A stretch of DNA of 39,154 nt, from positions 1 through 39,154 of the forward strand of contig JAQTZD010000017.1 of the NCBI GenBank assembly GCA_028687975.1, given 5' to 3'. The DNA is from Sediminibacterium sp. (GTDB lineage Bacteria; Bacteroidota; Bacteroidia; Chitinophagales; Chitinophagaceae). Shown in pieces: positions 1 to 39,154 of the stretch. The notes beneath the pieces are model-generated. The model saw only the letters and a list, made by a program, of their open reading frames with translations. It ran no database searches and was not told the origin of the DNA. A program made the translations under genes and the position numbers. Every line of letters begins with the position of its first letter. The stretch's first letter is position 1.

Positions 1-506
1 TCTGTATTTTCTGTAATAAACGGAGAAGAGTGGTTTCCTGCACTGTTGGGTATTTCGATGATTTCAGCAGTTCTGAAGGTTTTCAGGTCTATACGGGCAA
101 TGCGGGGCGTGTTGTTGGCGTTACCAAAAATCCATCTTCCGTCGATTTCGCCATTTGTTTGGGAAAGTTCTGTGTGGTGTAAATCGTCCCAGGGTACGAA
201 ACCATGGGAGGTATTTAACATAGGCTTGGTTTCTTCACTGTAGCCGTATCCTTTTTCCGGATCCACGGAAAAAACCGGAATTACACGCAATAAACGACCG
301 GATGGGAGGCCATAAGCACTCATTTGGCCACTGAATCCACCCGATACAAAATTGTAGAACTCGTCGTATTTGCCCGGGGCTACATAGGCTTTTGCTGCAG
401 CATCTGCACTTACGGCGTTTCCGGCATTTTTTGGCTTACAGCCAACAACACTGAGTACAACACCGGCACAGATGGCCGCGATGATTTTTAGTTGAGTATT
501 TCTCAT
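1..506 (-). CDS. nosZ: Nitrous-oxide reductase, clade II (Sec-type), N-terminal part
   Basis: This is the N-terminal 168 codons of a gene that runs off the left edge. NosZ reduces N2O to N2 in the periplasm using CuA and CuZ centres. The start is the ATG at 506-504, giving a Sec/lipoprotein signal with a lipobox ending at Cys23 (LSVVGC). The stretch after it (GKYDEFYNFVSGGFSGQM, then YGLPSGRLL, VFSVDPEKGYGYSEET, NTSHGFVPWDDLHH, DGRWIF and NNTPRIARIDL) is what I recall as the start of the beta-propeller of Sec-dependent clade II NosZ. No twin-arginine motif is present, which separates it from clade I. The copper-binding C-terminal part lies outside the window. It is 21 bases downstream of a cytochrome c gene, presumably co-transcribed. 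Confidence 0.9.
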   Translation of the reverse strand, partial: MRNTQLKIIAAICAGVVLSVVGCKPKNAGNAVSADAAAKAYVAPGKYDEFYNFVSGGFSGQMSAYGLPSGRLLRVIPVFSVDPEKGYGYSEETKPMLNTSHGFVPWDDLHHTELSQTNGEIDGRWIFGNANNTPRIARIDLKTFRTAEIIEIPNSAGNHSSPFITENT

Positions 507-527
507 GAGTTTTATTTTTATATTTAA

Positions 528-1010
528 TTATTTGACTCCGTCATTTTTGCGCATAAATTCATAGAGCGCCTTGGCATCATCATCACTGAGGTTCTGGTTA
601 GGCATCCGAACCAGACAAATTTCCAGCTGAGCCTGTGCTTTGGGATCTTTGTCTAGCATGGCATCGGTATTAGTGATGAAATTCAGGATCCAGTCGGCAG
701 TGTGGCGACCAGTTACGCCTTTCCAACCCGGACCTACCAGTTTTTCCTCATTGGTTTTGTGACAACTGCTGCATTTTACGCCGTAAACTTTATTGCCATT
801 ATCGGCCAAAGCAGCATCCAGTGCAGCACCCGCCTGAAAATCCTTGAATTTGCCCTCTCCCCTGTTGGGATCGTAGCTGGGATTGCCGTTTTCTGTGGTT
901 TCTTTTTTTTCTGATTCCGCCGGATTAGCAGTAGATTCACTGTGGGAATTTCCCCTCCCGCAGGATGCTATCAATAATCCGAATAAACCAATCAACATCA
1001 TTTTTTTCAT
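528..1010 (-). CDS. Mono-haem cytochrome c lipoprotein of the nos cluster
   Basis: A 160-residue exported cytochrome c. The N-terminus is a short hydrophobic signal with a lipobox at Cys17 (LIASC), followed by a Ser/Glu/Lys-rich linker to about residue 55, so it is probably tethered to a membrane. The haem-binding motif CSSCH is at residues 80-84 and the likely axial methionine is Met136 in RMPNQNLS. The domain ends with the usual C-terminal helix. Clade II nos clusters of Bacteroidota commonly have such a gene directly before nosZ, and an electron-donor role to NosZ is inferred from this position. It would share the divergent promoter region containing the palindrome at 1118-1139. Confidence 0.88.
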   Translation of the reverse strand: MKKMMLIGLFGLLIASCGRGNSHSESTANPAESEKKETTENGNPSYDPNRGEGKFKDFQAGAALDAALADNGNKVYGVKCSSCHKTNEEKLVGPGWKGVTGRHTADWILNFITNTDAMLDKDPKAQAQLEICLVRMPNQNLSDDDAKALYEFMRKNDGVK

Positions 1011-1068
1011 AATAGACTGTTTTTATTTTTTGAATAACAGCACAAGAGTACAAAGTCCCTCAACCTTA

Positions 1069-1099
1069 TTTTATGCGTAGAATCATAAAACATAAAATA
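1069..1099 (-). promoter_or_regulatory. Possible leftward promoter of the cytochrome c/nosZ unit
   Basis: On the minus strand this stretch holds TATTTTAT (plus 1092-1099) and TATGTTTT (plus 1087-1094), both imperfect forms of the Bacteroidota -7 box TAnnTTTG. A transcript starting about six bases further on would put the palindrome at 1118-1139 some 42-47 bases upstream, the usual activating position for Crp/Fnr proteins. The same stretch has an inverted repeat TTTTATG (1069-1075) and CATAAAA (1084-1090). Weak evidence; the position is more persuasive than the box sequence. Confidence 0.35.
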
Positions 1100-1117
1100 C
1101 AGGCTGCATAAGGCTAT

Positions 1118-1139
1118 AAACATGATAAATATCATGTTT
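1118..1139. promoter_or_regulatory. FNR/DNR-like palindromic operator
   Basis: A perfect inverted repeat with arms AAACATGAT and ATCATGTTT around the spacer AAAT. The core TGAT-N4-ATCA matches the generic FNR/DNR/NNR consensus half-sites. It lies between the divergent cytochrome c/nosZ and Crp/Fnr genes, so one site could serve both directions. The adjacent Crp/Fnr protein (1198-1794) is the obvious candidate ligand; that assignment is inference. Confidence 0.75.
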
Positions 1140-1170
1140 GTCTCCTGTCTGATGAATAGTTCTACTTTTG
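1137..1170 (+). promoter_or_regulatory. Bacteroidota-type promoter for the Crp/Fnr gene
   Basis: TACTTTTG at 1163-1170 fits the -7 consensus TAnnTTTG exactly, and TTTG at 1137-1140 is a -33 element with a 22-base spacer, slightly longer than usual. The predicted transcript start near 1176 puts the centre of the palindrome (1128.5) about 47 bases upstream. The -33 element overlaps the right arm of the palindrome, so the bound regulator could activate or repress its own gene. Confidence 0.55.
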
Positions 1171-1197
1171 AATTACGTATAGAATTATCCAATTTTT

Positions 1198-1794
1198 ATG
1201 ACAATCGATATCAACACATTGCTTGCCTGGGGAGCCACTTACAAAAAAGTATCAAAGGACGAAGTCATCTTCAATGAAGGCGGACACTGTTCGTTTTATC
1301 ATCAATTGGTGAGTGGCAGCATCCGTTGGGTAAATATTAATGATGAGGGTAAAGAAATATTGCAATTAATGGTAGAACCAGGAGAGTCATTTGGAGATCT
1401 TCCTTTGTTTGATGATGCGCCCTATGCAGCCACCAGTCTGGCCAACGAAGATTCTGTGATCATCCGGTTAAATAAAACCACCTTCCTTCAATTACTGAGA
1501 GATAATCCGGAAACTCATTTCATTTTCAGTAAACTACTCTGCGAAAATATCCGGTTCAAATTCCTGATTGTGAAAGCACTTGCAGAGCACAATCCGGAAA
1601 GGGCCGTTTCTGAGCTCTTCAATTATTTTAAGCAGAAGAAAAAGAACATCTGTACCAAATGCAATAAGGTTAAACTTACCCGCCAACAAATTGCCGATAT
1701 GCTCGGTTTAAGGGTAGAAACCATCATCAGAACCATTCGGACAATGCACGAAAAGGGAGATTTGCTCGTGGATAAGGGAAAAGTCTATTGCTAG
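1198..1794 (+). CDS. Crp/Fnr family transcriptional regulator
   Basis: A 198-residue regulator with an N-terminal cyclic-nucleotide-binding-like beta-roll (about residues 10-105, including GESFGDLPLF), a dimerisation helix (about 108-147) and a C-terminal winged helix-turn-helix (about 158-198; LTRQQIADMLGLRVETIIR is the recognition unit). It lacks the N-terminal cysteine cluster of true FNR. Its cysteines are Cys31, Cys115, Cys152, Cys155 and Cys198, with a CxxC pair (152-155) directly before the HTH. Position opposite cytochrome c/nosZ and next to a FNR-like palindrome points to control of N2O respiration in response to NO or low oxygen, as for DNR/NNR-type proteins. The sensed signal is not determinable here. 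Confidence 0.88.
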   Translation: MTIDINTLLAWGATYKKVSKDEVIFNEGGHCSFYHQLVSGSIRWVNINDEGKEILQLMVEPGESFGDLPLFDDAPYAATSLANEDSVIIRLNKTTFLQLLRDNPETHFIFSKLLCENIRFKFLIVKALAEHNPERAVSELFNYFKQKKKNICTKCNKVKLTRQQIADMLGLRVETIIRTIRTMHEKGDLLVDKGKVYC

Positions 1795-1796
1795 TT

Positions 1797-1840
1797 ATGA
1801 TCTGAATCATACCAGAACCAAGTCTTACTTGCTTTCTTTG
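1797..1840 (+). promoter_or_regulatory. Second FNR-like operator with downstream -7 box
   Basis: ATGAT-CTGA-ATCAT (1797-1810) repeats exactly the inner ten specified bases of the palindrome at 1118-1139. It begins two bases after the stop codon of the Crp/Fnr gene. TTTCTTTG at 1833-1840 resembles a -7 box (T-TTTG with one mismatch to TAnnTTTG). If transcription starts near 1845, the operator centre (1803.5) is at about -42, the class II activator position. The leader to the ATG at 1854 would then be only about nine bases. Confidence 0.6.
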
Positions 1841-1853
1841 CAAAAACAGTTCT

Positions 1854-3062
1854 ATGTTCTCCAAATGGTTGCGCATATCTCTTTTCAATTTAATGCTGGT
1901 TGCTTTTTTGGGGGTGATTTTGCGGTATAAAATTCTTTTCTCCCTGTCTTTTTTGGATCAAAAACACCTGCTTCACGCGCATTCCCATTTTGCTTTTTCA
2001 GGTTGGGTTAGTCAGGCACTGATGGTATTGATGGTAGCCGCTCTTTCCAGACAAAAGGGGGATTGGGTTTTTCCCAGATACAATTGGTTGCTTTACGCTA
2101 ATTTGATTTCAGCCTTTGGTATGCTGATCTTTTTTACGTTAGAAGGGTATTCCCTTTTGTCTATTATATTTTCTACGATTTCAATAATAGCTTCCTGGTT
2201 ATTTGCCTATATCTATTGGAAAGACCTGAATCAACTTTCGATTAAAACCGTTTCACATAGCTGGTTGAAAGCTGCTTTGGTTTTCAATGCGCTGTCGGCA
2301 TTGGGTGCATTTAGTCTTGCCTTCATGATGGCCAATAAAGTGGTACACCAGAACTGGTACCTTTTATCGGTATATTTCTTTCTTCATTTCCAGTACAACG
2401 GATGGTTCTTATTTGCCTGTATGGGCTTGCTGATGGATAAAATACAGGGAATTTTCCCGGATCAAAGGACACTTAGGCAGATATTCCGTTTGTTTTTATG
2501 GGCTTGCGCACCGGCTTATTTTTTATCAGCACTTTGGCTGAACCTGCCTGTATGGCTCTATGTTCTGGTAGTCGCAGCTGCGCTCGCTCAAATGTATGCC
2601 TGGGTTAAAATCCTTCAGCAGTTTTGGCTTATCCGGCTATCCCTCAAGGCATTATTGGTTCCAATCACCCGAATTTTACTGACGCTTTCAGCGATAGCGT
2701 TTACGGTGAAAATAACCTTACAGCTTGGTTCTACGATTCCCTCGCTCAGCCAGCTGGCATTTGGCTTCAGGCCCATTGTAATTGGATATTTGCACCTGAT
2801 CCTGCTGGGTGTAATTACACTTTTTCTGCTTGGTTATATTTTTTCAGATAAACAAATTTCTCCGGAAAAGAATGTGCGACTCGCTGTTGCTATTTTCACC
2901 GCCGGTGTAATCCTGAATGAATTATTGCTCATGATTCAGGGAGTAGCAGCAATGACCTACACCCTGGTTCCCGGAATTAATGAATTATTGTTGCTGACCG
3001 CTATTGTACTCTTTAGCGGAATGTTTTTACTGAATATTTCGGCTCGTAAACCGGGGCTGTGA
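1854..3062 (+). CDS. Polytopic membrane protein with conserved histidines, nos-associated
   Basis: A 402-residue, very hydrophobic protein with about 11-12 predicted transmembrane segments. Histidines cluster in a way typical of haem- or copper-binding membrane proteins: His38, His41, His43 and His45 (HLLHAHSHFAFSGW), His165, His178 (FLHFQYNGW) and His314 (GYLHLILLG). I recall similar proteins in Bacteroidota nos and denitrification clusters annotated loosely as cytochrome oxidase subunit I-like; NnrS is another histidine-rich membrane protein of such clusters. The exact function is unknown. It follows the Crp/Fnr gene by 59 bases, with its own FNR-like site, so anaerobic or NO-responsive control is likely. 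Alternative start: ATG at 1893. Confidence 0.7.
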   Translation: MFSKWLRISLFNLMLVAFLGVILRYKILFSLSFLDQKHLLHAHSHFAFSGWVSQALMVLMVAALSRQKGDWVFPRYNWLLYANLISAFGMLIFFTLEGYSLLSIIFSTISIIASWLFAYIYWKDLNQLSIKTVSHSWLKAALVFNALSALGAFSLAFMMANKVVHQNWYLLSVYFFLHFQYNGWFLFACMGLLMDKIQGIFPDQRTLRQIFRLFLWACAPAYFLSALWLNLPVWLYVLVVAAALAQMYAWVKILQQFWLIRLSLKALLVPITRILLTLSAIAFTVKITLQLGSTIPSLSQLAFGFRPIVIGYLHLILLGVITLFLLGYIFSDKQISPEKNVRLAVAIFTAGVILNELLLMIQGVAAMTYTLVPGINELLLLTAIVLFSGMFLLNISARKPGL

Positions 3063-3236
3063 AAAAATCTTTTCTGAAAGGAAGCCTCCTGAAATACTTA
3101 CCCTGCTTTCATTCTGCTGTTACCGTTAACCGCAGCCCGAACTTTTATTCACTTTCTTTAAAGAAACACAGGCTTAACGGTGAAAAACATCATCAAAAGC
3201 TGCCCTATGCATTGATATAGCCTTTACATTTATCCA
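3063..3236. other. Intergenic region with nested inverted repeats before dctA
   Basis: This 174-base gap holds a perfect 14-base palindrome TTTCTTTAAAGAAA (3153-3166) inside a wider inverted repeat ACCGTTAA (3122-3129) and TTAACGGT (3174-3181). No T-tract follows, so it does not look like a terminator. It may be an operator region for the transporter gene downstream. No small ORF or RNA gene was recognised. Confidence 0.45.
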
Positions 3237-4475
3237 ATGAAATATCTGAAAATTCTCTATGTACAGGTACTGATAGGTATCGTATTGGGTATTGTTACCG
3301 GCTTGATGTTTCCTGCTTTTTTCCCTGCAGGAAAACTGATCAGTGACACATTTATCAATATGATTAAAATGGTGATCGCTCCCATCATCTTCTTCACCAT
3401 TGTACTGGGTATTACAGGTGCCGGTAATATGAAGAAAGTTGGCCGTGTAGGTGGCAAGGGGATTATTTATTTCGAAATCGTTTCAACCCTTGCACTCATT
3501 ATCGGACTGTTTGTTGCCAATGTGTTTAAACCCGGAAAAGGAATTTATATTGAGGGTGTATCTACAGATAAGGCAGCGGAGTATGTGGAAAAGGGAAAAG
3601 ACATGAACTGGGCAGAATTTTTTGCGCATATAGTTCCTGAAAATATTATCGGTGCTTTTGCCAAGGGAGATATTATACAAATCCTTTTCTTCAGTATTTT
3701 ATTTGCAGTTGGATTAATGAAACTCAAAGGGGCCGGGGACGGCCTGGTGAATAGTTTTACCACCATTAACAAAGTACTTTTCAATATTCTGGGCGTTGTA
3801 ATGAAACTGAGCCCGGTCGGAGCTTTTGGCGGAATGGCTTATACCATGGGTAAGTTTGGCATCAGCAGTCTGCTCGTGTTGGGCAAGTTTATGCTTACTT
3901 TCTATATTACGGTTATCGTTTTCATTTTTGTGGTGCTGAATGCAATCGCCAAATATTATGGATTCAGTCTTATTAAACTTCTTAGTTATATTAAGGAGGA
4001 AATTTTTATTGTTATTGGTGCGAGCAGCAGTGAGGCTGTTTTGCCTTCGGTGATGCAGAAGCTGGAAAAGGCCGGATGTGATAAAACAGTTGTTGGTCTG
4101 ATTATTCCTACAGGGTACAGCTTCAACCTCGACGGCACCACTATTTATCTGAGTATGGCGATACTCTTTCTGGCACAGGTTTTTAATGTGGATATGTCTA
4201 TGTCGCAACAAATTACCATTGTTGGTATACTAATGGTGACAAGTAAAGGGGCTGCAGGAGTTACCGGAAGTGGATTTATTGTACTGGCTTCTACCATTGC
4301 CGCATTAAAAATTATTCCAATAGAAGGACTTGCCTTGCTGATAGGTGTGGATCGTTTCATGAGTGAAGCGCGATCTGTTACCAATTTTATAGGTAATGCA
4401 GTTGCTACGGTGGTGATTGCAAAAAGTGAAAAAGCGATAGACATGGAAACCTATAAAAAGATAGTCGGTGGATAA
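3237..4475 (+). CDS. dctA: C4-dicarboxylate:cation symporter, DctA type
   Basis: A 412-residue member of the dicarboxylate/amino acid:cation symporter (DAACS, GltP/DctA) family, which imports succinate, fumarate and malate with protons or sodium across the inner membrane. Key signatures are the hairpin serine motif SSSEAVLP (263-270), the binding motif GYSFNLDGT (293-301), and the C-terminal VDRFMSEARSVTNFIGNAVATVV (371-393 region), which matches DctA better than glutamate carriers. About eight transmembrane helices plus two re-entrant loops are expected. Length is normal for the family. It stands alone between the nos block and the sigma factor gene; whether it supplies electron donors for anaerobic respiration is only a guess. 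Confidence 0.88.
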   Translation: MKYLKILYVQVLIGIVLGIVTGLMFPAFFPAGKLISDTFINMIKMVIAPIIFFTIVLGITGAGNMKKVGRVGGKGIIYFEIVSTLALIIGLFVANVFKPGKGIYIEGVSTDKAAEYVEKGKDMNWAEFFAHIVPENIIGAFAKGDIIQILFFSILFAVGLMKLKGAGDGLVNSFTTINKVLFNILGVVMKLSPVGAFGGMAYTMGKFGISSLLVLGKFMLTFYITVIVFIFVVLNAIAKYYGFSLIKLLSYIKEEIFIVIGASSSEAVLPSVMQKLEKAGCDKTVVGLIIPTGYSFNLDGTTIYLSMAILFLAQVFNVDMSMSQQITIVGILMVTSKGAAGVTGSGFIVLASTIAALKIIPIEGLALLIGVDRFMSEARSVTNFIGNAVATVVIAKSEKAIDMETYKKIVGG

Positions 4476-4489
4476 TTTTTTTGGTTCTA

Positions 4490-5116
4490 ATGTTATTCTG
4501 TTTACATTTATTTAACATTCGGGTTTTCGATTGTCTTATAAATTATCTGAATCAATTGAACCTAACTGCACAGGAAATATTATTTCTGCAAAACAAAGTT
4601 GCGTACATGCGCGACGAGCAATGCTATAAGAAACTCTTCTTTCATTTCAATAATTCTTTGTATCGCCTTAGCCTGAACATCACGCAGGACAAGGCTGTTG
4701 CGGAAGATATTGTTTCGGATGTAATGATGAAAATCTGGATGATGGGTGGCCGTCTTGCACAGATTGAAAACCTTAAAATTTACCTGCTCACCGCAGTAAA
4801 AAATACAGCATTAACTCATCTTGCCAATAAAAAACCGATTTCGTTTCAGCTGGATGATGAGGTAGAAATTTCCTGCTCAAATACCACCCATACTCCCGAA
4901 AAAATTCTTCTTGGTACGGAGGTAGCTCAAAAAATTGAAGCGGCGATCCTGAGTTTGCCACCAAAATGCCAGCTGGTCTTCCGGTTGATCAAGGAAGAAG
5001 GGCTTTCCTACAAGGAAGTGTCCAAAGTGCTCGAAATTTCCCAAAATACCATCGAAACCCATATGCGGATGGCATTTAAAAAGATCCGGACCGATCTGGA
5101 GTCCTTCCTTTTATAA
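4490..5116 (+). CDS. ECF RNA polymerase sigma factor (FecI-like)
   Basis: A sigma-70 family ECF factor. Region 2 follows the CYKKLFFHFNNSLYRLSL segment and includes DKAVAEDIVSDVMMKIW. Region 4 is near the C-terminus (LPPKCQLVFRLIKEEG then SYKEVSKVLEISQNTIE). The start is uncertain. ATG 4490 gives 208 residues, but the first 20 or so residues are oddly hydrophobic and lie right after the dctA stop. ATG 4607 would cut off the conserved start of region 2. A TTG at 4556-4558 in the same frame gives a more family-like N-terminus. Next to a FecR gene and an STN-carrying SusC, it should be held by FecR and released when the outer-membrane receptor engages substrate. Confidence 0.85.
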   Translation: MLFCLHLFNIRVFDCLINYLNQLNLTAQEILFLQNKVAYMRDEQCYKKLFFHFNNSLYRLSLNITQDKAVAEDIVSDVMMKIWMMGGRLAQIENLKIYLLTAVKNTALTHLANKKPISFQLDDEVEISCSNTTHTPEKILLGTEVAQKIEAAILSLPPKCQLVFRLIKEEGLSYKEVSKVLEISQNTIETHMRMAFKKIRTDLESFLL

Positions 5117-5174
5117 AAAATTTTTCCGGCGCTTCACGGTAAAGTTCTGTTTTCCAGTCTATGCGTATAAGAAC

Positions 5175-6275
5175 ATGGATAAACACACGGAACAATACTT
5201 TTATGATCTCCTGAGCCTGAAGCTTGCCGGAGATGCAACCGAGCAGCAGTTAACCGATTTGGAGGAAATCCTGGCCATAGAACCTTCTTTCCGTTTCCTG
5301 CATGATCAAATGATGTTGCCCGCAGGCTCGCGTGAAGAGGATGAATTGCAGACCCAACAGGCATACGCCGGGCATTCCGTTCGAATTCAGCTGGAAAAAG
5401 ACTTTGAAGAGCAAACGGCCAGTCTCCAAACAGCACAATTTTCTCAGGACACTTCCGGATTTTCTTTAAGAAAAATGTTTTTTGCCGGCCTGGTAGCTGC
5501 TTCGTTTCTGGGTTTCTTTGTATATCAGTACTATTCCAGTGAAGTATCCGGTGGAAATAAGAAGGGCTTTTCCAATGAAGTAATTACCCAGAAAGGATCC
5601 AAATCTTACATAAAATTGCCGGATGGAACCGGGGTATGGCTCAATACAGACAGTAAACTGACCTATGCGGAAAACTTTTCAGGTAATACCCGGGAAGTAA
5701 TGCTTACAGGAGAAGCCTATTTTGATGTAGCGCATGATCCTGCCCACCCTTTCATTATTCACACAGGCAAAATCAATATTAAAGTACTCGGAACCGCGTT
5801 CAATGTGCGCAATTATCCTCAGGATAAAGCGCTGGAAACCTCTTTGATGAGGGGGAAAATTGAAGTATCTGTTAACAACAGACCTGGTGAAATCATTGTG
5901 ATGAAGCCCCTGGAAAAGCTGATTATTTCTAAAGACAGTTCTTATACATCAGAACAGTCAGCCAAGCAGGTTGCCAATGAGCCTACCAATAAAGTGGTGC
6001 TAACTTCTGTTACCTACGTGCAGAAAGACAGCCTTGTTGCAGAAACCTCCTGGTTAAATAATAAAATGGCCTTTATTAATGAACCACTGGAAAATATTGC
6101 CCAGGAAATTGAAAGAAAGTACGATGTAACAGTTGTATTCAATAACCCCAAAGCAAGAAACTACAGGTACACAGGTGTTTTTGATAACGTGAGTCTGCAA
6201 AAGGTTTTTGAAATTATCAAGTATTCAAAAAATATCAATTACAGAATCGTAGACAAAACATTAATCATTGAATAA
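5175..6275 (+). CDS. FecR-family anti-sigma factor
   Basis: A 366-residue inner-membrane anti-sigma regulator. The cytoplasmic N-terminal part (1-100) would bind the sigma factor encoded 58 bases upstream. A single transmembrane segment spans about 101-119 (MFFAGLVAASFLGFFVYQY). The periplasmic FecR domain covers about 138-232, with GSKSYIKLPDGTGVWLNTDSKL and REVMLTGEAYFDVAHDP. A C-terminal DUF4974-like STN-type domain covers about 295-366 (FINEPLENIAQEIERKYDV to the end). This C-terminal domain is expected to contact the N-terminal signalling domain of the neighbouring SusC. The gene order sigma-FecR-SusC-SusD is standard for Bacteroidota cell-surface signalling. Confidence 0.93.
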   Translation: MDKHTEQYFYDLLSLKLAGDATEQQLTDLEEILAIEPSFRFLHDQMMLPAGSREEDELQTQQAYAGHSVRIQLEKDFEEQTASLQTAQFSQDTSGFSLRKMFFAGLVAASFLGFFVYQYYSSEVSGGNKKGFSNEVITQKGSKSYIKLPDGTGVWLNTDSKLTYAENFSGNTREVMLTGEAYFDVAHDPAHPFIIHTGKINIKVLGTAFNVRNYPQDKALETSLMRGKIEVSVNNRPGEIIVMKPLEKLIISKDSSYTSEQSAKQVANEPTNKVVLTSVTYVQKDSLVAETSWLNNKMAFINEPLENIAQEIERKYDVTVVFNNPKARNYRYTGVFDNVSLQKVFEIIKYSKNINYRIVDKTLIIE

Positions 6276-6314
6276 ACTCATTAATATGTAAACACAGCAG
6301 CCAAAAAAAACAAA

Positions 6315-6338
6315 GGAGGGATCTTGGACAATCCCCCC
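6315..6338 (+). other. Hairpin 1 in the susC leader
   Basis: GGAGGGAT (6315-6322) and ATCCCCCC (6331-6338) form an 8-bp stem with one A-C mismatch around the loop CTTGGACA. It sits 40 bases after the FecR stop codon and is not followed by a T-run, so it is not a classical terminator. It is the first of two hairpins between fecR and susC and may influence transcript processing or differential expression. Confidence 0.55.
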
Positions 6339-6351
6339 TGAAGTAAGCCAA

Positions 6352-6381
6352 CTTATTCAAAAATTCGAGCTTTTGAATAAG
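6352..6381 (+). other. Hairpin 2 in the susC leader
   Basis: CTTATTCAAAA (6352-6362) and TTTTGAATAAG (6371-6381) form a perfect 11-bp stem with the loop ATTCGAGC. The structure ends 27 bases before the favoured start codon of susC (6409). The AT-rich right arm is read through an in-frame TTG (6373), so that TTG is unlikely to be the true start. The hairpin could also be a DNA-level operator for an internal promoter. Confidence 0.6.
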
Positions 6382-6408
6382 TATTCAATCAAACTCAAAT
6401 GCAAATTT

Positions 6409-9400
6409 ATGGGAAAAACATTTCCTTTTAGAGAGTCATGTAATGCCTTTCAAAAGAAAATAATCAGAGCTATGAAAATTTCAGTCTTTTTAATGCTTAT
6501 TGCTCTACAACTTTCAGCAAAAAACTTCGCTCAGGAAAGACTCACCATCAACGCCTCCAAAAGCTCTCTTTTCAAAGTTTTTCAATGCATTGAAAAACAA
6601 TCCAGTTTTCGTTTTTTCTACAGCAATGATGTAGTTCCGGCTGGAAAGGAAGTTGGTATTGTGGTGAAAGATGCTACCATTGAGGAAGTAATGGTTAAAA
6701 TACTGGAGGGCTTGCCTGTAAAATGGAAGATTATTGATAATACTAATATCATTATTTCCAACCCTTCTTCCGTTGACGGAGCTGCGAGGGTGGCTTATGC
6801 TGATACAGTAATCAACGGAACGATCACTGCTGCGGAGGATGGAAGCCTGCTCAAGGGAGTATCCGTGAATGTAAAAGGAACCGGAATCAATACGGTAACA
6901 GATGAGAATGGCCGGTTCAGTATTAAAGTGCCCAATCTCAAAGGTACATTGGTATTCAGCTTTGTGGGATACATGAACAAAGAACAAAGCATTACCGGTA
7001 AACTGCAGCTCAATATTGAGATGAAGCAAAATACCAAGGCGCTCGATGATGTGGTAGTGGTAGGTTACGGAAAACAAAAAAGAAGAGAAGTAACCGGATC
7101 TATTGCCAGTATCTCCGAATCTCAGATTAAAGAAATTGCCGTTACCAGTTTTGAAAATGCTATTCAGGGTCGGGTTGCCGGGGTAGACATTTCTGTACCT
7201 TCCGGTGAACCAGGTGCTGCACCTGTAATCAGAATCCGGGGTTCCGGATCTATTTCTGCCGGTAATGATCCACTCTATGTAATTGATGGTTTGCCTATAT
7301 CGAGCAATACCAATCTGCAACAAAATATTGGTCAGCGTACCGAAGCGTATGCTGTACCAAAAATCAACCCTTTCACTACCATTAACCCCAATGATATTCA
7401 ATCTATAGAAGTATTGAAAGACGCTTCTGCTGCCGGTATCTATGGATCCAGGGGCTCCAATGGTGTAATCATGGTTACCACCAAGAAGGGTGTTAAAAAC
7501 AGAAAGCAGGTTTCCTTTAATGCTTATACTGGTTTTCAGGAAGCGACCAATCTGCCCAAACTGATGAATGCTGCGGAATTGATTGCGTATACAAAAGAAT
7601 CCAGGAACAACAACTATCTGCAAACCCATAACCCAACGAGTTCTACCAGCCCTAATTACAATCCCTTGTACGATCCGAATACCAATGCAGGAAGACCCAA
7701 TCCGGATCCCCTGTTTTTCCGGATCCCCGACAAGTATATTAACTGGGATGGCACAGATACCAAGTGGCTGGATCTCACTTTATCGAGAGGAATGATTTCT
7801 AACTACAATGTATCTGTAAGTGGTGGAAAGGATAATATTACCTACTATACATCAGGCGGATATTATACTGAAAAAGGAACCATCGAAGGGTCCAAATTCG
7901 ACAGGTACACTTTCAGAACAACTGTAATTGATGATATCTCTAAAAAATTACAGGTTGGATCCAGTTTAAATATTGCGTTTACCAACAATAACCGTTTACC
8001 GGCCAATGGTCCTTACGCTGCAAATCCTCCTGGTATCATCTATGCTGCTTTGGTGCATTCACCAGTGATCAAGCCATACAATGCAGACGGAACGCCCAAT
8101 CAGTTAGACAACCAGTCTTTCCTGGGTGGTGCAACTACAACTGCAGATAACCCACTTGCCATTATGCAGGCGGTAAAAGAAAACATCAAGAATTTCAGGA
8201 TGTTTGGTAATGCCTATCTGAAATACAATATCCTCGATAACCTGAGTTTCAAATCTTATCTTGGTATTGATCTGGATAACTATCAGCAATCTTATTATAA
8301 GGGTGTTACACTGCTTTACCGTGGTGCAACAAGACCCGATCCGTTTGCACAGGCCAGCGCCTCTCAGGGTGTAAACTGGTTGTGGGAAAACACACTGGAT
8401 TACTCCAGGAAGTTCGGAGAGAATCATTCCTTAACTGTTTTGGCCGGATACACTGCACAAAAGCAGTCTGATGAGCTGAGACTGATTCAGGCCAACAGCT
8501 TCCCCGATGATCAGGTACAAACAATCGGCGGTGGTATTGTAACAGGCGGAACCAGTGTAAAAGAACAGTGGTCGCTCGTTTCTTCTCTGGCAAGAGTAAA
8601 CTATAGCTATAAAGACCGTTATCTTTTGTCTGGTACATTCCGTTCTGACCGTTCTTCCAGATTTGGTGCGAACAATCAGACTGGTGTATTCCCTTCCGTG
8701 TCTGTGGGTTGGAGAATAGATGACGAAGCTTTCATGCGAAAAGTAGATTTTGTAAATGAGCTGAAGGTAAGAGCCAGCTATGGTTTAACAGGAAACTTCC
8801 AGATTCCCAACTACGGATCCATTGGTTTGCTGAGCGCCAGTAACTATGTACTGAACGGAACTATTGTAAGTGGTATAGGAAGATCTACGTTGAGCAACAA
8901 TCAGTTGAGCTGGGAGTCTAAAAAACAATTGGATATTGGTTTGGACTTCGGATTGTTCAATGACCGTATTTATGGTGCTATCGACTATTATCGCAGTGTA
9001 ACTTCAGATCTCTTGCTGAACGTAACGATTCCTTCTTCGTCCGGTTTTGCTACTGCACTAACCAATATTGGTGAAGTAGAGAACAAGGGTTTTGAATTCA
9101 CTCTCTCTACTAAAAATATGGTGGGTGATTTTCAATGGTCTACCGACCTGAACTTCAGTACCAATAAAAACAAAGTATTGAAACTCGGACCAAAGGGTGA
9201 TCCAATCTTAAGTGTTGGTAGCGCCGGCGATATCAGACATATTACCCGTATCGGTGATCCTGTTGGTAGTTACTACGGATACCAGGTAGTAGGAATTTAT
9301 CAGTCACAGGCAGATATTGCTGCCGCACCTGTAGACAAGCTGGTAGGTTCGGGTGGTGCCCGTCCGGGCGACCTGCAGTTTAAAGATGTAAATGGCGATG

Positions 9401-9945
9401 GTCAGATTACCACTGCAGACAGAACCACACTCGGAAGCTATATGCCGGCTTATACTTATGGTATTACCAATAAGTTCCGTTACAAAAACTTTGATTTAAC
9501 CGTGTTTTTCCAGGGTGTAGAAGGAAGAGAAGTACTGAATCTGACTCAGCGTCACCTGCTGAATGGAGAAGCAAACTTCAACTCTTATGCTGCGTATAAC
9601 GACAGATGGGTTTCTCCGACTCAGCCTGGTAATGGGATTATTCCACGTGCAGACAGAAACTCTGCCCTGCATGGTAACAACTTCAGGCCATCTTCCTTCC
9701 AGGTAGAAGACGGATCTTATATCAGACTCAGGAATTTAACGTTAGGATATGAATTTTCGATGCCTAAGGTTTCTAAGAAAGTACGTGTGTATTTATCCGG
9801 AACCAATTTGTTTATCTGGACCAAGTACCTTGGATTCAACCCCGAAGTGCAACAGCAGTCCAGCAACAGTTTGGTACCCGGTGAAGATTACGGTGCTTAT
9901 CCAATCTCAAGAACATTCATGCTTGGGTTTAACGTAACCTTTTAA
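6409..9945 (+). CDS. SusC/RagA-family TonB-dependent transporter with STN signalling domain
   Basis: A 1178-residue outer-membrane transporter. From the ATG at 6409: signal peptide at about 22-42 (MKISVFLMLIALQLSAKNFAQ region), STN (secretin/TonB short N-terminal) domain at about 44-116, carboxypeptidase-regulatory-like beta-sandwich at about 135-203 (INGTITAAEDGSLLKGVSV onward), plug from about 213 (VVVVGYGKQKRREVTGSI, later VIDGLPIS and YGSRGSNGVIMVTTKKG), then a 22-strand barrel ending in an aromatic C-terminus (MLGFNVTF). The STN domain is what links it to FecR and the sigma factor. It should import an oligosaccharide captured with the SusD protein encoded 22 bases downstream. An in-frame TTG at 6373 is an alternative start but lies in the leader hairpin. 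Confidence 0.95.
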   Translation: MGKTFPFRESCNAFQKKIIRAMKISVFLMLIALQLSAKNFAQERLTINASKSSLFKVFQCIEKQSSFRFFYSNDVVPAGKEVGIVVKDATIEEVMVKILEGLPVKWKIIDNTNIIISNPSSVDGAARVAYADTVINGTITAAEDGSLLKGVSVNVKGTGINTVTDENGRFSIKVPNLKGTLVFSFVGYMNKEQSITGKLQLNIEMKQNTKALDDVVVVGYGKQKRREVTGSIASISESQIKEIAVTSFENAIQGRVAGVDISVPSGEPGAAPVIRIRGSGSISAGNDPLYVIDGLPISSNTNLQQNIGQRTEAYAVPKINPFTTINPNDIQSIEVLKDASAAGIYGSRGSNGVIMVTTKKGVKNRKQVSFNAYTGFQEATNLPKLMNAAELIAYTKESRNNNYLQTHNPTSSTSPNYNPLYDPNTNAGRPNPDPLFFRIPDKYINWDGTDTKWLDLTLSRGMISNYNVSVSGGKDNITYYTSGGYYTEKGTIEGSKFDRYTFRTTVIDDISKKLQVGSSLNIAFTNNNRLPANGPYAANPPGIIYAALVHSPVIKPYNADGTPNQLDNQSFLGGATTTADNPLAIMQAVKENIKNFRMFGNAYLKYNILDNLSFKSYLGIDLDNYQQSYYKGVTLLYRGATRPDPFAQASASQGVNWLWENTLDYSRKFGENHSLTVLAGYTAQKQSDELRLIQANSFPDDQVQTIGGGIVTGGTSVKEQWSLVSSLARVNYSYKDRYLLSGTFRSDRSSRFGANNQTGVFPSVSVGWRIDDEAFMRKVDFVNELKVRASYGLTGNFQIPNYGSIGLLSASNYVLNGTIVSGIGRSTLSNNQLSWESKKQLDIGLDFGLFNDRIYGAIDYYRSVTSDLLLNVTIPSSSGFATALTNIGEVENKGFEFTLSTKNMVGDFQWSTDLNFSTNKNKVLKLGPKGDPILSVGSAGDIRHITRIGDPVGSYYGYQVVGIYQSQADIAAAPVDKLVGSGGARPGDLQFKDVNGDGQITTADRTTLGSYMPAYTYGITNKFRYKNFDLTVFFQGVEGREVLNLTQRHLLNGEANFNSYAAYNDRWVSPTQPGNGIIPRADRNSALHGNNFRPSSFQVEDGSYIRLRNLTLGYEFSMPKVSKKVRVYLSGTNLFIWTKYLGFNPEVQQQSSNSLVPGEDYGAYPISRTFMLGFNVTF

Positions 9946-9967
9946 TTCAACATTCAACTAGCGTATT

Positions 9968-11362
9968 ATGAAAAAAATATTATTATACAGTACAATAGGA
10001 CTGATGCTGGTTTCCTGTAAGAAAAGTTTTACGGAACTGGCTCCGATATCTCAGAGAAGTGTACAAACTTCTTATAAAACACAGGCAGACTTTACCGTAG
10101 CCGTAAGCGGCGCTTATGATGCGCTTCAGCTCAACGGAACCTACGGACGAATTTTTCTGCTGATGAATGAAATGCGTTCCGACAATGTGGCTAACGGCGC
10201 CGGAGCTTCTGGCGTGGCGTCTACCCTGGAAGACATCGACAGACATCGTGAAATAACCACCGCAACGGAAGTTTCAGGTTGCTGGACAGATTCATACAAG
10301 GGTATCGCCAGATGTAATATTATTCTCGACAGAATAGATGCAGCCTCTTTCCCGGATGCACTCAAGAAGCAGTTTAAGGGAGAAGCCCTGTTTATTCGGT
10401 CTCTCCTGTATTACAACCTGGCAGTTTTATTTGGAAATATTCCATTGCAACTGAACGATGTAAACTCTCCTTCTGAAATCACCGTTAATCAGGTGGGTGC
10501 ATCCAAGGTGTACGAACAGATCATCGCAGACATAACACTGGCAGAAACCCTGCTTCCGGCTAAATACACCGGTGTAGATCTGGGTCGTGTTACGAGTGGC
10601 GCTGCAAATGCTTTACTGGGTAAAGTATATCTGACTGCAGGTAATAAAACAGCTGCTGCAACTGCGCTGCGTAAAGTAATCAGTTCCAACAACTATTCAT
10701 TGGTTTCAGATTACGCCAGATTGTGGGGCGGTGCCAATGAAAACGGACCTGAATCCATTTTTGAAGTACAGTTTAAATCGGGTGGTCAGGGAGAAGGAAG
10801 TGGCTATTTCGAATATTTTGCTTCTATACTCGGAAGGTCTGGTGGCGCAGGTGGCGGAAACTCTCAGATGTCTATTACCAGTGATTTGGTAAGCGCCTAT
10901 GCTACCGGAGATCTCAGATATGCAAAGTCTATTTATCGAAATAACAGGTTGCCCGACACCAGTTATGTTACCAAATACATTACCACACAAACAACTGCGT
11001 TTGATGGAGAAAACAACTGGGTAGTGCTTCGTTATGCAGATGTGGTACTGATGCTTGCAGAAGCATTGGGAGAAACTGCAGAATCCTATACACTGATCAA
11101 TAGTGTAAGGAGCAGAGCGGGATTGGCACCAATTTCCTCCGCAACGCCGGGAACATTCCAGGAAAAATTACTGGCAGAAAGGCGCGTGGAGTTTGCATTT
11201 GAAAACCAAAGATGGCAGGATCTCCTTCGGTTTGGCATGGCTAAATCAGTCATGGCCAAGCACCTGAACATTCCGGAATCCAGCGTTCGCTTACTCTTCC
11301 CTATACCTCAAAAAGAAATTGATGTATCTGGCGGTAAAATAGTTCAGAATGCAGGATTCTAA
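9968..11362 (+). CDS. SusD/RagB-family surface glycan-binding lipoprotein
   Basis: A 464-residue outer-membrane lipoprotein, lipobox Cys17 (LMLVSC). The N-terminal half carries the SusD-type helical repeats (QTSYKTQADFTVAVSGAYDAL; a TPR-like region around residues 130-230, including GEALFIRSLLYYNLAVLFG). The C-terminal half has the usual signature AERRVEFAFENQRWQDLLRFG and a PIPQKEID close to the end. Slightly shorter than many SusD proteins. It forms the lid of the SusC transporter and decides which glycan is captured. Co-transcribed with susC and followed by the deacetylase gene. Confidence 0.94.
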   Translation: MKKILLYSTIGLMLVSCKKSFTELAPISQRSVQTSYKTQADFTVAVSGAYDALQLNGTYGRIFLLMNEMRSDNVANGAGASGVASTLEDIDRHREITTATEVSGCWTDSYKGIARCNIILDRIDAASFPDALKKQFKGEALFIRSLLYYNLAVLFGNIPLQLNDVNSPSEITVNQVGASKVYEQIIADITLAETLLPAKYTGVDLGRVTSGAANALLGKVYLTAGNKTAAATALRKVISSNNYSLVSDYARLWGGANENGPESIFEVQFKSGGQGEGSGYFEYFASILGRSGGAGGGNSQMSITSDLVSAYATGDLRYAKSIYRNNRLPDTSYVTKYITTQTTAFDGENNWVVLRYADVVLMLAEALGETAESYTLINSVRSRAGLAPISSATPGTFQEKLLAERRVEFAFENQRWQDLLRFGMAKSVMAKHLNIPESSVRLLFPIPQKEIDVSGGKIVQNAGF

Positions 11363-11406
11363 GTAATACCTGTTTGCTCCTTATTATTCATCCTTTAATA
11401 AAATTT

Positions 11407-12306
11407 ATGAAAAATTTTTTAACAGTATCCCTGTTGCTGCTTGTGTCTTTTTCCGTACAAGTGAAAGCGCAGGATAAAAAAGACAATAAAATCAGAGTAA
11501 TTGCCATTTTTGCCCATCCGGATGATGCGGATTCAAAAATGGGTGGAACTGCAGCATTACTGGCTAAAATGGGTGTGGCAGTGAAGTTTGTTTCACTTAC
11601 CAATGGAGATGCAGGCCACTATGCGGAAGGCGGTGGTGTGTTGGGTAAAAGAAGAAGAGAAGAGGCCCAGCGTGCAGCAAAAAAGTACGGCATTGATGAG
11701 TATACTGTGTTGAATAATCACGATGGTGAGTTGTTGCCCGATCTGAATGTTCGTATGCAGGTGATTCGTGAAATCCGCAACTGGAATGCAGATGTAGTTC
11801 TTGGTCTTCGCCCAAACGATTATCATCCTGACCACAGAAATGCCGGTAAAGTGGTAGAAGATGCCAGTTATATGGTGGCAGTTCCAAATGTGGCAGCAGA
11901 TGTTCCGGCTCTGAAAAAGAATCCTGTGTTCCTGTATATGCAGGATCATTTCAAGAGACCCAATCCATTTAGTCATGATATTGTTGTAGGTATTGATGAT
12001 GTACTCGATAAAAAGGTAGATGGCCTCAATGAGCATACTTCTCAGATGTATGAGTGGCTTCCATGGATCGGGAATGGCGGTGAAGTAGACAAATCTGTTC
12101 CTGCAGATCCTGCTGCAAGAAAAGAATGGTTGAAAAAGCGCTGGGTAGACAGAAAAATGAGCCCTGAACAAAGAGCCGGACTGGAGAAGTGGTATGGCAA
12201 AGAAAAAGCCGCCACCTTTAAATATGCAGAATCTTTCGAAATAACTGAATACGGAAGTCAGCCGTCAGAAGCCGAAATCCGCAGACTGTTCCCTGTTTTT
12301 AAATAA
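11407..12306 (+). CDS. Secreted PIG-L family N-acetyl-sugar deacetylase
   Basis: From the ATG at 11407 this is a 299-residue protein with a Sec signal peptide (about 1-22, ending VKAQ). It belongs to the PIG-L/LmbE zinc deacetylase superfamily. The metal-binding motif AHPDD is at 36-40 (His37, Asp40, with Asp39 as likely base) and the third ligand motif NDYHPDH at 137-143. GGTAALLAKMG and VSLTNGDAGH are family features. Such enzymes remove N-acetyl groups from amino-sugar substrates. Export plus location 44 bases after susD suggests it acts on an N-acetylated sugar of the imported glycan in the periplasm. The substrate is inferred. An upstream TTG (11374) would spoil the signal peptide. Confidence 0.88.
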   Translation: MKNFLTVSLLLLVSFSVQVKAQDKKDNKIRVIAIFAHPDDADSKMGGTAALLAKMGVAVKFVSLTNGDAGHYAEGGGVLGKRRREEAQRAAKKYGIDEYTVLNNHDGELLPDLNVRMQVIREIRNWNADVVLGLRPNDYHPDHRNAGKVVEDASYMVAVPNVAADVPALKKNPVFLYMQDHFKRPNPFSHDIVVGIDDVLDKKVDGLNEHTSQMYEWLPWIGNGGEVDKSVPADPAARKEWLKKRWVDRKMSPEQRAGLEKWYGKEKAATFKYAESFEITEYGSQPSEAEIRRLFPVFK

Positions 12307-12332
12307 TCAATGTCTTATCCCCAGTTGTAATT

Positions 12333-12368
12333 ATTCTGTTCCGGAACCACCCGGTTCCGGAACAGAAT
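12333..12368 (+). terminator. 16-bp perfect hairpin between deacetylase and MFS genes
   Basis: The arms at 12333-12348 and 12353-12368 are fully complementary over 16 bp (key core TTCCGGAACC / GGTTCCGGAA) with a 4-base loop ACCC. The sequence after it is TTCTTAAAAA, only a weak T-run, and the MFS start codon follows at 12379, ten bases on. It could be a leaky terminator, an RNA-processing barrier protecting the upstream sus transcript, or a structure affecting initiation of the MFS gene. The label terminator is provisional. Confidence 0.7.
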
Positions 12369-12378
12369 TTCTTAAAAA

Positions 12379-13629
12379 ATGTCTGTGAAAAAGAATTATA
12401 CACTGGTTATCCTGGTTGTCCTCACTTTTTTTGTTATCTCTTTCCTTACCAATATCATTGGTCCGCTGATTCCAGAGATCATCAAATCTTATGAGCTGAG
12501 TCTTACCATGGTTTCTTTTCTGCCCTTTGCTTTTTTTGTAGCATATGGGGTTATGTCTATTCCTGCAGGAATTTTAACAGAAAAGTATGGAGAAAAGAAA
12601 GTGATGCTTGGTGCATTTGTTGTTTCATTTGCCGGGGCGCTTTTATTTGCCGTATATCCCAACTACATCATGTCGATCCTTTCGCTCTTTTTGATAGGAG
12701 CGGGAATGGCCATGTTGCAGGTGGTGATCAATCCCTTATTAAGAACGGCAGGTGGAGAAGCTGATTTCTCCTTTTTTTCCATTCTTGCCCAGTTGTTTTT
12801 TGGGCTGGCCTCTTTTATCAGCCCGTTGGTATATTCTTACCTGGTATTAAATCTGAATAATCCGGCAAAGCAAAGTTATATATTAAAGCTGCTGTCCGGA
12901 TTGGTTCCGGAACAGCTTCCATGGGTTTCATTGTACTGGATTTTTGCTGTGATTGCTTTATTAATGGTAGGCATCATAATGCTGTTCAGGTTTCCTAAAG
13001 TAACACTGAACGACGACGAAAAGCCCGGTGCGCTTGCTACACATGTACAGTTGCTGAAAAACCCTACCGTAGTAATGTTCTTTTTTGGCATATTTTGTTA
13101 TGTTGGTTCAGAACAGGGAGTGGCAAACTGGATGTCTGAGTTCTTGTCTGTATACCACGGATATAATCCACAAACTACCGGAGCACAGATTATTGCCTGG
13201 TTTTGGGGTATGATGACAGCGGGTACATTTGTAGGATTGTTTTTGGTAAAGCTGTTCGATAGCAGATACATCATTATTGCATTTACAATGGCAGCAATTA
13301 TTTCTTTAACCGCTGCTTTATTTGGATCAGCAACAATAGCTCTATATGCTTTTCCGGCAATAGGATTTTTTATAGCCGTTATGTATCCGATTATTATTTC
13401 ACTTGGGCTTAATTCGGTAAAGGAGCATCATGGTTCTTTTTCGGGAATACTCATTACCGGAATATGTGGTGGCGCAGTAGTCCCTTTGATTATCGGATTT
13501 ATTGGTGATCATTTTCAACTGAAGACTGGTATGTTGTTCCTGTATGTCAGTTTTGGATATATTCTCAGTATTGGAATTTGGGCCAAGCCATTGATTTCTA
13601 ACCTTTCGGAAAAGAAAAGAAAAAAGTAA
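12379..13629 (+). CDS. MFS sugar transporter, FucP-like
   Basis: A 416-residue major facilitator with about 12 transmembrane helices and a short Lys/Arg-rich cytoplasmic tail. The first half (IPEIIKSYELSLTMVSFLPFAFFVAYGVMSIPAGILTEKYGEKK) has the inter-helix 2-3 motif of the fucose/glucose/galactose:H+ symporter (FucP) group. Later GAGMAMLQVVINPLLRTAGG also fits this group. It presumably moves a monosaccharide released in the periplasm into the cytoplasm. Its stop codon overlaps the start of the ROK gene by one base (TAATG), so transport and the next intracellular step are translationally coupled. Confidence 0.87.
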   Translation: MSVKKNYTLVILVVLTFFVISFLTNIIGPLIPEIIKSYELSLTMVSFLPFAFFVAYGVMSIPAGILTEKYGEKKVMLGAFVVSFAGALLFAVYPNYIMSILSLFLIGAGMAMLQVVINPLLRTAGGEADFSFFSILAQLFFGLASFISPLVYSYLVLNLNNPAKQSYILKLLSGLVPEQLPWVSLYWIFAVIALLMVGIIMLFRFPKVTLNDDEKPGALATHVQLLKNPTVVMFFFGIFCYVGSEQGVANWMSEFLSVYHGYNPQTTGAQIIAWFWGMMTAGTFVGLFLVKLFDSRYIIIAFTMAAIISLTAALFGSATIALYAFPAIGFFIAVMYPIIISLGLNSVKEHHGSFSGILITGICGGAVVPLIIGFIGDHFQLKTGMLFLYVSFGYILSIGIWAKPLISNLSEKKRKK

Positions 13630-14486
13630 TGACCAAACACACGGTTTTAGGAATTGATATGGGCGCAACCAACATAAGAGTTGGTATTGTGCTGGATGGC
13701 CAGATGGTGGTTTGTCATACAGCAGAAGTACACCGTTTGGGAACGGACATGGACGTTGTGGAACAGATTTTTGGCCTGATCGATAAGCTGAAGATGTTTA
13801 AGTTCGAAGCCATTGGTGTTGGAGTGCCAAGCGTGGTGGATGAAGTTCAGGGTATTGTTTATGACGTGCAAAATCTTCCCTTCTGGAAAGAAGTCCATTT
13901 AAAACAACTGCTGGAATCTAAGTTTTCTGTACCCGTCTTTATAAATAATGATGCCAATTGTTTTGCACTGGGCGAAAAATATTTTGGTAAAGCAAAAGGG
14001 TACCAGCACATTGTTGCTGTTACCATCGGGTCCGGACTGGGAGCCGGATTAATTCTGAATGGCCGTTTATACAGCGGCAGAAACTGTGGGGCAGGTGAAG
14101 TTGGAATGTTGTCTTACAGAGATGGTGTGATAGAATATTCTTGTTCAGGACAATTTTTTCAGAGAAAACACCACCTCAATGGAAAAAATGTGTTTGATCT
14201 GGCCTTGGCCGGAGACCCCGGAGCGTTAAAAATATTTGATGAGTTCGGAACACATATGGCCAAGGCAATAGAAAATATTATCTACGCCTATGATCCGGAA
14301 ATGATTGTTTTTGGCGGCTCATTGAAAGAAGCTTACCCGTTTTTTCAGGTTTCCATGCACGCGGTACTGCAATCTTTTCCCTACAAACACTCCCTTAAAA
14401 ACATAAAAATTGAAATTTCGGATACTGAAAATATTGCTGTTTTAGGTGCTGCTGCACTCGCAATATCCTCCATTATTAAATATTAG
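13629..14486 (+). CDS. ROK-family sugar kinase-like protein without the usual zinc site
   Basis: A 285-residue cytoplasmic ROK (repressor/ORF/kinase) protein with no DNA-binding N-terminal domain, so kinase rather than repressor by architecture. The ATP phosphate loop is DMGATN (10-15), the catalytic-base motif NNDAN (106-110, Asp108) is intact, and VTIGSGLGAGLILNGRLYSG (132-150 region) is typical. However, the normal GEIGH...CxCGxxGC zinc/substrate segment is replaced: GEVGM (156-160) lacks the histidine, and only Cys172 remains of the cysteine triad. Glu157 is kept. Translationally coupled to the sugar transporter. The substrate is unknown and may differ from glucose or N-acetylglucosamine. 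A Bacteroidota subfamily with this loss probably exists, from memory. Confidence 0.85.
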   Translation: MTKHTVLGIDMGATNIRVGIVLDGQMVVCHTAEVHRLGTDMDVVEQIFGLIDKLKMFKFEAIGVGVPSVVDEVQGIVYDVQNLPFWKEVHLKQLLESKFSVPVFINNDANCFALGEKYFGKAKGYQHIVAVTIGSGLGAGLILNGRLYSGRNCGAGEVGMLSYRDGVIEYSCSGQFFQRKHHLNGKNVFDLALAGDPGALKIFDEFGTHMAKAIENIIYAYDPEMIVFGGSLKEAYPFFQVSMHAVLQSFPYKHSLKNIKIEISDTENIAVLGAAALAISSIIKY

Positions 14487-14489
14487 TAT

Positions 14490-17144
14490 ATGAAAATGAA
14501 CTTCAAAAAAACTGGCCTGCTCACGATAAGTATTGTGCTGATTCAGTGCTTACTGCTCACCGGAGCCGCGGCTGCAGAAAAACTGCCGCTTGTGGTAGAA
14601 AATAATATTACCGGTGCGCCACAGCTGCTCGGAATTCCGTTTGCAAAGGGGAAATTGCTTTCATCGGATAAGGTGAGGGTGCTGAATGCAGCAGGACAAG
14701 AAATTCCGTCTCAGATAACCATTGTAAATACCTGGGCGCCTGCATCTGAAAGTGTTAAGTGGATTTGGGTATTCTTTTTTTCAGAACAATCTTCCAGCTA
14801 TACACTTGAATACGGAAAAGATGTTGTCCGGAAAGAATTTGGAGGAGACCGGGTTGTTGTAGAAAACAACCAACGTCCTTATGGAAGAGTTCGTGTAAGC
14901 ACAGGGCCACTTCGGTTTACCATCAACAGGCTTGGTGGTGGGTTCCTCGATAAAGTAGAGCTGGACCGTAAAAGAGATGGTTTCGATAACAGCGATCTGA
15001 TTGCTGAATCCAGTAAAACCAGGGGTAGTTTTCTGGACATCATGGATGCGGCAGGAATAGATACTTCACGCGTAAAAATTACGCACACTGCCCAGGAAAA
15101 GGGGTCAGGCCCGCTGCATGCAATCATTCGTATAGAAGGCGATTATCTCTATAGCAGAAAAGATAACAACACTTCCCCTTTTGTAATGCGCATTCATGCA
15201 TATGCTGGTAAGTCTTATATTAAAGTATTGCATTCAATTGTATATACCGGCGAGCCGGATATGCACCCGAAGCAGGAAGGTGAATATGCTGCTGTTGCTA
15301 CACAGAGTAAAAAAATCATTGATGAGCAAAAATTGAAAGGCGCATCAGGATGGATGGTGCCCAACGACCGGATAGCGGATGCTGGTTTTATGTTGAATTA
15401 TAAGCTTGATGAAGAAAAAAAGATTCGGACAGGATATTTCGACGGAACCTGGATGAATCCTGACGCTGAAAAAAAATTTGAAGCAGGTTTAGCCGGGTCT
15501 CAGGATGTGTCTCTGCTGCAAACCGGACCCAATATCAGCAGAATTCCCCCACTGCAAAATTCTACACCTACAGAACAGATTACCGGTTTCAAAAGCCTAC
15601 TCAGCATCAATCAAAAGGAAGTGTTGAACAAACAACGTATGTCTGGCTGGATCACCCTTACCGACAAAAAATGGGGTGTGGGAGTGGGTATCCGCAACTT
15701 TTTTGAAGAATATCCAAAAGAAATTGCCATTCAGGGAAAGAACAATAACCTGTTCAGTTATATATGGTCTCCCAGTGTAGATCCAATGAGTTTTGCAAGG
15801 GCCTCCGATCAGTTCGACAGTGAGATGATGGCTAATTTTGCGCAGGGATTGGCCAAAACAACCGAGATGGTTTACCAGTTCTTCCCTGCTGAAACTCCGG
15901 AAGCTAACCTGACCAACCAATTTAAGTATTTCATGGATCCGCCTGTTTCTCATACTTCTCCCGAAGTATATGCAAACAGTAAAGTGTATGGATCTTTTGC
16001 ACCAAGATCTGAACAAAACCAGCAACTGGAGCGCAGTTTGGATTATAAATTCGACTGGATGCGTTTTAACCAGCAATGGGAACCATGGTACGGCATGATC
16101 GATTATGGTGATTTCCAGACTTACTATATCAAAAACAAGTGGAATACCTGGAACAGTGGCGAACCTGCAAATGATTATATGTGGTGGATGCAATTCATGC
16201 GTACCGGCAAGAGGGATTACTACATCACTGCCCAGGCAACCAGCCAGCATACCATGGATGTAGACAATATTCACTGGCCGGCCCAGCCCAGGTATTTGGG
16301 TGAGACCAATAATGCTGTGGACTATTTTAACTTTAAAGATGGAGGTGAATATACACCCAGTCCGCTGGTGGGTATGGGCAGAAGACATGCAGCCCAGCAC
16401 TTTACCTCGTTGCTGAGTGCACACGTATGGGTGCCCGGCTGGATTGCATCTTATTATTTAACAGGTAACCATCGTGCACTGGATGTGGCAGAGCAAACCG
16501 GTGATCTGTATATCCGCAAACCATGGGGAGAGCACGATCTGAGAGGAAGAAGGTTGTACCTGTCTGTGTGGAATCTTTCTGAAATCTATGATGCAAATAA
16601 AAAGGGAAAATATGGTAAGGAGCTGAAAGAAAGGGTTGAACTGATGCTGGAGCTTCAGAAAAATACAGATCAGGGCGGAAGCCTGGTGATAGACCGATAT
16701 GGTTATTCTCAGGTCTACATTTCTCAGGGTCTCTACAAATACTACCATATGACCGGCAACGAAAAGATTAAAGAAGCCCTGATCACCCATGCCAAATGGG
16801 AGAGAGATAATCCGGCCATTAATCACCAAATGGAGTCTTTTCTGGCATCTATTCACAGTTTATCGGTAGGGTATGAGTTTTCCGGTGATAAAACATTGCT
16901 GAATGAAGCATTGGAACGTTCAAAGATTTTATATACAGATCCGCTTCCCAAAGACTTTAAATCGTATAAAACACAAAAAGAACTGGCTGATGCATTGGAG
17001 AAAGTGAGCCACCTTCCAGACGATAAAGAGAGCTTCAGAGGTGAGGCGATCTGGAAAAATACCAATGGATTGAGGGTTTTTGGTTGGACGCATATGTATA
17101 ATGTTCCTTACATTCTTTATTGGATGAATCAAAAGAAAAATTAA
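14490..17144 (+). CDS. Secreted PcRGLX/YetA-like (exo-rhamnogalacturonan lyase-like) protein
   Basis: An 884-residue exported protein, signal peptide about 1-29 (ending AAAAE). The N-terminal module (about 30-115; GIPFAKGKL, WIWVFFF) resembles the RIFT-type barrel of PcRGLX/YetA proteins. A beta-sandwich centre follows (about 115-500). The C-terminal third (about 520-884) looks like an alpha/alpha toroid rich in Trp, Tyr and His (WMRFNQQWEPWYGMIDYGD, MGRRHAAQHFTSLLSAHVW, YYLTGNHRALDVAEQTGDLY). This three-part layout matches polysaccharide lyase family 26 (exo-rhamnogalacturonan lyase), but catalytic residues were not confirmed. It is the only obvious glycan-cleaving enzyme of the locus, three bases after the ROK gene and ahead of a strong terminator. 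Confidence 0.68.
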   Translation: MKMNFKKTGLLTISIVLIQCLLLTGAAAAEKLPLVVENNITGAPQLLGIPFAKGKLLSSDKVRVLNAAGQEIPSQITIVNTWAPASESVKWIWVFFFSEQSSSYTLEYGKDVVRKEFGGDRVVVENNQRPYGRVRVSTGPLRFTINRLGGGFLDKVELDRKRDGFDNSDLIAESSKTRGSFLDIMDAAGIDTSRVKITHTAQEKGSGPLHAIIRIEGDYLYSRKDNNTSPFVMRIHAYAGKSYIKVLHSIVYTGEPDMHPKQEGEYAAVATQSKKIIDEQKLKGASGWMVPNDRIADAGFMLNYKLDEEKKIRTGYFDGTWMNPDAEKKFEAGLAGSQDVSLLQTGPNISRIPPLQNSTPTEQITGFKSLLSINQKEVLNKQRMSGWITLTDKKWGVGVGIRNFFEEYPKEIAIQGKNNNLFSYIWSPSVDPMSFARASDQFDSEMMANFAQGLAKTTEMVYQFFPAETPEANLTNQFKYFMDPPVSHTSPEVYANSKVYGSFAPRSEQNQQLERSLDYKFDWMRFNQQWEPWYGMIDYGDFQTYYIKNKWNTWNSGEPANDYMWWMQFMRTGKRDYYITAQATSQHTMDVDNIHWPAQPRYLGETNNAVDYFNFKDGGEYTPSPLVGMGRRHAAQHFTSLLSAHVWVPGWIASYYLTGNHRALDVAEQTGDLYIRKPWGEHDLRGRRLYLSVWNLSEIYDANKKGKYGKELKERVELMLELQKNTDQGGSLVIDRYGYSQVYISQGLYKYYHMTGNEKIKEALITHAKWERDNPAINHQMESFLASIHSLSVGYEFSGDKTLLNEALERSKILYTDPLPKDFKSYKTQKELADALEKVSHLPDDKESFRGEAIWKNTNGLRVFGWTHMYNVPYILYWMNQKKN

Positions 17145-17170
17145 TACTGGTTGTTAATTTTGGGTTTTGC

Positions 17171-17203
17171 GTCAGACCGGATATTCCGGTCTGACTTTTT
17201 TTT
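17171..17203 (+). terminator. Intrinsic terminator of the glycan-utilisation locus
   Basis: A perfect 10-bp GC-rich stem, GTCAGACCGG (17171-17180) and CCGGTCTGAC (17186-17195), with the loop ATATT and eight consecutive T residues (17196-17203). It starts 27 bases after the stop codon of the lyase-like gene and marks the end of the operon that begins at the sigma factor or susC. Confidence 0.95.
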
Positions 17204-17206
17204 GAT

Positions 17207-17236
17207 TTTGAATGGGCCGCTGATGGTTTATCTTTG
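17207..17236 (+). promoter_or_regulatory. Bacteroidota-type promoter of the 17242 gene
   Basis: TTTG (17207-17210), an 18-base spacer, and TATCTTTG (17229-17236) fit the -33 TTTG / -7 TAnnTTTG consensus. The predicted transcript start is at about 17242, the same position as the start codon, so the message may be leaderless or nearly so. Confidence 0.65.
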
Positions 17237-17241
17237 TGTGA

Positions 17242-17673
17242 ATGAGTTCCTCTAAACTAAGGCTGGATATCATCAGTAAGATTCTGGATGCCTGCTATCG
17301 CTATAATCCGGATGCGCTTTTTATCATGAGCCTGATGCATCAATATGAGGAAAGGGGAAGCCTGAGTAAAAAACAATTGGAAGGTCTTTACCAGAAAGCA
17401 TTAAAAGTTCCTGATATTCCTGTTAATTGGCTGGCCACCTTGCAGGCAACCATTAATAAAATGCATACACGTGAAAAAGCACCGGCCGCCAATAACAGCC
17501 CGCTTTTCCTGAAGGATGAGGTAATTGGCAGCAAAATAGCTGCTATACTGCAGCAATATCCGCAGCACAAAAGAGTTATTTTTCTTCATAGCAAGTACCT
17601 GAAAAACGAATTATTGCTCCCTGCTGAAACCGCAGAAATCGAAAAATTTTATAAGTTGCTCATTAAAAGATAG
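17242..17673 (+). CDS. Conserved hypothetical protein, 143 residues
   Basis: A small, basic, largely helical protein (Lys-rich, ends LLIKR). No signal peptide or transmembrane segment is seen. It is not a shadow: it has its own promoter and starts after a strong terminator. The hairpin at 17659-17684 covers its last codons and stop. I do not recognise a family; the pattern LSKKQLEGLYQKALKV followed by VNWLATLQATINKM suggests a helical bundle. Function unknown. Confidence 0.7.
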   Translation: MSSSKLRLDIISKILDACYRYNPDALFIMSLMHQYEERGSLSKKQLEGLYQKALKVPDIPVNWLATLQATINKMHTREKAPAANNSPLFLKDEVIGSKIAAILQQYPQHKRVIFLHSKYLKNELLLPAETAEIEKFYKLLIKR

Positions 17674-17684
17674 CTTTTAATGAG
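17659..17684. terminator. Bidirectional terminator hairpin overlapping two stop codons
   Basis: CTCATTAAAAG (17659-17669) and CTTTTAATGAG (17674-17684) form a perfect 11-bp stem with the loop ATAG. The stop TAG of the rightward gene (17671-17673) is in the loop, and the stop of the leftward MarR gene (plus 17677-17679) is in the right arm. The A/T-rich stem lacks a long T-run, so strength is uncertain, but its position between convergent genes fits a shared terminator. Confidence 0.7.
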
Positions 17685-18165
17685 AGCTGGCTTCTGTGTA
17701 CATTTTTTCCAGGCAAAGGTCTATGAATTCATTCACCTGTTTTTTTTCATTTATAGCAAAACCGGAAAAGATTTTTTTGTTGTAACAGGCCCGCTCTTTT
17801 TCAACCTGATTGATCAGTTTTGTTCCTGATCGGGTAAGCAGTAGTCTTTTTCTTCTGGCGTCTACTCTGTCTTCCTGCTGGGTTATCAGGCCTTTTTGGA
17901 TCAAAATATTCAGCAGATTGGTAACATTTGCCCTGCTTACATTTAATGCATCGGCTATTTCTTTTGCCATCATGGGTTTTTTGTGGGAAACATACCTGAA
18001 GTAAAGGATATTCGGATCTTTTGCCAGTAAGAGCAGGATCAGCCATTGCTGGGTGGTAATTCCGTATTTAGCAGTAATTGTTTCGCCATTTCTTTTCCAG
18101 GTCTCAGAGAATTTTACGATGTGAAATATCACTAAAGCATCCAGTGTTTTCTTTATCATGGCCAT
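17677..18165 (-). CDS. MarR-family transcriptional regulator
   Basis: A 162-residue winged-helix regulator from the ATG at 18165 (a TTG at 18201 is a less likely start that would overlap the SDR gene). The helix-turn-helix includes MAKEIADALNVSRANVTNLLNILIQKGLI, followed by the wing DRVDARRKRLLLTRSG, both typical of MarR proteins. N- and C-terminal helices for dimerisation flank it. It lies 28 bases downstream of the SDR gene on the same strand, so it probably controls that gene or its own operon in response to a small ligand. The ligand is unknown. Confidence 0.87.
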   Translation of the reverse strand: MAMIKKTLDALVIFHIVKFSETWKRNGETITAKYGITTQQWLILLLLAKDPNILYFRYVSHKKPMMAKEIADALNVSRANVTNLLNILIQKGLITQQEDRVDARRKRLLLTRSGTKLINQVEKERACYNKKIFSGFAINEKKQVNEFIDLCLEKMYTEASSH

Positions 18166-18193
18166 TCGGTTTGTTATTCTTTTAAATACAGAA

Positions 18194-18970
18194 CTAACCA
18201 AAAGTACCTTTTACGGTTCCTCCATCCACAGTGATGGTTTGTCCTGTTACGGATCTGCTCATCGGACTTAGTAACCAAACTGCCAGGCTTGCAAAGTCTG
18301 CCGGGTTGCCCAGCATACCAGCAGGCAATTGCCTGATGGAAGCTGCTTTTACTTCTTCGAATGAGCGTCCTGTTTGAGCTGATTTTTTCTGGTACAAGCG
18401 ATTTATAGCGGGGGTATCGTGCGATCCCGGTCCCAGAATATTTAGTGTGATTCCTGATCCGGCAATTTCCTGCGAGAGTGTTTTAACCATTCCAACAACA
18501 GCCAGTCTCAGGGAATTGCTCAATACCAGGTTTTCGATTGGTTGCTTTACAGCAACACTTTCTATGAATACGATTCTTCCGTATCCGTAAGTAGTCATTT
18601 TGGGTATGAATGCCTGTACGAGCGCTATTTTCCAGCGAAGCAATAACTGATAGGCATCGTCCCAGTCTTTTAAAGTGGTTTCCAAAACGGTTTTTGCGGG
18701 AGGGCCACCTGCATTTACAACAATGCCATGTATTTGCCGGTCTCCGACCAGCGAAATTAATTGGTTCAGTATTTCTGGTTTGGAAAGATCACCTGCCAGT
18801 ATTTCTACCTGTTCAGGTGTCTGCTTGTGTAAATCGAGTAGCTGTTCCTCTCCCCTTGCGATAGCTATAATAGAGGCTCCCTCCTTTAATAATTCGTTGG
18901 CGATGGCTTTTCCCAACCCGGAGGTTGCGCCACCAACGATAAAAAGTTGTTTTTTGATAGCCAGATCCAT
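18194..18970 (-). CDS. SDR-family oxidoreductase-like protein lacking Tyr-Lys catalytic pair
   Basis: A 258-residue Rossmann-fold short-chain dehydrogenase/reductase. The cofactor loop GGATSGLG is at 13-20, NAGG at 86-89, and the C-terminal VTGQTITVDGG (241-251) is typical of classical SDRs. The active-site serine is present (Ser138 in FIESVAVKQP), but the YxxxK catalytic pair expected around 151-155 is replaced by Ser151 and Arg155 (LVLSNSLRLAVVG). I recall a widespread SDR subgroup with the same QPIxNLVLSN signature, so this is a subfamily property rather than a mutation. The reaction is therefore uncertain. First gene of a two-gene unit with the MarR regulator. Confidence 0.87.
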   Translation of the reverse strand: MDLAIKKQLFIVGGATSGLGKAIANELLKEGASIIAIARGEEQLLDLHKQTPEQVEILAGDLSKPEILNQLISLVGDRQIHGIVVNAGGPPAKTVLETTLKDWDDAYQLLLRWKIALVQAFIPKMTTYGYGRIVFIESVAVKQPIENLVLSNSLRLAVVGMVKTLSQEIAGSGITLNILGPGSHDTPAINRLYQKKSAQTGRSFEEVKAASIRQLPAGMLGNPADFASLAVWLLSPMSRSVTGQTITVDGGTVKGTFG

Positions 18971-19101
18971 AGAACAGGGGTATTAAGGATCTCTATTGCA
19001 GGGTATCGGCTGCCTTAATGCTCCCAGGCAACGGGCACTGAAAACCCGGAATAGGTGGTCTTTATAATAAACAAAGTTAACTATTTTTCCTTGCCCCGGT
19101 C

Positions 19102-19734
19102 TTATATAATCTTGTCTTTAAAAGCTTTGGCCACGGCCTCACTTTTACTGTTTACATGAAGTTTGTCGTATATTTTCTTGATATGACTTCTTACGGTATC
19201 AATTGCAATGATCATTTCTGCTGCAATCATCTTATAGCTATAGCCGTTTACCAGGAATTGCAATACCTGTTTCTCCCGATCACTCAGGTTGTAGTCTTCT
19301 CCCTTTTCGTTATTCATGGTAGAAAACATTTTAAGTACCTGAGTGGCAATGCAGGCTGTCATAGGTGCGCCACCGCTGGCAGCTTCGGCTATGTATTCCA
19401 GTAACCGGGCCGGTGCGGTTTTTTTCAGGATATATCCATTTGCCCCGCTCCGGATAGATTCAAATACATTTTTATTGTCGTCGAATACAGTGAGCATCAG
19501 CACTTTTACATCTGCATTGGACCCCCTAATCAGTTTCAGGCCATCAACCCCATTGGTACCGGGCATATCAATATCCATTAGTACCAAATCCGGTTTGAAA
19601 GCAGCTACTTCGTCTACCACATTGTTACAATTTTTAAACGATGCAAGTACCCGGAAGCCTTCACTTCCGTCTATTAGCATGGTAAGCCCTTCTCTTAACT
19701 GCGGATTGTCTTCGTATATCAGTACCTTGATCAT
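19102..19734 (-). CDS. NarL/LuxR-type response regulator
   Basis: A 210-residue regulator. Receiver domain 1-120 with the acidic pocket Glu8-Asp9, phospho-acceptor Asp54 (VLMDIDMPG), Thr82 and Lys104. A LuxR-type HTH covers about 148-208 (LSDREKQVLQFLVNGYSYKMIAAEM then TVRSHIKKIYDKLHVNSKSEAVAKA). The partner kinase is almost certainly the 1014-residue protein encoded at 20923-23967, separated from it by an acyltransferase gene. A CACAT-N4-ATGTG palindrome 49 bases before the start suggests autoregulation. It is the best candidate for binding the related sites elsewhere in the region. Confidence 0.93.
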   Translation of the reverse strand: MIKVLIYEDNPQLREGLTMLIDGSEGFRVLASFKNCNNVVDEVAAFKPDLVLMDIDMPGTNGVDGLKLIRGSNADVKVLMLTVFDDNKNVFESIRSGANGYILKKTAPARLLEYIAEAASGGAPMTACIATQVLKMFSTMNNEKGEDYNLSDREKQVLQFLVNGYSYKMIAAEMIIAIDTVRSHIKKIYDKLHVNSKSEAVAKAFKDKII

Positions 19735-19750
19735 TACATTGATTATTTAA

Positions 19751-19758
19751 TAAAAGTA
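19751..19758 (-). promoter_or_regulatory. -7-like box for the response regulator gene
   Basis: Minus-strand TACTTTTA differs from TAnnTTTG only in its last base. Its downstream end (19751) is 38.5 bases from the centre of the palindrome at 19783-19796. The predicted transcript start near 19745 gives a leader of about 11 bases. Confidence 0.5.
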
Positions 19759-19782
19759 GAGAGAAAGAATTGTTAAAACAAT

Positions 19783-19796
19783 CACATAAATATGTG
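19783..19796. promoter_or_regulatory. Operator-like palindrome CACAT-AAAT-ATGTG (site A)
   Basis: A perfect CACAT/ATGTG inverted repeat with a 4-base spacer, between the acyltransferase stop and the response regulator start. Read on the minus strand together with its flank, 18 consecutive bases (CACATATTTATGTGATTG) are identical to site C at 30462-30479, which lies on the plus strand ahead of another gene. This supports a specific protein-binding site rather than chance. Confidence 0.72.
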
Positions 19797-19803
19797 GAAA
19801 CCA

Positions 19804-20910
19804 TTAAAAACCCCGCCCACCTGTCAGCAAGAGGTAAAACTTAGGTAAATACCGCTTGAGCAAGCTTCCGGAAAGTATACAAAACAGCACAATAAGACCG
19901 GGTACCACCAGATACAGTGTTAACCTGTAATATGGCAAAAAGCTGAAGTATTTCATGGCAAAATGCATGGTATAGGGCAATAGCGGAACATGTGCTGCAA
20001 AAATAAAAAAGGCATATCCACTCAGCTGGTGAAACCACTTTTTGCTCATGGCCCATTTCACCACTTCATCCGAACCGAACCATATAGACAATAACCCGCA
20101 TAAAACTGCAATTTTAAAAAGAATTGCAACCAGCAACCTGCTCAAAAACAGTTCCGAATCCAGTTCAAAAGCCATAAATGTTTTGATGGTACAAATTCCA
20201 ATAAACAAAATAAAGGAAACGCCAACACTCATCCAGGATGGCTTCTTTTCCGGGTTGTAGTTTTTTTTCTGCAGCCAGATGCCAAGGGAGAAAAAGAATA
20301 AGCCGGAACCGTCGATGATCCAGAACTGAATCAGAATTAGCCACAACAGAAAAGTAAAAAGAAGCCATGCAAATGGTGCTCTTGCTAAAACCCACCTGAT
20401 AAATGGATAAAGCAGGTTATATACAAACAGGGCCAGTATGAACCAGAGCGGGTAATCAATCGGCGCCATGATCCATCTGGATAATACTCCTGCCCACCCT
20501 ATTTCTATATAAGGTCGATTGTTTCCCAGCTGGTCGATCCTGCTCCCGGCTACAATTTCTGCAGTAAACGGAATTTGTTGCAGCAGGAAGGTAAACAATA
20601 ATGCCAGGGCGCTCCACAGCAGATAGGGAATAACCAGGGTTTTAAATCTTTTACGGATTGTAGCGCCATAAGACCGATGATCGTTGTATGCAAAAAGGTA
20701 GCCGGAAATCAAAAAAAGTAAAGGAATCCGGAATCGCAGTAATCCATTGGCTGTGAGGTATTCGAAGAATGTAGTAAATGTAAGTGGTTCATCTACCATG
20801 CTAAAGGGAGAGAGGTAGTTGTTGTTCAGGTTGTACCCGTGAACATAAGCGAGCATAGTGATGCTTATGAAAGTGAAAAACCTGAATTTCAGACTTAATA
20901 ATCTACTCAT
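19804..20910 (-). CDS. Membrane acyltransferase (acyltransferase 3 family)
   Basis: A 368-residue polytopic membrane protein with about ten hydrophobic segments. Features of the acyltransferase 3 (OafA/NodX-like) family are the early histidine in AYVHGYN (His24 region), RFRIPLLFLISGYLFA, the basic loop RKRFKTLVIPYLLWS, DYPLWFILALFVYN, and a late FFIFAAHVPLLPY segment. Such proteins move acyl groups, often acetyl, onto surface sugars. The substrate is unknown. It is inserted between the histidine kinase gene (12 bases upstream) and the response regulator gene, implying it is a target or part of the envelope response that the two-component system governs. Confidence 0.85.
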   Translation of the reverse strand: MSRLLSLKFRFFTFISITMLAYVHGYNLNNNYLSPFSMVDEPLTFTTFFEYLTANGLLRFRIPLLFLISGYLFAYNDHRSYGATIRKRFKTLVIPYLLWSALALLFTFLLQQIPFTAEIVAGSRIDQLGNNRPYIEIGWAGVLSRWIMAPIDYPLWFILALFVYNLLYPFIRWVLARAPFAWLLFTFLLWLILIQFWIIDGSGLFFFSLGIWLQKKNYNPEKKPSWMSVGVSFILFIGICTIKTFMAFELDSELFLSRLLVAILFKIAVLCGLLSIWFGSDEVVKWAMSKKWFHQLSGYAFFIFAAHVPLLPYTMHFAMKYFSFLPYYRLTLYLVVPGLIVLFCILSGSLLKRYLPKFYLLLTGGRGF

Positions 20911-20922
20911 GCAATGGAAACT

Positions 20923-23900
20923 TTAAGAAACCGGAATAATTAATTTTACAGTAGTTCCTTCCTCTTGTCCTGAAATGATTTGGAGATTTCCGTGAAGTGC
21001 ATCTGCTCTTTTCCGGATATTACCGAGGCCGTTTCCGCTGTCTGCCAAATCGGGATTGAAGCCGATGCCATTGTCGGATACAGACAAATAAAGTCGTTTG
21101 TTTTCTTCATATATTGTAATGCTGGCTTTGGTACATTTGGAATACTTGGCTGCGTTATTTACGGCCTCTTTGAAAATCAGGAAAAAATCTTTCCTGGCTT
21201 CCATATCCAGTTTAACATCGTATACAGATTCGGTTACCCTGAACTCAATCTCAATATTTTTTGCTTCCAATACATTGGTGGCAAACTCCCGCATCCTGGC
21301 AACTGTTTTTTGCATGCTGTCGTTGGCTGGCTTGATGCTCCATACAATATCATCCATTGCTTCCATCATGCGCTGGCTGTTATCTGAAATTTTATTCAGG
21401 TATTCGCCAATTTTTAATTTGTCGTCGAGCCTCGCTTTTGCCATTGAGCTCAGGATGTTGATGGTACTTAATGTGCTGCCCATATCGTCGTGCAGGTCGC
21501 GGGATACCCTGTTTCGGATTTTCTCTACAGCAATGAATTTATTGAGTCTGAGCCGGTGCATACCGTAAGCAACCAATACAATGATTGTAAGTAAAATACT
21601 GATGAACCATCCTGTACGCCAGAATGGTGGCCTGATATAGATATTCAGTGAAACAATGTTGCCTGATCTGTTGCCGTCGTTGTCTTCACAATATGTTTTG
21701 AATACATAATTACCCGGCTGAATGTGCGAATAGTTTACCTGTGTTATCCGATCTGCCTTAATCCAGTCTTTATCTATCCCCTCCATTTTATAATAATAGG
21801 TGAGCTTGTCTCTCTGCATATAACTCAGTGCAGAAAAATAGATGGAAAAAGTATTTTGATAAGACTGGAGTCGTACTTCCGGGAGGCCCAGTAAAGAGTC
21901 GACCGGTATAAATGCATTGAGTAACTTAAAGTCGGTGATGGCCACATCCGGCGGCTGTACTTTATTGGTGAAAGCGGAAGGGTGAAAAAATATAAATCCG
22001 TTTGCCCCGCCAAACATGATGGATCCATCGCTGCATTTCAGGTCGGCCTCTGTGGTGAGGTTGGAAATCATGATTCCATCCTTTCTGCCATATACTGTTA
22101 CCCGGTTGTTGTTGGGGTTATACCGGCAGAGACCGTTTTTTGTAATCATCCAGAGATTTCCCTTATCGTCTTTCCTGATTCGTAAAACCGAATTGCCCGG
22201 CAAACCATCTTCGATGGTAAGCCATCTTACTTTTCCGGTTTTTTTATTGATGAAGCTCATTGCTCCGGCAGCAAAAACCAGGGTGCTGTCGTTCAGCTGA
22301 TCAATGTCTGCCCCACCTGTCTGAAACAACGAATTATCCGGACTGCCGGAAGTATAATGCCTGAGTATCCGGGCGCCATCCGCACTTAAACAATACAATC
22401 CCTGATCGAAAGTGGCCAGCCAGAGTAACCCTTCATTGTCTATGAGTATTTTACGAACAATGGTGCCCAATTTTTTGGTTACAGTAAACTTCCTGCCATC
22501 GTATCTGGCGATATGTCCCTGCTGGGTGCTCATCCAGATATTCCCTTTAGAATCTCCGGTAATAAAACGGATGGTTGATTTCTCCAGTTCCCGGGCTTCC
22601 AGAAAATATGTTTTTTTGAGCGCTGTATCATAAATCATGTACTTCCCCGCCTGACAACCAATCCATACCCTGCCATCTGTGTGCTGGTACAAACTCCAGG
22701 TTTGCCTGTAATTGATCCTGTTTTCCTCGCCCATAGGTGGCATATGATCGTATACTTTATTCGTATAACTTTTCAGATTCTTTTTCAGGGATATGACCCC
22801 ACCTCCCCAGGTGCTGAGCCATCGCTCCCCATTGCCGAGCTCGATCATGTCGGTAATCTCAATGCCCCTTTTTTCTTCACTGAACAGATAGTTACTTATG
22901 TCTGCAGGCCCGCTGTGCTCTCCCGTCATATACAAACCATTATCCGTAGCCAGCCAGATATTGGATTCTTTGTCTTCAATGATCTGGTGAACAGATTCGT
23001 ACTGAATACTCAGAGTATTGCCAAATGTGCTTTTGTAATAAATGAACCTGTTTAACCTTTTGTTGAAACTGTACAGGCTGTTGTTGCCATACAGCCATAA
23101 AACACCATTTTTGGTTTCAAAGAAAAAACGAGTTTCTTCGTATTGTGGGTTGGAGTTGATCCCGACAGTATCAGGCAGCTGTTTACCCGAATAGTCAAAG
23201 CACCTGCGCATGTGTTTGTTTGCCCAATTGAAGATCCAGTAGCGCCTTTGTTTATCGATGTGAATTTCTGAAAGCCCCTGGTTAAAAACAGTTTCGTTCA
23301 GCAGCGGAATGTTGAGCGGGTTGTTTCTTCGGGTGAACATTTTTTTTGAGGCCATGTCGTAAACAGCCAATCCACTGTCTGCACAGGGAAACCAGAACTG
23401 CCTTTTAATCGTATCCTCATAAAAAAAATGCTCGCTTATCCAACCCTTTGGAAACTTCATTTCAGTATCATCTGTAAAGGCTTTTTTTTCGGGGTTGTAT
23501 TTCAACATTCCATATTTCAGCATATGCAGGTATATATTCCCTCTGCTGTCTTTGTATAACTTCATGCTGCTTCTGGCCGGAATACTTCGGGTGGTATGTA
23601 TCGGAATATGCGAAAACTTCAGTTTTTGTGTATTGAACAACCCAACGGTATTGCGTGTGGGAAACAACAGCCACAGCTCGTGCGCATTCCCCGGAATAAT
23701 CTGAGTCAGATCGGCCATTGGCAGTTCGTCTGTTCCTGCCCTGCTGGTACCATAATTAATAAACCGGTTTCCATCAAATCGTTGCAGTCCGTTGGCGGTA
23801 CCGACCCACATGAATCCACGCTCATCCTGATAAATGCTGTACGCCACATTGGAGGCCATGCCAAGACCGTCTTCCGTTCCAATACGGAGGAATCCAAATC

Positions 23901-23967
23901 CTTCCTGTTGTGCAAACATTGGCTGAAAGCAGCTTAGTAAAAGAATCAGGAAGGCAGTTTTTCTCAT
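20923..23967 (-). CDS. Two-component propeller sensor histidine kinase
   Basis: From the ATG at 23967: 1014 residues, signal peptide about 1-19 (LLLSCFQPMFAQQ). The periplasmic part is a two-component-regulator propeller (repeats such as GFMWVGTANGLQRFDG, NIWLATDNGLYM, LLWLATFDQGLYCLSADG, NLWMITKNGLCRYNPNN) followed by a Y_Y_Y domain (about 690-775; SYQNTFSIYFSALSY, NYVFKTYCEDNDGN). One transmembrane helix at about 786-805. The cytoplasmic HisKA_3 segment has the phospho-acceptor His826 in RVSRDLHDDMGST, and the ATPase has N-box FKEAVNNAAKYS (about 932-943), DNGIGF (965-970) and GNGLGN (978-983). Unlike many PUL sensors it is a classical kinase with no fused receiver or AraC domain. An upstream in-frame ATG (24024) would hide the signal peptide. 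Confidence 0.92.
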   Translation of the reverse strand: MRKTAFLILLLSCFQPMFAQQEGFGFLRIGTEDGLGMASNVAYSIYQDERGFMWVGTANGLQRFDGNRFINYGTSRAGTDELPMADLTQIIPGNAHELWLLFPTRNTVGLFNTQKLKFSHIPIHTTRSIPARSSMKLYKDSRGNIYLHMLKYGMLKYNPEKKAFTDDTEMKFPKGWISEHFFYEDTIKRQFWFPCADSGLAVYDMASKKMFTRRNNPLNIPLLNETVFNQGLSEIHIDKQRRYWIFNWANKHMRRCFDYSGKQLPDTVGINSNPQYEETRFFFETKNGVLWLYGNNSLYSFNKRLNRFIYYKSTFGNTLSIQYESVHQIIEDKESNIWLATDNGLYMTGEHSGPADISNYLFSEEKRGIEITDMIELGNGERWLSTWGGGVISLKKNLKSYTNKVYDHMPPMGEENRINYRQTWSLYQHTDGRVWIGCQAGKYMIYDTALKKTYFLEARELEKSTIRFITGDSKGNIWMSTQQGHIARYDGRKFTVTKKLGTIVRKILIDNEGLLWLATFDQGLYCLSADGARILRHYTSGSPDNSLFQTGGADIDQLNDSTLVFAAGAMSFINKKTGKVRWLTIEDGLPGNSVLRIRKDDKGNLWMITKNGLCRYNPNNNRVTVYGRKDGIMISNLTTEADLKCSDGSIMFGGANGFIFFHPSAFTNKVQPPDVAITDFKLLNAFIPVDSLLGLPEVRLQSYQNTFSIYFSALSYMQRDKLTYYYKMEGIDKDWIKADRITQVNYSHIQPGNYVFKTYCEDNDGNRSGNIVSLNIYIRPPFWRTGWFISILLTIIVLVAYGMHRLRLNKFIAVEKIRNRVSRDLHDDMGSTLSTINILSSMAKARLDDKLKIGEYLNKISDNSQRMMEAMDDIVWSIKPANDSMQKTVARMREFATNVLEAKNIEIEFRVTESVYDVKLDMEARKDFFLIFKEAVNNAAKYSKCTKASITIYEENKRLYLSVSDNGIGFNPDLADSGNGLGNIRKRADALHGNLQIISGQEEGTTVKLIIPVS

Positions 23968-24018
23968 GTTAACAAATCTAATAAGCTGTTTTGAATAAAT
24001 GATGTCCGGAGCATAAAA

Positions 24019-24034
24019 CCACATGTTTATGTGG
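24019..24034. promoter_or_regulatory. Operator-like palindrome CCACAT-GTTT-ATGTGG (site B)
   Basis: A perfect 6-bp-arm version of the CACAT-N4-ATGTG motif, centred about 60 bases before the histidine kinase start on the minus strand. A consensus-fitting minus-strand -7 box, TAGATTTG (plus 23973-23980), lies between it and the start but at a different distance (53.5 bases) from that seen at the other sites, and too close to the ATG for a normal leader. The promoter layout here is thus unclear. Confidence 0.62.
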
Positions 24035-24145
24035 CCGTAGTGCTGTTAAATAAAGCGTTAAACGACTTTTAAACGGTTATTGGAAGGGATGAATTGTAAA
24101 TCCTGCTTTGTTTTTCTTCTTATGGGGTTTGTTTGCGGAAATATT

Positions 24146-24191
24146 CACATCAATGTGCGGTTGTATGCGGGTTTTTTAAACACCATTTTTG
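24146..24191 (+). promoter_or_regulatory. Degenerate operator (site F) and -7-like box for the GIN-domain gene
   Basis: CACAT-CA-ATGTG (24146-24157) is the same repeat with a 2-base spacer. CATTTTTG (24184-24191) matches five of six specified bases of TAnnTTTG and ends 39.5 bases from the repeat centre, close to the 38.5 seen at sites A, C and E. The flank CGGTTGTA resembles the GGTTGTA after site E. The predicted start near 24197 leaves a leader of about 33 bases. Confidence 0.5.
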
Positions 24192-24229
24192 TTCTGAATT
24201 AAAAATCAAACAAATTAAAAACGACGATC

Positions 24230-24742
24230 ATGAAAAAATTATTTCTTCTTACCCTGACAGCAGCAGTTGCGTTGTCCGGATTTGCAAATCCTGCCATGCG
24301 CCCGCTGAACAACAATGGTGAACGTTCAGCAGCCTCTTACAAAAGATTAACCCTGATGGGCAATCTGAATATCATTCTGGTGAATGATGACACTAAAATG
24401 GTGGAAGTGGCTGATACAAAAGAGGCTGAACAGGTAAGTACCACGTTTTATAAAAACAAACTGGTGGTAGACGGCTCTGCTGTAAACAGAAACAATCCGG
24501 TTACAGTAAGGGTGCCGGCCAACCAGCTGGAGTACCTGGAAGTGATCGGGAATGTGACTGTTCAGACCGAAAGCAACCTGAATACCCCCAAGCTCTATGT
24601 TACCATTGATGGTAAAGGCAAAGTGTCGCTTTCCAATAAGGGGCAGATTTATGTACGTTCCGGGGATGATATTAACCTTAAAGTGGAGAAGGCAACAGGC
24701 AGAGTTGTAGTAGATGAAAACAGCAAAGATTTTGAAAAATAA
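24230..24742 (+). CDS. Secreted GIN/DUF2807-like protein
   Basis: A 170-residue exported protein with a Sec signal peptide of about 20 residues (LLTLTAAVALSGFANPA). The remainder resembles the GIN domain (DUF2807, putative adhesin head): KRLTLMGNLNIILVNDD, VRVPANQLEYLEVIGNVTVQ, LYVTIDGKGKVSLSNKG, a right-handed beta-helix-like repeat. It lacks a lipobox, so may be periplasmic or secreted. A longer GIN protein is encoded at 29682-30404. It is the first rightward gene opposite the kinase gene and has a degenerate copy of the local operator, so it is a probable target of the two-component system. Confidence 0.72.
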   Translation: MKKLFLLTLTAAVALSGFANPAMRPLNNNGERSAASYKRLTLMGNLNIILVNDDTKMVEVADTKEAEQVSTTFYKNKLVVDGSAVNRNNPVTVRVPANQLEYLEVIGNVTVQTESNLNTPKLYVTIDGKGKVSLSNKGQIYVRSGDDINLKVEKATGRVVVDENSKDFEK

Positions 24743-24759
24743 ATAAAGTTGGTTTGGTT

Positions 24760-24779
24760 CATCACCAGTGATGGTGATG
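24760..24779 (+). repeat. Small inverted repeat after the GIN-domain gene
   Basis: CATCACC (24760-24766) and GGTGATG (24773-24779) form a 7-bp stem with a 6-base loop, 18 bases after the stop codon and upstream of the stronger terminator hairpin. It may help stabilise the 3' end of the message. Confidence 0.4.
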
Positions 24780-24800
24780 GCAGTAGGGTTCATAAAGCAG

Positions 24801-24830
24801 AAGGCTCCGGATTTTTCCGGAGCCTTTATT
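24801..24830 (+). terminator. Intrinsic terminator after the GIN-domain gene
   Basis: AAGGCTCCGGA (24801-24811) and TCCGGAGCCTT (24816-24826) form a perfect 11-bp stem with the loop TTTT, followed by TATT. It separates the GIN gene from the Crp-like gene, which starts only 20 bases after the stem; that gene therefore either depends on readthrough or has a promoter overlapping the hairpin. Confidence 0.87.
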
Positions 24831-24845
24831 AATTAAATTTACATC

Positions 24846-25433
24846 ATGGATTCGCGTATTGCGCAGCAACTTCAACAAATTGTAAACAGCATTCATCCGC
24901 TTTCTTTTGCAGAGTGGGAGGCCTTCAGCAGCAGCTGGCAGGAAGTAAATTATAAAAGGAAGGAATTGATAACCAGGGCAGGCGAGGTGGAGAAGTACCT
25001 ATACTTTGTAATATCAGGTATTCAAAGAGCATATTATTTAGACGATACACACAGAGAAGTAACTCTGGTGTTTACCTATCCACCTTCCTTCAGCGGGGTT
25101 CCGGATTCTTTTCAGTTGCAGCAACCAAGCGATCTGTGTTTTGAAGCCATTACTGCCAGCAGTATGCTGCGCTTATCCTACAGTGAATTTCAGCGGCTGA
25201 TCAATGAATACCCGAATATTGAACGTTTTGTAAGGCTTGCAACTGCTGCAGCACTAAAAGGGGTGCTCCGACGCCAGGCAGAGGTCATGGTGTTTTCTGC
25301 TGAAAACCGGTTTCGGTCTCTATTGAAGAGAAGCCCGCATATTCTGAATATGATTCCTCATAAATACCTGGCATCTTATCTGGGATTGGATGCTACTACT
25401 TTCAGTAAATTATTGAATTCGATCACCATCTAA
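24846..25433 (+). CDS. Crp/Fnr-family regulator
   Basis: A 195-residue protein with a cyclic-nucleotide-binding-like roll (about 15-115; KELITRAGEVEKYLYFVISGIQRAYYLD) and a C-terminal compact helix-turn-helix (about 165-195; IPHKYLASYLGLDATTFSKLLNSI). Typical of the Bacteroidota-specific Crp group of about 190 residues, which often sits beside stress or detoxification genes. No cysteine cluster is visible. Its stop codon is built into the stem of the terminator just after it. Target genes cannot be read from the sequence. Confidence 0.84.
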   Translation: MDSRIAQQLQQIVNSIHPLSFAEWEAFSSSWQEVNYKRKELITRAGEVEKYLYFVISGIQRAYYLDDTHREVTLVFTYPPSFSGVPDSFQLQQPSDLCFEAITASSMLRLSYSEFQRLINEYPNIERFVRLATAAALKGVLRRQAEVMVFSAENRFRSLLKRSPHILNMIPHKYLASYLGLDATTFSKLLNSITI

Positions 25434-25462
25434 ATCTTGGTGAAGGCCAAGATTTATTTTTT
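25431..25462 (+). terminator. Intrinsic terminator beginning at the Crp stop codon
   Basis: TAAATCTTGG (25431-25440) and CCAAGATTTA (25447-25456) form a perfect 10-bp stem, loop TGAAGG, followed by six T residues to 25462. The first three bases are the stop codon of the Crp-like gene, so the coding sequence runs directly into the terminator. Confidence 0.85.
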
Positions 25463-25492
25463 CGCCCCGGTTGAATTTTGCTGCATAAATCA

Positions 25493-26062
25493 ATGATTAT
25501 GCAAACAACCAGACAATTATTACAATCCCTTCGTACCTCATTGGAGGAAATGGACCAGTATTTTCACCAAACAGTCTCCGCACAGCCTGATGCGGTTTTA
25601 AACCAAACGCCCCAAAATAGAGGATGGTCAGCAATACAGGTACTGGATCACCTGAATTTTTACAGCAGATGGTACCTTCCCAGGCTCGAAGATGCGTTCA
25701 GGGAGAGCAGAAAGAGAAACCTGGCTGCACAACCCTACTTTAAATCGGGCTGGCTGGGAGGCTATTTTATCCGTATGATGAAACCCCGGGCCGACGGTTC
25801 TATTGCTTCTAAAATGAAAGCTCCTTCCAGCGCGGCACCTGCTGCAACTTTGGATAGCGCTGCTGTATTACTTGAATTTGAACAGCATTTACAGCACATG
25901 AACAGCCTTTTAAAGCTTGCGGAAAAAGCAGATCTGCTCCACACCCGTGTAACCACGTCACTCAGCTCCTTTATCCGTTTGAAATCAGGAGATGCATTGT
26001 GGTTTGTACTGGCACATGCTGAACGTCATTTCATACAAATGAAAAGAATCATCGGTAAGTAG
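25493..26062 (+). CDS. DinB-like four-helix-bundle protein
   Basis: From ATG 25493 (ATG 25499 is equally plausible) a 189-residue protein of the DinB/YfiT-like metalloenzyme superfamily. The three metal-ligand histidines are visible: His53 in QVLDHLNFY, and His175 and His179 in LAHAERHFIQMKRI. The N-terminal helix (RQLLQSLRTSLEEMDQYF) and the NRGWSAIQVLDHL turn are typical. Members include thiol transferases (bacillithiol- or mycothiol-dependent), but the reaction here is unknown. It follows a terminator and so is probably transcribed separately. No link to the surrounding envelope genes is seen. Confidence 0.82.
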   Translation: MIMQTTRQLLQSLRTSLEEMDQYFHQTVSAQPDAVLNQTPQNRGWSAIQVLDHLNFYSRWYLPRLEDAFRESRKRNLAAQPYFKSGWLGGYFIRMMKPRADGSIASKMKAPSSAAPAATLDSAAVLLEFEQHLQHMNSLLKLAEKADLLHTRVTTSLSSFIRLKSGDALWFVLAHAERHFIQMKRIIGK

Positions 26063-26069
26063 CACCTAT

Positions 26070-26083
26070 CACATAAATATGTA
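26070..26083. promoter_or_regulatory. Near-perfect operator copy (site D)
   Basis: CACAT-AAAT-ATGTA: one mismatch to CACAT-N4-ATGTG, with the same spacer as site A. It lies eight bases after the DinB stop and 124 bases upstream of site E. No -7 box was found at the spacing seen at the other sites, so it may be an auxiliary site for the receptor promoter or an unrelated match. Confidence 0.42.
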
Positions 26084-26141
26084 GTGCTGACGCTGCCTGA
26101 GCTTTCCTGATTCCCGTTGAATGGCAGGTATGGATTATGAA

Positions 26142-26165
26142 CGGCGTTAATTCATGTTAATGCCG
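26142..26165. repeat. Inverted repeat upstream of the receptor gene
   Basis: CGGCGTTAA (26142-26150) and TTAATGCCG (26157-26165) pair over 9 bp with one mismatch around the loop TTCATG. A further partial copy, GGCGTTAAA, follows near 26182-26190. No T-run is present. It is possibly a second regulator-binding site. Confidence 0.4.
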
Positions 26166-26193
26166 CTTTATCATGCCTCCTGGCGTTAAAATT

Positions 26194-26239
26194 CACTCTT
26201 TTATGTGGTTGTACCTAAGTGTGTTTTAAACAACTTTTG
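26194..26239 (+). promoter_or_regulatory. Degenerate operator (site E) and -7-like box for the receptor gene
   Basis: CACTC-TTTT-ATGTG (26194-26207) keeps the right half-site and three bases of the left. AACTTTTG (26232-26239) matches five of six specified bases of TAnnTTTG and ends exactly 38.5 bases from the repeat centre, as at sites A and C. The predicted start near 26245 gives a leader of about 14 bases. Confidence 0.52.
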
Positions 26240-26258
26240 ATCAATAAACAATTTAAAC

Positions 26259-28679
26259 ATGAAAATTCTTTTTACGTTCTGCACATTTTTTTTAGCATTT
26301 TTTGCCGAAGCAAAAAATACTGCAGAATTGTCCGGCCGGGTAACTGCCGGAGGAGCGCCTGTGTCTGGTGCTGCCATTTATCTGTATAAGGATACAGGTA
26401 ATACTATTGTGAAAACCACTATAAGTAGCGCATCCGGCTCTTTTGAATTTGGCACTGCACTGGATAAATACCGAATAAGGGTAGTGGCTGCCGGCTATGA
26501 AGAATTGTTTAGTGAAGTCTTGATGAAAGGGCATCCGGTTGAATTAAAACTTGCTGTACAGGTAAAAGAAATTCAGGGTGTTACGGTAAGTTCACAGCGC
26601 AGGATGATTGAGGTAAAAACAGATAAAACTGTTTTAAACGTAGAGGCATCTCCGTCTAATATTGGTACCAATGCTCTGGAAGTGCTCGAAAAAGCACCTG
26701 GAATTAGTGTGGATAAAGACGGAAATATCAGTATGCAGGGAAAAGCAGGCGTAATGATCCTTATTGATGGGAAGCCTACCTATATGAGTAATTCCGATGT
26801 AGCCAATTACCTCAAGTCGCTCTCCAGTGCACAACTGGACCAGATAGAACTGATTACACAGCCATCGGCCAAATATGATGCCTCGGGCAATGCCGGTATT
26901 ATCAATATAAAAACCAAAACCAATAAACTGGTTGGCTTAAACGGATCCATTGGTGTTGGATTCTCTCAGGGGGTATATGCCAGGGGGAATGCAAATGGAA
27001 CCATCGGATACAGAAAAGGAAAGTGGAACACTTTTGCTAACCTGAGCTATAACAGAAACAGGACGTTCAACGACATGTACATCACCCGCAATTTCAGGGC
27101 CAAAACAGATAACAGCCTGTTGTCTGTCATGGACCAGAAAAGCTCCATGCTGATTAACGGGGCCCCTCTGAACCTCAAACTTTCTGTAGACTACCTGGCC
27201 AGTAAAAGAACTACTGTAGGCCTGAATGTTTCCGGCTTTTATAACGATGCCAAGTTTGTTTTACCTACAGACATGTTTGTTTACAATGGTTCGGGCCTCC
27301 ATACCGGAAATTATAACACACTTACCCAGAACAACATGATCAATAAAAACATCAGTACCAACCTGAATTTTCGCACCAGACTGGATACGCTGGGTAAAGA
27401 GTTGGGAGCAGATGTGGATTATGTTCATTATCAATCGGACTTTATACAAAGCATGAATAATTATTTTATTCCAGCAAATGGCTCACCTGCAGAAAACCCT
27501 TATCTCCTGAAAGGAACGAACCCCTCTGACATCGATATTTATTCGGCTAAGCTCGATTATACGCATCCTTTGAAAAAGAACGCAAAGATTGAAGCAGGTT
27601 TGAAAACCAGTATTGTGGAAACGAACAGCGACTCCCGGTTTACCTACCTGAATGGAAGTGTTTGGGAAAAAGATCCCAGAAGCAACCATTTTATTTACAA
27701 AGAAAATATCAATGCAGCTTACCTGAATCTGAACAAACAGTGGTCTAAATGGGGTGCGCAGTTTGGTCTTCGTTTAGAAAATACCATTATGAAAGGGAAT
27801 CAGGTAACAATCAACCAGCAATTTGAAAGAAACCTGACCCAGCTTTTCCCAACGGTATTTCTCAGTTATAAATACAACGACAAACATTCATACACAATCA
27901 ATGCGGGAAGAAGAATTCAGCGCCCCAACTACAAAGACCTGAACCCGTTTCAACTGATCCTGAATCCTTTTACCTATAATCAGGGTAACCCCAATTTGCG
28001 TCCGCAATTTACCTGGAATATTGAGCTGGGACACAGTTATAACAATGGTATGCTGACCACCAAGCTTTCTTATTCCAAAACTACAGATATCATTACCGAT
28101 GTGCTCAGACAAATTGATTCAACCAAAGTCAGTTATGTACAAACAGAGAACATCGCTTCCAGTGAAAACTGGAACCTGAGTATGGCATTCAATAAATCTC
28201 TTAATAAAACAATAACTACAAGCATTTACGGAAGTGTATTCAATAATAAGTATGACGGTTTTTTTAACGGAGCGCCATTAAAGGAAAATTTCACCAGCTT
28301 CTCTTTTAATATGAACAATCAGTTTAAACTTGGTAAAGGCTGGTCGGCAGAACTCAGTGGATTCTACAATCATAAAAATCTGATTGTTGGTCAGTCCTTT
28401 ATAGGACCAATGTGGGCACTTACTACAGGAATCAGCAAGCAGGTGCTGAAAAACAAGGGTACGATCCGCCTTTCTGTAAGGGATGTTTTATTAACACAAA
28501 AAGTAAACATTGATCAGCGCTTTCAGAACCTCGATAGCAAATTCAGGCAGGTATTCGACAGCAGGACCTTCTCCTTGAATTTCACCTGGCGTTTTGCAAA
28601 AAACGAAAAGAATGTGGTTAGAAGCAGGCAAAACAGCGCTTCACAAGAGGAACAGAGTCGCGCTGGTGGACAACAATAA
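26259..28679 (+). CDS. TonB-dependent receptor-like outer membrane beta-barrel protein
   Basis: An 806-residue outer-membrane protein. Signal peptide about 1-18 (FFAEA), carboxypeptidase-regulatory-like domain about 22-100 (LSGRVTAGGAPVSGAAIYLY), plug about 110-225 (VLEKAPGISVDKDGNISMQGKAGVMILIDGKP and AKYDASGNAGIINIKTK), then a long beta-barrel of the OMP_b-brl_3 type with many Asn/Tyr-rich strands (GRRIQRPNYKDLNPFQ). The extreme C-terminus (RSRQNSASQEEQSRAGGQQ) extends beyond the last strand as a polar tail, so it does not end in the usual aromatic residue. No SusD partner is present, so this is not a classical PUL transporter. A degenerate copy of the local operator precedes it. Confidence 0.9.
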   Translation: MKILFTFCTFFLAFFAEAKNTAELSGRVTAGGAPVSGAAIYLYKDTGNTIVKTTISSASGSFEFGTALDKYRIRVVAAGYEELFSEVLMKGHPVELKLAVQVKEIQGVTVSSQRRMIEVKTDKTVLNVEASPSNIGTNALEVLEKAPGISVDKDGNISMQGKAGVMILIDGKPTYMSNSDVANYLKSLSSAQLDQIELITQPSAKYDASGNAGIINIKTKTNKLVGLNGSIGVGFSQGVYARGNANGTIGYRKGKWNTFANLSYNRNRTFNDMYITRNFRAKTDNSLLSVMDQKSSMLINGAPLNLKLSVDYLASKRTTVGLNVSGFYNDAKFVLPTDMFVYNGSGLHTGNYNTLTQNNMINKNISTNLNFRTRLDTLGKELGADVDYVHYQSDFIQSMNNYFIPANGSPAENPYLLKGTNPSDIDIYSAKLDYTHPLKKNAKIEAGLKTSIVETNSDSRFTYLNGSVWEKDPRSNHFIYKENINAAYLNLNKQWSKWGAQFGLRLENTIMKGNQVTINQQFERNLTQLFPTVFLSYKYNDKHSYTINAGRRIQRPNYKDLNPFQLILNPFTYNQGNPNLRPQFTWNIELGHSYNNGMLTTKLSYSKTTDIITDVLRQIDSTKVSYVQTENIASSENWNLSMAFNKSLNKTITTSIYGSVFNNKYDGFFNGAPLKENFTSFSFNMNNQFKLGKGWSAELSGFYNHKNLIVGQSFIGPMWALTTGISKQVLKNKGTIRLSVRDVLLTQKVNIDQRFQNLDSKFRQVFDSRTFSLNFTWRFAKNEKNVVRSRQNSASQEEQSRAGGQQ

Positions 28680-28707
28680 TTTTTTGAACACCCTAAAAAA
28701 TACTCCA

Positions 28708-28806
28708 ATGAAATTTGAAAGAATCATGGACCGCTTTTTTGATTTGCTGCTCGTGCTGAACGGTGAAGAGCGTCCCGAAGAAGTAAAAATTGACCATATA
28801 TTATAA
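28708..28806 (+). CDS. Possible 32-residue small protein
   Basis: A short ORF, MKFERIMDRFFDLLLVLNGE then an acidic tail, between the receptor (29 bases before) and the lipoprotein gene (18 bases after). Amphipathic hydrophobic N-terminal half, then Glu-rich. Tight spacing on both sides favours a real gene, but the length and the lack of a recognised family keep confidence low. Confidence 0.42.
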   Translation: MKFERIMDRFFDLLLVLNGEERPEEVKIDHIL

Positions 28807-28823
28807 TAAGTAAAAGAACAAGA

Positions 28824-29621
28824 ATGAAAAGATTGAATGTTGGAGGAATTGTATTGGTACTTTTTTCATTGATGGCAGTGTCTTGTAAAAAAGACTGCCC
28901 CAAAGACCCTGTACCGGCTCCGCAGGCCAAGAGGCTTTATAAAATTATGAATGATCCGCTGGAATTCCGACTGTTTGAATACAGCGCCAACGGTGACGTT
29001 TCACAGTTGATTTCTCAGTTTGTTAATAACCAGGCAACGAACTCGGTTACGGTACAAACTAATAAATTTATATACGAGAATAACCTGTTGAAAAGGGTAA
29101 ATAATGAAGGAGGATATCTTTTGTATCATTATACGGGTACCAAACTGGATTCCATTCAGGCCTATGCCATCAATAATCGTCGTTACTCCAGTTTGTTCCC
29201 CGAAATGAACACACAGAATCAATTGGTTTCACTTATTGAAAAACCAACAAGGCAAGATCCCGGAATGCCGGTTGAATCTAAGATGACCTATGAGTATGCG
29301 GCTTCGGGTAATATCATCAAGCAGGGTTATTTCACAAAAGATGCGGTTGGAGGGGATTTTCGTTTGATATATAATACGTTGTACAGCGATTATGATAACA
29401 GCCCGAATATGGAAAATTTCACTTTCTCTGGTATTTATTTGAAAGGAATTGTATTTATGAAAAACAATCCCCGGAAAATTGAGGAGGCTAGAGCCACAGG
29501 AACGGTTTATGAAACAACCTGGAACGAATACACGTATGATGCAGATCAGTATGTGACTAAAAGAAGGCAGTCTTACAGCACCACCAATGTGGTGATCACC
29601 TACGAATACAGTTACTATTAG
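28824..29621 (+). CDS. Hypothetical lipoprotein with Tyr-rich YD-like repeats
   Basis: A 265-residue lipoprotein with its lipobox at Cys21 (LMAVSC) followed by a Lys/Asp/Pro linker. The body alternates short beta-strand-like units rich in Tyr, Asn and Thr (NKFIYENNLLKRVNNEGGYLLYHYTGTKLD, YEYAASGNIIKQGYFTKD, WNEYTYDADQYVTKRRQSY), reminiscent of Rhs/YD-type repeats of Bacteroidota lipoproteins (DUF4595-like). Probably surface-exposed. No enzymatic motif is seen. It lies in the rightward run following the receptor and may be transcribed with it. Confidence 0.75.
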   Translation: MKRLNVGGIVLVLFSLMAVSCKKDCPKDPVPAPQAKRLYKIMNDPLEFRLFEYSANGDVSQLISQFVNNQATNSVTVQTNKFIYENNLLKRVNNEGGYLLYHYTGTKLDSIQAYAINNRRYSSLFPEMNTQNQLVSLIEKPTRQDPGMPVESKMTYEYAASGNIIKQGYFTKDAVGGDFRLIYNTLYSDYDNSPNMENFTFSGIYLKGIVFMKNNPRKIEEARATGTVYETTWNEYTYDADQYVTKRRQSYSTTNVVITYEYSYY

Positions 29622-29681
29622 CAGAAAGAATATCCACCATATCGCAGCTTAGACTGAACCTGGTATGGAAACAACAGCATT

Positions 29682-30404
29682 ATGAAAAAACAATTTTTGT
29701 TTCTATTTTTTGGAGCCATACTGGTTCAGCTTACTGCCTGCAATAAAATGATACGTGGCAGTGGACATGTTATTCAGCAGACGATTACGCTGGATACATT
29801 TACTGCAATTGAAATCGACGGCAGTTTTGAGGTATCTGTACAGCGGAATACCAGCCCGTCTGGTTTACTGCTCGTGGAGGCAGAAGACAATATCGTTCCG
29901 CTGATAAATGCACGTGTGGTAAACCGGGTGCTGAAAATCGGGTATTCAACAATTGATCAGATCCGAACAAGGAAGACCCCAAAAATATTATTGAATACGG
30001 CTGTCTTAACAAGATTATACGTCAATGGGTCGGGCAGTATTCAGACCAGTGGTTCCTGGGAGGGAACTGAGTTGGAGCTGCGGGTGAATGGAAGCGGGGA
30101 TATTATTACCGATCAACAGGTTCAGACACTGACGACTTCGGTGAACGGTTCGGGGAATATCTCGATTGCGGGCAGGACTGTTGTTTCGGATTCCTATATC
30201 AGCGGAAGCGGGAAAATTCATGCATCCGCGCTGATATCTGAAAAAACCAGGGCAGAGCTTTCCGGCTCCGGTGCAATCTATTGCGGGGTGGTGGAAAAGG
30301 AGCTGGATGTGGTTGTTTCCGGGAGCGGGAAAATATATTATTCGGGAAATCCGGGGGTCATCAGGACCCGGATTAGCGGTAATGGACAGATTATCAAGCA
30401 GTAA
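29682..30404 (+). CDS. GIN-domain (DUF2807) lipoprotein with seven G-x-G repeats
   Basis: A 240-residue lipoprotein, lipobox Cys20 (QLTAC). Residues 25-105 start the GIN domain (RGSGHVIQQTITLDTFTAIEIDGSFEVSV). From 115 on, a turn motif recurs: VNGSGSI, VNGSGDI, VNGSGNI, ISGSGKI, LSGSGAI, VSGSGKI and ISGNGQI, at residues 115, 136, 155, 174, 194, 213 and 232, a period of 19-21 residues. That is one rung of a right-handed beta-helix. Such proteins are thought to be adhesin heads or envelope scaffolds; no activity is established. Paralogous in fold to the protein at 24230-24742. Confidence 0.85.
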   Translation: MKKQFLFLFFGAILVQLTACNKMIRGSGHVIQQTITLDTFTAIEIDGSFEVSVQRNTSPSGLLLVEAEDNIVPLINARVVNRVLKIGYSTIDQIRTRKTPKILLNTAVLTRLYVNGSGSIQTSGSWEGTELELRVNGSGDIITDQQVQTLTTSVNGSGNISIAGRTVVSDSYISGSGKIHASALISEKTRAELSGSGAIYCGVVEKELDVVVSGSGKIYYSGNPGVIRTRISGNGQIIKQ

Positions 30405-30461
30405 TGATTTATTTGATCCCCAAAACGGCAGGTGAACTGTCTGCATAGGGCCAATTATTTA

Positions 30462-30507
30462 CACATATTTATGTGATTGACATCTTCGGGATTATCGAAC
30501 AAATTTG
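30462..30507 (+). promoter_or_regulatory. Operator-like palindrome (site C) and -7-like box
   Basis: CACAT-ATTT-ATGTG (30462-30475) is a perfect copy of the motif and shares 18 consecutive bases with site A read on the other strand. CAAATTTG (30500-30507) matches five of six specified bases of TAnnTTTG and ends 38.5 bases from the palindrome centre, the same geometry as sites A and E. The predicted start near 30513 is 12 bases before the small lipoprotein ATG at 30525. Confidence 0.65.
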
Positions 30508-30524
30508 CAGATATAATTTTCAGC

Positions 30525-30683
30525 ATGTTTCATTGGCTTTCCTACATCATTTTTGTTTGGCTCATCTTTCAACCGGTTTCATGTGAGGAAACCGTAGTGA
30601 AAGCAGGAAACGCTTCTATACAAACGGAAACGGCGGAAAGTTTTGACGAACTGGTTCAATACAATCATTTCCCCATCGATTAA
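30525..30683 (+). CDS. Small lipoprotein-like ORF, 52 residues
   Basis: MFHWLSYIIFVWLIFQPVSC is a strong hydrophobic segment ending in a lipobox-like cysteine (residue 20), followed by an acidic 32-residue tail (EETVVKAGNASIQTE and onward). The start fits the predicted transcript start at about 30513. It ends 15 bases before the S41 gene, so the two are probably co-transcribed and perhaps coupled. No family recognised. A TTG at 30477 is an unlikely earlier start because it overlaps the operator and promoter. Confidence 0.5.
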   Translation: MFHWLSYIIFVWLIFQPVSCEETVVKAGNASIQTETAESFDELVQYNHFPID

Positions 30684-30698
30684 CCATTTTTTATTCGT

Positions 30699-31991
30699 GT
30701 GAAATATACGCTCTTGCTGATCTGTTGTTTAAAAGGCGCTGTCCCTTTTTTTGCGCAATCTTCACTTCAATCCAGGAAGGCTTCCTTCGATTCAATTGCC
30801 AAAGTATTGGAGAACTATTATGTTTTTTCCGATAAAGCAGGCGAAATGAGCACCTATCTCAGGCAGCATGCTGCATTGTACGATACATTTACGAACGGGA
30901 ACAGCTTAGCGGAGCAGCTTACCCTGAATCTGAGAAAAATATGTAAGGACCAGCATCTGAAAATTATTTTTGAGGAACCCCGCCCCGCTGTAAAATCAGG
31001 AACCATTGCGGCAGCCGATTCCCGCAACAGCTGGTTAAAAAACCTGCTTACAGAAAACAATTATGGCATTAAAGAGAAAAGGATTCTTCCCGGCAATATC
31101 GGCTATCTGAACATTCCCATGTTTGGCCCCCTGAATCTTTGTGCAGACACCCTGATTGCTGCAATGAAATATGTGGCACAAACCGATGCCCTGATCCTTG
31201 ATCTCAGGAGCAGCAGGGGAAGTCTGGACGAAAATGCAGTTCCTTTTTTATCCAGTTATTTCTTTGCTGAGCCGGTGCATATGTTCGATTTTTATACCCG
31301 TCACAATCAGACCACCCGGCAGTTCTGGACTTATGCAGTTGTGCCGGGTCCGCTTTATCTGAATAAACCGGTTTACATTCTCACCAGCGGAAGGACTTTT
31401 TCCGGCGGTGAGGAGCTGGCTTATGATCTTCAACAGCTTAAACGGGTAAAAATTATTGGAGAAACCACCCGGGGTGGCGCCAATCCGACCGATCTGATTA
31501 GGGCAGATGTGCATTTTAGTATATCTGTTCCCGTAAGCAGGGTGATTAATGCGGTTACGGGAACCAACTGGGAGCAGGTGGGAGTGAAGCCTGATGTGGC
31601 CGTAAAATCAAACATGGCATTGTATACAGCCCATGAGTTGCTCCTCGACAGTTTTTTGCGTACACCAGCCATAGGCATGGATCATAAAAGAACATTGCAG
31701 CAGGTACAGGCCGATCTCCGTTTACATAAACCCGTTCTTCATGCAGTTGAGTTCAACTTACAGGGCTATCCTGATGCAAAGGAAGTTTACCTGTCCGGAT
31801 CTTTCAACAACTGGGCACCCAGGACTACCACAATGAAACGCACTGTTCAGGGATGGGCAGTTTCAATCGAAGCTTCTCCCGGAGAGCTGACGTATAAATT
31901 TGTAGTAGACGGAAAATGGATACTCGACCCGTCCAATAAACAAGTAAAAACAGAAAACGGATCAGAAAATTCGCTGACCCTGATCAAATAA
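30699..31991 (+). CDS. S41-family peptidase with C-terminal AMPK/CBM48-like glycogen-binding domain
   Basis: A 430-residue secreted protein starting at GTG 30699, signal peptide about 1-20 (PFFAQ). An N-terminal helical domain of the IRBP/S41 type (about 25-115) precedes the S41 core (about 128-310): ALILDLRSSRGS (164-175), the nucleophile motif TSGRTFSGGEE (229-239, Ser235), and GETTRGGANPT (254-264). No PDZ domain is evident. Residues about 350-430 form an early-set sandwich like the AMPK beta/CBM48 domain: EFNLQGYPDAKEVYLSGSFNNW, ELTYKFVVDGKWILDP. The fusion joins a protease with a carbohydrate-binding fold, suggesting action on glycosylated or glycan-bound proteins; substrate unknown. The operator at site C lies upstream. 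Confidence 0.85.
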   Translation: MKYTLLLICCLKGAVPFFAQSSLQSRKASFDSIAKVLENYYVFSDKAGEMSTYLRQHAALYDTFTNGNSLAEQLTLNLRKICKDQHLKIIFEEPRPAVKSGTIAAADSRNSWLKNLLTENNYGIKEKRILPGNIGYLNIPMFGPLNLCADTLIAAMKYVAQTDALILDLRSSRGSLDENAVPFLSSYFFAEPVHMFDFYTRHNQTTRQFWTYAVVPGPLYLNKPVYILTSGRTFSGGEELAYDLQQLKRVKIIGETTRGGANPTDLIRADVHFSISVPVSRVINAVTGTNWEQVGVKPDVAVKSNMALYTAHELLLDSFLRTPAIGMDHKRTLQQVQADLRLHKPVLHAVEFNLQGYPDAKEVYLSGSFNNWAPRTTTMKRTVQGWAVSIEASPGELTYKFVVDGKWILDPSNKQVKTENGSENSLTLIK

Positions 31992-31993
31992 AC

Positions 31994-32317
31994 TTATTCT
32001 GCAGGCGTTACGTTCTTCAGTAAAAGTTGAAATTTGGTGTTGAGGGAAACCGTGTATTCACCCCCTTCCAAAAATTCTTTGGTAGCCTTGTCTTCTAAGA
32101 TGACCTGTGCAAGGTCTGTAGCCAGCGCTGAACTGCTGATCAGGTTGCCCACCCTGCCTTTTTTAAATTCAATAGTGAATTTATAACCGGCTTTTCTTCC
32201 TGATCCCATTCTTTCAAAATCGATCCTGTTGAGGTCTAAAACCTGATTTTCCTGACGGGTTCTCTTCAGTAAAATGCGGATGATCGGTAGGTACTTTATC
32301 CAGATCTGGGCGTACAT
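31994..32317 (-). CDS. Conserved hypothetical protein, 107 residues
   Basis: A small basic protein convergent with the S41 gene (stop codons two bases apart), divergent from the nucleoid-associated gene. It has beta-rich stretches (KFTIEFKKGRVGNLI, EGGEYTVSLNTKFQLLLK) and no signal peptide. The first 20 residues are hydrophobic-basic and could be dispensable, with a later start possible. No family recognised; it is kept because the region is otherwise without a gene on either strand. Confidence 0.6.
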   Translation of the reverse strand: MYAQIWIKYLPIIRILLKRTRQENQVLDLNRIDFERMGSGRKAGYKFTIEFKKGRVGNLISSSALATDLAQVILEDKATKEFLEGGEYTVSLNTKFQLLLKNVTPAE

Positions 32318-32420
32318 GTAGCGTAATAGTTTGAGGTTTAAGCGGTGAAGTTCCGAAAAATATTGACGAATTCCGAATTTGGTTTAAAAACGGCCTCAAT
32401 CAGGTTATCTTCGTGAACGT

Positions 32421-33458
32421 ATGAATGATTTATCTACCGTATTAATTATGTCGCTGATTGTACACCAGGCGGGCGATGCAGCGCAGGGAGGCAAGCTTTT
32501 TTTGTCTGAAAAACCATTGGAAACCAATCAGGAAGAATTATATCAGGTACTTACTCATTTTATGCTGAAACCATTAAATGAGGCGGAACAATACAGATTA
32601 GACAAGGAATCGAATCTGGTTTACAATGTCGTCAGAAGCTTTTTTGAAGACAATTCCCTGTTTTTACAGGTGAGTAAGCAGATTGCGGAGCATTTTCACC
32701 TTAAAAGCAGTTCTGCTTTTGCCAAATCAGGAGAATTGTGTGTTGTTCACTTCCGGCAAATACCCTTTGGGGACCAGTTCAGGGATGCAATCGGCATTTT
32801 TCACGCTGCTTCCCGGGAAACCTTTCTGAAACCGGCCCTGAAAGCCAACGGAATTGAATTGTTGCTGGAAGACGGCATCGACCTCAAAAAGCCCGAAAAG
32901 GCCGTTTTAATACTTCAACAGGATACGGAAGAGGGTTTTCTGGCCTACTGTTACGAGTCGGGAGCGGCCAAACAAGGAGATGCCGCATTCTGGAAACAGG
33001 TTTTTTTAAAGCTGGATCCGGTTGTCAACAGCTATCACAGCACCAATGCTGCCCTGGGAATGTGTAAACTTTTTATCAGTAATGAATTGAATGAACAATT
33101 TGAAACCACCAAGGCAGATCAGGTTGATATGCTGCAGCGAAGCATGGAATATTTCAAAACACATGATCATTTTCAACTGGAAGAGTTTGGAAAAGAAGTG
33201 CTGCATCATCCGGAAGTGATTGATTGCTTTCACGATTATAAGCAGCAGTATGAGGTGGCCAAACAGGTGAATATTGAGGATCAGTTCGATATCAATCTTG
33301 CCGCAGTTCAGAAACAACAGCGGTTTTTTAAAAGTATTCTTAAGTTGGACAAAAACTTCCATGTTTATATTCATGGCAGAAAAGACCTGATCGAAAAAGG
33401 TTACGACGAAAGAACCGGTAAGCACTTCTACAAACTGTATTTTGATGAAGAAAAGTAG
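32421..33458 (+). CDS. Nucleoid-associated protein, NdpA/YejK-like
   Basis: A 345-residue cytoplasmic protein of the 37-kDa nucleoid-associated (NdpA) family. Typical features are the N-terminal IVHQAGDAAQGG with a following LSEKPLE, FFEDNSLFLQVSKQIAEHFH, GELCVVHFRQIPFGDQFRDAIGIFH, and the C-terminal KNFHVYIHGRKDLIEKGYDERTGKHFYKLYF. It probably binds nucleoid DNA; the precise role is unknown even for YejK. Stands alone between a hypothetical gene (divergent) and another (convergent). Weak -7-like TTATCTTCG lies just upstream of the start. Confidence 0.85.
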   Translation: MNDLSTVLIMSLIVHQAGDAAQGGKLFLSEKPLETNQEELYQVLTHFMLKPLNEAEQYRLDKESNLVYNVVRSFFEDNSLFLQVSKQIAEHFHLKSSSAFAKSGELCVVHFRQIPFGDQFRDAIGIFHAASRETFLKPALKANGIELLLEDGIDLKKPEKAVLILQQDTEEGFLAYCYESGAAKQGDAAFWKQVFLKLDPVVNSYHSTNAALGMCKLFISNELNEQFETTKADQVDMLQRSMEYFKTHDHFQLEEFGKEVLHHPEVIDCFHDYKQQYEVAKQVNIEDQFDINLAAVQKQQRFFKSILKLDKNFHVYIHGRKDLIEKGYDERTGKHFYKLYFDEEK

Positions 33459-33468
33459 CTTGCTTTCT

Positions 33469-33942
33469 TTATAGCAACTCCATTTCCCGCCGGAAATCGT
33501 ACTGAAGGTCTTCGTGCAGGGTATCAATTGCCTGGTTGATTTTTTTGATCTGCTGTTGATACAGGTTTACCAGCGCCGTGCTTTTTTCGAAAGGGATGCC
33601 GTGCCCCTTCAGTGTTGCACAAAAATGGAGCAATATGGCCGCTTCTGCCTGCTTGGATCCAGTATACCGGATGTGTTTCTGTGCAATCCTCAGAATTTTC
33701 CGAATCGTTTTTTTGGCAAAATACAGATTGGTGGTGGTCGCAAGCTGGTTGAATTCCTCCCCGATCATATCTTTTACTTCTGCTATATATCCTTCTTCAT
33801 TGTGCGCCTCGAACAGCAGATAGGTTAATAGTTCCTTATTCTCCTTTTTGAACCTTGCCAATTGAATACAGATGTCTGTAAGCCTTTTTTCATTAACTGT
33901 ACGTAACTCCTGTTTGATTTCCTGAACCGTTGCTGCTTTCAT
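33469..33942 (-). CDS. Conserved hypothetical helical protein (DUF6155-like?)
   Basis: A 157-residue, mostly alpha-helical, charged protein without signal peptide or membrane segment. Sequence blocks such as IKQELRTVNEKRLTDICIQLARFKKENKELLTYLLFEAHNEEGYI and TIRKILRIAQKHIRYTGSKQAE look like a conserved Bacteroidota family that I tentatively link to DUF6155. Ends convergent with the nucleoid-associated gene, 10 bases apart. Function unknown. Confidence 0.65.
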   Translation of the reverse strand: MKAATVQEIKQELRTVNEKRLTDICIQLARFKKENKELLTYLLFEAHNEEGYIAEVKDMIGEEFNQLATTTNLYFAKKTIRKILRIAQKHIRYTGSKQAEAAILLHFCATLKGHGIPFEKSTALVNLYQQQIKKINQAIDTLHEDLQYDFRREMELL

Positions 33943-34017
33943 GAGAATTTGATTGGCTCCTGCAAGTTAGGCTTTCGTTTAAAAAATGCTTATTTTGGAT
34001 GTATTCAAAACACGATT

Positions 34018-34923
34018 ATGCCCGTTTCCCGCCGACAATTCATACAGCAAGCCGGATTAGCCGCCCTTGCCTCCGCTGCCGTACCATCCTGGTTACAGGC
34101 CGCCTCATCTGCAAACATACTGACCGGGGTGCAGTTGTACTCTGTTCGGGAGGACATGAAAAAAGATCCGCTCGGTACACTGAAACTTGTTGCAGAAATG
34201 GGATATAAGCATGTAGAGCATGCCAATTATATCAACCGTAAGTTTTATGGCTATAGTGCTGCGGACTTTAAAAAAATTCTGTCGGATCTGGGACTGATCA
34301 TGCCCAGTGGTCATACGGTTATGGGACCGGGTCATTGGGATTGGGGTAAAAAAGACTTCTCCGACAGTTGGAAATACACGGTGGAAGATGCTGCGATTGC
34401 CGGACAGGAACTGGTGATCAGCCCCTGGCTGGACGACAGCTTGCGTAAAACAGAAGATGATCTGAAAAGGTATATGGAGGTTTTTAATAAATCGGGAGAG
34501 CTTTGTAATAAATCGGGTATGCGGTTCGGATATCACAACCACAACTTTGAGTTTACCCAAAAACTGGGCAACAAGACCGTGTATGATATTATCCTCCAAA
34601 ATACAGACCCGGCCCTGGTAACTCAGCAGCTGGATTTTGGTAACCTATATGGTACGGGTGCCGATGCGCTGGCCATTGTTAAAAACAACCCCGGACGCTT
34701 TGTATCCATGCATGTGAAGGATGAAATCATGAATGCAAAAGGAACCGGGTATGAAAGCACGATTTTAGGGAAAGGTGTGCAGGTAGTAAAAGAGATCATT
34801 GATCAGGGAAAGAAAACAGGCGGCACACTCCATTTTATTATTGAGCAGGAAGCCTACCAGGGAGTAGCGCCGCTTGAATGCATCCGTCAGAACCTCGCAG
34901 TTATGCGTAAATGGGGGTACTGA
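34018..34923 (+). CDS. TAT-exported sugar phosphate isomerase/epimerase-like protein
   Basis: From the ATG at 34018, a 301-residue protein with a twin-arginine-like signal (VSRRQFIQQAGLAALASAA, residues 3-21). The body is a xylose-isomerase-like TIM barrel: VQLYSVREDMKKDPLGTLKLVAEMGYKHVEHANY, GYHNHNFEF, TQQLDFGNLYGTG, FVSMHVKDE and LHFIIEQEAYQG supply the Glu/His/Asp metal ligands of the family. Such exported isomerases are frequent in Bacteroidota and act on sugars or polyols; the substrate is unknown. An upstream TTG frame extension (33949) is unlikely because it displaces the signal. Followed 72 bases later by the penicillin-acylase gene, same strand. Confidence 0.87.
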   Translation: MPVSRRQFIQQAGLAALASAAVPSWLQAASSANILTGVQLYSVREDMKKDPLGTLKLVAEMGYKHVEHANYINRKFYGYSAADFKKILSDLGLIMPSGHTVMGPGHWDWGKKDFSDSWKYTVEDAAIAGQELVISPWLDDSLRKTEDDLKRYMEVFNKSGELCNKSGMRFGYHNHNFEFTQKLGNKTVYDIILQNTDPALVTQQLDFGNLYGTGADALAIVKNNPGRFVSMHVKDEIMNAKGTGYESTILGKGVQVVKEIIDQGKKTGGTLHFIIEQEAYQGVAPLECIRQNLAVMRKWGY

Positions 34924-34995
34924 TCTGTTGGCAAGGGAGCTTGATTATCGAACGGTTGTATTACAACCGGATTATACTGTAAGAAATCATTTATT

Positions 34996-37179
34996 ATGAA
35001 ACGCTGTTTATTATTGTTGCTGTTTCCTTTCTCTTTATCTGCCCAAACATTCAGTTCTGCTGATATATTCAGGTGGGAAGCACAGGCAAAGCAAGTGAAG
35101 ATTGTAAGGGATATTTATGGCGTGCCGCATATTTATGGCAAAACGGACGCAGATGCTGTGTTTGGGTTGCTTTATTCGCAGTGCGAAGAAAATTTTGAAA
35201 GAATTGAACGCAATTACCTGGAAATGCTGGGGCGAAGATCTGAAATGGAGGGAGAAAGGGCATTGTACGACGACCTGCTGATGCGCCTGATTGCAGACAG
35301 CAACGATGCCAAAAAAGATTATCAGCAAAGTCCGGCCTGGCTGAAAAAACTGCTGAATGCGCATGCGGATGCCATCAACTTTTACTTATACAAGCATCCC
35401 GAAGTACAACCGGTGGTTTTAAAGAAATTTGAACCTTGGTTTCACCTGATGTATACAGACGGAAGTGTACATGCCACCAGCACCGGAGGGGCTTCCGTGG
35501 AAGAGATCAGGCGGTTTTATGACAATCCCGAATCCGATGTTACTGCTGCGGTTTTTTTTGACAGGGATATTGAAGACCGGGGTTCAAACGGATTTGCAAT
35601 TGCACCATCCAGAAGTGCAACAAAGAATGCGCTGCTCTACATTAACCCGCATGTTCCATTCTATTTCAGAAACGAGGCCCAGATGGTGAGTGAAGAAGGT
35701 TTGAATGCCTATGGTGCTTCAACCTGGGGGCAGTTGTTTGTATACCAGGGCTTCAATGAACACCTTGGATGGATGCATACCTCCGGTTATGCAGATGTGG
35801 CGGATCTCTATGAAGAGAAGGTTACCAAAACCAATACCGGCTGGGTATATGAGTACGAAAAGAAACAACGTGCAGTAAAAACAAAAGAAATCACCATTTA
35901 CTATAAGCGGGGAGGAGAAATGTTGTCCAAAACATTTACCGGATTCTACACCCATCATGGTCCAGTTCTGGCAAAACGAAACGGGAAATGGCTGAGTCTG
36001 AAAGAATACAACCGTTCCCTTAGGGCCCTGATTCAGTCCTGGGCAACCACCAAGGCCAACAACCTGGCCGAATATACCAAGGCCATGGAAGGCTTGTCTA
36101 ATACCACCAATAATACGGTATATGCAGACGATCAGGGAAATATTGCTTACTGGCATGGCAATTTCATTCCTAAAAGAGATACTGCCTATAACTGGGCACT
36201 TCCTGTAGATGGTACTATTGCTGCAACAGAGTGGAAAGGAATCCATCCCTTGTCGGAAACTGTTCACCTGCTGAACCCCGCCAGCGGATGGATACAAAAT
36301 TGCAATGCCACTCCATTTACAGCTTCCGGAGAAAGCAGCCCCCAAAAATCGGACTATCCAAATTATATGGCGCCGGATGGGCAGAATGCAAGGGGGTTAA
36401 ATGCCATTCGTTTGCTGAAAGACCGAAGTAATATCAGCCTCGACGGGTTGATTGAGATTGGTTATAATCGCTACCTGACTGGTTTTGATATTTTACTTCC
36501 TGCCTTATTCAAGGCATATGATTCGCTGAAAGAGGGTGATCCGTTCAAACAAACCCTGCAAGCGCCGGTGAACCTGCTCAAAACCTGGAATAAAATGACC
36601 GATACAGGTTCTGTGGCAACTACACTGGCCATCGACTGGGGTACAAAAGTAAATGCCATGTTTCCCCGGGCTAAAACACAGGAAGAGAATACAGAAGTTA
36701 TTGGTCGTTTCAATCATATAGCACAGCATGCAGAATCTGCACAGTTGCTGAATGCACTGGCCGATGTAATCAGCTTTCTAAAAAACCAATATGGATTCTG
36801 GGAAGTTCCCTGGGGCACCATCAATCGCTACCAGCGTCTTACCGGAAAATTTGAGGAACAGTACAGCGACCTTAAGCCCAGTATGGCCGTTCCGCTCAGC
36901 TCATCCAGGTTCGGTTCTTTACCGGCTTTTGAAAGCAGGAGTATGAACGGAACCAAGGGCCGTTACGGATATTCAGGCAACAGTTTTATTGCTGCGGTAG
37001 AATTTGGCCCGCGACTGAAAGCGCGTACCATCGTAACCGGAGGGCAGGAGAATAATCCGGCCTCCAGTCATTTTACAGATCAGGCGGCAGGCTTTATCTA
37101 TGGAAAATTCAAAGAAGTATTCTTCTATAAGGAAGATGTAATGAAAAACCTGCAAAAGGAATACCATCCGGGCGAATAA
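34996..37179 (+). CDS. Penicillin acylase family Ntn-hydrolase
   Basis: A 727-residue exported hydrolase (signal peptide about 1-16, ending SLSA). The N-terminal alpha chain has the family start VKIVRDIYGVPHIYGKTDADAVFGLLYSQCEENFERIERN. The autoprocessing site is Gly196-Ser197 (EDRGSNGFAIAPSRSATKNALLYINPH), making Ser197 the probable N-terminal nucleophile of the beta chain after removal of a spacer. Later GFNEHLGWMHTSGYADVADLY and NTTNNTVYADDQGNIAYWHGNFIP are typical. The family covers penicillin G acylases, acyl-homoserine-lactone acylases and other amide hydrolases; the substrate here cannot be told. Its last codons form one arm of a hairpin shared with cysS. Confidence 0.92.
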   Translation: MKRCLLLLLFPFSLSAQTFSSADIFRWEAQAKQVKIVRDIYGVPHIYGKTDADAVFGLLYSQCEENFERIERNYLEMLGRRSEMEGERALYDDLLMRLIADSNDAKKDYQQSPAWLKKLLNAHADAINFYLYKHPEVQPVVLKKFEPWFHLMYTDGSVHATSTGGASVEEIRRFYDNPESDVTAAVFFDRDIEDRGSNGFAIAPSRSATKNALLYINPHVPFYFRNEAQMVSEEGLNAYGASTWGQLFVYQGFNEHLGWMHTSGYADVADLYEEKVTKTNTGWVYEYEKKQRAVKTKEITIYYKRGGEMLSKTFTGFYTHHGPVLAKRNGKWLSLKEYNRSLRALIQSWATTKANNLAEYTKAMEGLSNTTNNTVYADDQGNIAYWHGNFIPKRDTAYNWALPVDGTIAATEWKGIHPLSETVHLLNPASGWIQNCNATPFTASGESSPQKSDYPNYMAPDGQNARGLNAIRLLKDRSNISLDGLIEIGYNRYLTGFDILLPALFKAYDSLKEGDPFKQTLQAPVNLLKTWNKMTDTGSVATTLAIDWGTKVNAMFPRAKTQEENTEVIGRFNHIAQHAESAQLLNALADVISFLKNQYGFWEVPWGTINRYQRLTGKFEEQYSDLKPSMAVPLSSSRFGSLPAFESRSMNGTKGRYGYSGNSFIAAVEFGPRLKARTIVTGGQENNPASSHFTDQAAGFIYGKFKEVFFYKEDVMKNLQKEYHPGE

Positions 37180-37195
37180 TCCTACTGGATGGTAT
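37161..37195. terminator. Possible bidirectional terminator between convergent genes
   Basis: ATACCATCC (37161-37169) and GGATGGTAT (37187-37195) form a perfect 9-bp stem with a 17-base loop that contains the stop codons of both the acylase (37177-37179) and cysS (plus 37182-37184). No T-run follows in either direction, so this is weaker evidence than at 17659-17684. Confidence 0.45.
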
Positions 37196-38687
37196 AGTTG
37201 GTGCCTCCGTCTTTTTCATCTTTCAACTGAACGCCCAGCGCGGACAGTTCATTTCGGATTTTGTCGCTGGTCAGGAAATCTTTTCTGCTCTTGGCTTCCT
37301 TGCGGATGTTGATCAGTAATTCCAGTACACCTTCCAGCTTATTGTTGTTGTCGGTCTTACTACTTTGCAGGGCAAAAATGTTCAGTATGTAAACGCTGAG
37401 TTGTTTTTTCAGCAGACTTACCGTGTCTGTATGCAGGGCGCCGGCCGGAATATGCTTGTCTTTGATTGAGTTGATGATGGGAACCAGCTCAAACATATTT
37501 GCAATCACTTTGGCTGTATTCAGGTCATCATTCATGAATACATCAAATTCGGTTACCAGTTTCTTAACCTTCTCATCCAGTGCGGGATCTACCTGTCCGG
37601 TACTGCCGATATGATCCTGCTGCTGCAGCCATTCAAATGCTTCCATTAGTCTGCGCAGGGCTTTTTCACTACCCTGAAGAGCATCGTTGCTGAAATCGAG
37701 GGTGCTTCTGTATTGGGACTGCAGTATAAAGAAACGAATGGTAGACGGAGCATAAGGTTGGTCCAGCAGCGGATGGTTTCCGCTGAACATCTGCGACAGC
37801 ATGATCTGGTTGCCATAACTTTTTCCCATCTTCTTTCCGTTAATGGTAATCATGTTGTTGTGCAGCCAGTAACGAGCAGGCATTTTGTGGTTGCACACCG
37901 TACTTTGTGCAATCTCGCACTCATGATGCGGGAATTGCAGGTCCATTCCGCCTCCGTGTATGTCAAATTCCTCTCCCAGATATTTGGTACTCATTGCAGA
38001 ACACTCAATATGCCAGCCGGGAAATCCTTCTCCCCATGGGCTTTGCCAGCGCATGATGTGTTCCGCCGGGGCTTTCTTCCAGAGCGCAAAATCACTTTTA
38101 TTTCTTTTTTCTTCCTGGTTGTCCAGTTCGCGCGTACTTTCTATTTGTTCTTCCAATACTCTTCCGCTGAGAATACCATAGGGCTGACCTTTGGCGCTGA
38201 AATCGGTATTGTATTTTTCTACATCAAAATATACAGAACCATTGGCTTCGTATGCATAGCCATCCGCAATGATTTTTTTAATCATTTCGATCTGCTCTAC
38301 AATATGTCCGGTTGCGGTTGGCTCAATGCTTGGGGGCAGGTTGTTGAACTGGCTCATTGCCCAATGGTATAGATTGGTGTATTTTTGCACCAATTCCATG
38401 GGTTCCAGTTTTTCCAGCACAGCTTTATTACTGATTTTGTCTTCAGCTTCGCGTCCTTCTTCTTCAAAATGCCCTGCATCCGTAATGTTCCGTACATACC
38501 TGACCTTGTAACCAAGGTGCATCAGATATCGGTACAGTACATCAAAAGTGATGAAAGGACGGGCATGGCCCAGGTGACTTTCTCCACTAACGGTTGGACC
38601 ACATACATACATTCCCACATAGGGCGGGTTGATGGGCTTGAATTCTTCTTTCTGGCGGGTTAACGAGTTGTATACTTTAAGAGACAT
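37182..38687 (-). CDS. cysS: Cysteinyl-tRNA synthetase
   Basis: A 501-residue class I aminoacyl-tRNA synthetase that charges tRNA-Cys. The zinc-ligand cysteine near the N-terminus is in MYVCGPTV (Cys29), the HIGH-type motif is SHLGH (37-41), further zinc ligands lie in WHIECSAMS and FPHHECEIAQ, and the KMSKS motif is present as KKMGKSYGN. The C-terminal DALR-like helical domain ends with KSRKDFLTSDKIRNELSALGVQLKDEKDG. Standard length. It starts 15 bases after the stop of the upstream endonuclease/exonuclease/phosphatase gene, so they are probably co-transcribed. No T-box leader or unusual feature was seen. Confidence 0.97.
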   Translation of the reverse strand: MSLKVYNSLTRQKEEFKPINPPYVGMYVCGPTVSGESHLGHARPFITFDVLYRYLMHLGYKVRYVRNITDAGHFEEEGREAEDKISNKAVLEKLEPMELVQKYTNLYHWAMSQFNNLPPSIEPTATGHIVEQIEMIKKIIADGYAYEANGSVYFDVEKYNTDFSAKGQPYGILSGRVLEEQIESTRELDNQEEKRNKSDFALWKKAPAEHIMRWQSPWGEGFPGWHIECSAMSTKYLGEEFDIHGGGMDLQFPHHECEIAQSTVCNHKMPARYWLHNNMITINGKKMGKSYGNQIMLSQMFSGNHPLLDQPYAPSTIRFFILQSQYRSTLDFSNDALQGSEKALRRLMEAFEWLQQQDHIGSTGQVDPALDEKVKKLVTEFDVFMNDDLNTAKVIANMFELVPIINSIKDKHIPAGALHTDTVSLLKKQLSVYILNIFALQSSKTDNNNKLEGVLELLINIRKEAKSRKDFLTSDKIRNELSALGVQLKDEKDGGTNYTIQ

Positions 38688-38702
38688 TAATGCGAAATTA
38701 TT

Positions 38703-39154
38703 TCATTTTTTCAAACGAAGATCAGCCAATAGCATAATATGATCGCTGAGTGCTTCATCTACCATATCAAATTGCTTCACTTCAAAATGCCGGCTGGCAA
38801 GAATATAGTCGATCCGAAGCGTTGGAGCCAGGGAAATAAAGGTTCTTCCGATGCCAAATCCTTTTTGTAGAAAAGCATCCTGCCAGTTGCCCTTAATGTT
38901 AAAATAGGTATAAGAATTGGGTACATCATTGAAATCTCCGCAAATCAGCGAAGGATAAGGGCTCAGCGAAAGGGCTTTTTGCACAATATCGGCCTGACTG
39001 CCTCTTTTTCGGTAAGCTTCCTTCATTTTGAGCATAAGACTTCTGGATGCAGACAGGGTTTCGTTATCGGATTCCCTGATGTGTTCTATATCCTGATAGT
39101 CGTCTTTTTTAAACTGAAAGGATTGCAGATGGGTTGTAAATATCCGGATGGTAT
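38703..39154 (-). CDS. Endonuclease/exonuclease/phosphatase family protein, C-terminal part
   Basis: The 5' end lies beyond the right edge. The frame stays open from 39154 (reading TIRIFTTHLQSFQF on entry) to the stop at 38703, so an apparent start at 39035 is internal. Family motifs are THLQS, the catalytic LICGDFNDVPNSYTY, RIDYILASRHF and the terminal ALSDHIMLLADL with the conserved SDH. These are the metal-dependent phosphodiesterase residues of the EEP fold (DNase I/ExoIII/phosphatase). In Bacteroidota such proteins are often membrane-anchored at the N-terminus, which cannot be checked here. Substrate unknown. Confidence 0.9.
   Translation of the reverse strand, partial: TIRIFTTHLQSFQFKKDDYQDIEHIRESDNETLSASRSLMLKMKEAYRKRGSQADIVQKALSLSPYPSLICGDFNDVPNSYTYFNIKGNWQDAFLQKGFGIGRTFISLAPTLRIDYILASRHFEVKQFDMVDEALSDHIMLLADLRLKK

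Follow-up and report, generated by a model that had tools for sequence, protein, structure and literature searches.

A CACAT-N4-ATGTG palindrome as the probable operator of a NarL-type response regulator with a predicted, autoregulated envelope regulon in Bacteroidota

Introduction

Which regulator reads the palindrome CACAT-N4-ATGTG that recurs around a two-component gene pair in Sediminibacterium sp.? To our knowledge, few operators of classical two-component regulators have been defined in Bacteroidota, and no description of this motif was found among the matches listed in the open-access literature searched. The initial annotation of the analyzed DNA (the whole 39,154-nt stretch, contig JAQTZD010000017.1, referred to as the window) proposed the product of 19102-19734, a NarL-type response regulator (RR), as the ligand. 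On comparative evidence we also read the motif as the operator of this RR, and consider it very probable that the whole constitutes an autoregulated envelope regulon with two promoter geometries.

Motif copies and organization of the locus

The features of the locus are as follows:

19102..19734, minus strand: NarL-type RR with REC and GerE helix-turn-helix domains (PF00072, PF00196), proposed operator ligand
19751..19758, minus strand: -7-like box TACTTTTA, 24 nt from operator A
19783..19796, minus strand: putative operator A, CACATATTTATGTG then ATTG, facing the regulator gene; most RR orthologues have it in the corresponding position
19804..20910, minus strand: Acyltransferase_3 membrane protein (PF01757), between kinase and regulator
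20923..23967, minus strand: sensor kinase with Reg_prop propeller, Y_Y_Y, HisKA_3 and HATPase_c (Pfam)
23973..23980, minus strand: -7 box TAGATTTG (perfect), 39 nt from operator B
24020..24033, minus strand: putative operator B, CACATAAACATGTG then GTTT, facing the kinase gene; core and spacing as in other kinase promoters
24146..24159, plus strand: putative operator C (degenerate), CACATCAATGTGCG then GTTG, preceding GIN protein 1
24184..24191, plus strand: -7-like box CATTTTTG, 24 nt from operator C
24230..24742, plus strand: GIN-domain (DUF2807) protein 1 (PF10988), signal-peptide-like start
24846-25433: Crp-like protein, within the cluster
26070..26083, no strand assigned: operator-like site D, CACATAAATATGTA, lacking a convincing -7 box and 124 bp away from E
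26194..26207, plus strand: putative operator E (degenerate), CACTCTTTTATGTG then GTTG, preceding the outer-membrane receptor
26232..26239, plus strand: -7-like box AACTTTTG, 24 nt from operator E
26259..28679, plus strand: TonB-dependent/OMP_b-brl_3 outer-membrane receptor (PF14905, PF00593, PF07715)
28824..29621, plus strand: predicted lipoprotein, 265 aa
29682..30404, plus strand: GIN-domain (DUF2807) protein 2 (PF10988)
30462..30475, plus strand: putative operator F, CACATATTTATGTG then ATTG
30500..30507, plus strand: -7-like box CAAATTTG, 24 nt from operator F
30525..30683, plus strand: predicted small lipoprotein, 52 aa (from the ORF and its N-terminal sequence)
30699..31991, plus strand: S41 peptidase with an AMPK1_CBM/CBM48-like domain

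The sites thus precede the genes named in the initial annotation, i.e., those of the RR, its kinase, a GIN protein, the outer-membrane receptor and the small lipoprotein/S41 peptidase unit. The three perfect copies it had reported were recovered in the window scan, at 19783-19796, 24020-24033 (previously given as 24019-24034) and 30462-30475, and its near-perfect and two degenerate copies correspond to a one-mismatch copy at 26070 and two-mismatch copies at 24146 and 26194. The statement that copies occur only in non-coding gaps applies to the exact ones, all of which are intergenic given a kinase start at 23967, but not to one-mismatch copies, two further examples of which lie in coding sequence at 23201 (kinase) and 29542 (265-aa protein). 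The mechanical ORF list also contains an earlier possible kinase ATG at 24024, within site B; the start at 23967 is favoured by the -7 box and by an N-terminus resembling a signal peptide.

None of 60 Markov-1 simulations of the window contained an exact copy, compared with the three observed. The total at up to two mismatches was not above chance in the window (18 versus a shuffle mean of 21.0), and what stands out there are the exact copies together with their context. The 2.97-Mb draft genome contains five exact copies versus two of the reversed pattern, while a looser pattern (≤3 mismatches) was not above its reversed control (51 versus 59). Across nine genomes carrying the RR, the bare exact palindrome was only about twofold more frequent than its reverse (66 versus 31), and was rejected as a predictor. 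Since the bare palindrome was too weak and the loose pattern remained at control level, a composite of motif and -7 box was used in the genome scans.

Promoter geometry

At sites A, C, E and F, the distance from the end of the operator to a one-mismatch TANNTTTG box, the -7 box of Bacteroidota sigma-A-type promoters, is 24 nt, which places the motif centre 38.5 nt from the end of the box. The same value had been reported for A, C and E, whereas the 39.5 given for F was a miscount. Site B does lack the 24-nt spacing, as noted initially, but it does have a paired box, a perfect TAGATTTG located 39 nt away on the kinase side (53.5 from the centre). Site D had been described as having no paired box: none with ≤1 mismatch was found within 10-49 nt on its plus side, and the minus side has one off-register box at 26 nt. 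When all offsets were compared, 77 of 278 site-orientations had a box at offset 24, whereas the background averaged 2.1 per offset and reached at most 7. The 24-nt spacing is highly non-random.

The geometry of site B recurs in relatives. A box with ≤1 mismatch was found at 38-42 nt in 24 of 26 kinase promoters, these having been chosen, from the 50 RR loci read, for a site already seen. Both regulatory genes carry a putative operator of their own: the promoter of the regulator gene a conserved one, and that of the kinase gene site B and its counterparts in the 26 chosen promoters.

Conservation in regulator promoters

Both Pfam domains of the RR (PF00072 and PF00196) scored above cut-off, and residues D9, D54, T82 and K104 were invariant among 20 aligned sequences. 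The helix TVRSHIKKIYDKL is near-invariant in near relatives, as is the recognition helix TVRSHIKKIYEKLHV at ≥60% identity. The promoters of these regulators were grouped by RR identity (66 of 80 RR loci tabulated). With up to two mismatches allowed, the motif was present upstream in (i) 35 of 37 loci at ≥70% identity (reversed motif, 1 of 37), in 33 of these 35 at 45-68 nt from the ATG, (ii) 8 of 9 at 60-70% (reversed, 0 of 9), and (iii) 11 of 20 at 45-60% (reversed, 2 of 20). It should be noted that related loci, e.g., L209 and L232, are not independent.

The motif (≤2 mismatches) combined with a -7 box at 23-25 nt was found in 52 of 79 RR loci; the corresponding counts were 2 with the motif reversed and 0 with four scrambled palindromes. 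A fifth scramble, TCACA-N4-TGTGA, occurred with ≤2 mismatches in 33 of the 79 and together with a box in 27, compared with 64 and 52 for the true motif. Because its matches and the true site overlap in shifted register, it was not taken as an independent control. Among 36 non-redundant RR promoters, the one pattern to stand out was Y-CACAT-NNTT-ATGTG-RTTG-N20-TANNTTTG: the operator, RTTG and the -7 box are conserved, and the remaining sequence is near random. A clear site at the usual place was not seen in the orthologues L216 (4 mismatches), L219 (3) and L238 (3), nor in L207, L235 and L240 (Ilyomonas, also L074), whose best match, with two mismatches, is 137-161 nt away.

The initial annotation had called for a check of orthologous promoters. 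The motif proved to be kept in RR promoters of several Bacteroidota families, and also in kinase promoters; its range includes Chitinophagaceae, Cyclobacteriaceae, Flavobacteriaceae, Sphingobacteriaceae and Prolixibacteraceae. This cis-conservation is unusually wide. On an RR tree built from 78 of the 80 loci plus the window, 19 changes are required to explain the operator-plus-box label, compared with a mean of 22.0 for shuffled labels, and 45 of 500 shuffles required no more than 19. The label thus does not single out one clade, and a single-clade origin of the operator is unsupported.

Genome scans and predicted targets

The composite was searched in 98 genomes of the family, drawn by tool, of which 10 contained the RR and 88 lacked an RR of ≥64% identity. 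It gave 26 hits versus 2 for the reversed control in the former and 12 versus 10 in the latter; in a scan of 13 RR genomes, it gave 47 versus 2. The hits thus concentrate in RR genomes, and together with the orthologous promoters this co-occurrence, read directly from the sequences, supports the NarL-type RR as the probable ligand. One genome (G030) has two motif-promoter sites and no RR match at E≤1e-40.

Predicted targets were compiled as 80 first genes, from loci chosen partly for their sites and with weak three-mismatch sites included; about 40 of these, and some genes from other loci, were scanned against Pfam. The recurring candidates are GIN proteins, S41 peptidases, cytochrome c, lipoproteins and small exported proteins, with DUF2807 proteins also found at L140 and L147. 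Exported and envelope proteins make up most of the predicted targets. A hydrophobic N-terminus was present in 55 of 67 non-RR first genes versus 146 of 280 long ORFs, a difference to be taken as indicative, as both gene lists are crude.

Several genes of the locus have counterparts with putative operators elsewhere: the Acyltransferase_3 protein (a homologue in G066 with an operator-like site of its own; L141, site 620), the receptor (a similar gene in G066, L096), the S41 peptidase (homologues in G083 and Maribellus) and the 265-aa protein, whose relatives in other genera have YD/RHS-like repeats and their own operator. The Pfam scan gave no match above cut-off for the 265-aa protein and none for the 52-aa lipoprotein. 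In the Sediminibacterium genome itself, an exact site combined with a class II promoter occurs only once more, ahead of a cytochrome c gene (L001) on another contig, and homologues of this gene in Arenibacter (48% identity) and the MAG CW02 (45%) also carry the exact site and promoter.

Alternative explanations

The finding that the motif often accompanies homologues of only 45-60% identity (11 of 20) raises the question of whether other NarL-type paralogues read the operator too, so that the regulon would be shared rather than owned by this RR. CACATCATTATGCG-like sites accompany Hymenobacter regulators that share the recognition helix, an exact CACATAAATATGTG lies about 200 nt before the kinase gene of a 49%-identical RR in G055, and G030 has its sites with no detected RR. 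However, the composite fell to control level (12 versus 10) in the 88 genomes without a close RR, even though a homologue at E≤1e-40 is present in 51 of them, and the RR promoters of L076-L079 (~50% identity) have 3-4 mismatches at best. We therefore regard a shared regulon as unlikely. Repression rather than activation by the RR at its operators is, in our estimate, quite unlikely. Many palindromic autoregulatory sites are repressor sites, and the operator position rests here on promoter boxes rather than transcript starts; however, the distance from the site to the -7 box downstream of it is constant, and the site abuts the -33-like RTTG and leaves the -7 box uncovered, which is a class II activation layout, and the kinase site is located yet further upstream.

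Binding of the palindrome by the Crp-like protein (24846-25433) instead of the RR is suggested by the position of its gene inside the cluster, by the presence of a homologue beside the RR in G083 and L207, and by the fact that Crp/Fnr sites are palindromes of similar size. The distribution of sites does not follow Crp homologues in the 98 family genomes: these homologues (E≤1e-45) occur in 33, and the 25 of them without the RR gave 6 composite hits versus 4 reversed, whereas two RR genomes lacking a Crp homologue (G004, G077) gave 4 versus 1. Moreover, only one (L207) of 50 named RR loci read has a Crp homologue nearby. This candidate is disfavoured and seems very improbable. As for chance, or functionless local repeats, the unremarkable window total at ≤2 mismatches and the modest excess of the bare palindrome would fit such an origin, but the orthologous promoters keep the motif at fixed spacing; chance was rejected on this basis, and this reading has a negligible probability.

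Comparison with known systems

NarL sites have a 7-2-7 layout with the heptamer TACYYMT. The 16-bp putative operator can be divided into two inverted heptamers separated by 2 bp, a geometry compatible with 7-2-7, although its half-site YCACATN differs from the NarL heptamer. By sequence, the best solved match of the RR is NarL (PDB 1a04), followed by VraR (5hev), both sharing REC and GerE over nearly the full length; in contrast to their systems, the partner kinase here is a Reg_prop-propeller sensor.

The Toastrack domain, which unifies DUF4097, DUF2154 and DUF2807, is linked to LiaRS and VraSR and argued to be intracellular in PMC11237479; the GIN proteins described here, by comparison, look exported. 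Like LiaFSR/VraTSR, the locus combines a two-component system, with a GerE-type regulator and HisKA_3 kinase, and Toastrack-domain proteins (DUF2807 at 24230 and 29682). It differs in the large propeller region of the kinase and in other regulon members. Membership in LiaFSR was rejected, as the defining LiaF inhibitor protein was not found: LiaF-like_C (PF09922) had no match in the draft genome (96% complete), with 5 of 14 control genomes positive.

Hybrid two-component systems (HTCS) of Bacteroidota combine a Reg_prop and Y_Y_Y sensor and a histidine-kinase core with an AraC-type DNA-binding domain. The kinase here has the same sensor region and core, but kinase and regulator are separate ORFs (20923-23967 and 19102-19734) and the regulator domain is GerE, not AraC-type. 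The -7 box, located at -12 to -5 in Flavobacterium psychrophilum according to PMC9723704, matches that of Bacteroidota housekeeping sigma promoters (TAnnTTTG) and is also kept in the RR promoters; unlike in plain promoters of this type, an upstream operator is coupled to it at a fixed distance.

Proposed mechanism

In the proposed mechanism, an envelope-related signal would cause the Reg_prop/HisKA_3 kinase encoded beside the RR to phosphorylate the regulator, which would then bind the operator (in its extended form Y-CACAT-N4-ATGTG-R, 16 bp) as a dimer, each half-site taking one subunit. At most targets, the putative operator adjoins RTTG (-33-like) on its upstream side and lies 24 nt before TANNTTTG, with its centre at about -43.5, a class II activator position. 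Since the regulator's own gene has this layout, we infer a positive autoregulatory loop. In the kinase promoter, the putative operator is located ~15 nt further upstream, 39 nt from the -7 box and centred at about -58.5, a class I-like position. The predicted regulon would consist mostly of envelope or exported proteins: GIN proteins, the outer-membrane receptor, S41 peptidase, small lipoprotein and, from another contig, cytochrome c.

A more far-reaching model, speculative and decidedly improbable, is a widespread Bacteroidota envelope-surveillance circuit in which one response regulator would read one 16-bp operator in two fixed promoter geometries, with paired operators ~12 helical turns apart. 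Its small exported targets, a few of which share a conserved C-terminus, would act on the kinase propeller as peptide signals and so close an autoinducing loop.

Significance

For this regulator, sequence alone yields a likely binding site, the promoter register, a probable autoregulatory loop and a candidate target list. Sediminibacterium salmoneum and Segetibacter are examples of species in which the regulator and its regulon, as well as the activation rules of TANNTTTG promoters, can be tested directly. A common predicted regulator for GIN (DUF2807) proteins, S41 peptidases and small exported proteins may provide a lead to their function.

Putative operators of the two-component locus

The locus is arranged as follows.

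19102-19734 (-), NarL-type response regulator (RR), receiver and GerE domains
between the RR and kinase genes, acyltransferase
20923-23967 (-), sensor kinase: Reg_prop propeller, Y_Y_Y, HisKA_3 and HATPase_c
to the right, in order: GIN protein, Crp-like protein, DinB_2 protein, outer-membrane receptor, 265-aa predicted lipoprotein, second GIN protein, 52-aa predicted lipoprotein and S41 peptidase with a CBM48-like end

The three exact copies of CACAT-N4-ATGTG, the proposed operator of the RR, noted in the initial annotation were found at 19783-19796 (site A), 24020-24033 (B) and 30462-30475 (F), and the weaker copies it listed are present at 24146 (C), 26070 (D) and 26194 (E). The draft genome (2.97 Mb) contains five exact copies of the palindrome, compared to two for the reversed pattern. 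When the promoter-proximal part was joined to the palindrome (pattern CACATNNTTATGTGRTTG, ≤2 mismatches), seven places were found in the whole draft genome: five in the window, one upstream of a cytochrome c gene (contig C41) and one within a long open frame (contig C72). At ≤3 mismatches there was no excess (51 versus 59 for the reversed control).

A -7 box (TANNTTTG, one mismatch) lies 24 nt beyond each of sites A, C, E and F. The equal register originally noted at A, C and E was confirmed, and the count for F was off by one. Site B, described as lacking this spacing, is located 39 nt from a perfect -7 box on the kinase side, a different register of the kinase promoter. Among 278 site-orientations from 50 named loci, which take in the RR promoters used to choose these loci, 77 have a -7 box (≤1 mismatch) at offset 24, compared to a mean of 2.1 and a maximum of 7 at other offsets; for perfect boxes the counts are 28 versus a mean of 0.12. 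Motif alignment of 36 non-redundant RR promoters revealed conserved Y-CACAT-NNTT-ATGTG-RTTG, 20 free positions and TANNTTTG. The 26 chosen kinase promoters have the consensus CACATAAAYATGTG-RTTT, with the -7 box at 38-42 nt in 24 of them. In Sediminibacterium, the kinase -7 box ends so close to the ATG (~5-6 nt upstream; window 23967-23980 and loci L201, L202 and L203) that the mRNA may be nearly leaderless.

An activator site centred near -43.5 is in a class II position, and one centred near -58.5 is in a class I-like position. Given the -7 box position of -12 to -5 in Flavobacterium psychrophilum, as described in PMC9723704, the predicted operator centre is ~-43.5 for the RR promoter and the majority of targets, and ~-58.5 for the kinase promoter. 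We infer that the RR activates from these two positions.

Several putative operators are paired (window 24020/24146 and 26070/26194; L066 13757/13882; L212 4613/4739). Among the listed pairs, 21-299 bp apart, 12 of 43 are spaced by 124-130 bp (~12 helical turns), many of which are not independent because they represent one divergent kinase promoter seen in several genera. Pairs in other settings are D-E (124 bp) and those of genomes G066 (125 bp) and G083 (119 bp, just below this range). A second group (190-192 bp) occurs chiefly in Cyclobacteriaceae. Cooperation between paired sites would be a guess.

Conservation upstream of RR homologues

RR homologues (E≤1e-40) were identified in 61 of 98 family genomes, with best-match identity of at least 64% in ten (own genome included) and at most 54% in the remaining ones; no match at this threshold was found in the congener G087. 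Before close RRs of related Chitinophagaceae, where the initial annotation proposed to look, the motif and 24-nt register mostly recur, and the sequence between motif and box is not kept. The motif is absent from the promoters of the close homologues of G064 and G039.

In named genomes, 80 RR loci were identified (lineages checked for five), including those of Sediminibacterium, Segetibacter, Flavihumibacter, Belliella, Cyclobacterium, Algoriphagus, Arenibacter, Yeosuana, Maribellus, Pedobacter, Mucilaginibacter, Chitinophaga, Hymenobacter and others. Within 200 nt upstream, the motif (≤2 mismatches) was present at 35/37 loci with RR identity ≥70%, 8/9 (60-70%) and 11/20 (45-60%); the reversed motif was present at 1/37, 0/9 and 2/20, respectively. 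In the highest class, 33 of the 35 motifs lie 45-68 nt from the ATG; the matches at L207 and L235 (two mismatches; 161 and 141 nt) are probably due to chance. On repeating the search with 79 loci, the motif was found at 64, of which 52 had a box at 23-25 nt, compared to 4 (2 with box) for the reversed motif and 1, 8, 2 and 10 (none with box) for four scrambles. A fifth scramble, TCACA-N4-TGTGA, gave 33 (27 with box) and was not counted as an independent control because its register is shifted relative to the true site, with which it overlaps. Upstream of the distant homologues L264, L266 and L262 there are variant palindromes (CCCATAAATATGGG, CGCATAATCATGCG), possibly reflecting co-evolved specificity.

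Mapped onto the RR tree, the 53 of 79 rows with operator plus box are scattered: the label needs 19 changes, compared to a mean of 22.0 for shuffled labels, and 45 of 500 shuffles were as low. Part of this scatter arises because shifted boxes escape the strict criterion. The Maribellus and Flavobacteriaceae RRs are placed among those of other families, which, judging from the tree, could represent transfer.

Co-occurrence with the RR

A genome-scale scan linked the composite (motif plus downstream -7 box) to the RR: at ≤1 mismatch, there were 26 matches versus 2 reversed in the ten RR genomes, and 12 versus 10 in the other 88 family genomes. A stricter composite (≤2 mismatches) gave 47 versus 2 in our genome and twelve named RR genomes, with matches in 12 of the 13. 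The exception was Yeosuana, whose RR promoter would escape this pattern because it has 23-nt spacing and no RTTG.

The Crp-like neighbour does not account for this distribution: 25 genomes with a Crp-like protein and without the RR gave 6 versus 4 reversed, and two RR genomes without a Crp-like protein gave 4 versus 1. Contig C411 of the G030 draft (L174, L190) carries two motif-promoter sites upstream of protease-like genes; an RR match at E≤1e-40 is absent from this draft.

Predicted regulon

The first genes past motif-plus-promoter sites encode GIN/DUF2807 proteins, S41 peptidases, beta-lactamase-fold serine hydrolases, cytochromes c, YD/RHS-like lipoproteins, OmpA and barrel proteins, a TonB-type receptor, an acyltransferase, small exported proteins and, in Pedobacter and Mucilaginibacter, ECF sigma factors. 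Products outside this pattern are a LytTR protein, an amine oxidase and an esterase, and for several first-gene proteins no Pfam match was found. The C41 cytochrome c shows 48% and 45% identity to proteins of Arenibacter and MAG CW02, both of which carry the predicted operator, and the window S41 peptidase shows 37% identity to a Maribellus protein with a predicted operator.

Next to the RR of Pedobacter and that of Mucilaginibacter lies a gene for an ECF sigma factor with an operator-like site (L290 1571-2134, L242 5718-6284). Putative operators also precede genes for predicted exported proteins of 71-76 aa (L205 7574-7792, L209 7668-7898, L212 7701-7928, L214 7786-8001), which have a signal-peptide-like start, a variable middle and a conserved C-terminus, S[IL]L[ED]G[ST]-x-R-[FL]-x-x-W.

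Relation to known systems

A search of one open-access library turned up no account of the motif. The solved regulators nearest to the RR by sequence are NarL and VraR. PMC11237479 links Toastrack proteins, among which it places DUF2807, to LiaRS and VraSR, and the window system likewise joins a NarL-type pair with a DUF2807 protein. However, no LiaF-like_C domain match was found in its draft genome, and it is therefore not classed with LiaRS/VraSR. By analogy, the window system may nevertheless work like LiaRS/VraSR.
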